A DNA stretch of 64,000 bases from Endozoicomonas montiporae CL-33 (GTDB lineage Bacteria; Pseudomonadota; Gammaproteobacteria; Pseudomonadales; Endozoicomonadaceae). This document shows positions 1 through 64,000 of the stretch, piece after piece; within the stretch, counting starts at the first letter, position 1; the number at the start of each line of letters is the position of its first letter. The translations under genes were made by a program, and so were the position numbers. Below the pieces are notes generated by a model, which was not told where the DNA came from, searched no databases, and worked only from the letters and a program-made list of their open reading frames with translations. The stretch lies in NCBI RefSeq assembly GCF_001583435.1, contig NZ_CP013251.1:4415215-4479214 (forward strand), in the 5' to 3' direction.

Positions 1-909
1 CCCGGTAGCTGGTGTCATAACGAATATCCGGTAGCTTTTGAAGGTGCGGCTGTTCTTTAGCAAAGCGTCAGCCACTTTTTCTTTCAGAGTGTCATGATGG
101 CGTTCATCTGCTACGTTGGTCAGCCAGTCTCCCAGTTGCTGGTTCAAGTGCTCAAGGCTTTCAAAGCTGCGATAGCGCTGGAAGAAGTTTTCTTTTACGT
201 AGCGCACCATACGCTCGGTTTTTCCCTTGGTCTGTGCTCTGTAGGGTTTGCAGGCTTTAGGCTGAAACTCGTAGTGTCGAGACAACAACAGAAAACCTTC
301 ATTAAACTTCACCTGTCCGTTACCAGGATGCTCCAGAACTGCAGCCTTCTGGTTATCAACCAGTACCTGCGCACTTGAACCCCCGAACCACTCGAACGCC
401 CGGATCAGGCTTTCATAAGTGTGTTCCGCATCATTGCTGTAAGCAGCAAAGGCATAGAAGCGGCGTGAGTAGCCCAGAACATTAACGGAGACATAAACTT
501 TGCGAAGCTCACCTCCAACTTCGATCTGCAGTTCTCCCCAGTCGTGCTGCAACTGGTGACCGGGAGCCGTTTCATAACGGGTGGTCGCCTTGCTTTCACG
601 CAGGGTGCGTTTAGGGTGGATATAGTCCCGTAAAATGGTGATGCCACCGGCATATCCCTGCCCTTTGATTTCGGCAAATATGACCTCGGCATTCCAGACA
701 TTCTCAGCCAGTAACGCGTCAATGACGGATTTGAAATCATCAAGCTTACTCTGGCGAACACCGGATTTGCGTCTGGGTGGTGGCCCTTGCCTTTGCAGGG
801 CTCTCTTGACGGTACTGACAGAGCAACCTCTCTGGCAGGCAATGTCCTCAAGATAGCAGCCTTTGTCTCTGGCTTGCTTTATCATAAGGTAGTCCTCTCG
901 GTTGATCAT
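1..909 (-). pseudogene. IS21-family transposase (IstA-like), frameshifted, runs off window edge
   Basis: Read on the minus strand from ATG at 909, preceded by AAGGAG, the frame begins MINREDYLMIKQARDKG with an N-terminal helix-turn-helix. It continues into a DDE integrase core with QHDWGE, an asparagine-rich segment (VDNQKAAV) and CKPYRAQTKGKTER, the usual order for IstA of IS21 elements. Near 65-69 the homology changes frame: the open frame goes on as LLKNSRTFKS, while the neighbouring frame gives FAKEQPHLQKLPDIRY, the expected continuation, so one base appears lost. The element extends beyond the window, so the end of the gene and any IstB partner cannot be seen. No other family fits as well. 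Confidence 0.8.
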
Positions 910-964
910 GGCTCCTTTTCCTGAGTGCTGATAACACTATGGGATTCGGCCATGAAGTGGTAAA

Positions 965-1008
965 TCGAGAGGTCATTTCAAACCGGTGATTTGGGGTCAT
1001 TTATTGGC
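965..1008. repeat. Probable IS21-type terminal repeats
   Basis: Upstream of the IstA-like start, two similar motifs (minus strand AAATGACCTCTCGATT and AAATGACCCCAAATCACC) lie about 20 bp apart. Multiple short terminal repeats next to istA are typical of IS21 ends. The exact element boundary is not determinable; it lies near 1000-1015. Confidence 0.45.
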
Positions 1009-1038
1009 GGAGGTAACATCTTCCTTTTCTTAAGAGAA

Positions 1039-1815
1039 TTATGCTGCTTTCGGCGAAATACTGATCGGTCGGTCGTGTATTTTCTCCGATATCAGCTCCA
1101 ATTTTTGTTCATATCGGTTCCAGCAGCGGCGCACCCGAAGTGGAGGAATAATCCAGCACAAAGGACACTTTAACATTCCTGCTGTAACGGTATTCTCTGG
1201 CCGCCAGGCAATTTTTCCGACTTCCAGGGCCGATTTATTCTGGCAAATGGTCAACAATTGCAATAAGGCATAACCAGCCATTTTTATATGCATCCACCGA
1301 AGCAACGTTCTGAGTTTTTGCTGCCAGAGATGCTTACAGCCGAATTCATGTTTCATTTGTTGAAACATAGGTTCGATAGGCCATCTTTGGGCATAAGCGA
1401 GCAGCACCTCTTCTGCTTCCATTGTCGTATCTGTCGAGATGAATATTTTACTTTCTGTTTCCCCTTGTTAACTCCGCTTTGTCGTTTATAAAACGGCTCC
1501 AGACGACAAGGACTATACGACCTTTTAGAAAACGAGCTCGGCAAAGACAGGAGCGGAAGGATACTGTCCGATGCTTTCCATAGAGCCAAACTTTCACACC
1601 TCCAGATTCCTTGGGAAATCCAATGATGATAGCTATTCCAGAACCCTTCGTAGTGGATAGCCAGCAATGCCTGTGTAACAAAGCCCTCACCGGAGAGCAT
1701 ACTCCCAAGGAGCAGTTCGCAGAACGTTGGTGCTGCATTTGAAGATAGCGCTCCGACAAGAAATGTCGTATATATAGAGTTCCTGAAGAATTACTCTTTG
1801 TTCTGAAGTGAACAT
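1039..1815 (-). pseudogene. IS4-type DDE transposase relic, copy A
   Basis: Fragments of one transposase appear in shifting minus-strand frames. An N-terminal piece begins at ATG 1815 (MFTSEQRVILQELY) and continues in another frame with MLSGEGFVTQALLAIHYEG. A middle piece contains FLKGRIVLVVWSRFINDKAE. The C-terminal piece has FISTDTTMEAEEVLLAYAQRW followed by PIEPMFQQMKHEFGCK, the Y-x2-R-W-x-IE-x3-K signature of IS4-type transposases. The total length is well short of a full transposase, and the central catalytic part is missing or scrambled. It lies directly upstream of, and divergent from, the homeodomain gene, and the same relic is present in copy B. Confidence 0.75.
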
Positions 1816-1913
1816 GGCAACTGTTTCCTCTTGCTAGGAGGCTGTCCGAGAATAATCTGATTCGAAAAATACAAAACTTTCGTGCTTATAATTCTCTAAA
1901 CTCGAGTATCCGT

Positions 1914-3755
1914 ATGGCTTGCTATTTTATTCAACCATGGTTGGCTTTGCGTGCAAGTATCGCTCTTCTGTTAGTGCTATTTACTTGCAAATCTCAAAGT
2001 GATCTGGCTAACCACATTATCAGCTTTACTGCAACAGACTCTACTGCACCAGGCTCTTCCATTCAGAAACGCAATGGTTTTTTCTGTCTGAAAAAAGACA
2101 ATAGTCAGCACTTCTGCTCTCTTACTGGTCTGCCGTCGAAAAACACAACGCCTACCTTTGTCAGGGTGCAGTCATCATCGCTCCTGACAGTCAATATAAA
2201 TAATGATTCTAAAGACCCGGGTCGTCTGCTCATTAACAATGATGAAATCGTTGTGGTCTCCCTCAATGAACAGCCTGAAACCATTGAACTTAAGCTTCGC
2301 GACAAGATTAAACACCTGCCCGAAAGCCAGACAGACTCGGGCAACAGCTATTGCCAGACTATTCCTGAACAGGAAGACATTCTGTCTTGTTACATGTATC
2401 CCGGAGATACTGTAAGAATAAAAACTCCTGCAGAATTGCTGCTGGGCAACAAAACGCGATATTCTGATGCATATGCAGAACTGACAACAGGCGAACCCAA
2501 GGACGCGAGCCACCAAACCTTTCCACCAGATGATTTTACCAATGGCTCTTTTCTTGTGCTTAATACAAGAAAGACAACCCCAAGTTCAGAAGAACAGAAG
2601 CCACTCCACTCACCTGATACATTCATAACAGCACTGGTTACTGCAAAAATGCAGTTATTATTGGAAATGACCGGTAATAATTTACACCACCGAGGACGGT
2701 ATACAACCGTACCGGATAGTTTTAACCAAGAGCTATTGCTTTCACCAAAAACAAAATTTCCTGCTTACGACCTGTCCGTTAAGCCTGATAAATCCTACAC
2801 AACTGTTATCACTTATATGTTTGGAATCTCTCCATACCAATATGATGGTGATTCATCTCTTATATTTCTTATTGAATACTATAGAGTTCAATACGATATG
2901 GGCAATCAGCAAGCGGCAGCTGCAATGAGTTTTGAGCAATACCTGTTAAATGAAATGCGCCAACAAAATCACATTTATACAGAGCAAGATATACTTGACC
3001 ACCTTGCGTATATTAATCGGTATCGAGCTTCAGGAGCAACCTTCACCAACATTCAACCACCTACACATGCACGTACACATATACGCCATAAACGTAAAAG
3101 AAAATTTTTTACTCCTTCACAAAAAAATATTCTTGTTAATGCTTTTGCAAAAGATGATTATTTAGCCTCAAGTGATCTAGAGAAACTTTGTCAATCGACT
3201 GGACTCAGTCGGAAGCAAATTTTAACCTGGTACAGCAATAAAAGAGCACGAGAAAGAAAAAAAGAAGCTAAGTCTAATTCAAACGCTTTCAATCAGGGTC
3301 AAACTACGGCCGCACAAAGTGGAGGGTATTTATCACTTGCACCAACAGTGCAACCGAATATTCCGCCACCAATCATTTCAAATAATACTGTTAGTGTTAG
3401 CTCTGCACACGGTTTTCTTCTAAAACTGAAAAGGCAAAAACCATTCACAACCTGGAAGTTCCCCGACTATCCAGAATCGCCTGCACAGACAACAGCAAAC
3501 AATGATAATGCTGTGCCAGAAGCATACATGTATGAATCGAGTTCAAAATCAGGTACTTCTGAGCCAGATGGCAGAAACCCTGCGTCAAGTGAAAGTACAA
3601 AATCTGAAAATGAACAAAATCAATCACAAAGAGCAATTAAGCCAAGGGAAAAGCCAAATTTTACAAAGGATGGTAAACCTGTCGAAATGGAAGTTAATGA
3701 TAAAGGTGAAATAAAACGTGATAAAAACGGTGATATAGAGTTCAAAAGCGTCTAA
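1914..3755 (+). CDS. Secreted protein with eukaryotic-type homeodomain (copy A)
   Basis: A 613-residue protein. It opens with a hydrophobic signal-like segment (residues 11-25) followed by CKSQSD, so Sec export is likely. Residues ~30-304 are nearly identical to the paralogue at 6727 and match no family I recognise. Residues 392-451 form a homeodomain: with H392 as position 1, R5, F8, L16, F20, Y25, L26, L40, W48, N51 and R53 are all in place, with helix 3 reading TWYSNKRARERKK. Position 49 is Y and position 50 is S, unlike most animal homeodomains. Basic arms flank the domain and could serve as nuclear localisation signals. The tail is Gln/Ser/Asn rich and ends DGKPVEMEVNDKGEIKRDK. The coding is visibly AT-rich compared with core genes. 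No strong ribosome-binding site precedes the ATG. Function is inferred only: a secreted, possibly nuclear, DNA-binding effector. Confidence 0.85.
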   Translation: MACYFIQPWLALRASIALLLVLFTCKSQSDLANHIISFTATDSTAPGSSIQKRNGFFCLKKDNSQHFCSLTGLPSKNTTPTFVRVQSSSLLTVNINNDSKDPGRLLINNDEIVVVSLNEQPETIELKLRDKIKHLPESQTDSGNSYCQTIPEQEDILSCYMYPGDTVRIKTPAELLLGNKTRYSDAYAELTTGEPKDASHQTFPPDDFTNGSFLVLNTRKTTPSSEEQKPLHSPDTFITALVTAKMQLLLEMTGNNLHHRGRYTTVPDSFNQELLLSPKTKFPAYDLSVKPDKSYTTVITYMFGISPYQYDGDSSLIFLIEYYRVQYDMGNQQAAAAMSFEQYLLNEMRQQNHIYTEQDILDHLAYINRYRASGATFTNIQPPTHARTHIRHKRKRKFFTPSQKNILVNAFAKDDYLASSDLEKLCQSTGLSRKQILTWYSNKRARERKKEAKSNSNAFNQGQTTAAQSGGYLSLAPTVQPNIPPPIISNNTVSVSSAHGFLLKLKRQKPFTTWKFPDYPESPAQTTANNDNAVPEAYMYESSSKSGTSEPDGRNPASSESTKSENEQNQSQRAIKPREKPNFTKDGKPVEMEVNDKGEIKRDKNGDIEFKSV

Positions 3756-3783
3756 TTTAAAAAAAGAAGAGCAAATAATTCAA

Positions 3784-3807
3784 TCACCAGTAAAGCATAA
3801 CTGGTGA
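3784..3807 (+). terminator. Hairpin after homeodomain gene A
   Basis: TCACCAGT and ACTGGTGA form an 8-bp stem with an 8-nt loop about 30 bp after the stop codon. There is no T-tract, so this is a weak terminator or an RNA-stabilising hairpin. It is conserved after copy B. Confidence 0.4.
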
Positions 3808-3927
3808 ATGCCGCCCAAAGGAAATGCAGTTGGTCAGCAATTCCCGCTGAATATTAAAGCTCTTGTGCTGCAAGGTTTGTAGATCAGTAAAAAATAATCA
3901 CATCGCAGACTCTATAGGGCTATATTG

Positions 3928-5677
3928 AAGAGCATTATATAGTGCCTGTCAGAAAACCTCTGAAAAATGGCAGTCGTTCCTGGCCGACAGAAGTTGATAA
4001 CGGCTGGATTTCAGTTACCAGACGAACAAAGGATGTTTTTTGTACTGCGCTGCTCAAAATACAACCTGATTCGACTATCTACGAGCACAGTAATCTCTCA
4101 TGCTTGGCATGATCAAAAGTAAACTGACGGGAGCCTGACTGAAAGGCTACTGACGATCTCTGGTCAGCAGAATTTTACCCAACCGCTTCAGGTTGCTGGC
4201 GACAACAGCCAGTGCGACATACCGCTCAAAGCCTTCTATCCCTTTATCCGGGCATTTGTCGAGACCATTCGCTTCCAGTGCGTTGATATCGGATTCAACG
4301 GCTGAGTGCTTCCTTCTTGCCCGGATAAATTCCGGGTGGCATTCCCGTTTTTTGTCATTGGCTGACAGCCTGCCTTTCTTGGGAAGAACTGAATGCTCCA
4401 GAAGAACTTCCAGCTTTTCAAGATTGCCCGGACTCCAGAAGCCTTTGTCGTAGCTCACCTGGCTTAATGTCGGGAACCGCTTTTTGGCAGCCTCAGCCAT
4501 AGGTACTGTAACCTGGTCGTCTGTTTGTTTTTGCATGACCTGATGATGCAAAGTAAAACCGAACTGATCCTGCAACACGCAGACCCGTAACCCCAGTTCA
4601 ACCGGAGTTCCGGCTTTGCCTTTGCTGATCCATTCTGTATGAGGCTCAAAGATTGAGAACACCTTCTCATTATGGGGAATCTGCTCATGTTCTATCACCC
4701 GTCGGTAAATCAGGTTTATCTGGTGACGACTGTGGGCTATGTGATATTTGAGGTTTTCCAGCCTTGGCTCATCCGGTTGCTTTTTCACCAGCAAGGACAA
4801 GGTCGTTTCAGCTCTGCGGACAATTGAAAGGCTGTACTTTATGTACTCGAGATGAGCCATCTCAATATCGTGCTGCCGCTGCTGCTGTTTCAGTTCACAG
4901 GTCGCACTGGAATGCTTCAGGTTTCGAGCCTTGTTGTAGCGCTTGCGATGCTGATCTTTGAGGTATTTGCGCTGACGCCAGCCCGGAAGCTGGTACTGAT
5001 TGGCAAGAGCTGACGCAAACTCAATACTCTTACGGCAAGCGTCGCTCAGAAGGCTGATATCCGTGGGGAAATGGACATCGGTTTTGACTACGAACGAATC
5101 GGTACGGCCATGTAGCGGCTCATCTTTTTTTTAACCAGCTGGTGACCTGCATCCACCGTGACCTGGTTAATCTGATCCAGTATCTCCGGTGTGAAGAGGC
5201 TGATGTTGTCCTGTAATGTTTGTATGTGGTAGGTGTGGGTACAATAGGGACCATGCCCGAGCATTTTCCGTAATGTCCCATGTTCATTAGCCAACTCTTG
5301 CAGGCGGTCGTAGTCACAATTAGTGACAAGGCGCAGAGTGCCAAAGACCAGAATGTTCCAGAGGTCCATACCAGGACGACCATTGTGCCGACTGGCAGGA
5401 ATTATGTTCTCAAGCACCTGAAAAACCCTGTGTCGCAGATCAGGTGTTATCCAGATATGTTGCAGCCCCGGAGCAGGCGGGGAATGTCGTCTCTGGACTT
5501 GGGATTAAACGTGATGGCGGAGATATCAACTTCGCCCAACTGCATTTGTGGGTTGATGGTTTGGCGCATAAATGTGGAAACAGCCTGTTTTGGAAAATCT
5601 TCGAGTACTATATGGGGCTACAGGCTGCTGTTTTCAAGTGTTTGTGGGTTTTCGGACAGGCACTATATAGGCTCTTC
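3928..5677. mobile_element. ISNCY-like insertion sequence between the two duplicated loci
   Basis: Terminal inverted repeats of about 30 bp are visible. The left end (3928-3956) and the complement of the right end (5648-5677) share GAAGAGC, TATATAGTGCCTGTC and GAAAAC with few mismatches. Between them is one minus-strand transposase gene with frame changes. The element separates the two homeodomain loci. No clear target-site duplication was found. Confidence 0.7.
4147..5569 (-). pseudogene. ISNCY-like transposase, two frame changes
   Basis: Reconstructed across frames, the product starts at ATG 5569 (MRQTINPQMQLGEVDISAI). It continues RPGMDLWNILVFGTLRL and VTNCDYDRLQELANEHGTL, then a central DDE region (VVKTDVHFPTDISLLSDA), and ends with VALAVVASNLKRLGKILLT at 4147. 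Near 5466-5470 a single-base change in a C/G run breaks the frame (RLLRG to LQHIW). At 5125-5132 an A8 run on the coding strand changes frame again. The first is probably a real lesion; the second has the look of a slippery site. The gene is therefore most likely inactive as read. Confidence 0.75.
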
Positions 5678-5851
5678 GCCGTTTCATATGGATTTCAGCA
5701 CATCAGCTACAGGACTGGAGATCATGTACTCCACCTTAGAGTTTTAAATGTACGACTGTTTGGTTAGATTTTTTTCTTCACGAAAACCAGTCCGTCAGCC
5801 TGACGTTTAGCAGTTTGTCCAAACAGTCAACTCTCTTCCTTTTCTTAAGAA

Positions 5852-6628
5852 TTATGCTGCTTTCGGCAAAATACTGATCGGTCGGTCGTGTATTTTCTCC
5901 GATATCAGCTCCAATTTTTGTTCATATCGGTTCCAGCAGCGGCGCACCCGAAGTGGAGGAATAATCCAGCACAAAGCACACTTTAACATTCCTGCTGTAA
6001 CGGTATTCTCTGGCCATCAGGCAATTTTTCCGACTTCCAGGGCCGATTTATTCTGGCAAATGGTCAACAATTGCAATAAGGCATAACCAGCCATTTTTAT
6101 ATGCATCCACCGAAGCAACGTTCTGAGTTTTTGCTGCCAGAGATGCTTACAGCCGAATTCATGTTTCATTTGTTGAAACATAGGTTCGATAGGCCATCTT
6201 TGGGCATAAGCGAGCAGCACCTCTTCTGCTTCCATTGTCGTATCTGTCGAGATGAATATTTTACTTTCTGTTTCCCCTTGTTAACTCCGCTTTGTCGTTT
6301 ATAAAACGGCTCCAGACGACAAGGACTATACGACCTTTTAGAAAACGAGCTCGGCAAAGACAGGAGCGGAAGGATACTGTCCGATGCTTTCCATAGAGCC
6401 AAACTTTCACACCTCCAGATTCCTTGGGAAATCCAATGATGATAGCTATTCCAGAACCCTTCGTAGTGGATAGCCAGCAATGCCTGTGTAACAAAGCCCT
6501 CACCGGAGAGCATACTCCCAAGGAGCAGTTCGCAGAACGTTGGTGCTGCATTTGAAGATAGCGCTCCGACAAGAAATGTCGTATATATAGAGTTCCTGAA
6601 GAATTACTCTTTGTTCTGAAGTGAACAT
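5852..6628 (-). pseudogene. IS4-type DDE transposase relic, copy B
   Basis: Same remnant as in copy A, with the same missing centre and shifting frames. The C-terminal piece (MEAEEVLLAYAQRWPIEPMF) is further shortened, because the tryptophan codon following GKIA in copy A is TGA here (TGG to TGA). The relic sits divergently upstream of the second homeodomain gene, showing that it was carried along in the duplication. Confidence 0.75.
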
Positions 6629-6726
6629 GGCAACTGTTTCCTCTTGCTAGGAGGCTGTCCGAGAATAATCTGATTCGAAAAATACAAAACTTTCGTGCTT
6701 ATAATTCTCTAAACTCGAGTATCCGT

Positions 6727-8727
6727 ATGGCTTGCTATTTTATTCAACCATGGTTGGCTTTGCGTGCAAGTATCGCTCTTCTGTTAGTGCTATTTACTTG
6801 CAAATCTCAAAGTGATCTGGCTAACCACATTATCAGCTTTACTGCAACCGACTTTACTGCAACAGACTTTACTGCAACAGACTTTACTGCAACAGACTCT
6901 ACTGCACCAGACTCTTCCATTCAGAAAAGCAATGGTTTTTACTGTCTGAAAAAAGACAATAGTCAACACTTCTGCTCTCTTACTGGTCTGCCGTCGAAAA
7001 ACACAACGCCTACCTTTGTCAGGGTGCAGTCATCATCGCTCCTGACAGTCAATATAAATAATGATTCTAAAGACCCGGGTCGTCTGCTCATTAACAATGA
7101 TGAAATCGTTGTGGTCTCCCTCAATGAACAGCCTGAAACCATTGAACTTAAGCTTCGCGACAAGATCAAACACCTGCCCGAAAGCCAGACAGACTCGGGC
7201 AACAGCTATTGCCAGACTGTTCCTGAACAGGAAGACATTCTGTCTTGTTACATGTATCCCGGAGATACTGTAAGAATAAAAACCCCTGCAGAATTGCTGC
7301 TGGGCAACAAAACGCGATATTCTGATGCATATGCAGAACTGACAACAGGCGAACCCAAGGACGCGAGCCACCAAACCTTTCCACCAGATGATTTTACCAA
7401 TGGCTCTTTTCTTGTGCTTAATACAAGAAAGACAACCCCAAGTTCAGAAGAACAGAAGCCACTCCACTCACCTGATACATTCATAACAGCACTGGTTACT
7501 GCAAAAATGCAGTTATTATTGGAAATGACCGGTAATAATTTACACCACCGAGGACGGTATACAATCGTACCGGATAGTTTTAACCAAGAGCTATTGCTTT
7601 CACCAAAAACAAAATTTCCTGCTTACGACCTGTCCGTTAAGCCTGATAAATCCTACACAACTGTTATCACTTATATGTTTGGAAGCTCGTTCAAAAAACC
7701 TGGATATTATGGATATTGTGATGATGATCTTGCGCATCTTATAATAGGATTTAGACGTCAATATGATGAAGGGCGCATCTGGCTAGCTTTATTAGATGGA
7801 GTGACTTTTCAGGAATATCTGTTCGATCAACTCAGCCAAGGAGCTTACTCCCAGTATCCAAGGGATTATCTACTTTACTGCCTTAGCTTTTTGGAAACAC
7901 GGCCAGCTTCAGGAACAAATCCCCCCCACATTCAACATTGTACATATGGTCAATATCCGTCAAATATCGCCTGCGCAATAGTAACTGCTCCAAATTCACG
8001 GGCAGGCTCAGGCCAAACTCTTCTTCAGTCCAGTAAACCCCTTGCAAGAAAGGCTGGAAACGAAAAATTGCCAGTAAAAAATAGGCAGTTATTCACAAAA
8101 CGACAACAGACTGCACAGACACCAGGTACACCAGACAAGAAACGCAGAAGAGGAAAATTTACTCCTGAACAAAAAAGAATTCTTGAAAGCGCTTTTAAAG
8201 AAAATAATTATTTACCCCCAAAGGGTCAACAGAGAATTGCTGCTAAGGCTAAAATGACTACGATACAAGTCCGTGACTGGTTCCAGAATAGAAGAAAAGA
8301 GGAGAAAAAAAAGATGAATTCTTCACTTGCAACAACATTACAACAGTATTTTCATACCCCAGTCAATTCAATTAATGTTGCTGGAATTGCTGGAATTGCT
8401 GGAATTGCTGGAAGTAGTTTTGCACAAGTTTTAGCTCGAAGCTATCAGCAATTGCCGCCTCTTGTACTCGCCTCTGCCCCTGATTCAGGTGCGCAAGGAT
8501 ATAATTCACCTTTTGCATATCCTCTGCAGACAATAACAAACAATGATAATCCTGCATCGGGACCGTTGTTCTCAGAACCAAGCAGTTCAGAATCCAAAGA
8601 TGAAGGTGAACAAAATCAACCAGGGTCAAGCCTAACACAACCAGATTTAACAATGGATGGTGAACCTGTAGAAATGGAACGTAATGAAGAAGGTTATGTA
8701 CATTTCAAAAGGATCAAGAAGAACTGA
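6727..8727 (+). CDS. Secreted protein with canonical eukaryotic-type homeodomain (copy B)
   Basis: A 666-residue protein with the same signal-like N-terminus and the same ~290-residue conserved region as its paralogue at 1914. It adds FTATD repeats at residues ~39-58. Residues 471-530 are a textbook 60-residue homeodomain with every invariant position present: R5, F8, L16, F20, Y25, L26, W48, F49, Q50, N51, R52, R53 (helix 3 VRDWFQNRRKEEKKK). Gln50 is the residue found in Antennapedia-type homeodomains and others. Lys/Arg clusters on both sides could act as nuclear signals. After the domain come a short AGI repeat (~residues 552-561) and a Pro/Ser-rich tail ending GEPVEMERNEEGYVHFKRI, similar to copy A. 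Nothing else in the sequence suggests a bacterial regulator, since it begins with an export signal. Role inferred: host-directed DNA-binding effector. Confidence 0.9.
   Translation: MACYFIQPWLALRASIALLLVLFTCKSQSDLANHIISFTATDFTATDFTATDFTATDSTAPDSSIQKSNGFYCLKKDNSQHFCSLTGLPSKNTTPTFVRVQSSSLLTVNINNDSKDPGRLLINNDEIVVVSLNEQPETIELKLRDKIKHLPESQTDSGNSYCQTVPEQEDILSCYMYPGDTVRIKTPAELLLGNKTRYSDAYAELTTGEPKDASHQTFPPDDFTNGSFLVLNTRKTTPSSEEQKPLHSPDTFITALVTAKMQLLLEMTGNNLHHRGRYTIVPDSFNQELLLSPKTKFPAYDLSVKPDKSYTTVITYMFGSSFKKPGYYGYCDDDLAHLIIGFRRQYDEGRIWLALLDGVTFQEYLFDQLSQGAYSQYPRDYLLYCLSFLETRPASGTNPPHIQHCTYGQYPSNIACAIVTAPNSRAGSGQTLLQSSKPLARKAGNEKLPVKNRQLFTKRQQTAQTPGTPDKKRRRGKFTPEQKRILESAFKENNYLPPKGQQRIAAKAKMTTIQVRDWFQNRRKEEKKKMNSSLATTLQQYFHTPVNSINVAGIAGIAGIAGSSFAQVLARSYQQLPPLVLASAPDSGAQGYNSPFAYPLQTITNNDNPASGPLFSEPSSSESKDEGEQNQPGSSLTQPDLTMDGEPVEMERNEEGYVHFKRIKKN
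6841..6903 (+). repeat. 15-bp tandem repeat encoding FTATD
   Basis: About four units of ACTTTACTGCAACAG encode repeated FTATD just after the predicted signal peptide. Copy A has a single unit. This is in-frame repeat expansion within an exported protein. Confidence 0.85.
8383..8413 (+). repeat. 9-bp tandem repeat encoding AGI
   Basis: Units of GCTGGAATT repeat three times plus a partial unit, coding for AGIAGIAG in the linker after the homeodomain of copy B. It is absent from copy A. Confidence 0.8.
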
Positions 8728-8732
8728 TTCAA

Positions 8733-8756
8733 TCACCAGTAAAGCATAACTGGTGA
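8733..8756 (+). terminator. Hairpin after homeodomain gene B
   Basis: The same TCACCAGT/ACTGGTGA stem as after copy A, 6 bp after the stop codon. It has no T-tract. Confidence 0.4.
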
Positions 8757-8774
8757 ATGCTACCTAAAGGAAAT

Positions 8775-8805
8775 GCAGTCGGTAATCAGGTCCGGCACCG
8801 ACTGC
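8775..8805. terminator. Hairpin between convergent homeodomain and aldo-keto reductase genes
   Basis: GCAGTCGGT and ACCGACTGC form a perfect 9-bp GC-rich stem with a 13-nt loop in the convergent interval, so it could terminate either strand. No clear T-tract follows. Copy A has only a diverged left arm. Confidence 0.45.
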
Positions 8806-8820
8806 AAGGCAGAACAACGA

Positions 8821-9618
8821 TTATTCCAATACTCGTGCGCAGGCTTTAACATTGTCCCGAAGATGCTTCGGATTAATGGTACCAATAATGGCTGAGGAAA
8901 CAGCCGGATGACCCAACACCAGCTCCATGCTTTTCTCAACCGGGTCTTCACCTTCCAGACAGACATGTCCGCTGGCCAGTGCTTTTTTAATCAGAATACC
9001 TTTGTCGTGTGCTTCAGCATAATCCAGCACCGGCTTTTCCGCCTGCTCGTTCAGATTATAAGTCACCATGGCAATATCCGATTGCTCCAGTGCCAGAATA
9101 CCGCCTTCTACCGTTTTGGTAGACATACCGGTAGCGCGAATCAAACCTTCTTTTTTCAGATCCGCCAGCACATCCAGACAACCGTATTGCTGAATGATAT
9201 TAACGTCATCCCCACTGGAATGAACCAGCACCATATCAATGTAATCAGTCTTGAGGCGCTTGAGACTGCGTTCAATGCTGAAACGAACATGCTCCGGCGA
9301 AAAGTCAAAATGGGACTGTCCCTTACTAAACTCTTCACCCACCTTGCTGCAGATAACCCAGTCCTGACGCTGGCCTTGTAACAGTCTGCCCAGACGTTCC
9401 TCACTGATGCCATAGGCCGGCGCCGTATCCAGCAGATTGATACCCAGAGACCGGGCAAGTTTTAGCAGCTCTGTCGCAGTGCGATCATCAGGAATTTTAA
9501 ATCCCTGCGGATACTTCACCTGCTGGTCACGGCCCAGCTTAACAGTGCCAAAGCCGATCGGCGACACCGCTATGTCTGTACCGGCAATCCGTCGGGGGGA
9601 TAACACGGGGTCAGTCAA
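8821..9618 (-). CDS. Aldo-keto reductase family oxidoreductase
   Basis: A 265-residue NAD(P)H-dependent reductase of the AKR fold. The catalytic tetrad is visible: D64 (NLLDTAPAYG), Y69, K92 (CSKVG) and H133 (MVLVHSSG). The C-terminal ILIKKALASG and the SSAIIGTINPKHL segment match the cofactor-binding part of plant-type and bacterial AKRs. The substrate cannot be predicted. Its start overlaps the end of the FAD oxidoreductase gene by 8 bp, so the two are translationally coupled and probably act in one pathway or repair function. A 3' hairpin lies at 8775-8805. Confidence 0.85.
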   Translation of the reverse strand: MTDPVLSPRRIAGTDIAVSPIGFGTVKLGRDQQVKYPQGFKIPDDRTATELLKLARSLGINLLDTAPAYGISEERLGRLLQGQRQDWVICSKVGEEFSKGQSHFDFSPEHVRFSIERSLKRLKTDYIDMVLVHSSGDDVNIIQQYGCLDVLADLKKEGLIRATGMSTKTVEGGILALEQSDIAMVTYNLNEQAEKPVLDYAEAHDKGILIKKALASGHVCLEGEDPVEKSMELVLGHPAVSSAIIGTINPKHLRDNVKACARVLE

Positions 9619-10849
9619 AATGCTTGCTCCAGAACTGTTCGCAGACTTCAGGATGCTTCAGATTAGCAGGCAGGGCAAAATCTTCATTGCCCGATGGCTT
9701 GACATTGTCAGCTTCCAGAAGGTTGCCCACTTCGTCGGCCAGGTTGGGAGCCAGAGCCAGCTTGGTCGGCCAGGTCACAATGCCATTGCCAACCGGCTGA
9801 CAGAAAGCAGCATCGGGACGCAGCAGTTTACTTTGCTTGGGTTCGGCACGATTCACCCGCAGTGTGGACCACTGGGCATTGTCGAAGTTTACCCAGGGCA
9901 GAATCGCTGCCAGCTCCCGTCGAGCGACCCGAATCTGTTCTTCCGGTGTGCGCTCGACGCCGTCTTCAGCAATCTCGCCGCCCAGATACCAGACCCACTG
10001 ACCATCTTCGGTCGGGTGGCTGGTGACCGTCATGCGCGGAACCGTTTTTACACCCAGACAATGTGCATAGAGCGGGTCAGGATGAGCGTGTTTTACCATC
10101 ACCATATGCAGCGGACGCAGTTGCATCTCCGGCTCACTGATACCCCAGCGTCCCATCAGGGTACGTGTGCCTTCTCCGACCGTCAGCACAAACTTACCGG
10201 CCTGAATGCGATAGGTCATATCGCCCTGAGTATGCTCAATGTAAGCAATATCGCCATTGTCGCTGACAATACGGGAATTGCCGCTGTCCGGCGCCCAGTC
10301 CACCTTCAGGGTGCGGGATTCCAACCCCTTGACCAGACTTTTCACTACCGTCTGGATATCCAGAACAATCTCGTTCAACTCATAAGCCTTACCGCGGAAA
10401 CTGTCATTACGGAAAATGGCTGGCAACTTCTCACGCTCTTTGACCTGATTGACACGCCCGCGCAGGGCTTTGCTGGCAAAGAAAGAGGTCATACGTGAAG
10501 CAATATCCCCCGGAGACCATAGGTAATGGTATTCGGACAATATCCGGGCATCACTGAGGTCAACATCCCCCTGCCCTGCCAGCGCATCACGCCAGCGTTT
10601 CGGCATACCGGCAATGCATTCCGCCGCCTTGGTCAGGTTGCCGGAAAGCGTGTACTTGGTACCACCATGAACAATGCCCTGAGACTTGATCGTCTGTCCG
10701 CCCCCCAGAGCCTCCTCTTCCAGCAGCAAAGCTTTATAGCCCTGCTGGTTCAGGGTATTAAACAGCCAGAGTCCAGCGATACCACCACCGATGACGACAA
10801 CATCTGCGTTAATATCGGTCACGTTATCTGTTTCTACGGTTTGGTTCAT
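9611..10849 (-). CDS. FAD-dependent oxidoreductase (DAO/glycerol-3-phosphate dehydrogenase-like)
   Basis: A 412-residue flavoprotein. The Rossmann motif GGGIAGLWLF lies at residues ~21-30, followed by a Glu-rich strand end (LLLEEEALGGGQT) and a substrate-side SQGIVHGGTKYTL. Together they resemble the DAO superfamily, including L-2-hydroxyglutarate and glycerol-3-phosphate oxidases. No signal peptide or membrane segment is seen. It is first in a two-gene unit with the aldo-keto reductase, overlapping it by 8 bp. The specific substrate is unknown. The gene diverges from the DUF2057 protein across a short shared promoter region. Confidence 0.8.
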   Translation of the reverse strand: MNQTVETDNVTDINADVVVIGGGIAGLWLFNTLNQQGYKALLLEEEALGGGQTIKSQGIVHGGTKYTLSGNLTKAAECIAGMPKRWRDALAGQGDVDLSDARILSEYHYLWSPGDIASRMTSFFASKALRGRVNQVKEREKLPAIFRNDSFRGKAYELNEIVLDIQTVVKSLVKGLESRTLKVDWAPDSGNSRIVSDNGDIAYIEHTQGDMTYRIQAGKFVLTVGEGTRTLMGRWGISEPEMQLRPLHMVMVKHAHPDPLYAHCLGVKTVPRMTVTSHPTEDGQWVWYLGGEIAEDGVERTPEEQIRVARRELAAILPWVNFDNAQWSTLRVNRAEPKQSKLLRPDAAFCQPVGNGIVTWPTKLALAPNLADEVGNLLEADNVKPSGNEDFALPANLKHPEVCEQFWSKHFD

Positions 10850-10992
10850 AAGTCTGATTAGTTACTGTTAAGTGCGGCAAGTATAAGGAGTTAGGATCAG
10901 GAATTCACGCCCTGAAAGCCTTCAGCAGAGACATTCCCACTTGCTTTTGCAAAATGTCTACGGCATTTTGTGCCTTCTTTGGAGTTTCACTT

Positions 10993-11742
10993 ATGAAGGT
11001 AGTCGCCATGAGCGTTGCGATGAGAACATTCATCAAGCCTGCAACGACTTTAAAAGTCATGCTGTTGTCACTGTTCACCCTGCCACTGGTCAGTAACCCT
11101 GCCTTTGCCGGGGTTGAAAGCACTCTCAAGCTACCTGTCAGGGCCGAACTGCTGGTACTGGACGGCAAAGCCGCAAAAGATCTGGATCTCTCCAGAGGCA
11201 AACCCATCCAGCTGACTAAAAAGCGTCATCAGGTCGTTTTTGAGCTGAAAGAAACCCTCGGTTCCGGCAACAATGTCGAACAGTTCACTTCCCGACCTTT
11301 TGTCATCAGTTTTCATCCGCTGGACGGACATCACTACACCATTGAAGCCCCAAGGCTGCTAAACAGACGACAGGCTGATGCTATCAACCGGGACCCGGGA
11401 AGCAAAATCACTGTAGTGAATGAAAAACAGGAAGAAGTGGCTTATGAAATTGCCACACTGCCTTCCCGTGGTATTCAGATTGGCCGTAACTATGCAGCCG
11501 ATGTTCGCAAATTCAACATGACCGACAACGAAGCTGCCTTTCCCGAATTGGCTGGCGCTCAGGTAGCCGAGTCTACCCATGGTTTTGCCAGAGCCCAACA
11601 GGACACCTCCATTTATTCCGGTGCTGAAACCAACACTCCGGAAGAAAACGTGATGGCAGAACGTATGCTGAAGTACTGGTTCACGGAAGCTGACAGTGCA
11701 ACCCGCAAAAGCTTTCTGGAATGGGCAGCAAGCCTGAAGTAA
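10993..11742 (+). CDS. DUF2057 (YccT-like) periplasmic protein
   Basis: Exported protein of about 249 residues. I place the start at ATG 10993 (MKVVAMSVAMRTF), which has GGAG eight bases upstream; an ATG at 10954 is also open. A signal peptide ends near SNPAFA, followed by GVESTLKLPVRAELLVLDG. The pattern of an N-terminal beta domain, with ESTLxLP at the mature start and a segment resembling FELKETLGSG, fits the DUF2057/YccT family. The function of this family is not well known. The gene is 7 bp upstream of rsuA in the same direction, probably cotranscribed. Confidence 0.7.
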   Translation: MKVVAMSVAMRTFIKPATTLKVMLLSLFTLPLVSNPAFAGVESTLKLPVRAELLVLDGKAAKDLDLSRGKPIQLTKKRHQVVFELKETLGSGNNVEQFTSRPFVISFHPLDGHHYTIEAPRLLNRRQADAINRDPGSKITVVNEKQEEVAYEIATLPSRGIQIGRNYAADVRKFNMTDNEAAFPELAGAQVAESTHGFARAQQDTSIYSGAETNTPEENVMAERMLKYWFTEADSATRKSFLEWAASLK

Positions 11743-11749
11743 TCCTACG

Positions 11750-12442
11750 ATGCGTCTAGATAAATATCTGTGCGAAAGCACTGAACTAAGTCGCGCAGAA
11801 GCCAAGCGGCTACTGCGCGGCGGCGATGTCACCTGCAACGGCAAGGTGATCAAGTCCGGCAGCTTTAAAGTGCCGGAAGCCGCTGAAGTTCGAATAGAAG
11901 GTAACCTGCTGTCTTTACGCGGGTTGCGCTACATCATGCTCAACAAGCCGGTTGATTTCATCAGCTCAACCACCGACGACGATTATCCATCGGTTCTGAA
12001 CCTGCTGGATATCGATAAAATCAGCACCCTGCACATCGCTGGTCGGCTGGATGTCGATACCACAGGATTATTGCTGATCACCGATGATGGACAGTGGTCA
12101 CATAAACTGATGTCACCCAAAAAGGTCTGTGGAAAACGTTACCGGGTTGAACTGACCGATCCGATTCAGGACGATGCTGTTGAAACCTTTGCCAACGGTG
12201 TCGGGCTGCGTGGTGAAAAGACAGTGACAAAACCGGCAAAGCTGGAAATCCTCTCGCCCACTGAAGTATTGCTCACTATCACAGAGGGTAAATACCATCA
12301 GGTAAAACGGATGTTTGCTGCGATAGGCAATAAAGTTGAAAGACTGCACCGGGAACAGGTTGGTCAGATTGAACTGGATGAGAGCCTTGCACCCGGTGAG
12401 TGGCGCTATTTAACGGCGGAAGAAGTTAATTCGGTCACGTAA
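11750..12442 (+). CDS. rsuA: 16S rRNA pseudouridine-516 synthase
   Basis: A 230-residue enzyme that makes pseudouridine at position 516 of 16S rRNA. It has an N-terminal S4 RNA-binding domain (MRLDKYLCESTELSRAEAKR) and the catalytic motif AGRLDVDTTGLLLITDDG, with D101 as the catalytic aspartate. The conserved GKYHQVKRMFAAIGNKV near the C-terminus is typical of the RsuA/RluB/E/F group. The length matches RsuA. It directly follows the DUF2057 gene. Confidence 0.88.
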   Translation: MRLDKYLCESTELSRAEAKRLLRGGDVTCNGKVIKSGSFKVPEAAEVRIEGNLLSLRGLRYIMLNKPVDFISSTTDDDYPSVLNLLDIDKISTLHIAGRLDVDTTGLLLITDDGQWSHKLMSPKKVCGKRYRVELTDPIQDDAVETFANGVGLRGEKTVTKPAKLEILSPTEVLLTITEGKYHQVKRMFAAIGNKVERLHREQVGQIELDESLAPGEWRYLTAEEVNSVT

Positions 12443-12460
12443 ACCGTAAATACCTAAAAG

Positions 12461-13405
12461 TCATGCACTCTGGAGAATAGCCCGATAAATCTGCTTGGCA
12501 GTCACCATTCGGGTTTTCTCCGGCTCGGCTCCCCGCACCAGTGCCACTGATGCACGGGTTTCATGCAGGGTCTGCATCGCTTCCAAAAGAGTCGCACTCG
12601 GTTCCAGCCAGGCCGCTACTCTGGCAAGTTCTCCCACTTTTTTATCGTAATCGCCACGGATCAGGCAGCCGGTCAGGTGCCGGTACAAAACTACGCCTGT
12701 CGTTTTATTATCTTCAACCACCAGATAACGTTTATAGGGCTGATTTAAAACCTGTTCCTGAATTTCACCGAGAGTAGCTTCGGCTTTCAGATACATCGTT
12801 GGCCCGGTATCTTCCAGCAAATTAGCCAGAGTGGTGTGATTGGACGTTAATGCCTGCTCCAGCACCTTGCGCTCTTCTCTGGCAATGATTCCGGTCTTAC
12901 CGTAATGTCGAATAATGCCTTTAAGCTCATCCAGAGTCGGCTTCCTGTTTTCCTGAATACCAAACAGCCGGGTCCATATTAAGGTAAAGCGAATCACCGG
13001 CCGCAGCAGGAAAGCCACAAAGCGAACAAAAGGTGCCGTATGATCCAGCACCCGATCCGCCACCTGCACTGCATAAAGCTTGGGAAGAATCTTGGCAAAA
13101 ACAAGCATGCAGTAAGTCAGTAATGCGGTGAAAATAGCCAGCCCGAGATCATCAAACTGACGGGCAGCAATGGCGCCAATGACCGAACTTCCGGCAATAC
13201 TGATTAAAGTGATCAGCACCACCATAGACGACAAATGTCTATCCTTTTGACGAATGACATACTTGATATCGTCCCGGTTTTTCGGGTTGTTTCTCAGAAT
13301 GGTCGCCAGTCTCAGGTCATCAACATAAATAATGGCAGATTCGATCACGGACAAGGCAGCGGTCAACAAAACAATCAATGCGGCAACAACTACAACAAGA
13401 AGCAT
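12461..13405 (-). CDS. CNNM transmembrane/CBS-domain protein (CorC/HlyC-type)
   Basis: A 314-residue membrane protein. An N-terminal CNNM (DUF21) domain carries four hydrophobic segments in the first ~150 residues (VVVVAALIVLLTAALSVIES, MVVLITLISIAGSSVIG and others). A CBS pair follows (TLGEIQEQVLNQPYKRYLVV; VALVRGAEPEKTRMVT). Such proteins are linked to Mg2+/Co2+ transport or efflux. The C-terminal CorC_HlyC domain seems absent or very short. A purine-rich AAGGAGGAGC precedes the start. It is convergent with rsuA, and no function is proven. Confidence 0.75.
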   Translation of the reverse strand: MLLVVVVAALIVLLTAALSVIESAIIYVDDLRLATILRNNPKNRDDIKYVIRQKDRHLSSMVVLITLISIAGSSVIGAIAARQFDDLGLAIFTALLTYCMLVFAKILPKLYAVQVADRVLDHTAPFVRFVAFLLRPVIRFTLIWTRLFGIQENRKPTLDELKGIIRHYGKTGIIAREERKVLEQALTSNHTTLANLLEDTGPTMYLKAEATLGEIQEQVLNQPYKRYLVVEDNKTTGVVLYRHLTGCLIRGDYDKKVGELARVAAWLEPSATLLEAMQTLHETRASVALVRGAEPEKTRMVTAKQIYRAILQSA

Positions 13406-13537
13406 CCTTGCTCCTCCTTGGCATCAGACAGGGTAGATTCAGTACTTCTCTGAACTTCTAAGAGCTTCACAGAGTTTAAAAGTATCGGCGTCTCCCAACG
13501 TTTTTTTAGTCCCTATATTTAACATACGTGCAAAAAC

Positions 13538-14110
13538 TCAACTTGTCTTAACTTTTGCAGACTTTGGCGGTTTCAAACTATAACTTTTGCTGGTGTAAGA
13601 CGGTTCGGTGATGCCAAGACGGCGATTAATCACAACCGTTAAACGGAAAAACAGGTTACAGAGCATATTGGCAAAACGATGTAACTCATCAGGCACCTCG
13701 ATACCTTCCGCATCCACAGCAACCAGTGCCCGAACCGCTTTTTTGCTCTGGGAACGACAGGCGTGGAGTAACTGCACCGATCGCCCACCGCGAGGCAAGA
13801 CAAAGCCCGAAAGCTGTCCGGCAATTTCTGACTGGTAATGATCAAAATAACCGGCAAGCCATTGAATCTGCTCTTCAAAAATCGCCTGCTTACCCCGGAT
13901 CGATCCGTTCAAGTTGAAGATTTTTGGCTGCAGCTCATCCAGAAACCGGAAAACATCTTCAAACCGGTCATCGCCTTCCAGCTCGGAAATCACTCCACCC
14001 AACGTGGCGCAGAGTTCGTCGGTAATGATTTCATAGTCACACAAGGCAGATGATTCGTAGATAAACGGGTAACAGAGTTCGCGGATATCCCGGGATTTTT
14101 GTAACGGCAT
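13538..14110 (-). CDS. Degenerate PduO-type adenosyltransferase-like protein
   Basis: A 190-residue helical protein similar in its C-terminal half to PduO/MMAB cobalamin adenosyltransferases. LPRGGRSVQLLHACRSQSKK corresponds to the family's LPGG-x5-LHxAR-x3-R segment, and LHRFANMLCNLFFRLTVVIN to the last helix. The N-terminal ATP-binding TRTGDxG motif of the true enzyme at 28481 is missing, and the LPGG glycines are partly replaced. It may therefore be catalytically dead or have another role, for example cofactor delivery (inference). It stands alone upstream of the nitronate-monooxygenase-like gene on the same strand. Confidence 0.6.
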   Translation of the reverse strand: MPLQKSRDIRELCYPFIYESSALCDYEIITDELCATLGGVISELEGDDRFEDVFRFLDELQPKIFNLNGSIRGKQAIFEEQIQWLAGYFDHYQSEIAGQLSGFVLPRGGRSVQLLHACRSQSKKAVRALVAVDAEGIEVPDELHRFANMLCNLFFRLTVVINRRLGITEPSYTSKSYSLKPPKSAKVKTS

Positions 14111-14144
14111 AGCAGTATCCTTCAGATGTGAGAACGTTGATCAG

Positions 14145-15119
14145 TTACTTAGTGTTCGCAAGGCTCTGATGATATTCCCGAATCATCTGATCCACCAGCT
14201 CGTCACAACCAAGAATATCCTGTATGCCACACACCCCCTGACCGGCAGACCAGACATCCTGCCAGGCTTTGGAGCTGTCTGCTCCTTTTGCCGTTAATTT
14301 TTCCCCAAAATCCACCTGCCCCCGACTTGTCAGTGCGTCCGGATCATACCCCGACTGAATCAGGCTTGGTTTCATAAAGTTCGAAGGTACTCCCGTCACC
14401 GCAGGCGTATGCAGAATATCCTCAGCACCTGAGGCAATAATCATGGCTTTATGGCCTTCAGGAGCGCGGCTTTCGAGTGTGTTGATAAAGCGGGTTCCCA
14501 CATACGCCAGATCGGCCCCCATCACTCTGGCGGCATGAACATGATGCCCCTTATTGATACAACCACCTAGCAAAAGACAACCATCCCAAAACTGCCGGAT
14601 GCTTTCTATCAACGAGAAAGGATTGATGGTACCTGCATGACCTCCCGCACCACCACTTACGGCAATAATGCCATCCACATTGGCAGCGGCTGCTTTTCTT
14701 GCATGACGTGTATTGGTTGCATCATGAAAGACAACACCGCCATAACTATGAACCTGATCCACCACTTCCCGAACAGCACCCAGAGCGGTGATCACCAGAG
14801 GCACTTTGTATTGGATGCATAAGGCAAGATCAGCCTGCAAACGGGAGTTGGTGTCATGGACAATCAGGTTAACCCCAAAGGGTGCAGCAAGCTTCCCTGT
14901 TTCTTTCTCAAAATTGTGAAGTTCAGTGGTGATCTGAATCAGCCACTGTTCCAACCCTTCGCTGGTGCGTTGATTCAACGCCGGAAAGGTACCCACAATG
15001 CCTTTCTTACACCCGGCAATAACCAGATCAGGACCGGAAACCAGAAACATGGGCGCCATAACAACGGGAATCGATAGCCTTTCCTGCCAGCTTTCCGGCA
15101 ATACCTGTTTTGACATCAT
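14145..15119 (-). CDS. Nitronate monooxygenase/2-nitropropane dioxygenase-like flavoprotein
   Basis: A 324-residue TIM-barrel FMN protein. VVMAPMFLVSGPDLVIAGCK is the family N-terminus. GIIAVSGGAGGHAG, LLLGGCINKGHHVHAARVMG and ADLAYVGTRF form the FMN phosphate site. This family includes nitronate monooxygenases and enoyl-ACP reductase FabK. As the last gene in the acyl-CoA cluster, its start overlaps the end of the biotin carboxylase by 4 bp (ATGA), so it is part of that operon. In such clusters its substrate is not established. Confidence 0.75.
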   Translation of the reverse strand: MMSKQVLPESWQERLSIPVVMAPMFLVSGPDLVIAGCKKGIVGTFPALNQRTSEGLEQWLIQITTELHNFEKETGKLAAPFGVNLIVHDTNSRLQADLALCIQYKVPLVITALGAVREVVDQVHSYGGVVFHDATNTRHARKAAAANVDGIIAVSGGAGGHAGTINPFSLIESIRQFWDGCLLLGGCINKGHHVHAARVMGADLAYVGTRFINTLESRAPEGHKAMIIASGAEDILHTPAVTGVPSNFMKPSLIQSGYDPDALTSRGQVDFGEKLTAKGADSSKAWQDVWSAGQGVCGIQDILGCDELVDQMIREYHQSLANTK

Positions 15120-17140
15120 GACTCAGCCTTTTCATCTTCCAGTTCGATCAGCAACTGGCGACCTTTAACCTGATCGCCGGCACTGGCTAAAACGGTGTTC
15201 ACCACCCCGTCAACACCCGCCTTTAACGGATGTTCCATTTTCATTGCTTCAATCACCACCAACAGATCACCACGTTTCACCCGTTGACCACTCTCCACCA
15301 GCACATCGACGACCACCCCGTCCATGGAAGCTAGTACCTGACTGGAACCACTGGCGCTTTGCTTATCTACCACCAGAGAAATATCATCAAACTGCAAGTT
15401 ACCCCGGGGACTGGTCAGCCACAATGTCTGCTCGTTTTGATAAAACGTGACAGTTTTCAAAACACCCTTAACCATGTACCGAAGCTGGCTTTCCAACAGT
15501 TCTACTAGCTGAATCTCATAATCCAAGCCATCCCTTTCAAGTCGATAGCAGTCAGCCGACAATCGGGTAAATCCCCACTGTTGAGCCTCATCACCACAAC
15601 GAAGCTTCAGCAGTCGCTGACCAACACTCGCACTATTAAAACTGGAACGATTTAAACTGGAGCTATTTAAACTGGAACTATGAAAAGCTCGATGATGTTG
15701 TTCACCAACGCTCATCAATAAAGCTGCCACTGCCCACTCTTCCGCCTCAACCACCTGAGCTGACAAACTTGGATTGCCTGAAAATTGTCGTTCAATAAAA
15801 TCCGTGGTTGCCTCACCTTCCCTGAAGCAGTCACTGTTCAGCAATTCGCTGAGAAAAGCTCTGTTATCCCGCAACCCTAGCAAATGGGAATCCTGCACCA
15901 GACGCACTAAACGACGGCGAGCCTGCTCTCGGTTGTCTCCGAAAGCAATCAGCTTGGCGAGCATAGGGTCATAAAAAGCACTCACCTGACTGCCCTTCTG
16001 AATGCCCGAATCAATCCGGACACCCTGCAATGCTTCGCTACTGACCTGATCAACCAGTGCAGGTTGCCATAACGCCACCGTACCCGTTTGTGGCATGAAG
16101 TCATGGGCAGGGTCTTCGGCGTACAAGCGCACTTCAATGGCATGCCCTTTTATACGCACATCGTCTTGCGTCAGAGGCAGGGTTTCTCCTGCTGCCACTC
16201 TCAGCTGCCACTCTACCAGGTCCAGTCCGGTTACCCATTCGGTGACCGGATGCTCGACCTGCAGGCGGGTATTCATTTCCAGAAAATAGTAATCATTATC
16301 CTGTGTCAGCAAAAACTCTACGGTACCGGCTCCCACATAATTACAGGCTTTTGCGGCCTGAATGGCAGTCTGCCCCATGGATTCACGCAAAGATGGCGTT
16401 AATACCGGCGACGGTGCTTCTTCAATCACTTTCTGGTGACGACGCTGCATACTGCAATCCCGCTCACCCAGATGGATAACGTTGCCATGGGTATCAGCAA
16501 AGACCTGAATTTCAATATGTCGGACGCGGGTTAAGGCTTTTTCCAGAATCAGCTGATCACTGCCAAAAGCACTCAGAGCCTCGGAACGTGCAGATTCAAG
16601 CTGGCTTTGTAACTGAGAGGCATCGGTGACAATTCGCATTCCACGCCCGCCACCTCCGGCAGCCGCTTTCACCATCAAAGGAAAACCAATACCTATGGCG
16701 GCATCCATCAGAACATTATCGTTTTGATCCTTGCCCTCATAGCCAGGAATACAGGGAACCCCGGCAGCCTGCATAGCTACTTTTGATGCCCGTTTACAGC
16801 CCATCAGTTCAATAGCCTGTGGATCAGGGCCTATAAAAGTCACGCCCTGATCAGCACAGGCGGCTGCAAAGAGACTATTTTCCGATAAAAAACCATAGCC
16901 GGGGTGAATGGCATCACTGTCTGTCGCTCTCGCTGCTGCCAATATCTTGTCAGGATTCAGGTAACTGTCTGCTGCCGTCTTTCCACCAATGCAGACGGCT
17001 TCATCTGCCAGATCAACATGAGGTGAACCTTTGTCAGCACTGGAATACACGGCAACCGTTCTATAGCCCTGATCTCTGGCAGTGCGGATTATCCGCTGCG
17101 CAATTTCACCACGGTTGGCTATTAACACTTTATTAAACAT
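15116..17140 (-). CDS. Acyl-CoA carboxylase alpha subunit (biotin carboxylase + biotin carrier)
   Basis: Biotin-dependent carboxylase subunit of about 674 residues, of the methylcrotonyl-/geranyl-/propionyl-CoA carboxylase type. It has the N-terminal biotin carboxylase domain (MFNKVLIANRGEIAQRI), the ATP-grasp glycine loop (KAAAGGGGRGM) and the catalytic segment EMNTRLQVEHPVTE. The C-terminal carrier domain has the biotinylation motif EAMKMEHP, with K634 as the attachment site. I use ATG 17140, which has AGGGAAC upstream, rather than the upstream in-frame ATG at 17176 that overlaps the previous gene. The linker before the carrier has Ser/Leu/Asn repeats (SSSLNSSSLNRSSFNS). The gene is intact. 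It works with the carboxyltransferase at 19141. AtuA-like context suggests geranyl-CoA or a related substrate (inference). Confidence 0.85.
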   Translation of the reverse strand: MFNKVLIANRGEIAQRIIRTARDQGYRTVAVYSSADKGSPHVDLADEAVCIGGKTAADSYLNPDKILAAARATDSDAIHPGYGFLSENSLFAAACADQGVTFIGPDPQAIELMGCKRASKVAMQAAGVPCIPGYEGKDQNDNVLMDAAIGIGFPLMVKAAAGGGGRGMRIVTDASQLQSQLESARSEALSAFGSDQLILEKALTRVRHIEIQVFADTHGNVIHLGERDCSMQRRHQKVIEEAPSPVLTPSLRESMGQTAIQAAKACNYVGAGTVEFLLTQDNDYYFLEMNTRLQVEHPVTEWVTGLDLVEWQLRVAAGETLPLTQDDVRIKGHAIEVRLYAEDPAHDFMPQTGTVALWQPALVDQVSSEALQGVRIDSGIQKGSQVSAFYDPMLAKLIAFGDNREQARRRLVRLVQDSHLLGLRDNRAFLSELLNSDCFREGEATTDFIERQFSGNPSLSAQVVEAEEWAVAALLMSVGEQHHRAFHSSSLNSSSLNRSSFNSASVGQRLLKLRCGDEAQQWGFTRLSADCYRLERDGLDYEIQLVELLESQLRYMVKGVLKTVTFYQNEQTLWLTSPRGNLQFDDISLVVDKQSASGSSQVLASMDGVVVDVLVESGQRVKRGDLLVVIEAMKMEHPLKAGVDGVVNTVLASAGDQVKGRQLLIELEDEKAES

Positions 17141-17160
17141 CGACGTTCCCTGTTGCCATA

Positions 17161-17952
17161 CTAAGTGACTGACCATTCGGGCTTGCGCTTTTCGGCAAAG
17201 GCCAAGGCACCTTCACGCCCTTCCCCTGCGACCGTATGGACAAAGTCTTCTGCCGCCTGATCCAGCAATGCATCCATTGGGACATTACCCACCTGATGTA
17301 ATAGCGCTTTCGTCATCGCGGTTGCATCAGGTGCACAGCGCAGTACCTGCTTTATCAGACGATCCACATCTTTCTCCAAAGCTTCCGGAGACCCAGACAC
17401 CTGTTGCACCAGCCCAATAGAAAGCGCTTCACTGGCACTGATACGCAGCCCCAACAGTGCCAACCTGCGTGCTTGTGTCAGACCAAGGCGAGTAACTACA
17501 AACGGGGCAATCTGTGCAGGAATAATGCCGAGCGAGGTTTCAGGCATGGCAAAGGTCGCACTTTTATCACTGATGGCAACATCACTGATACAGGCAAGTC
17601 CGAGACCGCCACCCAGCACCGCGCCCTGTAGCACGGCTACTACGACATAAGGCAGTTGACTGGCTTTTTCAATCATGGTGCCAAACGCACGATTCATACT
17701 GGCAAGTGTTTGCCGGTCTTTCGCCATTGCCTGCATCTCTTTGATATCACCGCCCGCATAGAAATTACCGGCTGCACCTTGCAGGACAAGAACCCTTACC
17801 CCACCCTCAACAGCAAGGTCCATAACCTGAGACAGTTCGTTGACCATTTTCAGGTTCATGGCATTGGCTACAGCCGGACGATTCAGGGTGACTGACCATA
17901 CTTTGTCGTTTTTATGAACCAGCAACGTTTCAAAGGCACTCAAATCCATCAT
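17161..17952 (-). CDS. Enoyl-CoA hydratase/isomerase family protein
   Basis: A 263-residue crotonase-fold enzyme hydrating an unsaturated acyl-CoA. Typical segments are LNRPAVANAMNLKMV at the N-terminus, GAAGNFYAGGDIKEM (oxyanion hole) and VLQGAVLGGGLGLACISDVA. The second oxyanion glycine and ALLGLRISASEALSIGLVQQ are present. It lies 8 bp after the broken acyl-CoA dehydrogenase and just before the biotin carboxylase gene. Position and family correspond to the methylglutaconyl-CoA or isohexenyl-glutaconyl-CoA hydratase step (LiuC/AtuE); sequence alone cannot tell which. Confidence 0.8.
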   Translation of the reverse strand: MMDLSAFETLLVHKNDKVWSVTLNRPAVANAMNLKMVNELSQVMDLAVEGGVRVLVLQGAAGNFYAGGDIKEMQAMAKDRQTLASMNRAFGTMIEKASQLPYVVVAVLQGAVLGGGLGLACISDVAISDKSATFAMPETSLGIIPAQIAPFVVTRLGLTQARRLALLGLRISASEALSIGLVQQVSGSPEALEKDVDRLIKQVLRCAPDATAMTKALLHQVGNVPMDALLDQAAEDFVHTVAGEGREGALAFAEKRKPEWSVT

Positions 17953-17959
17953 CGTCGTT

Positions 17960-19107
17960 TTAACCCTTGTTTACGGTCATGTATTTGCCAATGATGCCCA
18001 GCATGATTTCATCGGCTCCGCCCCCGATAGAACCCAGACGATTATCCCGATAAAACCGGCTGACCACGTTATTTCACATAAAACCCATGCCACCCCAATA
18101 TTGAAGGCAGGCATCGCTGACCTCGCGAGACAAGCGACCGGATTTCAGTTTCGCCATGGAAGCCAGACGGGTGACATCTTCACCCTGAACGTATTGTTCA
18201 CAGGCCTGATAGGTCAGAGCACGTAACAGTTCCACTTCGGTTTGTAATTCAGCTAAACGGAACAAAATGGACTGGTTGGCAAGCAACGGTTTCCCGAACG
18301 CCTGCCGCTCGCGGGTATACGTCAGTGTTTCATTAATGCAGATTTCCATGCTCTTGAGGGACATGGCAGCAATATACAAACGCTCTTCCTGAAACTGCTG
18401 CATCTGCATCACAAATCCGGCACCTTCATGACCTATAAGGTTGCGTTGTGGCACCCGGACATTATCGAAAAATATCTGGGCGGTATCCGAGCTTCTCATG
18501 CCCAGCTTATCGAGCTTGTCAGAGAAGCTGATGCCAGCCGTATCCGTAGGCACAATGATCAGGGATTTATTTTTATGGGCGGGTTCATCCGAAGTATTGG
18601 CTAACAGGCAGATGAAGTCGGCCTGTGTAGCATTGGTGATCCACATTTTACTGCCATTGATTATGTAGTCATCGCCGTCTTTAATAGCGGTGGTTTTTAT
18701 TCCTGAGACATCACTGCCCGCTCCCGGCTCGCTGACACCAATGCAGGCAACCTGCTCTCCGGCAATGGCAGGAGCCAGAAACGAGTCACGCACATAATCA
18801 CTGCCAAAACGAGCCAGTGCCGGTGTTGCCATGTTGGTCTGCACACCAATAGCCATTGGTACACCGCCACAACGAATCCCGCCAAAGGCTTCAGCTGCAA
18901 TCATTTCATAACTGTAATCCAGTCCCATTCCACCGTTTTCAACCGGCTTGCTGATGCCCAGAAAACCAAGATCGCCCATTTTTTAAACAGTTCTTTCGCC
19001 GGAAAGCAACCAGACTGCTCCCATTCTTCAACATGCGGATTGATCTCGTTTTCAACAAAACGATCGATGGTTCTTTTTAATTCGAGATGTTGCTGGGTCA
19101 AAATCAT
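17960..19107 (-). pseudogene. Acyl-CoA dehydrogenase, broken by a frameshift and a nonsense codon
   Basis: The full protein would start MILTQQHLELKRTIDRFVEN at 19107 and end IGKYMTVNKG at 17960. The reading frame breaks in an A6 run near 18979-18984: EELFKK-type sequence continues out of frame, while MGDLGFLGISKP resumes in another. A second lesion is an in-frame TGA at 18074-18076, in YWGGMGFM-stop-NNVVSRFYRD, where the family has Trp (TGG to TGA). Key motifs remain: CIGVSEPGAGSDVSG (FAD/substrate) and the C-terminal SIGGGADEIMLG. The enzyme would oxidise an acyl-CoA ahead of the carboxylase (LiuA/AtuD-like). As read, no full-length product is possible. Confidence 0.85.
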
Positions 19108-19140
19108 GAGGCTTCCTTATTATTTTTATTATTAAATGGT

Positions 19141-20757
19141 TTAAAAGCGTGCAACACCAAACTGGTTGGCCTGAAGTTCCCGATGCTCTGCCTGCCAGCA
19201 AATATCCAGAAGATGCGCCAGAAGCTCCCGGGTATCACGGGGATCAATAATGCCATCGTCCCACAGTCGTGCAGTACCAAAGACAGCTGTAGAACCGGCA
19301 TTCAGCTGGGCTGCAGTGGCCATTTCCACTTGTTCCAGCTGCTTCTGATCCGGCTCAATACCCTGTTTACGCATTTTTTCTTCACTGACAATGCGCAGCA
19401 CCTTACCGACCTGCTCACCACCCATCACTGCGGTTCTGGCATTCGGCCACGAGAATATAAAGCGGGGGTCAAGACCACGGCCACACATGGCGTAATTTCC
19501 AGCACCGTAAGAGCCACCAACCAAAATCGACAACTTGGGCACACTGGCATTGGCAACGGCCTGAATCAGTTTGGAACCGTGTTTAATAATGCCGCTGCGT
19601 TCTGCCTCTGTGCCCACCATAAAGCCGGTCGTGTTATGCAAAAACAACAATGGCCGCTTACTCTGCTGACACAGCTGGATAAACTGTGCTGCTTTGTTCG
19701 CGCCTTTTGCGGTAATAGGGCCATTGTTACCGATAATCCCTATGGCATGACCATCCACAGCGGCAAAGCCACACACAGTCTGAAGGTCGAACTCGCTTTT
19801 AAAATCACTGAACGCAGAGTCATCCACCAGCCGCGCAACCACCTCCCTGACATCATAAGGTTTCTTGCTATCCGAAGGGATAATGCCAAGCAGCTCATCC
19901 TGCGAATAGCGGGGCGGTTTCACTGCTTTTTTCTCAGGCAACACCAGAGATTCATTCCACGACAACGTACTGGTAATTTCGCGTGCCAGTGCAATGCCGT
20001 CACGGTCATTCCGGGCAAGGTAATCGGCGGTTCCCGCTTCATACACATGAAGATCACTACCACCCAATTCCTCGTCCGTGGCAGTCTCACCCGTTGCTGC
20101 TTTCAAAAGAGGCGGGCCAGCCAGAAACATTTTGGTTTGCTGCTTAACCGCTATCGTATAGTCCGATAGCCCTGGCTGATAAGCACCGCCTGCGGTCGCG
20201 TTACCATGAATCACCGTAATCTGGGGTATACCGGCACTGGATAAGCGCGCCTGATTGGCAAAGGCTCTGGCACCGGGTACAAAAACATCGGTGGCATACA
20301 TCAGGTTGGCACCACCGCTCTCTGCCAGCGTAATCAGTGGCAGTTTATTTTCTCTGGCAATGTCCTGAAGCCTGAGGGTTTTCTCCAGTCCTGTGGGTGA
20401 AATCGTACCGCCTTTAATTGCACTGTTATTAACCTGCAACATACAGCGAACGCCGCTGACAAAACCCATTCCGGCAATAATGCCACCACCGGCTGTCGTA
20501 CCGTCTTTATCATCATGCATTTTATAGCCCGCCAACGAGCTTAACTCGATAAAGCTGGAGCCCGGGTCTAACAGCAATGCCAAACGTTCACGAGGTAACA
20601 GCTTGTCTTTAGCATGAAACTTTTCTCTCGCGCTACGGGCTTTATCGTGCAATGCCTGTTCAAGGGCTCTGAATGCCTCGATACAGGCTGACATGGCCTG
20701 ATAGTTTGTCTGGAATGATTCGCTATTAGTATCAACGCCGGACTCAAGAATCATCAT
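19141..20757 (-). CDS. Acyl-CoA carboxylase beta subunit (carboxyltransferase)
   Basis: A 538-residue carboxyltransferase of the MCC/GCC beta type. An N-terminal region (KFHAKDKLLPRERLALLLDP) is followed by two crotonase-like halves. The acyl-CoA and biotin oxyanion segments include ITLAESGGANL, HGNATAGGAYQPGLSDYTI, LHNTTGFMVGTEAE and LVGGSYGAGNYAMCGRG. SWPNARTAVMGGEQ is also typical. It transfers CO2 from the biotin carrier of the alpha subunit to an acyl-CoA. Its ATG overlaps the stop of the AtuA-like gene (ATGA). The gene is intact. Geranyl-CoA and 3-methylcrotonyl-CoA carboxylases are both possible. Confidence 0.85.
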   Translation of the reverse strand: MMILESGVDTNSESFQTNYQAMSACIEAFRALEQALHDKARSAREKFHAKDKLLPRERLALLLDPGSSFIELSSLAGYKMHDDKDGTTAGGGIIAGMGFVSGVRCMLQVNNSAIKGGTISPTGLEKTLRLQDIARENKLPLITLAESGGANLMYATDVFVPGARAFANQARLSSAGIPQITVIHGNATAGGAYQPGLSDYTIAVKQQTKMFLAGPPLLKAATGETATDEELGGSDLHVYEAGTADYLARNDRDGIALAREITSTLSWNESLVLPEKKAVKPPRYSQDELLGIIPSDSKKPYDVREVVARLVDDSAFSDFKSEFDLQTVCGFAAVDGHAIGIIGNNGPITAKGANKAAQFIQLCQQSKRPLLFLHNTTGFMVGTEAERSGIIKHGSKLIQAVANASVPKLSILVGGSYGAGNYAMCGRGLDPRFIFSWPNARTAVMGGEQVGKVLRIVSEEKMRKQGIEPDQKQLEQVEMATAAQLNAGSTAVFGTARLWDDGIIDPRDTRELLAHLLDICWQAEHRELQANQFGVARF

Positions 20758-22592
20758 TGCGAACCTCCGGAAACCTGTTCAAACAGTTTTTTACTAACGG
20801 TAACGGGCATCGACAATAACTGCTGGGCAATGGCTTTACCCTGAGGATCAATGCGAAGGCTCGCCATACCTCCACCGCCAAGACTGTGCGTCATAACAAT
20901 ATTGAGACTGTTCATACCAGGCAGCTGATAACGATGGATATCACTCCGAGGCGTAAGCAGATGTGCAAAGTACGTTTTTAGCCGATCAGTGGTCAAAGCC
21001 GCTTCAATATAAGGCAGATAACGTTTATCCCGGGCAATCACGCCAATATTGCACTGGTCACCCTTATCACCACTTCGCGCCAGCGCCAGCTTAACCAGCG
21101 GTACAGAAAAGTTGGTTTCTTCATCAGAGAGTTCAGGTACGGGATGATTCACCCAGTCACTGCGGATCGTTTCTTCTGCTTTGCCAGCTCTTACCTCAAC
21201 TGTATGAGCTTCTTTATTAGCTGATGTTTTATCAGAAGTGATCAGGCTGAAAGTAGCATTTATCCGTCTTTTATCTCACAGGAATGAAAACAGACAGAGT
21301 CGTGGGCCGGGCTTGGGTCGCCCTCCCACCAGACCGGTAATACCGGGCGCCATCGCCGTAGCGGCCTGGGCGATTTCCTGACCAAACACCGTCAGGGCTT
21401 TTTTATCCTGATGGGAAACGGCCATTTTCACCACAACTTCCCGGGCATGGCTGCAATCGGCCTGCGCGCCATAAGTCGTTTCTGCGCCCAGAACCTCTAT
21501 ATTCACTTCATCAAAATCAGCGAGCCCTTTCCGGCTGAAAATATCTCTAACACGCTGGATAATGGCGTGGGCTACCACCTTGCCTTTATCCGCCGCGTCA
21601 ATACCACCCAGCATAAAGGTTGCGTTTGAACGATAACCATCAAGACAGGTCGCACTGACCTTGTACTGATCAGAAGGCAACTGACCTTTAGCACCCGTTA
21701 CCCTCACCTGATCAACAGCGATTTGCTCCAGTGAAACATTACGAAAGTTGCAGGTAACATCAGGCAACAAATACGCTTCAGGATCACCAATTTCATAAAG
21801 AATCTGTTCTGCCACCGTATGGCAACTCACCAACCCTCCAGTGTTTTCAGGCTTACTGACAACAAATGAACCATCTTCAGAACACTCAACAATGGGAAAG
21901 CCCATATTGGCATAGCCGTCTTTAACCAGATGCCAGTCCGTAAAATTGCCACCTGTCGTCTGAGTGCCACACTCGATAACGTGCCCGGCCAGCGACCCCT
22001 GAGCCAACCTGTCGTAGTCATCCCATGACCAGCCAAATTCGTAAACCAGCGGCCCGAGAACCAGCGCGCTGTCAACGACCCTGCCGGTAATGACAATGTC
22101 TGCACCTGCGGCCAAAGCGGCGGATACTGAGGGGGCTCCCAGATAAGCATTGGCACTGGTTAAACGCTCTGGCAACGCCTGACCACTGAACATGTCTACA
22201 ACACGGGCTTCTTGGAAAGCAGGTTGCTGTGCCACAAGGTTGTCGCCTTCTACTAATGCTATGACCAGATCCAGTCCTGCCTGCTCAACCACGCTGGCGA
22301 GTGCTTCTGCGCAGCCTCTGGCGTTGATTCCGCCAGCATTACTGCAAACTTTGATGCCTTTGGATTGGATCGATTCCAAAAGAGGTTTAAGAGTGTGAAT
22401 AAAGTCAGGGGCAAAGCCGGCTTCCGGATTCTTCAGCTGCGCTCCTGCCATGATGGACAGGGTCATTTCCGCCAGATAATCAAAGACCAGATAGTCCAGA
22501 TCGCCACCCTGCACTAATTGAAAAGCTGCGCCGCCGGTGTCACCCCAGAACGCTGAAGCACAGCCTATTCGAACCGTTTTCTTTGACGTCAT
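20754..22592 (-). pseudogene. AtuA-like DUF1446 protein, interrupted by in-frame TGA
   Basis: The N-terminal DUF1446 domain starts at ATG 22592 (MTSKKTVRIGCASAFWGDTG). It runs to GLVGGRPKPGPRLCLFSFL and meets TGA at 21276-21278. The same frame stays open immediately beyond (DKRRINATFSLITSDKTSAN) and continues into the AtuA-like ferredoxin-fold domain (LALARSGDKGDQCNIGVIAR, LGGGGMASLRIDPQGKA). The whole frame is 613 codons including the TGA and the final stop, the size of fused AtuA proteins. A separate downstream start is possible at GTG 21152, so both halves might still be made. AtuA proteins accompany geranyl-CoA type degradation, but their reaction is not settled. This is the first gene of the operon. 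Confidence 0.75.
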
Positions 22593-22839
22593 GTTAAAGC
22601 CCGGGCAATGAATATTTTTATTATTCTGCGACCATACCAAGCAAACGATTGGTAGAGAAGTGAACAGATTCGCAAATAAAAGATTCGTACCGTAAAGACT
22701 CCGGTTTTGCGGAGCAGTAGGCATTTCCATTCAAAACCAAGCGCTTGCTATTTATCGATATGGGTTTCTACGTTAGTTTGAAATTTACGCAACGCCCGAA
22801 TATTAACAATAAAAACAAGAACAATAACGGAGCCTGCCA
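22593..22839. promoter_or_regulatory. Divergent promoter region between AtuA-like operon and ligase gene
   Basis: A 247-bp gap between the divergent starts must hold promoters for both directions and probably the operator of the TetR protein encoded at 24553. An AT-rich stretch with ATTTATCGATAT lies at ~22750-22761. I see no convincing palindromic operator. Confidence 0.4.
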
Positions 22840-24416
22840 ATGCCCTCACCCGCTCTTGAGAAAAACCTGATAGAAAGAATTGCCCTCGGCGATATGCTAC
22901 GCCGGAGATCACGTGATTCTGGTAATCAGACGGCCATAGTTGGCTATAACGAGCACGGTCGCAGCACCATTACTTATCAGCAACTGAACCAGTTAAGCAA
23001 TCAACTGGTCAGAGGGTTGCGAGAACAGGGTCTCAAACAGGGCGACTCATTAGCCCTGCTCGCTACCAACAGTATTGAGTTTTTTGCGGTGTTATTTGCC
23101 TGCTACAAAGGCGGCTTTGTGGCTGTACCTGTTAATTTTTTGCAGGCAGTGGGAGACATCCACTACAACCTGTCAAAAGCCAACGTTAAAGCCGTTGTCT
23201 GTGAACCGCGCTTCGCCCCCCCCTGACCGTTGGCGATGCTTTGGCAGACATCAGTATACGGGTATCCATTGGCAGTGATGAAGGACTGACGCTGGATGGA
23301 TTAGCAGAAGGTCAGGATGTCAGCGATATCGATGATATTGTGATTCGTGACCGAGACACCGCCCACATCATTTTTTCCAGCGGAACCACTTCAAAACCTA
23401 AAGGTGTGGAAACGTCACACCTGTCAATGTGTCTGTCCAGTTTGAGCAACCCGATCACCTTCGGCTTCAATAAAAACGACAGCCATCTTGCAGTTCTGCC
23501 AACCTTTCAATGTGCATCATTGTCGATGTGTATCATGACGCTACAACTGGGCGGCAAACTCGTGCTTTTGCCACAGTTTGACCCGGTAAACGTAGCCAGA
23601 CTGCTGGAAGCTGAAAAGATTCAGAACACCGGGCTATTGCCTGTTATGTGGCAGGGGCTTCTGGCATTACCCAACCTGAGGGAATTCGACTTCAGCCATC
23701 TCACCACCGGACTTTATGGTATGGCACCCATGTCCGGAGCTATTCTCCGGCAACTCAAAGAAGCTTTTAAAGGCTGCCAGTTCCACCTTGCCAGCGGCCA
23801 GTCGGAATACACCCCCTTCTCAAATGCGTTTTATGAAAACAGCGATACCGAACTGGAAGAAGCGAATTACTGGGGCGTACCGTCTGTCATTACGGATCAG
23901 GCCATTCTGGATGATGCGGGCAATGAACTACCACCGGGGCAGCAAGGCGAAATATGCTGGCGTGGTCCGCTGGTCATGAACCGGTACCTGGGTGATGAAA
24001 CCGCTTCCCTGAAAGCCTGTGAACATGGTTGGCATCATAGTGGTGATCTGGGCTATATAGACAACTGTGGTCAACTGGTGTTTGTCGATCGCAAAAAAGA
24101 CATGATTAAAACCGGCGGTGAAAATGTGGCATCGGTAAAGGTTGAGCAAGTTCTGCTGTCTGCGCCCGATGTCGTGCAGGTTGCAGTATTCGGTGTGCCC
24201 CATGCACGCTGGAGCGAAGCCGTGTGTGCTGCGGTGCAGATCGCGCCGGATCAGCCTTTTGACGAAGCCGCCATCATCCGGCACTGCAAAGACCGGCTGG
24301 CAGGTTTTGAAGTCCCCAAACGCATTGTTTCAGTAGAAACATTCCCTCTCACCGCAACCGGTAAAATTCAGAAAAACACCTTAAGGGCGCAGTACGAGGA
24401 GTTGTTTGAAGAATAA
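22840..24416 (+). pseudogene. AMP-forming acyl-CoA synthetase, frameshifted at a C8 run
   Basis: Two adjacent frames make one ligase. The first ends ...VVCEPRFAPP-stop at 23226; the second carries on with LTVGDALADISIRVSIGSDE. The junction is a run of eight C (23216-23223); one more or two fewer C would restore the frame. Motifs of the ANL superfamily are present: HIIFSSGTTSKPKGVE (AMP-binding P-loop), GWHHSGDLGYID, DRKKDMIKTGGENV and the C-terminal lysine segment PLTATGKIQKN. It would activate a carboxylic acid to feed the divergent acyl-CoA operon. The homopolymer could be a fixed mutation, a phase-variable tract or a sequencing error. Confidence 0.85.
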
Positions 24417-24552
24417 GCACCAGCTTCATTGCTGAGGTGTGTGGTAAAGCATCACACACCTTCTAAAAATGATAAGTACTCTAACGTCAATAGACGTTTG
24501 TCTGTGATAACATCGACCCGCGCTATACCAGAATAATTTTATAAGGCGACCC

Positions 24553-25236
24553 ATGTCATTTACGCCCATCAATACGGATCAAATTCACCAGCTGAGACAA
24601 CAGCTGATTGATGCAGGAACCATCGTAGACCCGGGCAGTGCCAAAGGCCGGTTGCTGAAGTCTGCTGCCACCTTGTTCAGAACCAAAGGGTTTGAGCGCA
24701 CTACTGTACGTGACCTGGCAAAAGAAGTCGGCATTCAGTCCGGCAGTCTGTTTCATCACTATCCCAGTAAACAGGAAATACTGCGAAGCGTGGTAGAAGA
24801 AACCATTCTTCTGAATATTGCTTTGATGAAACTCTCTCTGAGTCTTAACCATTCTGTACAAAATAAACTCTACGCTTTGATACTCTGTGAGCTGCAGTCA
24901 ATTCTGGTGGATACCGGTGCCGAAATGGCCGTATTGGTGTACGAATGGCGAGGTCTTAATGAAGAAAATCAGGCTCAAATCTTAACGCTAAGGGATGAAT
25001 ATGAGCGACTATGGCTTGATGTACTGAAACAGGCTTATGAAGAGCAGATGATTTCAATTAAGCCTACCTTATTAAGGCGTTTGCTTATTGGTGCCATCAG
25101 CTGGAGCATTAACTGGTATAAGCCCGACGGGGATTTGTCACTGGAAGAGCTGGCCGGAACCACATTGTCACTGGCTTTGGAGAAGTCGGGAGCCGTTCCC
25201 TCAACAGCTGACGTGGGAACGGCTTTGGAGGCTTAG
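24553..25236 (+). CDS. TetR-family transcriptional regulator
   Basis: A 227-residue regulator with an N-terminal TetR helix-turn-helix at residues ~38-84 (LFRTKGFERTTVRDLAKEVG, then SGSLFHHYPSKQEILRSVVE). The C-terminal ligand domain is helical. It follows the ligase gene by 136 bp on the same strand, so it probably controls the acyl-CoA cluster, as AtuR/LiuR-type or FadR-like TetR proteins do (inference). Its 3' end overlaps that of convergent btuB by 4 bp. Confidence 0.82.
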   Translation: MSFTPINTDQIHQLRQQLIDAGTIVDPGSAKGRLLKSAATLFRTKGFERTTVRDLAKEVGIQSGSLFHHYPSKQEILRSVVEETILLNIALMKLSLSLNHSVQNKLYALILCELQSILVDTGAEMAVLVYEWRGLNEENQAQILTLRDEYERLWLDVLKQAYEEQMISIKPTLLRRLLIGAISWSINWYKPDGDLSLEELAGTTLSLALEKSGAVPSTADVGTALEA

Positions 25237-27098
25237 AGTTCGGGGGTCCAGATCAGTGAGAGCATGCCATTAAACGGTTCACTCTTATAGCCAAGAGTAG
25301 TCGTATACTGCTTATCCAGTAGATTAGTTAATTTAAACTCTGTTTTCAGTTCAGACGAGATCTGATAACCACCTCGCAAATCGACTGTCATGAAGCCTGC
25401 CAACTCCTGATTGTTATTTACATCATTATAAGTACGTCCCTGACCACGAATAGTTCCTCCGACATTGAATTTCCCAAAGCGACGATCGGCATCCAAATTA
25501 ATGAGCTGCTTTGCCCGTCTTTCCAGCACCTTATTTTTAGTTCTATTCTCTGGATCAAGGAGTGTTATATTTGCATTAACATCCCAACCTTCAATACGAG
25601 TGCTTGCTGCGAATTCAAAGCCTGTAATACGTGCTTTTTCAACATTTTCCATATGACCTGCAAATTCGTTGTCATCCGTTGGCTTGCTAACATAAAGGAA
25701 CATATCATCTATATTGTTCCGGAAAATGCTTGCAGACCAACTGATTGTCTTAAACTTACCTTTAAGCTCAACTTCAAAGTTTTCTGATTTTTCTGGCTTT
25801 AAATTTGGGTTACCTGAGCCAGGAAAATATAAGTCAGAAAAAGTGGGAGCCCTGAAAGCTGTACCATAAGAAGGGATCAGTCGAAGGTTATATGGTAAGT
25901 CAAAACCCCAGGCAATATTACCCGTTGTTTTATTACCATAAGTCTCATTTTTATCATGGCGCAAACCAATTTGCAGATCACTACTCTCAAAGCTCGAGAG
26001 TTGCTGAGCAAATACCCCGTAATTATAACGGTTGTCTTCAGGGTACTTAGTGCCCGTATCAATAGTTTCGTAGCTGTAATCCAGTCCGGCTGTCAACAAC
26101 TGGCTTTCCTGCCATTCTACATCGTTCTGCCAACTAGCCGAATACCTTCGACCTTTTGCAAAACTGGCTAATTTATCTTCGCCACGCCCCTCTTCACGAC
26201 GAAAAGCATCCTCTTTGATATAGCCAGCCTCTAAGCGAGTGCTCCAAACCTCATTAACAGGGATCATGAGGTGAGAATTCAAGCTGGTCACAGAGAAATC
26301 ATTGTAAGGCTTGGTTTCCAAATCGCCCCAGCCATTATGGTTATGGTCGTACTCAGCTTTACCTTCTGTATGATATACACTTACACCAGCATCTAAGCCA
26401 CTTTCAAACTGCTTAGACACACTGCCCGAAATGGATTTATTGCGATAGCCATCATCGTCTCCATCACGGCCGATTTTACTGTCGGTGTGATCGTATCCCT
26501 GAGTTTCATAGAAGTTGGCACCCAGGTTAAATCGATAGCCGTTATGCTCCCCAGAATAATTTGCGTTGTACTCGCCGGTACCATGAGTTCCAATACCAGC
26601 TTTTAACCGTAACCTAGGCTTTCCATACCCCTGACGAGTAAAAATCTGAATAACACCACCCATGGCATCAGCACCGTACAAGCTGGACTTTGGTCCACGA
26701 ACAACTTCAATACGCTCAATCATATCAGGATCGATATATTGGAGAGGGGCAACATTCATACTGGTGGAGTTAATCTTTTGACCATCCAACAACACCAGCG
26801 TCTGACCTGTTTTGGTTCCCCTCAGAAAAACACTGGCACTACTTCCTGGGCCTCCCGAAGTGGCCATTTGCATGCCCGGTGTTTTATTTAGAAGCTCAAC
26901 GACACTACTCGCCTGACTCCTCTCAATCTCCTCACGGGTAATCACAGTTACCGGCGCCAGTGCCTGATCTACTGTCTGAGCCGTTCTGGAAGCTGTGACC
27001 ACAACATCATCCAGACGATACACATCATCGGTAGCAACAGAAGCATTTACGAAACCGGCAACAGCAACCCCTATGGCTGCCTGTAATTTATACGACAT
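25233..27098 (-). CDS. btuB: TonB-dependent cobalamin receptor
   Basis: A 621-residue outer-membrane receptor. A signal peptide (first ~22 residues, ending NASVA) is followed by a TonB box (DDVVVTASR). The plug domain has VTVITREEIERSQASSVVEL, GTKTGQTLVLLDGQKIN and IERIEVVRGPKSSLYGADAM. The beta-barrel ends in a C-terminal aromatic-containing strand (FNGMLSLIWTPEL). Asp-rich loops (SKIGRDGDDDGYRN) fit calcium and cobalamin binding by BtuB. It sits directly after btuF under the cobalamin riboswitch. The length matches BtuB (~600). Confidence 0.85.
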   Translation of the reverse strand: MSYKLQAAIGVAVAGFVNASVATDDVYRLDDVVVTASRTAQTVDQALAPVTVITREEIERSQASSVVELLNKTPGMQMATSGGPGSSASVFLRGTKTGQTLVLLDGQKINSTSMNVAPLQYIDPDMIERIEVVRGPKSSLYGADAMGGVIQIFTRQGYGKPRLRLKAGIGTHGTGEYNANYSGEHNGYRFNLGANFYETQGYDHTDSKIGRDGDDDGYRNKSISGSVSKQFESGLDAGVSVYHTEGKAEYDHNHNGWGDLETKPYNDFSVTSLNSHLMIPVNEVWSTRLEAGYIKEDAFRREEGRGEDKLASFAKGRRYSASWQNDVEWQESQLLTAGLDYSYETIDTGTKYPEDNRYNYGVFAQQLSSFESSDLQIGLRHDKNETYGNKTTGNIAWGFDLPYNLRLIPSYGTAFRAPTFSDLYFPGSGNPNLKPEKSENFEVELKGKFKTISWSASIFRNNIDDMFLYVSKPTDDNEFAGHMENVEKARITGFEFAASTRIEGWDVNANITLLDPENRTKNKVLERRAKQLINLDADRRFGKFNVGGTIRGQGRTYNDVNNNQELAGFMTVDLRGGYQISSELKTEFKLTNLLDKQYTTTLGYKSEPFNGMLSLIWTPEL

Positions 27099-28010
27099 TT
27101 AGTGTTTTCCTTGTGCAGTGCGCTGTTTGGCAGCTCTTACATGATCGAGTTGTTGGCAGAGAACTTCGGCACCGTTCAGGGCTCTGGGTGTGGGACGGGC
27201 AATCAGGTCACCGGGGATCGTAAACAGAAAACCGTTTTTCACCGCATTAATCTGGGCATACGGCTGCCAGCGGCGATGAATATCATGGTCTTTCTGCACG
27301 ATTTCCGAGCTGACAATGGCATCAGGGTTTTGTGCCAGTACAGCTTCAATACTGACCTGTGGAACCCTTGGACGGGCACCGGCAAACACATTAACACCAC
27401 CACACAGCTCGATGGACTGACTGATAATCTGCCCACCATTCACCGTCATTAAGGGGTTATCCCAGATTTCAAAAAACACTTTCACAGGTTCTGACTGGCG
27501 GTACTGCTTTCTGATCGCCTCATACTGCTGATAGAAGGCATCTGCATTCTTTTCAGCGACCGCAGCGGTTCCCATGACTGTTCCCAGACGTCGTATTGCC
27601 GATGCAATACCATCAAAATCAGTGGGATCAGCATAGAAGACATTCAGACCAATCTTTTCCAACTGGGTAGACAGACGCGAGTCGTTCCCTCCAGACCAGA
27701 TCACCAACAGATCAGGCTTCATCGCCAGAACCGCTTCGGCACTGGTATTGGGATAGCCCCCTACCTTTGGCAGCTGTTTCACTGCGTCAGGGTAGTCACT
27801 GTGGTCATCCACCGCGATGACTTTGTCACCACCACCTGCGGCATAAACCAGCTCGGTCACCCCCGGAGCCAGAGAGATAATGCGTTGAACCGGCTTAACT
27901 GCACACACCGTCCGGTTCCGGTCATCCACAGCACAGCGAGGCTTAACCGGGGCGGCATAACCTGAAGCAGCGAAAAGTAAAAAAGTCAGGAAGAATACAG
28001 CGTGTTTCAT
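27099..28010 (-). CDS. btuF: Cobalamin ABC transporter periplasmic binding protein
   Basis: Periplasmic B12-binding protein of about 303 residues. I choose ATG 28010 (MKHAVFFLTFLLFAASGYAA), which gives a good signal peptide; an upstream in-frame start exists at 28034. The mature part has the class III binding-protein signature RIISLAPGVTELVYAAGGGD and VDDHSDYPDAV, then DLLVIWSGGN. It delivers cobalamin to a BtuCD permease not seen in this window. It ends directly against btuB, so the two form an operon below the riboswitch. An extra cysteine-containing N-terminal segment (PRCAVDDRNRTVCAV) may form a disulfide. Confidence 0.85.
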   Translation of the reverse strand: MKHAVFFLTFLLFAASGYAAPVKPRCAVDDRNRTVCAVKPVQRIISLAPGVTELVYAAGGGDKVIAVDDHSDYPDAVKQLPKVGGYPNTSAEAVLAMKPDLLVIWSGGNDSRLSTQLEKIGLNVFYADPTDFDGIASAIRRLGTVMGTAAVAEKNADAFYQQYEAIRKQYRQSEPVKVFFEIWDNPLMTVNGGQIISQSIELCGGVNVFAGARPRVPQVSIEAVLAQNPDAIVSSEIVQKDHDIHRRWQPYAQINAVKNGFLFTIPGDLIARPTPRALNGAEVLCQQLDHVRAAKQRTAQGKH

Positions 28011-28055
28011 GACATCCCTGAGGTTGCTTAACATTCTCAGGGCGGCAGGCAGCCG

Positions 28056-28184
28056 TCAGGTTATTAAAGCCTGACAGAGAATCGAATGCTTGTGATGCAA
28101 ACGCTTCTGGAGAGGAAATCCACAGATTTTCTCAACCGCCAGGTAACCCGCCCGGTGTTTATAAACGGTAAACACATCATTCAT
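28056..28184 (-). CDS. Possible 42-residue leader ORF between riboswitch and btuF
   Basis: ATG 28184 is preceded by GAGGAA about nine bases upstream, in the riboswitch expression platform region. It opens a frame of 42 residues (MNDVFTVYKHRAGYLAVEK to the C-terminus CQALIT). I recognise no family. It could be a leader peptide, a real small protein, or chance. Confidence 0.35.
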   Translation of the reverse strand: MNDVFTVYKHRAGYLAVEKICGFPLQKRLHHKHSILCQALIT

Positions 28185-28214
28185 CAGTGTTGTTCCTCGT
28201 TTACTGGTTGTTTT

Positions 28215-28400
28215 GCAAAGGCAGGTATCCTGGCTCCGGAGTCGTAAAGTCTGCAAACCTTCCCAAATCATCATAAACGACAAATGCTTTATGACTGTTC
28301 AGTGGTTTGATAGCAGACTCTCGTCCGTCACAGTTGCGGGTACAGCCGGGTTTTAAACCCAGTTCCCTGAAAGCCTTTTGGCTTTCCTTGCGCATAAGTA
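28215..28400 (-). ncRNA. Cobalamin riboswitch (B12 box)
   Basis: On the minus strand the conserved blocks occur in order: AGGGAA near the 5' end, ACCCGCAACTGTGACGGACG (core), an ACTG-containing arm, GGGAAGG, and the 3' B12 box GAGCCAGGATACCTGCC at 28219-28235. This matches the AdoCbl riboswitch consensus (GCCACTG...GAGCCAGGAGACCTGCC). It precedes btuF-btuB and would switch them off when adenosylcobalamin is abundant. The block order and spacing make this call firm; the fold itself was not computed. Confidence 0.92.
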
Positions 28401-28480
28401 TTTTTCAGCCACTACATGCGCAAAACCCTTACAGAGTCGCACATCATAACGGAACTAAGGTTTCAATGCACTGGGGAATT

Positions 28481-29068
28481 TCACAGTTTCTCCTTAGGAG
28501 ACGCCTGCCATAACACCTCACCCTCATTTTGCCTGGCACAGTGGCGGGACAGCACATACATCACATCAGACAAACGATTCAGATACGTCATCAGCGGGGC
28601 ATTGATCTCTGCACCAGACTCATGCAGTCGTACCACAGCCCGCTCCGCCCGGCGACCAACGGTTCGAACCATGTGGCAATGGCAGGCATTGGTGCCGCCA
28701 CCGGGCAAGGTGAAATTGGTCAGCGGGGGTAGAGGTGCATTCAGCTCGTCGATCAGCTGCTCAAGAGCTTCGGTATGCTCCGCCTGAATCAGCTGATAAC
28801 CGGGCATAGCCAGTTCTCCACCCACATCAAACAGCCGGTGCTGTATCGCCTCAATGTTTGCCAGCTGATCATCACTCACATCCTGACTGGCTCTTAACCC
28901 GTTCAGCAGCATGCCCATCCAGCTGTTCAGCTCATCGACTGTGCCAATAGCCTCAAAACGTGCATCACTTTTGGACAACGCCTGCCCGTCACCCAACCGG
29001 CTGGTTCCTTTGTCACCCGTGCGGGTATAAATCCGGGTTAATCGGTAATTCTGTTTTTTATCAGCCAT
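28481..29068 (-). CDS. PduO-type ATP:cob(I)alamin adenosyltransferase
   Basis: A 195-residue enzyme that makes adenosylcobalamin from cob(I)alamin and ATP. It has the ATP-binding motif YTRTGDKGTSRLGDGQ near the N-terminus, the helix FEAIGTVDELNSWMG, and the C-terminal signature LPGGGTNACHCHMVRTVGRR followed by AERAVV. The length agrees with PduO/MMAB proteins. It lies upstream of the cobalamin riboswitch on the same strand, next to btuF/btuB. A degenerate paralogue lacking the ATP motif is at 13538. Confidence 0.88.
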   Translation of the reverse strand: MADKKQNYRLTRIYTRTGDKGTSRLGDGQALSKSDARFEAIGTVDELNSWMGMLLNGLRASQDVSDDQLANIEAIQHRLFDVGGELAMPGYQLIQAEHTEALEQLIDELNAPLPPLTNFTLPGGGTNACHCHMVRTVGRRAERAVVRLHESGAEINAPLMTYLNRLSDVMYVLSRHCARQNEGEVLWQASPKEKL

Positions 29069-29106
29069 TTAATAAATCCTGTCTAAGGGGAGCAGCAGGT
29101 AAAAAC

Positions 29107-29178
29107 ATACCATCGTCATCCTCGCGAAGGTGGGTATCCACTGTCCGCGGTGGATTCCCACCTTTGTGGGAATGACGG
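29107..29178. repeat. Palindromic extragenic repeat
   Basis: GTCATCCTCGCGAAGGTGGG and its near complement CCCACCTTTGTGGGAATGAC flank TATCCACTGTCCGCGGTGGA. This is a typical dispersed bacterial extragenic palindrome. Confidence 0.7.
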
Positions 29179-29202
29179 TATATTCTGTACTGCTACTTCC
29201 CT

Positions 29203-29503
29203 AAATTTGCTGGTCAGCCATAAAGATCAGGTCGAGCAACTGCCCGATGGTGCCACAATCATCACCACAATCATTGCATCCAGTGATTTCTGCCCTTACT
29301 ACATGGTGACCTACGGCAAACACTTTTTAAGCATTCAGGGGCATCCGGAATTTACCAGAGCATATTCGGAAGCGTTAATTCTCTGACGTCAGAAGGACAT
29401 TCCAACGCCGGTTGTCACAAAGGGCATTCAATCCATTCAAAAGCGGGTAGACAGCGGCATCACCGCCCAGTGGATGCTGAATTATATAGGCAAAGTACGA
29501 TAG
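29203..29503 (+). pseudogene. Class I glutamine amidotransferase C-terminal relic
   Basis: The plus strand encodes LLVSHKDQVEQLPDGATII, CPYYMVTYGKHFLSIQGHPEF and, after an in-frame TGA at 29384-29386, RQKDIPTPVVTKGIQSIQKR with ITAQWMLNYIGKV. The QGHPEF histidine-glutamate segment and the SHxDQVxxLPxGA motif belong to GMP-synthase-like glutamine amidotransferases. The N-terminal nucleophile-cysteine half is missing. It is a decayed remnant next to a repeat; no start codon in the homologous part is evident. Confidence 0.7.
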
Positions 29504-29518
29504 CGTGGGAGGGGGAAT

Positions 29519-30409
29519 TTAGAATGAGTTCAAATACTCATCCAACATAGTGCCCAGTGCTTTTGGTACAGGTTGAGACAAATACCCTTTTCTGAATGAG
29601 TGGATGAGTTCTAATATTGATGGCTGAAACTCTTCCACATCTTCAGCTATTGACTGTAGTTCAATAGTCAGACCGGCAACTATCCACTTTAATGATTTTT
29701 CTGCATTCATCAAACCAGTGAAGTGTTCTAAGCTCATGCCAGGTGACAGAGTATCAATAAAATAAAAACGATCACTCCAATAGTCATACATATGATTTCT
29801 TAGATTTCTATCAGAAAAATTATGAAACAAACAATACAACTTCGTTTCTACTTCATTTGTGCACAGCATATGCATAGCAGCAACAGATTGCCCATATCTA
29901 TAGTAAGCTTTTTTTGCTCTTTCCAGTGATACATCCCCTGAATTAAAAGCATCGTATGCAATTGCTTCTAAAGTTTTACCCCTTATAAATGGAAAGATTA
30001 AAAGTTCTAATGAAGAGTCGTAATTTAATATTTCCCTGTCCTGTATCGGAAACAATACTTTTGTACCAATATTTTTTAATTCTTCCAGAACGCCAGAGTC
30101 TGCCAGCTCACTTTTCTGAAAATTAAAAAGGTTAAATAGTGTATGCCCTGACTCAGGAGTTTTAACCACTTTTATGAAATAGTCTTTTGTCTTGTAAACG
30201 CCGTATGCTTCTATTAACTGCGCTCCAAAAACATCAACTATTTGACTCATAAAAAATTCATCAGGACACTTGTCAGTCTCTGGAAAGTTGTCCTGAATAC
30301 TTGAATATACCCAAGATGACGTTCTATTTTCTGCAAACAGTTTAATTGGCAGTAACAAACTAATAAAAATAGCTACTATTCTTGCTAAATGTCTTGCTAA
30401 ATGGATCAT
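29519..30409 (-). CDS. Exported kinase-fold-like protein of unknown substrate
   Basis: A 296-residue AT-rich gene product. Residues 1-26 form a signal peptide (IVAIFISLLLPIKLFA). The mature part has marks of a kinase/aminoglycoside-phosphotransferase fold: K80 in DYFIKVVKT (beta-3 lysine-like), a hinge-like LLIFPFIRGKTLE, and FHNFSDRNLRNHMYDYW, where D200 and N205 have the D-x4-N spacing of a catalytic loop. FYFIDT follows with D219 in the place of the metal-binding Asp. The canonical HxD histidine is not exact (F198). The fold call is by eye. An exported kinase would act outside the bacterial cytoplasm, for example in a host. It diverges from waaA. Confidence 0.5.
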   Translation of the reverse strand: MIHLARHLARIVAIFISLLLPIKLFAENRTSSWVYSSIQDNFPETDKCPDEFFMSQIVDVFGAQLIEAYGVYKTKDYFIKVVKTPESGHTLFNLFNFQKSELADSGVLEELKNIGTKVLFPIQDREILNYDSSLELLIFPFIRGKTLEAIAYDAFNSGDVSLERAKKAYYRYGQSVAAMHMLCTNEVETKLYCLFHNFSDRNLRNHMYDYWSDRFYFIDTLSPGMSLEHFTGLMNAEKSLKWIVAGLTIELQSIAEDVEEFQPSILELIHSFRKGYLSQPVPKALGTMLDEYLNSF

Positions 30410-30554
30410 AAGTATGCCTGTTTGAATACATTCAGTAGCTAGACATCCCTTTTCGTTTAAAGTTCACAAAGTAACAATTTTTGCGTTTTAATCAGAACAA
30501 TCTGTTATTATTTCGGGCATTAAAGCACTATTATCAAGGCTGACCAATATAAGC

Positions 30555-31856
30555 ATGAACCGCTTTTTTTACTCCACACTTCTTTATCTGGCGACTCCTC
30601 TGGTCATGCTGCGAATGTTTCTTCGGGGTCGCAAAGCTCCCGCCTACCGCCAGCGCTGGAGAGAACGGTTTGGCTTCTTTCCGGCTCTGCCACAGGATAA
30701 ACCGGTCATCTGGGTACATTCGGTCTCTGTCGGGGAAACCATTGCCAGTGCGCCACTGGTTACAGAACTACTGGAACGTTACCCCCGGCATCGTATTCTG
30801 ATTACCACGATGACTCCCACAGGCTCGGACAGGGTTAAAGCCTTGTATAACCACCTGATAGGCGACCGGATTGAGCATGTCTATTGCCCCTATGATTTGC
30901 CCGATGCCCAGATGCGTTTCTTTAATCGGGTCAGGCCAGAACTGGCACTGATGATTGATACTGAACTCTGGCCAAACACCATTGCCGCCTGCCACAAGCG
31001 GAACATTCCGGTGGTTATTGTCAATGCCCGCCTGTCCGAACGATCTGCCAGAGGTTATGCCCGCCTCAAAGGGCTGGTCAGCACTATGCTGAAACAGACA
31101 ACCATGGTCGCCTGCCAGAATAAAGACGACGGCGAACGGTTTATACAGCTGGGCCTCCCTGAACAACAGCTGGATATTACCGGAAGTGTAAAGTTTGATC
31201 TTTCCGTCAGCCCTGAATTAAAAGAAGCCGGAAAACAATTAAAAGAACGTTGGAGTGCCGAACTGGGGTACACACCGTTGGTCATCACCGCAGCGAGTAC
31301 CCATGAAGGGGAAGACCAACCAATACTGGATGCCTTTAACCAACTACAGGCTAATCACAAAAACCTGCTTCTGATTCTGGTGCCACGGCATCCTGAACGG
31401 TTTGATCCGGTCTTTGAACTGGCAGTCAATAATCAATGTCATGTGGTTCGGCGCAGTGAGCAGCAACCTCTGTCACCCTCTACTCAAGTGCTACTGGGTG
31501 ACACCATGGGCGAGATGATGACATTCTTCGCTGCTTCCGATATTGCCTTTGTCGGTGGCTCACTGATTGAACGGGGTGGCCACAATATGCTGGAACCGGC
31601 AGTGTTGGGGCTACCGGTTCTGTCCGGCCCCCATGTCTTTAACTTTCAGGACATCAGTGACTCTCTGGTAAAAGCGGGCGGCATGCAACTGGTTGACTCA
31701 GCAGAGCAACTGGCTGATTCTATTGACCGGCTGATGACGGACAAACAGCACTATCAGACAATGAGTGACAGTGCCGCCGAGTTTGTCGCCTCCAACCGTG
31801 GTGCACTGCAAAGAACCCTGACTTTGATTGGCCAGCAGTTACCTGCAATGAAGTAA
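30555..31856 (+). CDS. waaA: 3-deoxy-D-manno-octulosonic acid (Kdo) transferase
   Basis: A 433-residue GT-30 glycosyltransferase that adds Kdo to lipid IVA at the inner membrane. An N-terminal anchor (LYLATPLVMLRMF) is followed by GRKAPAYRQRWRERFGFF. The family motif VIWVHSVSVGE carries the catalytic Glu, TTMTPTGSDRV and LALMIDTELWPN are standard, and the C-terminal donor domain has GGSLIERGGHNMLEPA. The length fits WaaA (425). nth starts 9 bp downstream, probably in the same transcript. Confidence 0.92.
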   Translation: MNRFFYSTLLYLATPLVMLRMFLRGRKAPAYRQRWRERFGFFPALPQDKPVIWVHSVSVGETIASAPLVTELLERYPRHRILITTMTPTGSDRVKALYNHLIGDRIEHVYCPYDLPDAQMRFFNRVRPELALMIDTELWPNTIAACHKRNIPVVIVNARLSERSARGYARLKGLVSTMLKQTTMVACQNKDDGERFIQLGLPEQQLDITGSVKFDLSVSPELKEAGKQLKERWSAELGYTPLVITAASTHEGEDQPILDAFNQLQANHKNLLLILVPRHPERFDPVFELAVNNQCHVVRRSEQQPLSPSTQVLLGDTMGEMMTFFAASDIAFVGGSLIERGGHNMLEPAVLGLPVLSGPHVFNFQDISDSLVKAGGMQLVDSAEQLADSIDRLMTDKQHYQTMSDSAAEFVASNRGALQRTLTLIGQQLPAMK

Positions 31857-31865
31857 ACGTTTCAA

Positions 31866-32501
31866 ATGAATAAACAAAAACGTACTGAAATTTTTACCCG
31901 CCTAAGGGATCAGAACCCGAACCCGACCACCGAACTGAATTACAGCTCCTCATTCGAGTTGTTGATTGCCGTAATTTTATCTGCTCAGGCCACCGACGTA
32001 GGCGTGAACAAAGCCACGGATAAACTCTATCCGGTGGCCAATACGCCACAGGCGATTCTTGATCTCGGACTGGATGGCTTGAAAAGCTATGTAAAAACCA
32101 TTGGCCTGTATAACGCCAAGGCAGAGAACATCATCAAGACCTGCGCCATGCTGCTGGAACTGCACAATGGTGAAGTGCCTGACAATCGCGAAGCACTGGA
32201 AGCCCTGCCCGGTGTTGGCAGAAAAACCGCCAATGTGGTGCTCAACACCGCCTTTGGACAACCCGCCATGGCGGTAGACACCCATATTTTCCGGGTGTCT
32301 AACCGTACCGGCATCGCCCCGGGCAAGAACGTACTGGAAGTTGAGAAGCGACTATTGCGCTTGGTGCCCAAAGAGTTTCTGGTAGACGCCCATCACTGGC
32401 TGATCCTTCATGGTCGCTACGTGTGTAAAGCCCGAAAGCCCCAGTGTGGCAGCTGCATTATTGAAGACCTGTGCGAATTCAAGAAAAAAACGTCCGACTA
32501 A
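31866..32501 (+). CDS. nth: Endonuclease III (DNA glycosylase/AP lyase)
   Basis: A 211-residue base-excision repair enzyme for oxidised pyrimidines. The helix-hairpin-helix LPGVGRKTANVVL contains the catalytic K120, and D138 lies in AVDTHIFRVSNR, both at the positions of the E. coli enzyme. The C-terminal 4Fe-4S cluster ligands C187, C194, C197 and C203 have the exact C-x6-C-x2-C-x5-C spacing. It follows waaA closely. Confidence 0.95.
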   Translation: MNKQKRTEIFTRLRDQNPNPTTELNYSSSFELLIAVILSAQATDVGVNKATDKLYPVANTPQAILDLGLDGLKSYVKTIGLYNAKAENIIKTCAMLLELHNGEVPDNREALEALPGVGRKTANVVLNTAFGQPAMAVDTHIFRVSNRTGIAPGKNVLEVEKRLLRLVPKEFLVDAHHWLILHGRYVCKARKPQCGSCIIEDLCEFKKKTSD

Positions 32502-32521
32502 TGGGTCAACTTCAAATGTGA

Positions 32522-33733
<1,212 letters not shown>

Positions 33734-33752
33734 CTAACAAGCATTAACTAAG

Positions 33753-34139
33753 ATGACTACACCTGAAACCATTCAAGACATTGAAATCTATGCCAAAAAC
33801 CTCAAGCTGGCGGATATTCGCAGCTGGCTTGAGAGCTGCTTTACATCGGTAGAAACCGCTCAGAGTGGCAAAGTCGTTCACGACTTGATTCTGGACGGCA
33901 ATATTCCGCTGATGATTGTTGAAAACGCCGTTGGTAAAGCCTGGACCAGCATCTGGTTTAAATCTCCACACACACCGTGGTCAGACGACCGGGAATGCGC
34001 CCGAAGTCTGCAATCCTTTGCCGGATGTCGGGTTCGTGCCAATGCTGCGCCATGGTCAGACGGCGAAGACATGGACGAATGGTGGCAGGTGACCGAGTCC
34101 GGTGAAGAAAGCACCGTCTCCTGGCCCAATGCTGGCTGA
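33753..34139 (+). CDS. Conserved-looking small protein, function unknown
   Basis: A 128-residue soluble protein with no signal peptide or membrane segment. It has an N-terminal helix pattern (ADIRSWLESCFTSVE), a beta strand with LILDGNIPLMIVENAVGKAW, and a Trp-rich end (APWSDGEDMDEWWQVTES). I do not recognise a family. The GC-rich, core-like codon use and the place between dapE and plsB suggest a genuine vertically inherited gene. Confidence 0.65.
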   Translation: MTTPETIQDIEIYAKNLKLADIRSWLESCFTSVETAQSGKVVHDLILDGNIPLMIVENAVGKAWTSIWFKSPHTPWSDDRECARSLQSFAGCRVRANAAPWSDGEDMDEWWQVTESGEESTVSWPNAG

Positions 34140-34342
34140 TACATTTCAGCATGTGTGCAGGAGCTGCTCATCTTGCACACAACCAACATCGAGTACGTCA
34201 ATTAAGCCTGCATTGATCTGGTTCTTTGCGAACCTCCGCACAATCAAGCTAAAATCACGCGGTTTGAAAAGGTGAGCCACAAGGTTGTAAACGTACCCGT
34301 TCACCTGACCTATTCATCTGTTTTGCAGGCTATAGCCATTCC

Positions 34343-36832
34343 ATGCATAAACCCATTACACTTAGCCGCTATGTCTTTCACAGTTTGCGTAAGCTGCTCG
34401 CTCTGGTAACAAGACCCTCGGTACAGAACGATTCGGCTGAAACCCTTGGTATCCAGCCTGACAAGCCCGTTTGCTACGTTCTGCGCAACCACTCCCTGTC
34501 TGACCTGCTGATGCTGGAGAACGTGTGCCGCAAAGCCGGTCTGCCCCGTCCCTACGCTTATATTGATGCCGGTGCCAAAGAAGGCGACCGGGCGCATTTT
34601 TTCCTGACCCAGCAGGAAGGTCTTATTCTTCAGCGGGAACGCCCCAAGCACTCCGATACACTGGAAAACCTGCTGAAGCGGGTAGAAGAGAGTGAAGATC
34701 AGGACATACAGCTGGTTCCCGTCAGCGTATTCTGGGGACGGGCGCCGGACAAGGAACATTCTGCCCTTAAACTGCTGTTTGACTGGAATTTCAGCCTGGG
34801 TGGCCGGTTCCGCAAGTTCTTCGCCATCCTGATCCATGGCCGTCATTCCATGGTGCACTTTAATCCAGCCATGTCTCTGCGAGAGATTGTTGATGAAGGT
34901 CAGGATTATCCTCGCACCCTTCGCAAGGTTGGACGGATTTTGCGCGTGCATTTCCGCCAGCTTCGTGAATCGGTCATTGGTCCCGATCTGTCCCACCGCC
35001 GCAACCTCGTCAACACCCTGATTCATACACCCCAGATTCGCAAAGCCATTGAAGCCGAGGCTGCGGCTCATGACATTACACTGGTGGAAGCGGAACAAAA
35101 GGCTCGTACCTATGCTAACGAAATTGCATCGGACTATTCTTATCCGGTTCTGCGTTCTCTGGATATTCTGCTGACCTGGTTCTGGAATAAACAATACGAC
35201 GGCGTTTCTATAAACAATGTTGAGAAAATTCGTGATCTGGCTCAAACCCACAGCATTGTTTATGTACCCTGCCACCGCAGCCACATCGATTATCTACTGC
35301 TGTCGTATGTTCTGTATTATGAAGGTCTGACACCCCCTCACGTTGCCGCAGGCATTAACCTGAACATGCCGGTGGTGGGCACCATTCTGCGCAAAGGCGG
35401 TGCATTCTTTATGCGCCGGACTTTCCGTGGCAATCCTCTTTACAGCAGCGTGTTTCATGAATACATGCACACACTGTCTACTAAAGGTTTCCCGATTGAA
35501 TACTTCGTGGAAGGCGGACGTTCCCGCACCGGTCGAACCCTGAACCCGAAAACCGGTATGCTGTCCATCAGCATGCGCAGTTATATTCGCGACAGCCGCA
35601 AACCCGTCACCTTTGTTCCGGTTTACATTGGTTATGAAAAGCTGCTGGAAGTGAAAACCTATCTTGGTGAACTGCGCGGCAAGTCCAAGAAAAAAGAGTC
35701 GCCTTTTGACGTTTTCACCACACTGGCTGCACTGAAAGACCAGTTTGGTAAAGCCTGGCTGAACTTTGGTGACCCGATTAATCTGGGCACACTGCTGGAC
35801 AAACAGGTGCCGGGCTGGGAGAGCCACACTTCCATTGAAGAGAAACCCGTGTGGCTGAAGGAAGCTACCAACCAGCTGGCCTTTAGCATTGCCAGTGGTA
35901 TCAACTCCGCTGCGGTTCTGAACCCGATCAACATGGTCGCCATGGCTTTGCTGTCTTCACCACGACACGCTCTGGGTGAACAGGAACTGGTACTGTTGCT
36001 TGATACCTACAGTCGTATCATGAGCCGTTGCCCGTACAGCTCCAAAACAGTGATGACGGATCTGGATGGTCACGCCATGCTGCGCTATGCGGAAAAACTG
36101 AATGTTGTAACCAAAATCAGCGATTCTCTGGGCGACGTTTACAGCCTTGAAGAAAAGACCGCAGTCGCCATGACTTACTATCGCAACAACGTATTGCACA
36201 TGTTTGCAGTACCTTCATTGCTGTGCTGTCTGTTTGTTAATAATGACCGGCTGTCCCTGCGCGAGATTTACCGCGTGTGCACTATTTTGTACCCCTACCT
36301 GAAAGCCGAATTGTTCCTCCAGTGGAGCGAGCAAGGCTTTATGCGAGTGGTACGCAAGTGGCTGAATACCTTGGTGGATGAAGGGCTGATTACCGTAGAC
36401 AGCGACAATGTTTTCTATCAGCCAGAACAGAGTTCGGCCAAGTACGTCATGCTGACCGTTCTGTCCCGTGCGATTTCCCAGACCATTGAACGCTTCTACA
36501 TGGTGATCAGTTTGCTGATCAGTAATGGCAGTGGTTCTATTGAACAGGAAACGCTGGAAAACCAGAGCCGGGATCTGGCACAACGCTTGTCGATTATTCA
36601 CGGTCTGAATGCACCGGAGTTCTTTGATAAATCCCTGTTCAAAGGCTTTATCGAACAATTGCGTCTGAATGGCGTTCTAGATATCTGCCAGACCAACAAG
36701 CTTAACTTTGGTGAAGAGGTTGTCATGGTCGCAGATGAAGCCTTCAAGGTGCTCACCAGCGAAGTGCGCCACAGCATTCTGCAAACCACGAAAAGTCAGC
36801 CTGCACCGATTCCGGAGCCGGGTGAAGACTAA
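34343..36832 (+). CDS. plsB: Glycerol-3-phosphate 1-O-acyltransferase
   Basis: An 829-residue membrane-associated enzyme making lysophosphatidic acid, the first step of phospholipid synthesis. The acyltransferase HX4D motif is in VPCHRSHIDYLLLSY (~residues 310-324). Further blocks are AGINLNMPVVGTILRKGGAF, FFMRRTF, YFVEGGRSRTGR and VTFVPVYIGYEKL. N- and C-terminal extensions match PlsB (E. coli about 807 residues). The stop codon abuts a palindromic element at 36832. Confidence 0.94.
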   Translation: MHKPITLSRYVFHSLRKLLALVTRPSVQNDSAETLGIQPDKPVCYVLRNHSLSDLLMLENVCRKAGLPRPYAYIDAGAKEGDRAHFFLTQQEGLILQRERPKHSDTLENLLKRVEESEDQDIQLVPVSVFWGRAPDKEHSALKLLFDWNFSLGGRFRKFFAILIHGRHSMVHFNPAMSLREIVDEGQDYPRTLRKVGRILRVHFRQLRESVIGPDLSHRRNLVNTLIHTPQIRKAIEAEAAAHDITLVEAEQKARTYANEIASDYSYPVLRSLDILLTWFWNKQYDGVSINNVEKIRDLAQTHSIVYVPCHRSHIDYLLLSYVLYYEGLTPPHVAAGINLNMPVVGTILRKGGAFFMRRTFRGNPLYSSVFHEYMHTLSTKGFPIEYFVEGGRSRTGRTLNPKTGMLSISMRSYIRDSRKPVTFVPVYIGYEKLLEVKTYLGELRGKSKKKESPFDVFTTLAALKDQFGKAWLNFGDPINLGTLLDKQVPGWESHTSIEEKPVWLKEATNQLAFSIASGINSAAVLNPINMVAMALLSSPRHALGEQELVLLLDTYSRIMSRCPYSSKTVMTDLDGHAMLRYAEKLNVVTKISDSLGDVYSLEEKTAVAMTYYRNNVLHMFAVPSLLCCLFVNNDRLSLREIYRVCTILYPYLKAELFLQWSEQGFMRVVRKWLNTLVDEGLITVDSDNVFYQPEQSSAKYVMLTVLSRAISQTIERFYMVISLLISNGSGSIEQETLENQSRDLAQRLSIIHGLNAPEFFDKSLFKGFIEQLRLNGVLDICQTNKLNFGEEVVMVADEAFKVLTSEVRHSILQTTKSQPAPIPEPGED

Positions 36833-36872
36833 TATCAATCAAAATAATTAGCTATTCTATTGCGATTGGTAT
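36832..36872. repeat. Deletion derivative of palindromic element family 1
   Basis: A 41-bp sequence consists of the two ends of the element that follows (ATATCAATCAAAATAATTAG joined to CTATTCTATTGCGATTGGTA, ending in T) without its centre. It touches the plsB stop codon. Confidence 0.7.
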
Positions 36873-36873
36873 A

Positions 36874-37034
36874 ATACCAATCAAAATAATTAGCTTCGTT
36901 ATGAGCATGCCTTTTCAGCCGGTTAGGCAAGGCGGCGTGAGAAGCCATAGCCGTAGCTATGGCGACGAATGCCAACGCAGAATAACCGGCTGAAAAGGCA
37001 GCGCAATAGAATAGCTAATTATTGCGATTGGTAT
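36874..37034. mobile_element. MITE-like palindromic element, family 1, copy a
   Basis: A 161-bp element starting ATACCAATCAAAATAATTAG and ending CTAATTATTGCGATTGGTAT, with imperfect terminal inverted repeats and an inner palindrome around TAGCCGTAGCTATGG. Another inner pair is CCTTTTCAGCCGGTTA and TAACCGGCTGAAAAGG. No coding potential. A second copy lies at 62728. Confidence 0.85.
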
Positions 37035-37045
37035 AAGCCCTTCCT

Positions 37046-37082
37046 GCGGGTTCAGAGCCTGACATAACGGTTCTGAACCCGC
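37046..37082. terminator. Long GC-rich hairpin downstream of plsB
   Basis: GCGGGTTCAGA and TCTGAACCCGC form a perfect 11-bp stem with a 15-nt loop. Only short A/T stretches follow, so it is a probable rather than a classical terminator. Confidence 0.5.
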
Positions 37083-37159
37083 GATCAAATCTGACACACC
37101 AATGTACATATTTTCTTTGCCTATACTTTTGCGGTTATAGAGCCAAAGGTGAATAAGAT

Positions 37160-38413
37160 ATGTACTTTAAAAAACTGATAAAATTAATCGTTCCCCTATC
37201 TCTGATTACGTTATTCGGGCTGATTTCTTCCGTTTGGGCTACTTCCCCTGTATCTGATAACGAATCAGATGTTAAATCAGTTAAAGGCAAGTTGATGTCA
37301 CGCTGGTTTATAAACAAGAACGACAACTCAGGCAAAGCCTTCTGTGAACATCATTTAATGATTGCAGTAGAAGGTGGCGGAACCAATACCCGCATTCGCA
37401 TCACCACCCCTAACCCTGTAGATCAATCCAAGCCTTACGAACAAGTATTAAAACAAGGTAGCAACATTTATCGAACGGCTGAACAGGCCATCGACGTAAC
37501 CCGGCTTCTGATTCAGGAAGGCGTTGAAGCCGTAGCTTCAAAAAACCACTGGAACAGTCAAAATACTTGTTATGAACTGGCGCTTGGAATGGCAGGCACC
37601 GAAGGAAACAATAATGATACTTTCCTGAAAGCACTGCAGAAAGATCCCCGTATGCAAAAGGCCGTTCTGGGATCAGATGCCGAGACCGCCTGGCTAAGTG
37701 TTTTTGACAGAGAAGGACTGATCGTTATTTCCGGAACGGGTGGCATTACACTTGGCCGCAACCATAAAGGTCAGGTCTATAGAAAAGGCGGATTCTCAGT
37801 ACCGATGTCTGACACCCCTTCAGCTGCCGCTCACGCCCTGCATTATGGAAACTGTATTCACGATATTGTGAGTTTTGAAAATGAAAACGTATTTATCCCA
37901 GCTGGCGTTCATCTGGGCTTTTTTCAAAAACTCTTGAGCCGGAAGCAGGGATCTGGCAATGACGTCTTTATGTACTTACATGGTCTGGTAACCAGAGATC
38001 TGAGCCAATTTGCAGCGCTTGCTAAAGATATTCAACAATATTTCGATGGCTCGTTGATGTCAGAAGCGCTTCGGATCAGCCCCTCGTGTGAAGGGTATAA
38101 AAACGCTGGCATTGGAAGCAATCAGGGCAAGCCAGACGCAGGAAGCACGTCGATGGACTGGTCGAATAAAGATGACTGCGCAAATACAGCTATGGAAAAA
38201 TCCATTCAGGATCTTACCAAGGCAGTATCCATTACTAATCCGGCATTCCAAAACTTGCCGTTTGCTATTCATGGCACTTTTGGCAAGGTTGTCTGGGACA
38301 GTGCGGTTCAATATGCCAGTATCCATGAGCACATTAGAAAGAGAAAAGTAGAACAGCCCATTGACCCACTGGCGGGTGCGTTGAAAATGTTGAAGGATAT
38401 TCCTGTGCAATAA
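37160..38413 (+). CDS. Exported ASKHA sugar-kinase-like protein (BadF/NAGK type)
   Basis: A 417-residue protein of the BadF/N-acetylglucosamine-kinase ATPase family. It begins with a signal peptide (residues 1-27, LIVPLSLITLFGLISSVWA). Nucleotide-binding blocks are present: phosphate-1 VEGGGTNTRIRI, ALGMAGTEGNN, connect segment GSDAETAWLSVFDR, and phosphate-2 VISGTGGITLGRN. The usual GDEGS-type segment after it is replaced by GGFSVPMSDTPSAAAHAL, so substrate binding may differ. Such kinases normally need cytoplasmic ATP, so export is odd and suggests action outside the cell, perhaps in a host (inference). It stands alone between plsB and rsmJ, AT-richer than both. Confidence 0.7.
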   Translation: MYFKKLIKLIVPLSLITLFGLISSVWATSPVSDNESDVKSVKGKLMSRWFINKNDNSGKAFCEHHLMIAVEGGGTNTRIRITTPNPVDQSKPYEQVLKQGSNIYRTAEQAIDVTRLLIQEGVEAVASKNHWNSQNTCYELALGMAGTEGNNNDTFLKALQKDPRMQKAVLGSDAETAWLSVFDREGLIVISGTGGITLGRNHKGQVYRKGGFSVPMSDTPSAAAHALHYGNCIHDIVSFENENVFIPAGVHLGFFQKLLSRKQGSGNDVFMYLHGLVTRDLSQFAALAKDIQQYFDGSLMSEALRISPSCEGYKNAGIGSNQGKPDAGSTSMDWSNKDDCANTAMEKSIQDLTKAVSITNPAFQNLPFAIHGTFGKVVWDSAVQYASIHEHIRKRKVEQPIDPLAGALKMLKDIPVQ

Positions 38414-38439
38414 TTTGCATTCACTGGCCGCTCTGAATT

Positions 38440-38474
38440 ATACCAATTCCGTTTTCTAAATATGAATTGGTATT
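38440..38474. repeat. Deletion derivative of palindromic element family 2
   Basis: The 35-bp ATACCAATTCCGTTTTCTAA followed by ATATGAATTGGTAT joins the two ends of the element at 55803-55962 without its centre. Confidence 0.7.
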
Positions 38475-38521
38475 AAATCAGCAGCGGCCTTTTCCTGCTC
38501 TTTATGAGTCCCTCATCTGAT

Positions 38522-39343
38522 TTATTTTTCTGACCCGAAAGCCTTATAAGCGTGAATATCATAACGACAGGCTTTACCTTCCAGTCGATAGGTTGGCTCT
38601 TTACCGGCCAGATCCGGTGCCAGCCTTGGACGTTTTACCACAACACGAAACTCTGCCAGTGATTCTGCCGGTGCCAGCAGTTCATCCGCATCGGGGTCGC
38701 CACTGAGCAGATCCTGAAAAATACGCATCTCTTTTTTGACCAGTGCCGATTTTTCCCGATGAGGGAACATCGGGTCCAGATAAACAACATCAAACTGTCG
38801 CCCATCGGTGGCAAGGTCTTGCATAGCCTGACGACTGTCGTCGTTAATGAGCGTCATTCGGCTGGCAATATCAGCTACTTCCGGGTTTTGCTTTGCCCGG
38901 TTAATGCCGTCCTGTAGCAGCGCCGCAATCACCGGCGAACGTTCAATCAGAGTGACGGTACAGCCCAGACTGGCCAGAACAAACGCATCACGTCCCAAGC
39001 CACCGGTTCCATCCAGCACATGTGGCGTTACACCTTTATTCAAGCCAACTGCCTTGGCAATATCCTGACCTTTGCCACCGCCAAACTTGCGCCGGTGTCC
39101 GGCTTTGCCACCCACGAAATCCACAAATACCGGCTTTTCTTTATCACCGGCACGGCGAAGACATAAGGTATCGTCCATAAAACCGAGAATAAGCGAACCT
39201 TTTTCCAGAGTACGGGTATCAAACACCCGTTCCGAGCCGGGGATTTTTTCATGCAGATCTGTCAGGCAAACGTGTTTCTCCAGCCCTTCGACCAGGCCGG
39301 AGTAATCAATGTAGAGAGAGAAGGACATCCGCAGCTTTCTCAT
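38522..39343 (-). CDS. rsmJ: 16S rRNA guanine-1516 N2-methyltransferase
   Basis: A 273-residue SAM-dependent methyltransferase. [20 protein letters not shown] is an RsmJ hallmark. The SAM-binding motif is [18 protein letters not shown], and [19 protein letters not shown] holds the catalytic D-P-M-F segment. It ends [20 protein letters not shown]. The length fits RsmJ (~250). A shorter start at the next Met (MSFSLYIDY) is also possible. Confidence 0.9.
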
Positions 39344-39414
39344 TAAAAAATCAAATGAGAGTTTACCATTTAGACGGTGCCGAAGTATGTTGCTCTTGTT
39401 GCTTCAATCCAGGA

Positions 39415-40218
39415 TCATCCCAACATGACCCAGAGCAGCACAGCCCCCAGACAGAAGCGGTAAATCACAAAGGGCATCAGGCCAATGCGGTTAATGAAGG
39501 CGAGAAAGTAATGGATACAGATCCAGGCGCTGACAGCCGCCACCAACGCTCCACCTACCAGTACAGACCAGTCCACCGGAGCCGTGTCTTTAATCAGATC
39601 GAGCGTCAACAGTGAGCCAGCACCAAGAATCACCGGAATGGATAACAGAAAAGAGAAACGGGCAGCGGCTTCTCTGGTGAGTCCCAACATTAATCCGGCT
39701 GTCATCGTAATCCCTGAACGGGAGGTGCCGGGAATCAGGGCAATCGCCTGGGCAAATCCGATAATCATTGCCTGCCTGAAGGTCAGTTTTTCCAGAGGCT
39801 GTATACGCCGACCTTTCAGGTCTGCCCAACCCAGCAGCGCACCAAAGATCAGGGTGGTTCCGGCAATGACACCAATGGTTCGCATGACTTCATCCAGCCC
39901 GATGGCTTTTAATGCAAAGCCAAAAGCCACCGCAGGAATGGTGGCAAAGATAAGATACCATCCAAGGCGGCTGTTAAATGTCGAGCCTTTACCGACCAGT
40001 GAGCCCAGCCAGTCGATGGCAATTCTGAAAATGTCGTTACGGAAATAACCAATAACCGCAGCCAGCGTACCAATGTGAACAGCCACATCAAAGGCTAACC
40101 CCTGATCGCTCCAGCCCAATAGCTGCGCCGGAAGAATCAGATGCCCCGAGCTGGAAACCGGCAGAAACTCGGTGATGCCCTGTATCAGGGCAAGAACAAA
40201 CATTTGCAGAAAATCCAT
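39415..40218 (-). CDS. uppP: Undecaprenyl-diphosphatase
   Basis: Integral membrane phosphatase of about 267 residues recycling undecaprenyl diphosphate for peptidoglycan and O-antigen synthesis. BacA/UppP motifs are present: GITEFLPVSSSGHLIL near the N-terminus and PGTSRSGITMTAGLMLG with the catalytic Arg-Ser region. About eight hydrophobic helices are seen. I chose ATG 40218 (MDFLQMFVLALIQG) over an upstream in-frame ATG because AGGTG lies about six bases before it and the family begins there. Confidence 0.92.
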   Translation of the reverse strand: MDFLQMFVLALIQGITEFLPVSSSGHLILPAQLLGWSDQGLAFDVAVHIGTLAAVIGYFRNDIFRIAIDWLGSLVGKGSTFNSRLGWYLIFATIPAVAFGFALKAIGLDEVMRTIGVIAGTTLIFGALLGWADLKGRRIQPLEKLTFRQAMIIGFAQAIALIPGTSRSGITMTAGLMLGLTREAAARFSFLLSIPVILGAGSLLTLDLIKDTAPVDWSVLVGGALVAAVSAWICIHYFLAFINRIGLMPFVIYRFCLGAVLLWVMLG

Positions 40219-40311
40219 GAGTGGCACCTGTATCCATTGATAATGGTTATACAAGTATGTCGCCCCGAAGGAAGGTATCTCAAGGCTTTTCCGCAGGGTA
40301 TCTGACAGGTG

Positions 40312-40998
40312 TTATCGTTCGCTTTTCTTCAACGCAACTTTATCACGCAGGTAGACAGGCATGGCCTGTTCAGCCGAAACTGTCAGCCCTTCGTTAAAAT
40401 CGAAAGCTGCCAGCGTCGCAATGTCTCCGGCACGCGGGTAACAATCTGCATGGCAATCCACGACAGTGGCTGCCGTTTTTTCACGGAAAGCCCAGCCTGT
40501 TCCCATACCCAGCCATTGCTCATTACCCTCCGGGGCGATGCTCTGTGGAACAAGGACACTTTCCGGAGCAATAACCATTTCGTCCTGAGCCGGTTTCATT
40601 AAGCCATCCTGCTCCCGAAAAGCGCCCCAGTAAACTTCATTCATCCGGGCATCAATGGATGACAAAACAGAGGTGGTACCAAAACGGCGAAAACCTTCCT
40701 GCGCCAGAGCCGCCAGTGTGGAAACACCCAGCACCGGTTTATCCACAGCAAAGGCCAGCCCCTGAACCATAGCGGTCGCAACCCGTAAGCCGGTAAACGC
40801 TCCCGGTCCACGGCCAAAAGCCAGGGCATCCATTTCGTTTAATGAAAGTCCGGCATCGTCCAGAATCTGCTCAACCATCGACAGCAGTTCACGGCTGTGA
40901 CGACGAGGCAACATCTGAAAATTTTCAATTATTTCACCATCAAGGTTCAGTGCTACAGAGCATGCCTCGGTGGCAGTATCCAGTGCCAGTAACTTCAT
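40312..40998 (-). CDS. tsaB: tRNA t6A synthesis protein TsaB
   Basis: Protein of about 228 residues, an ASKHA-fold partner of TsaD in making N6-threonylcarbamoyladenosine in tRNA. The start at ATG 40998 gives MKLLALDTATEACSVAL, the family N-terminus; an upstream in-frame start exists at 41055. DALAFGRGPGAFTGLRVATA is the TsaB signature. Essential in many bacteria. A terminator separates it from adk upstream. Confidence 0.92.
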   Translation of the reverse strand: MKLLALDTATEACSVALNLDGEIIENFQMLPRRHSRELLSMVEQILDDAGLSLNEMDALAFGRGPGAFTGLRVATAMVQGLAFAVDKPVLGVSTLAALAQEGFRRFGTTSVLSSIDARMNEVYWGAFREQDGLMKPAQDEMVIAPESVLVPQSIAPEGNEQWLGMGTGWAFREKTAATVVDCHADCYPRAGDIATLAAFDFNEGLTVSAEQAMPVYLRDKVALKKSER

Positions 40999-41042
40999 GG
41001 GGTTCTCTGGGTTAATACCTTTACATGGTTGTCGTAAAAAAT

Positions 41043-41069
41043 AAAAAGGACGCATAAGGCGTCCTTTTT
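41043..41069. terminator. Rho-independent terminator between adk and tsaB
   Basis: AAAAAGGACGC and GCGTCCTTTTT form a stem flanked by A and T runs on both sides. It would end adk transcripts on the minus strand. Confidence 0.85.
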
Positions 41070-41097
41070 ATCGGTGTCATCTGACTGGGTAAGCTGC

Positions 41098-41811
<714 letters not shown>

Positions 41812-42008
41812 CTAAAGCCTGCTTCGAAGTGTTTATACCCGTAAGCCAGCTTCAATTGACCGATATCTAAAAAGGCACACAGCATATACACACCCGTTGC
41901 CTGATACAAGAGTGCGATACAAGTTTCAAACTGAAATTCACAACGAATAAATAAAACGAGCTTTTATGCCGATAGGTTATTTAAGGATCGACTAACAGAG
42001 GCGCGGAC

Positions 42009-42506
42009 ATGTCCGGAAACAGAGCGAAAGCCCGAGCTAAAGCGGGTTTTCTCAGTGCAGCATTGTCACTGTTGATACTGCTGATACTGCTGCCATTGAC
42101 TGCCCAGAGTATCCCAAACACCCGGATAATGGGCTATCGCTGGTTGCTCTCGGCCATTAAAAACAATCAGCCACCCAGTGGCTATATCGATCTGGCGAAA
42201 TGCAGCATGACCAAAAACATCAGCGACATGCAGGCAGATCGTCGTACTTATCAAATTTCATTCACTGAGAATTTCTCGTACAACCCAGATAACGGAGAAA
42301 TTGTCACCATAATGAATATTCTTTACCAGCAGACCAAAGACCTGAACGGAACACCTGTATTAATGAGTCGTCCTGCCACCACTATTTTATCCGGCAAGCC
42401 CCAGGGGAGTTTCCTCAATTATCAGATTGTGATGAATTATGATGGCAAGACATTGATGCAGCTTTATCAGTGTCCTTGGGATAAGGCTGTTTTTTTGTGG
42501 CGGTAA
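42009..42506 (+). CDS. Exported protein, possibly VirK-like
   Basis: A 165-residue protein with a signal peptide (residues 13-34, LSAALSLLILLILLPLTAQS) preceded by AGAGG at the ribosome-binding position. The mature part RWLLSAIKNNQPPSGYIDLA followed by KC resembles the start of VirK-family proteins, with a possible disulfide between that Cys and the C-terminal QLYQCPW. Otherwise it is beta-rich (RRTYQISFTENFSYN). The VirK resemblance is by eye and weak. It lies next to the zinc-finger gene in an accessory stretch. Confidence 0.5.
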   Translation: MSGNRAKARAKAGFLSAALSLLILLILLPLTAQSIPNTRIMGYRWLLSAIKNNQPPSGYIDLAKCSMTKNISDMQADRRTYQISFTENFSYNPDNGEIVTIMNILYQQTKDLNGTPVLMSRPATTILSGKPQGSFLNYQIVMNYDGKTLMQLYQCPWDKAVFLWR

Positions 42507-42678
42507 GTTCATATGAATTAGAGCGACAAAGGCGAAGACAGCATCAATTTTAGGCAACGTGTGTCTGACCATGCTTCTCAGACTCTACTCTGACAAGGTA
42601 GGCCGCTTCGCGGCGACTTTTTGATCTGTGCAGCCCTCCAACAACTGATAAAGCTTCCACACTTTTTATTGTCTATCC

Positions 42679-44283
42679 TTGCTGTCTCTGGTTGTAAAAC
42701 AACAAAGGATAAAGACTATTAAAAGTCTAATTTTTCAGATACTGCTCTTCGTATCTTTCGCCTGTTTGGCCGAATCGCAGACTCACAGTTTTATCGTTGA
42801 GCTTGGATACAATGCGGATTCGCCAAACCAGAATTTATCTATAAAGCTTGAGTCGGACACATTGCCTGCAATGCAGATGGTTTATATGGAACCTTTACAA
42901 GGCAAACCAACAGAAATTATCAGCACAAACTGCTATTCAGGCTCAGACACGCCACCTGAAGATAAGCCCTATAGGCCAAGAGGTCTCTGGGAAAGCCTGA
43001 CAACGGTTGTTGAGTCGGTTACTTTGCAACTGCTCTATGCCTCCAATAAAGTCATAGGTTACGAGCTGCTTCTGACACTTCAGGAAGACTCGCTATCCCC
43101 TCAACCTTTTTTATGGATACCCGTGGTAGCGACTGTTGTCGTTGGTTGGTTATCCAGAAATCGCTGGAACCCGGAAACGCCACTATTTAATCAACTCGAT
43201 GAGCAAGAGTTTAACAAGCAACATGAACTTCAGATAATCTCATTTATGTTCGAGCCGCCTTCCAATAGCTCTCATTCATCAATGGTTCTATTCGGCACCC
43301 CGCAACCAAACTATCCTCATTCGCTTCGGTTCTACAATACCTGGGCTAATACTCATGGTGGTAGTAATGGTGGCGGCTGGCAAGAAAGCCAGCATACCTT
43401 AGGTGATAACTGTTACATCGGCGGCTGCTGGGGAAGGTGCCAATATGCACTGCCTAATGAAGCACTTCTGTACGATAATCATTACGGCACCGATCAGTAT
43501 AAAAATGTATTCGCTGATGGATATGGGCAGCAAACATACGGGCAGGCCAATACTGAAAAGGATTACACCGGGGGGACAAACCATAGTACACATCCTGAAG
43601 GCTGTTTATGCGATAATTGTCTTGGTTCAAATTTGTTTTTCTGCTCGACTTCTGAAAGTACAGATACTACTATTCACTTTACTTCAATGAATTCTAACTC
43701 CTGCACTACAGAAGCGACCAGTACAGCACTTTCAAAACCAGTCACAATTGCCAATCCTAGTTCTAATTACGTAGTTTCTGCTGAACCATCGGAAAAAAAA
43801 TGCAAGCAGACCCACTTGCCATCCGATCAAAGACCCAAGAGACCCAAAACACACGAATGTGACAAGTGCGGCTACAAAACCGATCGCGCTAGCATTTTGG
43901 AAAGGCACAAGCAGACCCACTTGCCCTCCGATCAAAGACCCAAAGCACACGAATGTGACAAGTGCAACTACAAAACCGATCGCGCTAGCAGTTTGAAAGC
44001 GCACAAGCAGACCCACTTGCCCGCCGATGAAAGACACAAAGCACACGAATGTGACAAGTGCAACTACAAAACCGATCGCGCTGGCAATTTGAAAACGCAC
44101 AAGCAGACCCACTTGCCCTCCGATCAAAGACCCAAGAGACCCAAAATACACGAATGTGACCAGTGCGACTACATAACCGATCACACTGGCCATATGAACA
44201 AGCACAAGCGGACCCGGCACCCAGCTACAGGGCCAGACAACAACAATTCTGACGACGACAATGCGCCTGCCAACCCGCCTTAA
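42679..44283 (+). CDS. Exported protein with four C2H2 zinc fingers
   Basis: Up to 534 residues. The open frame begins at TTG 42679, but AAAGGA (42704-42709) sits eight bases before an in-frame ATT at 42718, giving IKSLIFQILLFVSFACLAES, a clean signal peptide; the start may be ATT or a mutated ATG. A second hydrophobic stretch (~residues 143-160, PFLWIPVVATVVVGW) could be a membrane anchor. A Cys/Gly-rich middle follows. Residues 394-414, 426-446, 458-478 and 493-514 are C2H2 fingers: CDKCGYKTDRASILERHKQT then H (C-x2-C-x12-H-x3-H); the last has H-x4-H. Linkers are LPSDQRPK(RPK). This finger style (C-x2-C-x-Y-x-T) is found in animal zinc-finger factors. The tail is Asp/Asn rich and runs into an IS91-type element. 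Role inferred: host DNA- or RNA-binding effector. Confidence 0.85.
   Translation: MLSLVVKQQRIKTIKSLIFQILLFVSFACLAESQTHSFIVELGYNADSPNQNLSIKLESDTLPAMQMVYMEPLQGKPTEIISTNCYSGSDTPPEDKPYRPRGLWESLTTVVESVTLQLLYASNKVIGYELLLTLQEDSLSPQPFLWIPVVATVVVGWLSRNRWNPETPLFNQLDEQEFNKQHELQIISFMFEPPSNSSHSSMVLFGTPQPNYPHSLRFYNTWANTHGGSNGGGWQESQHTLGDNCYIGGCWGRCQYALPNEALLYDNHYGTDQYKNVFADGYGQQTYGQANTEKDYTGGTNHSTHPEGCLCDNCLGSNLFFCSTSESTDTTIHFTSMNSNSCTTEATSTALSKPVTIANPSSNYVVSAEPSEKKCKQTHLPSDQRPKRPKTHECDKCGYKTDRASILERHKQTHLPSDQRPKAHECDKCNYKTDRASSLKAHKQTHLPADERHKAHECDKCNYKTDRAGNLKTHKQTHLPSDQRPKRPKIHECDQCDYITDHTGHMNKHKRTRHPATGPDNNNSDDDNAPANPP
43795..44219 (+). repeat. Tandem repeat of 96/105 bp encoding the zinc fingers
   Basis: Units beginning near AAGCAGACCCACTTGCC recur with spacings of 96, 96 and 105 bp. 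They are nearly identical at nucleotide level, including synonymous sites, so the array grew by recent in-situ duplication. A partial unit (KKCKQTHLPSDQRPKRPK) precedes finger 1. Confidence 0.88.
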
Positions 44284-45628
44284 AGAACTGTTCCATAAGA
44301 ATGGCTTGTGGTGGCGTTTTTATCAGAAGCATAAACACCGCATACGCACTGCCATCGTCGATAACGTCATCAAAATGCTCAGCTGCGGACTGACCGTTCG
44401 TGGCTATGCCGTGTTTCAGTGCAGCAACCAGAGCTGTACCCATCAAAAGAAAATCTGTTTCAGTTGCAAAAGCCGGTTCTGCCCTACCTGCGGCAAGAAG
44501 CTCACGGACCAGTGGATAGAGCAACAGAAAGCCATTCTTCCGGATACCCAATGGCAACACATCACCTTCACCATGCCTTCGGAGCTTTGAGAACTGTTCC
44601 GTTATAACCGTCATTTATTGGGAAAGCCCAGCGCGCTGGCTGCGAAAGTTATGACGAAGCTCTCCGAAAAGAAAGGGTTCTTACCCGGCATCTTCACGGC
44701 ACTACACACGTTTGGGCGTGACCTGAATGGAATGTTCACGTCCATCTGTCCATCACCCGCGGCGGGTTAACCGATGACAAAAAGACATGGAAGGAAATCT
44801 TCTTCAGCAAGCAGGTATTGATGCCCATGTGGCGGTACGAAATCATCAACCTGTTTCGGCAGGCATTCGCTCGTGGTGAACTGAAGTTACCGGAATCCCT
44901 TAAAAAGACTGGTGCTGCTACCAAAACAACCTTTAACCGCTGGCTCAATATCCACTATAAGAAGCTGTTCATGATCTTTTGAGGAAAGCGAAAATGGTGA
45001 GAAATTGTTGCTGTTTTTTGATCTCATGAGGCGCGTAGTGGTGCTACGCAACGAATGAGATCAAAAAACAGGGGCAATTTATCGACATTTGCAGCCCTCA
45101 ATAAGATCGTGAACAGCTTCTAAGAAACCGTGGATCGTTCATTTTGCAAAGTCCAGTAAAAATCACCACCGTAACATCAAATACCCGGGTCGTTACCTGA
45201 AGCGTCCTGCGCTCTCCATGAGCCGCCTGAAACATTATGACGGCAAAGAGGTGATCTTCAGTTATCTGAATCACAAAACCAAACAGCACTTGCGCTTTGC
45301 CAGTGGTGCAGAGGATTTCATCAAACGGCTGGTTCAGCATATTCCGGATAAAGGATTCAGAATGATCCGCTACTACGGATTTCTTGCCTCGCGCATCCGG
45401 TCAAAACTACTTCCCAAGGTGTACGACCTTCTGGATCAACCAGAAAAAAAGGCGATCCCGATCCGTTTCCCGGCGTTGATGAAGAGCAGTTTCGGTGTTT
45501 ATCCGCTGGAATGTATCCTGTGCAAATCCCGTATGGTGATGACTGGCATCGTAACCGGTAAAACGATGGCAGAACTGCGCCAGTGTCACGAAAGGCTTGC
45601 TCTGAACAGACCGATTATTTTGCAATAA
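44261..45628 (+). pseudogene. IS91-family transposase, broken three ways
   Basis: The reconstructed product begins MRLPTRLKELFHKNGLWWRF. It contains the N-terminal zinc-binding region CSNQSCTHQKKICFSCKSRF (continuing CPTCGKK), then NVHVHLSITRGGLTDDKKTW with the HVH metal site, and IKRLVQHIPDKGFRMIRYYG, the Y-containing C-terminal part, ending at 45628. Lesions: TGA at 44588-44590 replacing a Trp codon (SEL-stop-ELFRYNRH), a one-base loss near 44726 (GRDLN/WNVHVH), and a ~160-bp palindromic insertion at 44961-45120. Its start overlaps the last 23 bp of the zinc-finger gene. IS91-type elements move by rolling-circle and can carry neighbouring DNA. Confidence 0.85.
44961..45120. mobile_element. 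MITE-like palindromic insertion inside the IS91 transposase
   Basis: About 160 bp bounded by GAAGCTGTTC and GAACAGCTTC (perfect 10-bp inverted ends, extending imperfectly through ATGATCTTTTGAGG / CCTCAATAAGATCGT). TAA or TAAGAA repeats flank it. An inner palindrome TGTTTTTTGATCTCAT / ATGAGATCAAAAAACA surrounds GCGTAG/CTACGC. Removing it rejoins NIHYKK with PWIVHFAKSSK in the transposase. Confidence 0.85.
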
Positions 45629-45852
45629 CAGGGAAAGTGCGTCCGGAGTAAATGGTGGCAGTGAATACTACTGGATAAAGGCATAAAACCTGACCTTTAT
45701 CCTGCATTATTCCCAGTTGGCAGTATGGGTAAAAGTGCTCAAAAACAACTACCCAATAAAACCACCTATCCTATACGACAAACGGTTCCCTACCTGTGCT
45801 TTGAAATTCCTATGCATCGAGAAGTATCGCCAGAGTAATTTCAATCGACCAA

Positions 45853-47535
45853 TCAACCTCTTCCCTTTTCATCTCTCCCTTCATCCATCGAATCATCATC
45901 CTCGGATGATTCTGCATCATCATCTATTTCTTCAGGCCCTGCAGTTTCAGATTTTTTACTCTTCGGATCGAATGACATTGGATCACCTATAATAGGCAAT
46001 TGCAGCAATTTTTTGATCATATAGGCCTGCAGAAAATTCGCAGGCATTGATGTATAAAGCTCATGAAAAGCTTCAAGCATAATCCATTGTCTTTCATGCC
46101 CATTTTCAGCATAAATTTGTTGCATACTCTTAACAGGGTTTTTGGCTTCTGCGAACATGACAAATAACATAAGGCCTTCAATAACCTCATCAACACCAAA
46201 GGGCCTTTTCAATATTTGATCAAAAGTAGTTTTATACTTTGGTAAGAGATCGGTAAGTGCGTCTGCAAACCCTTGAGCATTTTTCAAAACCAGCACCTTT
46301 CCTCTTTCAATATTTTTATCTTGCCGACTTTCTGAGTACAACTTAGTCAATGCAACGTTAACCAGGAATCGTTGAACCGCATCAGACACGGCATGACCAG
46401 GAGACATTTTAGTATTCAAGATAGTCATGCCTTTAAACTGTTGTGTATCAAGCGTTAATGAAGGGTCGGGGTAATGCAGAGCAATACCCATTCCATGCCA
46501 CCTGGCATAGGTCAGAAGATTAGCGAATAGCTGTTCCTGATCGTGTTTTCTTGAGTGTTTGTTAATAAAGCTTTTGATTGAACGAATGATTTTATCAGGA
46601 TCAACTGGGCTTTTTTCCTTTAACATCGGGTGGTAAGTTATATTGATATCCATATCAAATTTGGGTGGCACCACATCACCAAAACCTGCTTCTGCCCGCT
46701 TTTGTTGTAGGTCATTCTCAAGCTTACTGACTTCCTGCGGGTCATAGGTATGACACTTTTTTACAATCATTTCAGGATACCGGTTTTGCAGGCTGTAGTC
46801 GGACTCAGAAGCACCAGCAGTTTCGTTTTTTTTATCCGCTTCAGATGCAGCAATGAAATTTCCATCGACAGTTAGCCCCAGCCGGTTATAACGCTCGTTT
46901 TCTTTGAGATACTCATGCCCCTTAACAAAAAGGTCCCAGTTTTTCTTTGTGAATTGTGCCCGCACCGGAGATTGTTGATTATCGTTTTTTCCCACAGCAA
47001 CAGAAAAGTCACCCGCACTTTTACTATCGACAGACTCTGCCACTGATTGATCGTCTGCGGAGAAGCCGCGTTCTTGTTGCGAAGTGATAGGCGTTAATGA
47101 TCCCTTTTCAACAATCAGAATTTCTGGATAAACACCTTTTACCGCTGGCGTCCCAAAACTCATCGGCGAATCCATGGCTGCAGATTGCTCCAACGCTGAA
47201 GACTGCTCTACCGCTAAAGATTTTGGAGGTTGACTCACATGCCCTTCTTCTGTTTTTGACTGAAGCGAGAGAGGCAGCTTAACAGGTTCAACGTACTCGC
47301 CGGTTTCACTGTTAATAACCCCACACAACAACTCCAGATCCAACACAAATTGCCCCCGATCATCCACTTTGACTGTCAAAACTTTCCTTTCACCAACCCC
47401 CTTTAAATGAAGCTTACCGGTACCATCATCCAGTTCTTCTACATAGCCGGAGATCTGACCATCTGCAGAAACAATTGGATTTAATGACAAACTCAATGCC
47501 GGTATTAAAAAAGCCAATCGCAAGACTGGTTTCAT
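45853..47535 (-). CDS. Exported 560-residue protein with acidic tail, unknown
   Basis: ATG 47535 is preceded by GAGGAA, and residues 1-24 are a signal peptide (LAFLIPALSLSLNPIVSA). An N-terminal beta segment (GQISGYVEELDDGTGKLHLK) is followed by a long Ser/Gln-rich stretch with disorder features (~residues 90-200). A helical C-terminal half (~290-520) ends in KSKKSETAGPEEIDDDAESS and further acidic residues. I recognise no domain. Low GC and the position next to the zinc-finger locus suggest an accessory, perhaps effector, protein. It could equally be an envelope protein. Confidence 0.65.
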   Translation of the reverse strand: MKPVLRLAFLIPALSLSLNPIVSADGQISGYVEELDDGTGKLHLKGVGERKVLTVKVDDRGQFVLDLELLCGVINSETGEYVEPVKLPLSLQSKTEEGHVSQPPKSLAVEQSSALEQSAAMDSPMSFGTPAVKGVYPEILIVEKGSLTPITSQQERGFSADDQSVAESVDSKSAGDFSVAVGKNDNQQSPVRAQFTKKNWDLFVKGHEYLKENERYNRLGLTVDGNFIAASEADKKNETAGASESDYSLQNRYPEMIVKKCHTYDPQEVSKLENDLQQKRAEAGFGDVVPPKFDMDINITYHPMLKEKSPVDPDKIIRSIKSFINKHSRKHDQEQLFANLLTYARWHGMGIALHYPDPSLTLDTQQFKGMTILNTKMSPGHAVSDAVQRFLVNVALTKLYSESRQDKNIERGKVLVLKNAQGFADALTDLLPKYKTTFDQILKRPFGVDEVIEGLMLFVMFAEAKNPVKSMQQIYAENGHERQWIMLEAFHELYTSMPANFLQAYMIKKLLQLPIIGDPMSFDPKSKKSETAGPEEIDDDAESSEDDDSMDEGRDEKGRG

Positions 47536-47748
47536 TGTAATTCCTCACTACCTGTGTTGATTACATCTGTTCCCTGAATGCATGGTTCTTCCATGTTTTA
47601 GTAAATATTCTGATCGGAGAAGTATAGACTCAATGACCAGATTCGCATCCTGACTAACTGGTTGAATTTCATCAATTTTCATATAAACGGGTACTTATAG
47701 ACTCTGGCTATACTATTAATTCCAAGGACAATAAAAGGATGTACAGCT

Positions 47749-48060
47749 ATGAGTAAAAAGAAAGACGTCCTGGTACTTTGCAAAGACAATAAAGCCAGTA
47801 CACAGAGTCCGGTAGAAGAGTATTTTGCCTATCAACTTGATTTTGAAGCATTTAGAAAGTGGCGGGAAGGAAAACACAAGTGGCCTGACGGCAGCATCAT
47901 TAAAGGTACCGGAAAACCTCTTTATAAAGGTGCCGTATTTCCCTTCACACAAACAAAGGGTAAGCCGGTCACTGCTGACCTGAGTGAATGGAAAGAGTTT
48001 GCAAATAACTCCCCGGATCTAAACCCGAATCCACGGGTTATTAATCCTGATTCTTTATAA
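47749..48060 (+). CDS. Small hypothetical protein
   Basis: A 103-residue soluble protein (MSKKKDVLVLCKDNKASTQS), Lys-rich, with KWPDGSIIKGTGKPLYKGAV. No signal peptide and no family recognised. It is followed by a strong bidirectional terminator shared with ppc, which supports a real gene. Confidence 0.55.
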   Translation: MSKKKDVLVLCKDNKASTQSPVEEYFAYQLDFEAFRKWREGKHKWPDGSIIKGTGKPLYKGAVFPFTQTKGKPVTADLSEWKEFANNSPDLNPNPRVINPDSL

Positions 48061-48088
48061 ATATTTATTTTTAAAATCAAACTGATAT

Positions 48089-48127
48089 AAAAAAGCCCGA
48101 ATGCCATTCAGCAATCGGGCTTTTTTA
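48089..48127. terminator. Bidirectional rho-independent terminator
   Basis: AAAAAGCCCGA and TCGGGCTTTTTT form a strong stem with a 14-nt loop between the convergent small gene and ppc. Confidence 0.92.
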
Positions 48128-48138
48128 TGTACCGGTTA

Positions 48139-50772
48139 TTAGCCAGTGTTACGCATACCGGCAGCAATACCGGCCACGGTAATCATCAACGCCTGCTCCA
48201 GATTCTTACATTCCTTGTCTTCCTCCAGGTGGCGAAGACGGTAAAGTAGCTCTGCCTGCAGAACATTCAATGGATCAATGTAAGGGTTGCGCAGTGCAAT
48301 ACCCTGCTTGTTCACAGGATGGGCAGACATCAGTTCACTGCCACCTTTCAACTCCAGTACCGTATTAATGGCACTGTCCAGCAGCGTACGCAGCTTGTCG
48401 CCAAGATGCTGCAGCCCCGTTGGAACCAGACGATCTTCATAGTACTCAGCCAACTTTGGATCGGTCTTCATGAAGACCATTTCCAGCATTTCCAGACGTG
48501 CTTTGAAGAACGGCCACTGCTCCATCATCTCATCCAGAGTTTCGCGCTGCTCTTTCTCCAGAGCGTTTTTTAGTGCCACACCACAACCCAGCCAGGTCGG
48601 CAGCATCAGGCGAATCTGGGTCCAGGCAAAAATCCATGGAATCGCACGCAGGCTTTCTACACCACCATTAGGCTTGCGTTTAGCCGGGCGAGAACCCAGA
48701 GGCAAACCAGCCAGCTCCTGCTCTGGTGTCACAGCACGGAAGTAAGGTACAAACTCAGGCTCGCCACGCACCATGCCACGATACACTTCCAGAGAATCAC
48801 GGGACAGCTGATCCATCATATCCCGCCAGCTCTGCTCCGGTGCCGGTGGTGGCAACAAAGTTGCTTCCATGGTGGCACTGGCGTAAAGCATCAGGCTCTT
48901 TCTGGCGACATCCGGAAAGCCGAACTTGAAACGAATCATCTCGCCCTGCTCGGTCACTCGCAGATGACCATTCACCGAACCCGGTGGCTGGGAAAGAATC
49001 GCAGAATGAGCAGGACCACCCCCACGGCCAATGGTACCCCCACGACCGTGAAAGAACGTCAGGTCTACATTGTGTTGCTTGCAGACTTCAGTGACTTCTT
49101 CCATGGCACGATACTGTGCCCAGCCAGCCGCCATCCAGCCAGCGTCCTTGGCAGAGTCGGAGTAACCGATCATGACCATCTGACCACCGGCACTGTAGCC
49201 ACGATACCAGGGCAGACTTAACAGTTTTTCGATACAGTCAGCCGCACCGTCCAGAGCCGTGAGTGTTTCAAACAGTGGTACCACAGGCATTGGGAAATCA
49301 ACACCGCACTCTTTTAACAGCAGAGCCACCGCCAATACATCAGACGGGTTGTACGCCATGGAAATCACGTAAGTACGCAGGGCTTTCTCACCCTCGCGGG
49401 CAATCACACGACAGGTATCAACCACTTCCTTAACGTCCGGGCTCGGCTGCCAGTTGTTCGGCAACAGTGGACGAGGGTTCTGCAATTCACGCAAGAGGAA
49501 GGTCTGACGGTCTGTTTCATCCCAGCTGGCGTAGTCACCCATACCCAGGGCGCGGGTCAGCTCACTCATCACTTCAGTGTGACGGTCTGCTTCCTGACGA
49601 ATATCCAGCTTGATCAGGGTCAGACCAAAACTGTGGGCACGACGAATCATATCCAGCAGAGGGCCATCGGCAATCACGCCCAGTCCCACTTCTTTCAAAG
49701 AGCGATAGCACAGTTCCAGTGGCTCAATCAGCTCTTTATTGTCAGTCATGATGTCAGAGGCGTCGGCCATATCAACCAGAGAACGCTCACACCAGCTGCG
49801 GGTATGACGCAGACGTTCACGCAGCTTTTTCAGCACCGCACGGTAGGGTTCACGACACTCACCCATCACCTGCTTCATCTCTTCACTGCATTCGGTCATG
49901 GACAGTTCGCCAATCAGCGGCTTCATATCACGCAGATAAAGATCCGCTGCTACCCAGCGACTCAGCAGTAAAACTTCCTGTGTCACTTTGGAGGTCACAA
50001 ACGGGTTACCGTCACGGTCGCCACCCATCCAGGAAGAGAAGCGAACCGGAACAGCATCAATAGGCAGGCGAATACCGGTGTGCTCTTCCAGACGTTCATC
50101 CATGGAGCGAACAAAAGCCGGAATGGCTTCCCACAAAGAGTGTTCAATGGTGGCATAGCCCGCTTTGGCTTCATCAATCGGGGTAGGACGCTGGGTACGG
50201 AATTCCAGAGTGTGCCAGGCCTGAGACACCAGCTGCTGCAGACGGTTTTCCAGACGCGCCTTGCGACGCTGGCTGAGGCTGGAGTCTTCCAGCTCGGTCA
50301 GGCATTCAAAAATAGATTCCTGCTTTTGAATCAGGGTACGACGGCTAACTTCTGTCGGGTGAGCCGTCAGAACCAGTTCCATGTCCAGTTTGCTGATGCT
50401 GCTGGCAATCTGTTCATTGGTCAGACCTTTGTCTTTCAGGCGTACCATGAGATTGTCAAAGTGATCGGGCATATCAAACGCTTCCTCACACTCTTTGGAA
50501 ACACCATGATACTGCTCAGCAAGGTTTGCCAGATTCAGAAAGTGACTGAAGGCACGGGTAACCGGCACCAGCTCGTCATCAGACAAGCCTTTCAGCTGAT
50601 CCAGCAGAACTTCGCGATCTTCTTCATTACCGGCACGGGCAGCTTTGGATAACTGACGAATGTTTTCAATTTTATTAAAAAACTCTTCGCCGTGATGATC
50701 CTTGATGGTGTGCCCCAACAAAGAGCCTAATCGATTGACATTACGTCGCAGGCTGGCCTGACTGTCTGCCAT
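48139..50772 (-). CDS. ppc: Phosphoenolpyruvate carboxylase
   Basis: An 877-residue cytoplasmic enzyme adding bicarbonate to PEP to make oxaloacetate, replenishing the TCA cycle. The catalytic H138 lies in VLTAHPTEVSRRT, at the same number as in E. coli. FHGRGGTIGRGGGPAHSAIL is the second catalytic signature, and YSDSAKDAGWMAAGWAQY and FGFPDVARKSLMLYA are typical. The C-terminus is the conserved MRNTG. The length equals the family norm (~880). Confidence 0.95.
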   Translation of the reverse strand: MADSQASLRRNVNRLGSLLGHTIKDHHGEEFFNKIENIRQLSKAARAGNEEDREVLLDQLKGLSDDELVPVTRAFSHFLNLANLAEQYHGVSKECEEAFDMPDHFDNLMVRLKDKGLTNEQIASSISKLDMELVLTAHPTEVSRRTLIQKQESIFECLTELEDSSLSQRRKARLENRLQQLVSQAWHTLEFRTQRPTPIDEAKAGYATIEHSLWEAIPAFVRSMDERLEEHTGIRLPIDAVPVRFSSWMGGDRDGNPFVTSKVTQEVLLLSRWVAADLYLRDMKPLIGELSMTECSEEMKQVMGECREPYRAVLKKLRERLRHTRSWCERSLVDMADASDIMTDNKELIEPLELCYRSLKEVGLGVIADGPLLDMIRRAHSFGLTLIKLDIRQEADRHTEVMSELTRALGMGDYASWDETDRQTFLLRELQNPRPLLPNNWQPSPDVKEVVDTCRVIAREGEKALRTYVISMAYNPSDVLAVALLLKECGVDFPMPVVPLFETLTALDGAADCIEKLLSLPWYRGYSAGGQMVMIGYSDSAKDAGWMAAGWAQYRAMEEVTEVCKQHNVDLTFFHGRGGTIGRGGGPAHSAILSQPPGSVNGHLRVTEQGEMIRFKFGFPDVARKSLMLYASATMEATLLPPPAPEQSWRDMMDQLSRDSLEVYRGMVRGEPEFVPYFRAVTPEQELAGLPLGSRPAKRKPNGGVESLRAIPWIFAWTQIRLMLPTWLGCGVALKNALEKEQRETLDEMMEQWPFFKARLEMLEMVFMKTDPKLAEYYEDRLVPTGLQHLGDKLRTLLDSAINTVLELKGGSELMSAHPVNKQGIALRNPYIDPLNVLQAELLYRLRHLEEDKECKNLEQALMITVAGIAAGMRNTG

Positions 50773-51246
50773 AGTGTTCGTTCCTGAATAGTTTAATAAA
50801 AATATCTGCCTATAAATTCTGGTACGTTTATACTAATGACTATCAAAATAACCAAAACGCTCTATTCAAAATTTATAAACCGACACATTCACGACTGGTT
50901 AATAGCCGAACAATTATTTCGGAAGCACCGAGCCTATAACAGAATTTCCGAATTTTAAAGCATTATCCACTTCGCTCAACGAACAACAAAAACAAACAAT
51001 TACGCAATCAACTTCGTAACTATTGCTGTCATCTCTTGTTCATATATTAACTAAATAAATGCATAGAAAATAAAACTAGGTGGGTCAGCAATTAATGTAG
51101 ATATTAACTGTATAAAATTTTCGCAATTCCCCGATAGGCGTGACATTCAAGGCTCTCTATCCTCTTTGATCGATTCTTTTTTGCACGGACGCTTCGTGAT
51201 CAGGAAAGAATCCAACACTCCAACACAACATCCAACGGGTTTTATA
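50773..51246. other. AT-rich intergenic region without recognised genes
   Basis: About 470 bp between divergent ppc and yjiH. It must carry the promoters of both. It contains many A/T runs and no open frame with family resemblance. An open extension of yjiH reaches 51166 but lacks homology with the second yjiH copy. Confidence 0.5.
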
Positions 51247-51915
51247 ATGAGCGCTACTGACGATCAGAAGGTCACGCTCGGAAACTATATTGCGCTGGCT
51301 TTTGCTGTCGTATTTTTTTCCGGTTTACTGCAGTCTAACGAATGGTACGGAGTCTTTGACTTCACTACCCTGAACGGTACTTTTGGTTCCATCGCTGGCG
51401 GCGGTATGTTCCGTGGTGCGGGTGGTGACGGTGCCCGTGACGGCTTCCTGTTCGCCCTGACTCTGGTTCCTACCTGCATGTTCGCACTGGGCATGATCAA
51501 CGTTCTGGAACACTACGGCGCTCTGAAAGCGGCTCGTAAACTACTGTCTCCTCTGCTGCGCCCTCTGATGGGTCTGCCGGGTTCTGCCGGTCTGGCTCTG
51601 ATTGGTTCCCTGCAGAACACCGACACCGGTGCCGGCCTGACCAAAAATCTGGTTGAAGATGGCGAACTGAATCAGGAAGAGACTGAAATCTTCACCGCGT
51701 TCCAGTTCTCCGCTGGTGCAACCATCGTGAACTTCTTCAGCTCCGGTGCGGTACTGTTCACCCTGACCAACGCCGACGGCTCTCTGGCAGTTCCAACTTC
51801 CATCGGTCTGACCGTGGCTATCATGTTCATCTTCAAGATCGTTGGCGCCAACATCCTGCGTCTGGTACTGAAGGCTCAAGGCAACAAAGTTAACGCTCAG
51901 ACAAAGGCGGCATAA
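51247..51915 (+). CDS. yjiH: Nucleoside-recognition (gate) membrane protein, YjiH-like
   Basis: Inner-membrane protein of 222 residues with about five hydrophobic segments. The gate-domain signature GLALIGSLQNTDTGAGLTKN and FSAGATIVNFFSSGAVLFTL match the YjiH/SpmA-type nucleoside-recognition family. The start at 51247 (MSATDDQKVTLGNY) is set by the parallel copy at 52693, though the frame is open further upstream. It pairs with yjiG 2 bp downstream. Transport role is inferred from the family. Confidence 0.82.
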   Translation: MSATDDQKVTLGNYIALAFAVVFFSGLLQSNEWYGVFDFTTLNGTFGSIAGGGMFRGAGGDGARDGFLFALTLVPTCMFALGMINVLEHYGALKAARKLLSPLLRPLMGLPGSAGLALIGSLQNTDTGAGLTKNLVEDGELNQEETEIFTAFQFSAGATIVNFFSSGAVLFTLTNADGSLAVPTSIGLTVAIMFIFKIVGANILRLVLKAQGNKVNAQTKAA

Positions 51916-51917
51916 TC

Positions 51918-52382
51918 ATGGCTCAAGCTGGCAAAAAGATGATCACTGACGTCTTTGTGGAAGGCGCTCGCAAGGGGTGGAACATTGGTGCAATGAGCAC
52001 CATTCCAAACGTAATGATGGCTTTCATCATCATCAAGGCTCTGAATGTGACCGGCGCACTGGGCGCTCTGGGTGCACTGTTCCAGCCACTGATGATTCTG
52101 GTGGGTCTGCCGGGTGAAGGTGCTGCCGTCATCATGAGCGCTATCATGTCCATGGGCGGTGCAGTCGGTATCGTGATGGGTCTGTTCTCTGAAGGCATCC
52201 TGACCGGCGAGCACATTGCGATTCTGGCTCCGGCCATTTACCTGTGTGGTTCCACTATCCAGTACGCTGGTCGTATTCTGGGTGTAATCGGTACCCGTGG
52301 TAGCCTGTACCCGATCATGTTTGCAATCTGTATCGCAAACAGCTTTATGGCTATGTTCGTTATGAACCTGTTCTTCGTTTAA
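51918..52382 (+). CDS. yjiG: YjiG/SpmB-like inner-membrane protein
   Basis: A 154-residue membrane protein (MAQAGKKMITDVFVEGARKG) with MSTIPNVMMAFIIIKALNVT, GLPGEGAAVIMSAIMSMGGA and GSTIQYAGRILGVIGTRG, typical of YjiG, the partner of YjiH. Its length matches YjiG (153 in E. coli). A terminator follows at 52425. Confidence 0.85.
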   Translation: MAQAGKKMITDVFVEGARKGWNIGAMSTIPNVMMAFIIIKALNVTGALGALGALFQPLMILVGLPGEGAAVIMSAIMSMGGAVGIVMGLFSEGILTGEHIAILAPAIYLCGSTIQYAGRILGVIGTRGSLYPIMFAICIANSFMAMFVMNLFFV

Positions 52383-52424
52383 GAAGCAACATTCATTGCC
52401 ATAACGGGGACGATTTCGTTCCTG

Positions 52425-52460
52425 AAAAAGTCAGCTTCTAAGAAAAGAAGCTGGCTTTTT
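52425..52460 (+). terminator. Rho-independent terminator after yjiG copy 1
   Basis: AAAAAGTCAGCTTCT pairs with AGAAGCTGGCTTTTT around a short loop, ending in T5. Confidence 0.88.
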
Positions 52461-53136
52461 ACACATTTACCACTATAAAAAAATATCTTCACACCAAGCT
52501 GGCAAATCAACCAGCAGTCGTAAATCGCACAACCGTGACTTTCAATCGAAAACAATCAAGTCATTAGTCGCAAATAGAGTCCATCTATAAAGATAATCAC
52601 CATCAATTACACGCTTTATACCTGTGTTGAATTGTGACTGAAGTCCTTATTCTGACCCGCCTACACTCCAAACAAATAAGGTTCTGGTATCCATGAGTGC
52701 AACCGACGATCAAAGAGTAACGATCGGGAATTACATAGCACTGGCATTTGCGGTCGTGTTCTTTTCCGGTTTACTGCAGTCCAACGAATGGTACGGAGTC
52801 TTCGACTTCACCACACTGAACGGTACGTTCGGCTCCATCGCGGGCGGAATGTTTCGTGGAACGGGTGGTGACGGTGCCCGTGACGGTTTCCTGTTTGCCC
52901 TGACTCTGGTACCCACCTGTATGTTTGCACTGGGCATGATCAACGTTCTGGAGCACTTTGGTGCACTGAGGGCTGCCCGCAAACTGCTTTCACCACTGCT
53001 GCGTCCTCTTATGGGTCTGCCTGGCTCTGCCGGTCTGGCGCTGATTGGTTCTCTGCAAAACACCGACACCGGTGCAGGCCTGACCAAGAACCTGATGGAA
53101 GACGGTGAGTTGAATGAAAAAGAGTCTGAAATTTTT

Positions 53137-53991
53137 GGTAGTGGGCCAGAACTGTTATATCGCGTGAATATTGACCCCAAACTCAACTTTATTAATCAAT
53201 AATCCAATAACAATATCGTGCATCTTTTCGAGCTTTGAAAAACAAATTGTCTTTCTGGCCAACCGTTTAATCCAAGTCCGAAAATTAAGGTTTTTACGCT
53301 CTATCTTCTGAGTGTTTGCTTTACCAATAATATGCATGTTTTCATCAAGGTGTCGCTCATAGGCTCCCCAATCATCGGTGTAAAATTTATTAATACCAAA
53401 TGGCTTCAGAAGTGTTTTGAGTTCTTTAAAAACTTCATCTTTCCGTTTTCCGAAAACATAAGCAAGCACGGTATTTGTAGCGTGATCAACAGCATACCAA
53501 AGCCAGCGTTGGTTCGATTTATCATGAACATACGACCACTGCTCATCTAGCTCAGCCTCTTGGCAGACAAGCCCTACATGAATAATTGCATCTGACTTGA
53601 GATCAATAGTTTGAATATTTGGGTTGACCTTTACCAGACCGCTTTCTTTTTTTTTAGAGTCTTTATTACTGTTGTCTTGCTTATTCCGAGTACTTTACTT
53701 GTATCCCTGATTCCGCTGCCATTTATTGCCATATCGATGATTTTTTCTTTAACGCCAGGCTCACAGGCCTTGTAGCGATATTCAAGCATGAAGGTTTTGA
53801 TTTCACATTTGTCATTACAGCAATAGTATCGTGGAACATCATGAGTGCTGTATCCGAAAGGCCGAACTTGGTTACTGCCACATGTTGTACAGAGGACTTG
53901 CGTAAGGCACATTTTTAAACCGCATTTTTCAAAGTTGCCGAATGTCGTATTTTAGCAGACAGGGCTAGAATCACAGAACTGTGCCACTACC
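53137..53991 (-). mobile_element. IS1-family element, copy 1
   Basis: 855 bp with inverted ends GGTAGTGG(GC/CA)CAGAACTG and an 8-bp AAATTTTT target duplication (53129-53136, 53992-53999). Its protein sequence is identical to copy 2 at 57157, in opposite orientation. Confidence 0.92.
53155..53912 (-). CDS. IS1-type transposase InsA-InsB' (frameshift fusion), copy 1
   Basis: InsA (53631-53912) begins MCLTQVLCTTCGSNQVRPFG, a zinc-finger type Cys arrangement (CTTC...CC-x4-C), and carries helix-turn-helix RDTSKVLGISKTTVIKTLKK. An A9 run at its end allows a -1 frameshift into the InsB frame (LVKVNPNIQTIDLKSDAIIH), which contains DEQWSYVHDKSNQRWLWYAV, FYTDDWGAYERHL and ERKNLNFRTWIKRLARKT, the DDE transposase of IS1. 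Both frames look intact, so the element is probably active. Confidence 0.88.
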
Positions 53992-54223
53992 AAATTTTTA
54001 CCGCTTTCCAATTCTCCGGCGGCGCACTGATTGTGAACTTCTTCAGCTCCGGTGCCGTACTGTTTACCCTGACTAATGCCGATGGTTCCATGGCGGTTCC
54101 TACTTCCATCGGTCTGACCGTCGGTGTGATGTTTGTCTTCAAGATCATTGGTGCCAATGTTTTGCGCCTGATCCTGAAAACCCGGAACAAAAAGGTTAAC
54201 GCTCAGGCGAAGGTGGCATAATC

Positions 54224-54685
54224 ATGGCTCAAGCTCCAAAAAAGATGATCACTGACGTCTTTGTTGAAGGCGCGAGAAAAGGCTGGAACATTGGTGCAAT
54301 GAGCACCATTCCAAACGTAATGATGGCTTTCATCATTATTAAAGCCCTGAATGTTACCGGTGCCCTGACCGCTCTGGGAGCACTGTTCCAACCGCTGATG
54401 GTGCTGGTTGGTCTGCCCGGTGAAGGTGCAGCGGTACTCATGGGAGCCATCATGTCCATGGGCGGTGCAGTGGGTATCGTAATGGGACTGTTCTCGGAAG
54501 GTATCCTGACCGGCGAACACATTGCGATTCTGGCTCCGGCGATCTACCTGATGGGGTCTACCATTCAGTATGCGGGTCGAATCCTTGGTGTCATTGGTAC
54601 CCGCGGCAGCCTGTACCCGATTCTGTTTGCGATCTGTATTGCTAATGGCTTTATGGCAATGTTTGTCATGAACCTGCTGGTTTAA
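54224..54685 (+). CDS. yjiG: Second YjiG/SpmB-like inner-membrane protein
   Basis: A 153-residue paralogue of the protein at 51918, nearly identical (MAQAPKKMITDVFVEGARKG; GLPGEGAAVLMGAIMSMGGA). It is intact although its partner yjiH is split by the IS1-family element just upstream. The insertion may have left it poorly transcribed or driven by a promoter in the element. A terminator follows at 54803. Confidence 0.85.
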   Translation: MAQAPKKMITDVFVEGARKGWNIGAMSTIPNVMMAFIIIKALNVTGALTALGALFQPLMVLVGLPGEGAAVLMGAIMSMGGAVGIVMGLFSEGILTGEHIAILAPAIYLMGSTIQYAGRILGVIGTRGSLYPILFAICIANGFMAMFVMNLLV

Positions 54686-54802
54686 CTCTTTCCGCCGAAT
54701 CGTAGATTGGTATAAGATGAACTCGCCTGTGAGGCTGCATTAGACGGACAGAGACACGGTTGTTAAACATACGCTCTGTCCGACCTTTGCCATGACAAAA
54801 TT

Positions 54803-54832
54803 AAAAACCGGGCCCTCTGCCCGGTTTTTTTT
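54803..54832 (+). terminator. Rho-independent terminator after yjiG copy 2
   Basis: AAAAACCGGGC and GCCCGGTTTTTTTT form a strong stem with a short CTCT-type loop, directly before the yfcZ start. Confidence 0.92.
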
Positions 54833-54845
54833 ATGAGGTATGTTC

Positions 54846-55130
54846 ATGAAAGACACTGACCAGTACGAGAGCGCCGCCTGCAACTGCGTGGAAGTTGGCA
54901 CCCTGATCCGTGAAGACGACACCCTTCTGACACTGGACTTCTGCGACAACGATCAGATGACCGCTAAAGAACAGTTTGACCGGATGGAAAAGGATGCTCT
55001 ATCCGTTGGCTCCGGCAACTGCCAGATTCAGTCAGAAATGGTTGAAGCCGATGGTAAACCAATCATTCGTGCCATGTTTGACTTTGACTGCACGGCCGAA
55101 AAGCTGATTTTCCAGATGAAGCATAAATAA
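54846..55130 (+). CDS. yfcZ: YfcZ/YiiS family protein
   Basis: A 94-residue protein (MKDTDQYESAACNCVEVGTL) resembling E. coli YfcZ (94 residues). It shares the N-terminal Cys-containing C-x-C-x-(D/E)-VGT, CQIQSEMVEADGKPI in the middle and the end DFDCTAEKLIFQM. I choose ATG 54846, which has GAGG about seven bases upstream, over ATG 54840, which is too close to it. Function of the family is unknown. Confidence 0.8.
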   Translation: MKDTDQYESAACNCVEVGTLIREDDTLLTLDFCDNDQMTAKEQFDRMEKDALSVGSGNCQIQSEMVEADGKPIIRAMFDFDCTAEKLIFQMKHK

Positions 55131-55324
55131 GCGGGAAATGCGGTTTTCATTGCTTCGGTAATGAAAATTGCATTTTCAAAGATAACAACAGCACCTTATA
55201 CACGACACAAGACTTGCAAACGATTCCTGTTCTCAGCCCTGAGCCAAATTGATCTGGATCAATGTTTTTCCAGCATCAGCATTGATAATAAACGGGCAAT
55301 AAACACAATAAAAAGTAGCCAGTT

Positions 55325-55744
55325 ATGCAAGCAATCATCTCTTCATTTTACGGGGCAGCCAGCCCGGAATTACGTCAGAAACTCTCCGGCTTTGGGTTAC
55401 TGGTCATGCGGGCAGGCCTGGGCATCGGCATGTGGACACACGGCTGGCCGAAGCTGGTCAATTATGCAGAAAGGGCGCCAAAGTTTGTCGATCCATTCGG
55501 GGTCGGGCCTGAAGCCACTCTGGTACTGGCCATAATGGCCGAACTTCTGGGCAGTATTGCCCTGACCGTTGGTTTATTCTCACGTCTCAGTGCCTGCGCC
55601 CTGGCCTTCTCTATGGCAATCGCTGCCTATTATTTTGGACATGAACTGGCTTATATCTACATGCTGGCCTACATCGGGCTGATCTTTACCGGACCCGGCC
55701 GTTACTCCATTGACCAGATGATCTACAAGCGTTACGTCGCCTGA
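55325..55744 (+). CDS. DoxX family membrane protein
   Basis: A 139-residue protein with four hydrophobic helices. LLVMRAGLGIGMWTHGWPKL and ILAELLGSIALTVGLFSR-like segments (IMAELLGSIALTVGLFSRLS) match DoxX/DoxD-type proteins such as YphA. These are often linked to thiol or oxidative stress, but the reaction here is not known. Confidence 0.8.
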   Translation: MQAIISSFYGAASPELRQKLSGFGLLVMRAGLGIGMWTHGWPKLVNYAERAPKFVDPFGVGPEATLVLAIMAELLGSIALTVGLFSRLSACALAFSMAIAAYYFGHELAYIYMLAYIGLIFTGPGRYSIDQMIYKRYVA

Positions 55745-55802
55745 CATCCATGGCTTGAGCAGGCAAACCCTGCCTGCTCTGTTATCCTTCCTGAATCTTC
55801 TT

Positions 55803-55962
55803 ATACCAATTCCATTTTCTAAATATGACCATGAGCAAGCTATTTCAAATCGCTGGGCAAGGAAGAACGACGAGTAATAGCTGGCTATTGCGAGGAGTTC
55901 CGACGCAGAGCCAGTGGTTTGGAATGGCTGCACAATTCATGTTTAGAAGATAGAATTGGTAT
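55803..55962. mobile_element. MITE-like palindromic element, family 2
   Basis: 160 bp starting ATACCAATTCCATTTTCTAA and ending AGAAGATAGAATTGGTAT, with ~28-bp imperfect inverted ends. Non-coding. Its deletion derivative is at 38440-38474. Ends resemble those of family 1 (ATACCAAT). Confidence 0.82.
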
Positions 55963-55986
55963 TATTAACGTCTACTGTATCGACTC

Positions 55987-56589
55987 ATGGCAGCGCCTGA
56001 ATGCATACCCGCACAAGATGCACAGCTTCAACTGTGGCATGAAGCTCTGTCACCCGCTGAGGCTCAACAGTATTTTCAGCATCTTCTAGCCGACACGCCA
56101 TGGAAACAGGATCGGATACGGATGTTTGGCAAACGGGTGGCTATTCCCAGACTGCAGGCATGGTACGGTGACGAACATTGCAGCTACAGTTATTCCGGTC
56201 TGCAGCTTGCCCCTCTGGGCTGGTCACCCCTGCTAATGCAGTTAAAGACAAGAGTTGAAACCCTGAGCCAACAGAGATTTAACAGCGTTCTTTTGAACCT
56301 CTATCGAACCGGAAAGGACAGTAATGGCTGGCACAGTGATGACGAGCCGGAGCTGGGAGACCAGCCCGTTATTGCCTCACTGAGCCTTGGCGGATCACGC
56401 CGTTTTAAACTTCGGCATAAATTCGATCCATCGATTTCGGGGATCAATATTCAGTTAAACAGCGGTTCCCTGCTGGTTATGTCTGGACATTCCCAATCAC
56501 ACTGGCAACATTGCCTGCCGAAAACCGCTCGCCCAACCGAGCCCCGAATCAACCTGACGTTCAGGAACATCCTGCATGGCCCGCATTGA
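55987..56589 (+). CDS. alkB: AlkB-like 2-oxoglutarate/Fe(II) dioxygenase
   Basis: A 200-residue DNA/RNA demethylase of the AlkB fold. Substrate lid and iron site are visible: NLYRTGKDSNGWHSDDEPEL (H-x-D), the distal histidine in MSGHSQSHWQHCLP, and the 2-oxoglutarate Arg in KTARPTEPRINLTFR. Length and motifs resemble the AlkB/ALKBH2 group, which repairs 1-methyladenine and 3-methylcytosine. It overlaps the next gene by 14 bp. Confidence 0.85.
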   Translation: MAAPECIPAQDAQLQLWHEALSPAEAQQYFQHLLADTPWKQDRIRMFGKRVAIPRLQAWYGDEHCSYSYSGLQLAPLGWSPLLMQLKTRVETLSQQRFNSVLLNLYRTGKDSNGWHSDDEPELGDQPVIASLSLGGSRRFKLRHKFDPSISGINIQLNSGSLLVMSGHSQSHWQHCLPKTARPTEPRINLTFRNILHGPH

Positions 56590-57196
56590 GTGCCCCCGCT
56601 GCCTTCGCCCGCTAAAAACCTGTTATTGCCAGGCACTAACCCCGGAAACAGCGACAACAGACCTGTTAATCATTCAGCACCCATCAGAAACCCGCCACGC
56701 TGTTAACAGCGCCCGTATTGCCAGCCTGGGCATTACAAACTGTGAAATAATCGTGGGCGAAGATTTCAGCAAGTCCACAGAACTGGACAAACGACTGTCA
56801 AATCGTCATGCCTGTCTGCTGTTTCCTTCAGACAACGCAGTGACCGTCAGAACTTATCAGGAGAACAGAACAAAACCGGATCTGTGCGTTATTCTGGATG
56901 GCACTTGGCGCAAAGCCAAAAAAATCTACTACCTCAATCCGGTTTTACAGGCTCTGCCCGCTGTCACGTTGTCCGACACTTACACATCGACTTACACCAT
57001 CAGAAAAACCCCGGGCAAAGGCGCTTTATCAACCATTGAAGCGACGGTTGCTTTTTTAAGAGAGGTCAGCCAGATGCCAGCCGCCCACCAGAACTGTCTG
57101 GATGCCTTTGGGAAAATGATCAATGCCCAGATTGAAGCAATGGGCAAGGAAACGTTGGTAGTGGCACAGTTCTGTGATTCTAGCCCTGTCTGCTAA
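56576..57196 (+). CDS. DTW-domain tRNA-uridine aminocarboxypropyltransferase
   Basis: A DTW-domain protein (TapT/TuaA type) adding a 3-amino-3-carboxypropyl group to uridine in tRNA. It has N-terminal cysteines (CPRCLRPLKTCYC), IIQHPSETRHAVNSARIASL and the DTW-like motif ILDGTWRKAKKIYYLNP. An IS1-family element begins at 57157, so the natural last ten residues after EAMGKET (FIKNYSDRIQ, kept at 58298-58328) are replaced by LVVAQFCDSSPVC. The catalytic part is intact, so it may still work. Confidence 0.82.
   Translation: MARIECPRCLRPLKTCYCQALTPETATTDLLIIQHPSETRHAVNSARIASLGITNCEIIVGEDFSKSTELDKRLSNRHACLLFPSDNAVTVRTYQENRTKPDLCVILDGTWRKAKKIYYLNPVLQALPAVTLSDTYTSTYTIRKTPGKGALSTIEATVAFLREVSQMPAAHQNCLDAFGKMINAQIEAMGKETLVVAQFCDSSPVC
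56871..57156 (+). repeat. 286-bp duplicated target, left copy
   Basis: The 3' part of the DTW gene is repeated exactly, as far as I can read, at 58012-58297 on the other side of the IS1-family element. The repeat begins CAAAACCGGATCTGTGCG and ends GGAAACGTT. Confidence 0.95.
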
Positions 57197-58011
57197 AATA
57201 CGACATTCGGCAACTTTGAAAAATGCGGTTTAAAAATGTGCCTTACGCAAGTCCTCTGTACAACATGTGGCAGTAACCAAGTTCGGCCTTTCGGATACAG
57301 CACTCATGATGTTCCACGATACTATTGCTGTAATGACAAATGTGAAATCAAAACCTTCATGCTTGAATATCGCTACAAGGCCTGTGAGCCTGGCGTTAAA
57401 GAAAAAATCATCGATATGGCAATAAATGGCAGCGGAATCAGGGATACAAGTAAAGTACTCGGAATAAGCAAGACAACAGTAATAAAGACTCTAAAAAAAA
57501 AGAAAGCGGTCTGGTAAAGGTCAACCCAAATATTCAAACTATTGATCTCAAGTCAGATGCAATTATTCATGTAGGGCTTGTCTGCCAAGAGGCTGAGCTA
57601 GATGAGCAGTGGTCGTATGTTCATGATAAATCGAACCAACGCTGGCTTTGGTATGCTGTTGATCACGCTACAAATACCGTGCTTGCTTATGTTTTCGGAA
57701 AACGGAAAGATGAAGTTTTTAAAGAACTCAAAACACTTCTGAAGCCATTTGGTATTAATAAATTTTACACCGATGATTGGGGAGCCTATGAGCGACACCT
57801 TGATGAAAACATGCATATTATTGGTAAAGCAAACACTCAGAAGATAGAGCGTAAAAACCTTAATTTTCGGACTTGGATTAAACGGTTGGCCAGAAAGACA
57901 ATTTGTTTTTCAAAGCTCGAAAAGATGCACGATATTGTTATTGGATTATTGATTAATAAAGTTGAGTTTGGGGTCAATATTCACGCGATATAACAGTTCT
58001 GGCCCACTACC
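57157..58011 (+). mobile_element. IS1-family element, copy 2, with 286-bp flanking duplication
   Basis: 855 bp, same ends as copy 1 (GGTAGTGGCACAGAACTG type). The flanks are not the usual 8-9 bp duplication but a 286-bp direct repeat of host gene sequence. Confidence 0.92.
57236..57993 (+). CDS. IS1-type transposase InsA-InsB' (frameshift fusion), copy 2
   Basis: Protein-identical to copy 1: InsA frame 57236-57517, then the InsB frame to 57993, joined by a -1 shift at the A9 run near 57493. DDE motifs (LDEQWSYVHDKS, FYTDDWGAYE, ERKNLNFRTW) are intact. Confidence 0.88.
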
Positions 58012-58328
58012 CAAAACCGGATCTGTGCGTTATTCTGGATGGCACTTGGCGCAAAGCCAAAAAAATCTACTACCTCAATCCGGTTTTACAGGCTCTGCCC
58101 GCTGTCACGTTGTCCGACACTTACACATCGACTTACACCATCAGAAAAACCCCGGGCAAAGGCGCTTTATCAACCATTGAAGCGACGGTTGCTTTTTTAA
58201 GAGAGGTCAGCCAGATGCCAGCCGCCCACCAGAACTGTCTGGATGCCTTTGGGAAAATGATCAATGCCCAGATTGAAGCAATGGGCAAGGAAACGTTTAT
58301 AAAAAATTACTCGGACAGAATCCAATAA
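58012..58328 (+). pseudogene. Duplicated 3' end of the DTW gene
   Basis: Right copy of the 286-bp duplication (58012-58297) plus the original gene end (FIKNYSDRIQ-stop at 58328). It encodes only the C-terminal ~105 residues, starting inside the DTW domain. A short frame from ATG 58110 exists but is very unlikely to be functional. Confidence 0.88.
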
Positions 58329-58444
58329 AACATCAGAGTTGTGCCGGCTGAAGATTAATGCGAAAAATAAGAGTAATGGACTAACCTGAATCGTACTCAG
58401 GCATGACTCATGAGCAGATTCAGATACAAGGAGTCACAATAACA

Positions 58445-59947
58445 ATGAACTCTGGCGCTCTCAATAGCACTAACAATGGCACTAGCACCGGCACTCAAGG
58501 CCAGAGCAGACTCTGGCTGTATGGCACTTTGATTGTTGCTGTCGCACTCATTATGCGTCTACTGTCGTTGGGAACCTACCCGCTGATGGACACCAGTGAA
58601 GCACGGTACGGTGAAATGGTGCGACTGATGGTTGAAACCAACGACTGGATTACGCCCTACTTTGATTACGATGTGCCTTTCTGGGGAAAACCACCCCTGT
58701 TTATCTGGATGTCTGCCATCAGTTTCAAACTGTTCGGCATCAACGAGTTTGCTGCCCGATTCCCGGCACTGCTAAGCAGCATTGGCACACTCTGGCTGAC
58801 CTGGACACTGGCGTCTTTCCAGCTCAGCCGCAATGCCGCAAAACTGGCCGTTCTGATTCTCACTACCAGCGCCATGTTTCTGGTGTTAGCTGGTGCCTTG
58901 CTGGCTGACCCGATTATGGTATTCAGCATCACACTGGTCATCACCAGCTTCTGGATTGCGTTTAACAGCAACGAACGATCTCAGGCTGTTCACTGGGGTT
59001 ACCTGTTCTTTGTCGGCTCGGCTCTGGCGTTGCTGTCAAAAAGTCTGGTCGGGCTGGTACTGGCAGGCCTGCCCATTTTCTTCTGGTGCTTGCTCCGTAG
59101 GCAGTTTATGCAACTCTGGCAGCGCCTGCCCTGGGTAAGCGGTACTGTTTTAGCCGCAGCAATTGCCCTGCCATGGTTTATTGCAGCTGAAATAAAAACA
59201 CCGGGCATGCTGGAATATATGATTATCGGGGAACATTTCAGCCGGTATCTGGACAGCGGCTGGGAAGGCGACCAGTTCGGCTCGGCACACATCCGCCCCA
59301 TTGGCATGATCTGGCCACTCTTTATTGCCGGAGGCATTCCCTGGTCTCTGGTACTGGCCGGATACGCCGTTCGGGCATTGTGGTGTAAGTTCAGACATAA
59401 ACAGCCACTGGCTCTGTCTGAATGGGCATGTTTTCTGGCGTGCTGGCTGCTTTCCCTGTTGCTGTTTTTCACCTTTGCCAGAAACATGATCTGGACCTAT
59501 GCCTTACCCATGATGCCGCCGCTGGCTCTGGCTCTGGCAACCCTCTGGGCGCCACACCTCAACACATCAATGCATCGGCGTATTGTATCGGGCGCCTGTA
59601 TTACACCTGTATTAATGGCGATCACCATTTATATGCTCATAAACGACGGAGGGAAAAAATCCCAAAAGACTATGGTTCAGGCCATGCTTAACGAAAAGGC
59701 CAGCCAACCCGGTGAGCTTCTCTATTACAAGAAACGTCCTTTTTCTTCCCGTTTTTATTCTCACGGAAAATCCATACTGGTTGATACCGCCGATGAGATT
59801 AATACCCTGATTAATAATGGAAAAACAGACTTTCTGGCGACCAGAAAAGGTTACTTTGAATACCTGCCTGCTTATTTGCAGGAACGTTTTACCGCTATTC
59901 ACTACTATCGCGACTGGATATTATGGCGGGAAAAAAATGACCGGTAA
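58445..59947 (+). CDS. ArnT-like GT39/GT83 glycosyltransferase
   Basis: Integral membrane glycosyltransferase of about 500 residues with roughly 11-12 hydrophobic helices. The first loop LMDTSEARYGEMVRLMVETN carries the acidic/ARY motif typical of ArnT and protein mannosyltransferases, and FWGKPPLFIWMSAISFKLFG follows. Such enzymes use polyprenyl-phosphate sugars to modify lipid A or other periplasmic targets. ATG 58445 has AAGGAG twelve bases upstream; an in-frame ATG at 58403 is the alternative. Substrate not predictable. Confidence 0.8.
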   Translation: MNSGALNSTNNGTSTGTQGQSRLWLYGTLIVAVALIMRLLSLGTYPLMDTSEARYGEMVRLMVETNDWITPYFDYDVPFWGKPPLFIWMSAISFKLFGINEFAARFPALLSSIGTLWLTWTLASFQLSRNAAKLAVLILTTSAMFLVLAGALLADPIMVFSITLVITSFWIAFNSNERSQAVHWGYLFFVGSALALLSKSLVGLVLAGLPIFFWCLLRRQFMQLWQRLPWVSGTVLAAAIALPWFIAAEIKTPGMLEYMIIGEHFSRYLDSGWEGDQFGSAHIRPIGMIWPLFIAGGIPWSLVLAGYAVRALWCKFRHKQPLALSEWACFLACWLLSLLLFFTFARNMIWTYALPMMPPLALALATLWAPHLNTSMHRRIVSGACITPVLMAITIYMLINDGGKKSQKTMVQAMLNEKASQPGELLYYKKRPFSSRFYSHGKSILVDTADEINTLINNGKTDFLATRKGYFEYLPAYLQERFTAIHYYRDWILWREKNDR

Positions 59948-60104
59948 TTCACCAGACACAGCATGATTCTTTGAAAAAGAACCTTCATTCAATGACTGTT
60001 TTATGCCAAACAATAACAGACTGACATATTTGCTTGTTTTAAAAATTAGCTGCTACATTGGAGTAACCTTTTTGAAACCAACACGTTTTTAAGCCATCAC
60101 GGAA

Positions 60105-60698
60105 ATGGGAAGACATTCATCATTTGATAAACAGGCTGTGCTTGAAAGTGCTTTGACTTTGTTCTGGTCAAAGGGTTTTTCTGCGACTTCTCTGAGACAA
60201 CTTGAAGAAGTCACCGAATTACATCCGGGAAGTTTGTACCATCATTTCAAAAGCAAAGAAGGTTTGTACGTCAGTGTGCTGAAATACTATCTGGAACATG
60301 AAATGCCTGATCGTATCAACCGATACCTGACCGGCAACGCACCTTTAAGCGGCATTCGTCGTTTTTTTACTTCCGGCTATCGCAATCCACAGGAACAACA
60401 TTATCGTAACTGTTGTTTTCTTGCCTGCTCCAGTGCCGAGCTCCATCTGCTACCGCAGGAGGCACAATCCCTGATCAATAAAGGCATGATGGATATTCAG
60501 GATGCCTTTGAAAAGCAGCTTGGATTACTTACCCGCCAAGGGTACACCTTTTCGCAAGAAATCAACGACATAGCCAAACATCTATCCTGCCTGTTTCTGG
60601 GTCTGCAGCTGTTTGCACGAATTCAGTCAAACCAGCATCAACTGGACTCAATCATTAACAACAGTCTGCAGCAATTGTTACCACACCGGATCAACTGA
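60105..60698 (+). CDS. TetR-family transcriptional regulator
   Basis: A 197-residue regulator. The helix-turn-helix is GFSATSLRQLEEVTELHPGS then LYHHFKSKEGLYVSVLKYYL. The C-terminal domain has CCFLACSSAELHL, typical of the TetR_C group also found in AcrR/NemR-like proteins. The PAP2 gene starts 8 bp after the stop, so the two may be cotranscribed. Confidence 0.82.
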   Translation: MGRHSSFDKQAVLESALTLFWSKGFSATSLRQLEEVTELHPGSLYHHFKSKEGLYVSVLKYYLEHEMPDRINRYLTGNAPLSGIRRFFTSGYRNPQEQHYRNCCFLACSSAELHLLPQEAQSLINKGMMDIQDAFEKQLGLLTRQGYTFSQEINDIAKHLSCLFLGLQLFARIQSNQHQLDSIINNSLQQLLPHRIN

Positions 60699-60705
60699 AC
60701 CCGTT

Positions 60706-61614
60706 ATGGATACCTTTATTATTATTTCCAGCATGCAGCAGCATCTTGCCTTTGTTGATGCACCTGTGCGCGCACTCTCCACCTACGGTTATTCTTACTA
60801 TTACCTTTTGGTCGCTGCGATCGTTTTCTGGAGCGGCTTTACCCGTGCCGGAGGCAGGCTGGCCATGGGGACGGTGACCAGCAGTGTTGTCTTTGGCTCC
60901 TGTCGTCATTTCTTTGCCTCACCCCGCCCCTACTGGATTTACCCCGAACTGTTCAACGGGATGACAGAAAAGTCCTATGGAATGCCTTCCGGGCATACAC
61001 AAAACGCCACTATGTTCTGGGGGTTAATGGCTTACAGCCTGAAAAACAGGTGGTTCTGGCTGGCAGCTGCCGCTTTGATTCTGTTAACCGGGATTTCAAG
61101 ACTCTATCTGGGCGTTCATTTTCCTTTGCAGGTTGCCATCGGGCTAATGTTGGGTTTAACCCTGTTGCTGTTATTCATTCTCTTTGAACAGCGGGTAATA
61201 GATTTTCTCCAGCCTATGCCTGCCTGGAAAAAAATAACCCTGACTGTATTTGCCACCTTTCTGCCGTTTGTTTTTATCCTGATTTGTCGGGAAGTGTTGC
61301 ATATCGGCTCAACCAGCCACAATCCATTACCCTACAGTTTGTTTTTACGATTCAACGGATTACTGACCGGCTGCGCTGTTGGATTACTGTTTACCCTGCC
61401 TGTAACGCCTTCTTTGCGACTGTTTTTCACCCGCGCCATTCCCGGAACCATCAGTGTCATTGTCATCTGGCAAAACATGCCGGAGCTTAACAGCCTGAAA
61501 GATCATCCTGTTCAGTTTTACACAGCACGGTTCGGTCTGTATACCTCGCTGGCTCTCTGGGCTACCTGGCTCTGGCCTCTTTTGCACCAGCGGCTGGGAG
61601 CCTTTCGAACTTAA
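60706..61614 (+). CDS. PAP2-family membrane phosphatase
   Basis: Multi-pass membrane protein of about 302 residues. Start ATG 60706 (MDTFIIISSMQQHLAFVDAP) lies right after tetR; the upstream open frame overlaps tetR. PAP2 motifs are present: YGMPSGHTQNATMFWGLM (SGH) and ISRLYLGVHFPLQVAIG (SR-x5-H). A C-terminal extension with several further helices is unusual in the smaller PAP2 proteins. Probably a lipid or polyprenyl-phosphate phosphatase. Confidence 0.82.
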   Translation: MDTFIIISSMQQHLAFVDAPVRALSTYGYSYYYLLVAAIVFWSGFTRAGGRLAMGTVTSSVVFGSCRHFFASPRPYWIYPELFNGMTEKSYGMPSGHTQNATMFWGLMAYSLKNRWFWLAAAALILLTGISRLYLGVHFPLQVAIGLMLGLTLLLLFILFEQRVIDFLQPMPAWKKITLTVFATFLPFVFILICREVLHIGSTSHNPLPYSLFLRFNGLLTGCAVGLLFTLPVTPSLRLFFTRAIPGTISVIVIWQNMPELNSLKDHPVQFYTARFGLYTSLALWATWLWPLLHQRLGAFRT

Positions 61615-61735
61615 ATCTCACGAGCAAACAACCGCATTTGCAAACAAATGGCTATGTTTACCAACAGATAGCTATGCTCGCGAATAAACAGTCTGTACCA
61701 TTAACCGATTACTGACAGTCAATCTCCAAGTACCC

Positions 61736-62728
61736 ATGGCTATTAAACAGATCCTCGTCCATCAGCTGGAACAAAACCCTGAAAGCAACGCCCTGACCAC
61801 AACAACAGGTCATATACTGCCCCCCACCCCGGCTTTGGAGGCTATGCTGGATGACCTGCTGCAAACCTATAACAAAAAACAGGATAAACGTTACGGTCAA
61901 TTTGCTGCGGAGCCTGAAAGCCCGTTCCCGGCAGAACTCGGCCAATACCTGAATGACGAGCTGACGTTTGAAGATCTGACCGTTAACACACTGAGTCAGA
62001 TCAGTGAAAAGCTGGGAGAAGCAGGCGCTCTGGGCGGAGGCTATGTTCTGTTTGCAGACTATCAGCAGGGACTCACCCGTTATCTGATACTGTGCATGTT
62101 GAACAGCAACATCAGCGTTACCGTTACAGAAGACCTTTCCATACAGGACTGTGCTTACCTCGACACCGGCAAAATGTCTCTGGCCTGTCGCATTAATGTG
62201 ACCGAGTGGCAAGGCAACACCGACAGTGGCCGCTATTTGTCCTTCCTGCGTCCCCGGGGCGGGCGACGTCTGAGTGATGTATTCCAGGAAGCTCTTGGGT
62301 GCAGCGAAACCAGTGGCAGCAAGGAAGAAGCCGACACTCTGGTAAAAGCCGTAAAAGCGTTTGCCAGCGAAGCACCCTCACTGGAGAACCATAAAGAAGT
62401 CAGTCGTCAGGTATACGACTTCTGCCAGACTAAAGTAGATGAAGGCGATGCCCTGACTCTGGAAGAATTAACCGGCTATCTCAGTGAAGCCGGATCAGAC
62501 GAATTTGCACGGTTCGTCAACACCCGCGACTACGATATGACCACGCCCATGGCGCCGGAAAAACGGACACTCACCAAGCTGGTTCGTTACACCGGTCGCA
62601 GCAAAGGGCTGACTCTGGCCTTTGATGCCGAGCTTCTGGGCACTCAAGTGCATTACGATGAAACCACTGACCAGCTGGTCATTAAAGGCGTTCCGGAAAA
62701 GCTGAAAGAGCAACTGAAAGGTCAATAA
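61736..62728 (+). CDS. yejK: Nucleoid-associated protein YejK (NdpA)
   Basis: A 330-residue cytoplasmic DNA-binding protein. MAIKQILVHQLEQNPESNAL and FVNTRDYDMTTPMAPEKRTL fit YejK, and YLSFLRPRGGRRLSDVFQEA is a conserved family block. The length fits (335 in E. coli). Its stop codon abuts a palindromic element at 62728. Confidence 0.85.
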   Translation: MAIKQILVHQLEQNPESNALTTTTGHILPPTPALEAMLDDLLQTYNKKQDKRYGQFAAEPESPFPAELGQYLNDELTFEDLTVNTLSQISEKLGEAGALGGGYVLFADYQQGLTRYLILCMLNSNISVTVTEDLSIQDCAYLDTGKMSLACRINVTEWQGNTDSGRYLSFLRPRGGRRLSDVFQEALGCSETSGSKEEADTLVKAVKAFASEAPSLENHKEVSRQVYDFCQTKVDEGDALTLEELTGYLSEAGSDEFARFVNTRDYDMTTPMAPEKRTLTKLVRYTGRSKGLTLAFDAELLGTQVHYDETTDQLVIKGVPEKLKEQLKGQ

Positions 62729-62904
62729 TACCAATCAAAATAATTAGCTTCGTCATGAGCATGCCTTTTCAGCCGGTTAGGCAAGGCGGCGTGAGAAGCC
62801 ATAGCCTTTATGCCCTATGGGTAGTAGCTATGGCGACGAATGCCAACGCAGAATAACCGGCTGAAAAGGCAGCGAATAGAATAGCTAATTATTGCGATTG
62901 GTAT
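62728..62904. mobile_element. MITE-like palindromic element, family 1, copy b
   Basis: 177 bp, nearly identical to the element at 36874-37034, with an extra insert near TTTATGCCCTATGGGTAG. It begins right at the yejK stop, as the partial copy does at plsB. Confidence 0.85.
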
Positions 62905-63109
62905 AAGCTCTCCATAAAGGTATGACCGGGGGGGACAGATTCACTCTGCTTCCTGTCAGCGATAACATTCCATTCTTTCTCTGCCATTTACACAGCTTCG
63001 CTCCTGCTGAATTACAGCGCTGTTCATGCGATGATGATTAAGTTCGACCAGAGTAATCCGATAATAACAGGCATCAGCCAGACATAATCAAACACCGGAG
63101 CCACCTGTT

Positions 63110-63922
63110 TTGCAGCGACTTTTACCCCCATCAGCATTCCAGCTAGCATCATTGCTCTTTGCTTTATTCATCGCCGGTGTTTCATTCAAGGCTTATTCCA
63201 AGGAAACACTGACAGCGAATAACCTGACGCCTGAACACATCATCCGTCAGGAGCTTCTTCTGAATCAGCTCATCGTTAATATTTACCTGTTACAAATTGA
63301 CTTTCTCAACAGCGATGCACGGGAGAAAATACAGGACAACCTTTCACTGCTCGACTCATCCATTCCCAATCTTCCTACCCGGGGAGAAGATGGCGAAACC
63401 AGCGGCCTGCTCGCCACCACCAAGGCACTCTGGCCGGTTATCAGCCGTCATACCAGCTGGATGGGCAACTTGCCCAAACAGTCCCGCCCTCCGGAGGCTA
63501 GCAGCCTGTTGCTGGCGCTGGCCAAGCTGGATCGCCAGCTGTTACTCCTCAGGCAGAAACTGATGACCCAGACACCTGTGCAAAAACCGGAATTAAATAT
63601 ATTGGAGCAGGCTTTGCTAATGCAGAGACTCTCCAGAGAGTACCTGGCTCTGGCGATGAATGATCAATCTTCTGATATGGCACAATCCAGTCAGCAACAA
63701 CTTCAGACTCTGGCCAAACATTTCAATGAGCGCATGCATCGCCTGAAAAGCCAGTACCAGAAACATCCTTATGCTGGCAAGCCGATCCGTCAGGCTCAGG
63801 CGGCCTGGCTCTTCATTGCTGACAGTATCCAGAGTTACCCACAGAAAGCCATTCCCGAGATGGTGGCTAAATACAGTGATCGCATTGTTGGCAAACTGAC
63901 TTCTGTTCACAAAATGTTTTAA
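63110..63922 (+). CDS. Exported helical protein, unknown
   Basis: A 270-residue protein with an N-terminal hydrophobic segment (LASLLFALFIAGVSFKAYS) acting as signal or anchor, then almost entirely helical sequence (EHIIRQELLLNQLIVNIYLL; LSREYLALAMNDQSSDMAQS). This resembles the periplasmic ligand-type helical bundles of pilus or chemotaxis proteins, but no specific family is recognised. Codon use is core-like. The last 78 bp of the window hold no recognisable gene. Confidence 0.65.
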   Translation: MQRLLPPSAFQLASLLFALFIAGVSFKAYSKETLTANNLTPEHIIRQELLLNQLIVNIYLLQIDFLNSDAREKIQDNLSLLDSSIPNLPTRGEDGETSGLLATTKALWPVISRHTSWMGNLPKQSRPPEASSLLLALAKLDRQLLLLRQKLMTQTPVQKPELNILEQALLMQRLSREYLALAMNDQSSDMAQSSQQQLQTLAKHFNERMHRLKSQYQKHPYAGKPIRQAQAAWLFIADSIQSYPQKAIPEMVAKYSDRIVGKLTSVHKMF

Positions 63923-64000
63923 GTTTTGCGAGTCATTTCGCAGACTCTCTGAACATAAACGTCGGCAGCACCCCATGGAAAACAGGCTTCAAACTGATCC

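Follow-up and report, generated by a model that had tools for sequence, protein, structure and literature searches.

Tandem homeodomain proteins with a predicted export signal in the coral symbiont Endozoicomonas montiporae CL-33

Endozoicomonas montiporae CL-33 is a culturable coral symbiont, and the classical homeodomain family, which serves in building body plans, is considered eukaryotic. In a 64,000-nucleotide stretch of its genome (hereafter the window), the open reading frame at 6727–8727 on the forward strand encodes a 666-residue protein (copy 3) composed of a predicted export signal, an orphan N-terminal part (the N-part), a genuine homeodomain and a low-complexity tail. Its gene belongs to a tandem array of three, of which two copies lie inside the window and one (copy 1) just outside it. 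We consider it rather probable, judging from sequence, that the three proteins are exported effectors that make their way into the nuclei of host animal cells and bind DNA there.

The initial annotation had placed a homeodomain in the 666-residue protein, matching the family at R5, F8, L16, F20, Y25, L26, W48, F49, Q50, N51 and R53. All of these residues are present, and the assignment is borne out by a whole-model match of residues 472–528 (8140–8310, forward strand; homeodomain positions 2–58) to Pfam PF00046, scoring 51.6 bits where 22.9 are required (E = 8.5e-14, model positions 1–57 of 57). In the codon table, copy 3 shows every one of the near-invariant residues L16, F20, W48, F49, N51 and R53; at position 49, copies 1 and 2 carry Y instead of F. 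A Pfam scan of copy 3 (E ≤ 1) returned three homeodomain families and nothing else. Copy 3 falls outside the TALE/PBX class, scoring 14 bits against PF05920, below the cut-off of 24; protein L031 of genome G025 passes that model with 46.6 bits. The homeodomain matches found in five other genomes (G005, G019, G030, G031 and G035) sit inside contigs of 5.1–7.2 Mb and copy 3 lies within the single 5.43 Mb contig (5,430,256 bp) that makes up its genome, which rules out contamination.

Structure prediction agrees with this identification. In the AF2 model of the homeodomain region, which has a mean pLDDT of 79.2 (86–92 in the core blocks), the helices lie where expected, and the region is predicted to adopt the three-helix homeodomain fold. 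A Foldseek search with this model gave 446 matches at E ≤ 10, the best at 2.2e-3 and none at E ≤ 0.001. Among the 50 matches listed, 48 were homeodomain proteins or designs by name; the other two were the co-crystal entries 9yzl and 9yzt, the former of which contains even-skipped according to the PDB sequence search. The rmsd was 0.5–1.7 in 43 of these 50 and 3.3–9.9 in the remaining seven. By sequence, copy 3 matched 99 chains in the PDB with E ≤ 0.001. Those listed, 60 in number, are all homeodomain proteins or homeodomain-based designs, with an engrailed tandem the best among them (E = 1.2e-10). The homeodomain is 28–43% identical to the 50 structures listed. It thus resembles animal homeodomain proteins (the nearest PDB sequences being engrailed and NK-2/vnd) in its 57-position match, three-helix model, WFQNRR motif and N51/R53, but differs from them in being bacterial and in standing, within copy 3, behind an orphan N-part and a predicted export signal.

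PF00046 was found in 15 of the 36 Endozoicomonadaceae genomes searched; 21 gave no match. It was absent from all 21 other genomes of the order and from 14 control genomes, and was present in one of 369 genomes drawn from the class and one of 398 drawn from the phylum, in both cases the own genome. Among the genomes searched, the domain is therefore confined to this bacterial family. The other bacterial homeodomains are 22–42% identical to that of copy 3 (27 compared), and a tree of 36 homeodomains (28 bacterial, 8 eukaryotic; 57 residues), with mostly low support, named no donor, be it the animal or protist factor that the initial annotation had suggested or another.

Copy 3 begins with a predicted Sec-type signal peptide (6727–6813, forward strand; 3′ end judged by eye), whose h-region ASIALLLVLFTC (residues 14–25) carries the 12-residue hydropathy maximum of 2.61, preceded by an n-region of charge +1. 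This call is a hydropathy reading, which alone is no proof of an export signal, because a flavoprotein control scored 2.06 (charge −4). By the same reading, the export signal proposed in the initial annotation is predicted in copy 3 and in both paralogues, and also in both homeodomain proteins of G019, which belongs to a different genus.

The N-part (6727–7688, forward strand) is common to the three copies at 95–97% DNA identity, indels counted. It comprises about 319 near-identical residues, and homology ends abruptly at 7688. Four constantly spaced cysteines occur in all three copies and could pair with each other. Outside its own genome the N-part is without real relatives: of 37 genomes searched three gave matches, and those in the two other genomes spanned only 45–52 residues (E = 0.002–0.005). 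No NCBIfam model matched any of three proteins over its cut-off, and full-length AF2 modelling (mean pLDDT 34.8) left the N-part without a confident model. Compared with L016 and L019, the homeodomains alone align, that of L019 weakly, and no relationship was seen between the N-parts.

Copy 2, a 613-residue paralogue at 1914–3755 (forward strand), shares the N-part but differs in its homeodomain (3090–3260, forward strand; PF00046 56.2 bits), which has WYSNKR in helix 3. The duplicated unit consists, on the copy 2 side (1019–2830, forward strand), of upstream sequence with a transposase remnant plus the N-part, and is 96.8% identical to the copy 3 side (5834–7688, forward strand). The DDE transposase remnant upstream of copy 2 (1039–1422, reverse strand) falls short of its cut-off (16.7 bits against 23). 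Copies 1 and 2 have mobile DNA between them, represented by a partial IS21-type transposase gene (1–909, reverse strand), whose ORF as a whole scores 48.6 bits for the integrase core (rve) and whose IstB partner lies left of the window. The array occupies a variable slot bordered on the left by an hldE-like gene outside the window and on the right by an aldo/keto-reductase-like gene (8821–9618, reverse strand; named by eye from sequence). The same slot is empty in G009; in G005 and G007 it is occupied by unrelated orphans whose starts look signal-like, and in G002 by another orphan. The N-part shows no relationship to the other orphan of the slot (hhalign probability 0.1). The tandem, diversifying array and its place in a family-wide phenomenon had escaped the initial annotation. 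A phage or plasmid origin was rejected: viral contigs yielded no relative (none of 9 pattern stretches was confirmed), and neither did 50,697 phage records and 72,556 plasmid records.

That these are ordinary bacterial transcription regulators which converged on the homeodomain is very improbable. Such a regulator would fit the kinship between the homeodomain fold and bacterial helix-turn-helix folds, and the lack of a signal-like start in the homeodomain proteins tested from genus g7. Against it stand the predicted export signal, the full-length PF00046 match with W48, F49, N51 and R53, the absence of homeodomains from the other class and phylum genomes drawn, and the position of the gene in a slot whose orphan genes vary. 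We therefore agree with the initial annotation, which held a bacterial transcription role unlikely given the export signal, now predicted in all three copies.

The divergence of copies 1 and 2 is concentrated in the homeodomain, where 28 of 171 bases differ, distributed 15/13/0 over codon positions 1/2/3. This corresponds to 27.5 nonsynonymous (N) differences in 136.3 sites and 0.5 synonymous (S) differences in 34.7 sites; over the whole gene, S is 9.5 in 399.2 sites. The homeodomain N density is 8.5 times the whole-gene S density (Fisher p = 1.2e-10) and exceeds the N density outside the homeodomain (38 in 1270.5 sites; p = 5e-13). Synonymous change shows no excess in the homeodomain (p = 0.58; a test on part of the gene). 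These figures are strong because the homeodomain is compared with the rest of the gene; the synonymous shortage within the homeodomain alone is modest (p = 0.014). In none of 20,000 shuffles did any 57-codon window reach 19 replacements, the number of homeodomain positions changed between the two copies. The changed positions include 6, 47 and 54, which we take to be base-contacting, and, in helices 1 and 2 and their loop, 15, 17, 21, 24, 27, 29, 30 and 33. F8, L16, F20, W48, N51 and R53 are kept between copies 1 and 2, and R5, W48, N51 and R53 in all three. Since nonsynonymous differences dominate while W48, N51 and R53 stay, the homeodomain of copies 1 and 2 is under strong positive selection with its DNA-binding fold retained.

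Constraint outside the homeodomain is weak in this pair, with 24 N and 8 S before it (N/S near 1) and 14 N and 1 S after it. Nine pairs of related genus g7 genes show no homeodomain-specific excess of replacements (N/S 0.16–1.24 in the homeodomain, 0.78–1.91 in the rest). A diversity-generating retroelement is an unlikely source of the changes, judged by eye, because the differences extend beyond A positions.

Should the array be decaying, horizontally acquired passenger DNA without function, its differences would be mere drift. The transposase genes and remnants between copies, the N/S near 1 ahead of the homeodomain and the GC content of half-kilobase blocks (36–45% in the copies, 52–58% on the left side and 48–57% on the right) all fit that account. 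It is nonetheless the least probable we weighed, since three frames of 613, 663 and 666 codons have stayed open, and drift does not produce 28 differences that all avoid third codon positions.

A role outside the bacterial cytoplasm but short of the nucleus has a minor share of the probability: a periplasmic or surface protein that holds extracellular DNA, for biofilm or uptake, or traps invading DNA. The predicted Sec signal and the cysteines of the N-part, if paired, would suit it. Selected changes at specificity positions, however, make little sense for unspecific DNA holding, the eukaryote-type fold occurs here in only one family of animal-associated bacteria, and the genus g7 relatives carry homeodomains with no signal-like start.

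In the effector reading that we prefer, the proteins would cross the inner membrane by Sec export and then the outer membrane via one of two type II secretion systems; the genome encodes two GspD secretins over cut-off. A Sec signal alone does not place a protein in the host cytosol. Entry into the host cell would follow from a vacuole or from outside, perhaps aided by helix 3 of the homeodomain. In copy 3 this helix (IQVRDWFQNRRKEEKK) contains acidic residues and is presumably less basic than penetratin. Secreted homeodomain proteins that cross membranes, with helix 3 critical, are described in PMC9274163 (homeoprotein transfer, penetratin), and these known examples are animal proteins. A basic KKRRR-type arm may then mediate nuclear import, and host promoter or enhancer sites would be bound in competition with, or in mimicry of, host homeoproteins. 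With a putative delivery half, the N-part, held constant and a DNA-reading half evolving, the copies would read different sites. The array thus likely targets genes of its animal host, and the host-nucleus idea of the initial annotation is supported, though unproven.

TAL effectors of Xanthomonas and Ralstonia combine a constant delivery part with a DNA-reading part that differs between paralogues. The array resembles them in its diversified DNA-reading part and constant N-part, if the latter indeed serves delivery, but has an animal-type homeodomain and predicted Sec export in place of TAL repeats and type III secretion. No TAL-type tandem repeats were found in copy 3 (Pfam scan, E ≤ 1), so the likeness is not membership. 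PMC4885862 names TAL effectors alongside nucleomodulins, and describes DNA binding and target-gene changes for Ehrlichia TRP120 and Ank200. The proposed role of the array is likewise that of bacterial DNA-binding proteins acting on host genes; the DNA-binding modules differ from those of TRP120 and Ank200.

Closer in lineage, and precedents for the effector reading, are the Endozoicomonas Nach bZIP proteins, which when expressed in human HepG2 cells reduced the activity of reporters driven by Nrf1 and Nrf2 and, expressed alone, had no significant reporter effect (PMC6213907). Like the array, they bring a transcription-factor domain of animal type into this bacterial group, but the domain is bZIP rather than a homeodomain, and Nach, unlike the array, has been assayed in human cells. 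The bZIP model PF03131 occurs in 13 of 37 family genomes, with no match at E ≤ 0.001 in the own genome. Such a reduction of host-factor activity is a precedent for a decoy acting by protein contact, in which the homeodomain would tie up host homeoprotein partners or import receptors instead of DNA. The changes in helices 1 and 2 and their loop would also suit a decoy; yet the DNA-contact residues W48, N51, R53 and R5 persist in every copy while 6, 47 and 54 change, and we regard this account as improbable. Coral Endozoicomonas also carry Ets-domain and TCF15-like genes (PMC9743535, a paper from whose text the stem “homeo” is absent); these too are eukaryote-type transcription-factor domains in Endozoicomonas, but different ones.

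The window also encodes a second candidate exported DNA-binding protein (42679–44283, forward strand), with a signal-like start (by eye), an N-domain and four C2H2 fingers; it likely starts at ATT, position 42718, after AGGAT. Its C2H2 array lies at 43858–44226 (forward strand), and the protein scores 34.6 bits with the zf-C2H2 model, whose cut-off is 25.2. BLASTP found no match between its N-domain and the homeodomain N-part. In a four-copy zinc-finger group, the N-parts differ by 0–1 S and 0–2 N in all six pairs and the fingers by 22.5–55.5 N and 1.5–5.8 S, so this family repeats the homeodomain pattern of a frozen N-part and changing DNA-reading modules. Two sister genomes hold relatives of the zinc-finger N-domain at at least 63 places each, and all six such loci read through carry finger-like repeats.

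A culturable coral symbiont thus carries homeodomains with a predicted export signal, two close copies of which are under positive selection at their DNA-reading surface. If these proteins are active in host nuclei, transcription in reef animals would be reprogrammed directly by symbionts that are common among them. More tentatively, and with somewhat less than even confidence, Endozoicomonas may possess an arsenal, itself evolving, of exported transcription factors of animal type with constant delivery halves and DNA-reading halves selected to change, the homeodomains among which might cross host membranes by themselves via helix 3. Such an arsenal would be to animal symbiosis what TAL effectors are to plants, addressing chosen sites in coral and sponge genomes.

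The open reading frame at 6727-8727 (+), of 666 residues and referred to here as copy 3, carries a complete homeodomain at residues 472-528. Every homeodomain residue that the initial annotation had listed was found in the codon table, and the profile search it had proposed returned a full match to PF00046 (51.6 bits against a cut-off of 22.9; E 8.5e-14). Sequence comparison with the PDB yielded 99 matches at E ≤ 0.001, the best 60 of the 99 being homeodomain proteins or designs, with an engrailed construct at the top. AF2 modelling of the homeodomain region from 14 sequences gave a mean pLDDT of 79.2. When this model was compared by Foldseek, homeodomain proteins or designs accounted, by name, for 48 of the best 50 of 446 matches (E ≤ 10). 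The remaining two are co-crystal structures, and in one of them the PDB sequence search identifies even-skipped. No Foldseek match reached 1e-3, the lowest E being 2.2e-3. Confidence was poor when the whole protein was modelled (mean pLDDT 34.8), yet this model shows helices at 480-492, 498-507 and 512-538, and the prediction of three helices with homeodomains among the structural matches is consistent with the expected fold.

The E. montiporae CL-33 genome holds three such genes in tandem, with homeodomains at C1:4413090 (copy 1, just outside the window; C1 denotes whole-contig coordinates), C1:4418304 (copy 2, window 3090-3260) and C1:4423354 (copy 3, window 8140-8310). The three are near-identical over their first ~319 residues (the N-part), except for a repeat of variable length, and copies 2 and 3 have 1,857 bp in common at 96.8% identity, a stretch that takes in upstream sequence carrying a transposase remnant. 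Copy 3 loses its homology to copies 1 and 2 abruptly at window 7688, past which it is strongly diverged from both (DNA identity 0.33-0.74 in 40-column blocks). Measured in half-kilobase blocks, the copies have a GC content of 36-45%, the DNA separating them 46-52%, and the left and right flanks 52-58% and 48-57%. The array occupies a slot between an hldE-like gene and an aldo/keto-reductase-like gene (window 8821-9618, -), which we compared in four of the nine other same-genus genomes that yielded the latter gene. The interval is empty in G009 (~195 bp); in G005 and G007 it holds an unrelated orphan (551 and 571 residues) whose start looks signal-like by eye, and in G002 a different orphan of 446 residues. 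Directly left of the window, L004:6453-7997 encodes a further orphan of 514 residues, with a TSSSTSSS stretch, a signal-like start by eye and Pfam matches below threshold only (FAM199X, MACPF).

DNA identity between copies 1 and 2 is 0.973 upstream of the homeodomain, 0.836 within it and 0.968 downstream. The 28 base differences in the homeodomain fall at codon positions 1, 2 and 3 as 15, 13 and 0, giving 27.5 nonsynonymous changes per 136.3 sites and 0.5 synonymous changes per 34.7 sites; the 391 codons before it hold 24 and 8, and the 154 codons after it 14 and 1. In this one pair of close paralogues from one strain, on which the case for selection rests, nonsynonymous changes in the homeodomain reach a density of 0.202, or 8.5 times that of synonymous changes across the gene as a whole (9.5/399.2 sites; Fisher p 1.2e-10), and are denser than nonsynonymous changes elsewhere in the gene (38/1270.5 sites; p 5e-13). 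Import of an old, diverged segment does not account for this, since synonymous density in the homeodomain is not elevated (p 0.58); the homeodomain on its own shows a deficit of synonymous changes (p 0.014). Of 55 amino-acid differences in 602 aligned codons, 19 fall in the 57 homeodomain codons, a count that no 57-codon window (step 3) reached in 20,000 shuffles. The peak-density windows begin at copy 2 residues 406-412, and thus span helix 1 to slightly beyond helix 3. Conserved between the two copies are F8, L16, F20, Y25, L26, W48, N51 and R53; altered are positions 6, 15, 17, 21, 24, 27, 29, 30, 33, 42, 43, 45, 46, 47, 52 and 54-57, among which we take 6, 47 and 54 to be base contacts. 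Position 50, which presumably contributes to setting specificity, is S, S and Q in copies 1-3. A comparable homeodomain-specific excess was not found among the homeodomain genes of g7, another genus of the same family.

A scan of 10 other window ORFs met a protein at 42679-44283 that carries four C2H2 fingers and, judged by eye, a signal-like start. Its paralogue at C1:3952630 matches it over 332 residues at 89% and then carries different fingers, and four further paralogues form one cluster. Across all six pairs of this cluster, the N-parts (312 codons) differ by 0-1 synonymous and 0-2 nonsynonymous changes, and the finger regions by 1.5-5.8 (81-83 sites) and 22.5-55.5 (350-352 sites); in this own-genome family, the N-parts are frozen while the fingers change. 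Pooling 20 fingers, helix positions -1, 2, 3 and 6 (conventional numbering) vary, most of all position 2, along with a few others, and both C, the L and the first H are invariant. ATG, GTG and TTG are absent 5' of the hydrophobic stretch in the four cluster members, and a conserved AGGATA precedes ATT AAA AGT, so the genes likely start at ATT; the relative L088 has ATG at the equivalent position.

A single-finger model matched 36 places in the own genome at E ≤ 1, one above cut-off, and 11 of 14 control genomes, one above cut-off; taken alone, it is weak evidence. Whole-protein finger scores are firmer (34.6 bits for the window protein, 47.4 bits for L097). Relatives of the N-domain occur in 5/37 family genomes, all of the same genus as E. 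montiporae, at 10, 6 and 8 places in three of them and at least 63 places each in two sister genomes. Of 15 loci inspected, 6 have canonical fingers (a single one in L089) and 8 only finger-like repeats of longer Cys-Cys spacing, as in all six inspected from the two richest genomes; at L101 the longest frame is an unrelated gene. Five of eight loci scanned with Pfam scored above the cut-off of a finger family. This large family (window 42679-44283; L085, L086, L088-L100) combines a signal-like start and a common N-domain with C-terminal repeats that are either C2H2 fingers or finger-like. The 560-residue product of nearby 45853-47535 (-) also looks, by eye, to have a signal-like start, and Pfam gave it no family at E ≤ 1e-4.

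PF00046 was found above cut-off in 15/57 genomes (31 matches), all within the 36 of the own family, with 0/21 in the rest of the order and 0/14 among controls. Draws from the class and the phylum, which share genomes, returned 1/369 and 1/398, in each case E. montiporae CL-33 itself. PF05920 matched 12/37 family genomes, 10 of them above cut-off, and contributes two more genomes (G027, G057), so that one or other model is found in 17/37. A GTDB contig scan, in which 5/15 pattern stretches were confirmed, named Sansalvadorimonas verongulae RKSG058, Endozoicomonas YOMI1 and SESOKO1, E. acroporae Acr-14 and a record named Salinisphaera sp. G21_0 as holders. The last (L040) matches genome G028, which sorts into the family of E. 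montiporae, and the record's name is probably wrong. The source annotation of Endozoicomonas sp. GU-1 lists one protein as "homeobox domain-containing protein", showing that automatic annotation detects the domain.

These bacterial homeodomains are diverse. L031 (G025:C260) is PBX-like (Homeobox_KN 46.6 bits; top single-domain PDB matches PBX1 and extradenticle), and another homeodomain of G025 scores 73.3 bits with PF00046, with engrailed as top PDB match. Homeobox_KN is above cut-off at L031, L043 and L044, in two genomes of genus g5, one of which has engrailed-like homeodomains too. In a 13-gene alignment, the g7 genes share a motif C-terminal to the homeodomain, Y.L ... A.S...ALQ.M, also seen by eye in L011 and L012. 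No real relative of the copy 3 N-part turned up in the rest of the bacterial family, and of 7,996 candidates scored in the protein collection only the three own proteins passed; the homeodomain thus recurs joined to unrelated partner regions.

Copies 1-3 all start MACYFIQPWLALRASIALLLVLFTCKSQS, a short n-region of charge +1 followed by a hydrophobic stretch (12-residue mean 2.61), in agreement with the export signal previously predicted for copy 3. Among the 15 proteins scored from the 31 homeodomain matches, copies 1-3 included, both from G019, of another genus, reached 2.28 and 2.12, and nine others 0.20-1.62; L019 scored 0.84 from its TTG start, with a signal-like stretch by eye after a later ATG. 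Two of five control genes reached 1.93 and 2.06, the latter with a charge of -4. E. montiporae CL-33 has two type II secretins (TIGR02517) above cut-off; PMC4781883 reports a type III system, and PMC12491435 lists type II, III and VI systems for the family.

Eukaryotic-like genes have precedents in Endozoicomonas. They include ephrins, two of them in CL-33 (PMC4781883), both of which we located in this genome, IAPs (PMC11521996), and Ets-domain and TCF15-like genes (PMC9743535). Endozoicomonas bZIP proteins alone did not significantly affect a reporter in HepG2 cells; co-expressed, they decreased Nrf1- or Nrf2-driven activity (PMC6213907). The stem homeo is absent from the available text of PMC4781883, PMC12491435, PMC6955870, PMC11521996 and PMC9743535, and occurs once in PMC13286007, as homeostasis; in the excerpts of PMC4557100 and PMC4286716, homeobox appears only within a reference title on Drosophila. 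Within open-licence literature we found no publication on bacterial homeodomain or homeobox proteins, including those of Endozoicomonas; a report elsewhere is possible.

Crossing of the host membrane would be the weakest step were the array proteins effectors. Animal homeoproteins cross membranes, with helix 3 (penetratin) being critical, according to PMC9274163. Helix 3 of copy 3 retains WFQNRR but carries acidic residues, so that self-entry may be possible. Those g7 relatives that lack a signal-like start would need a different route, type III being a candidate. Our reading is that the array encodes putative DNA-binding effectors, predicted to be exported, in which a constant half would serve delivery and a selected half would read DNA.
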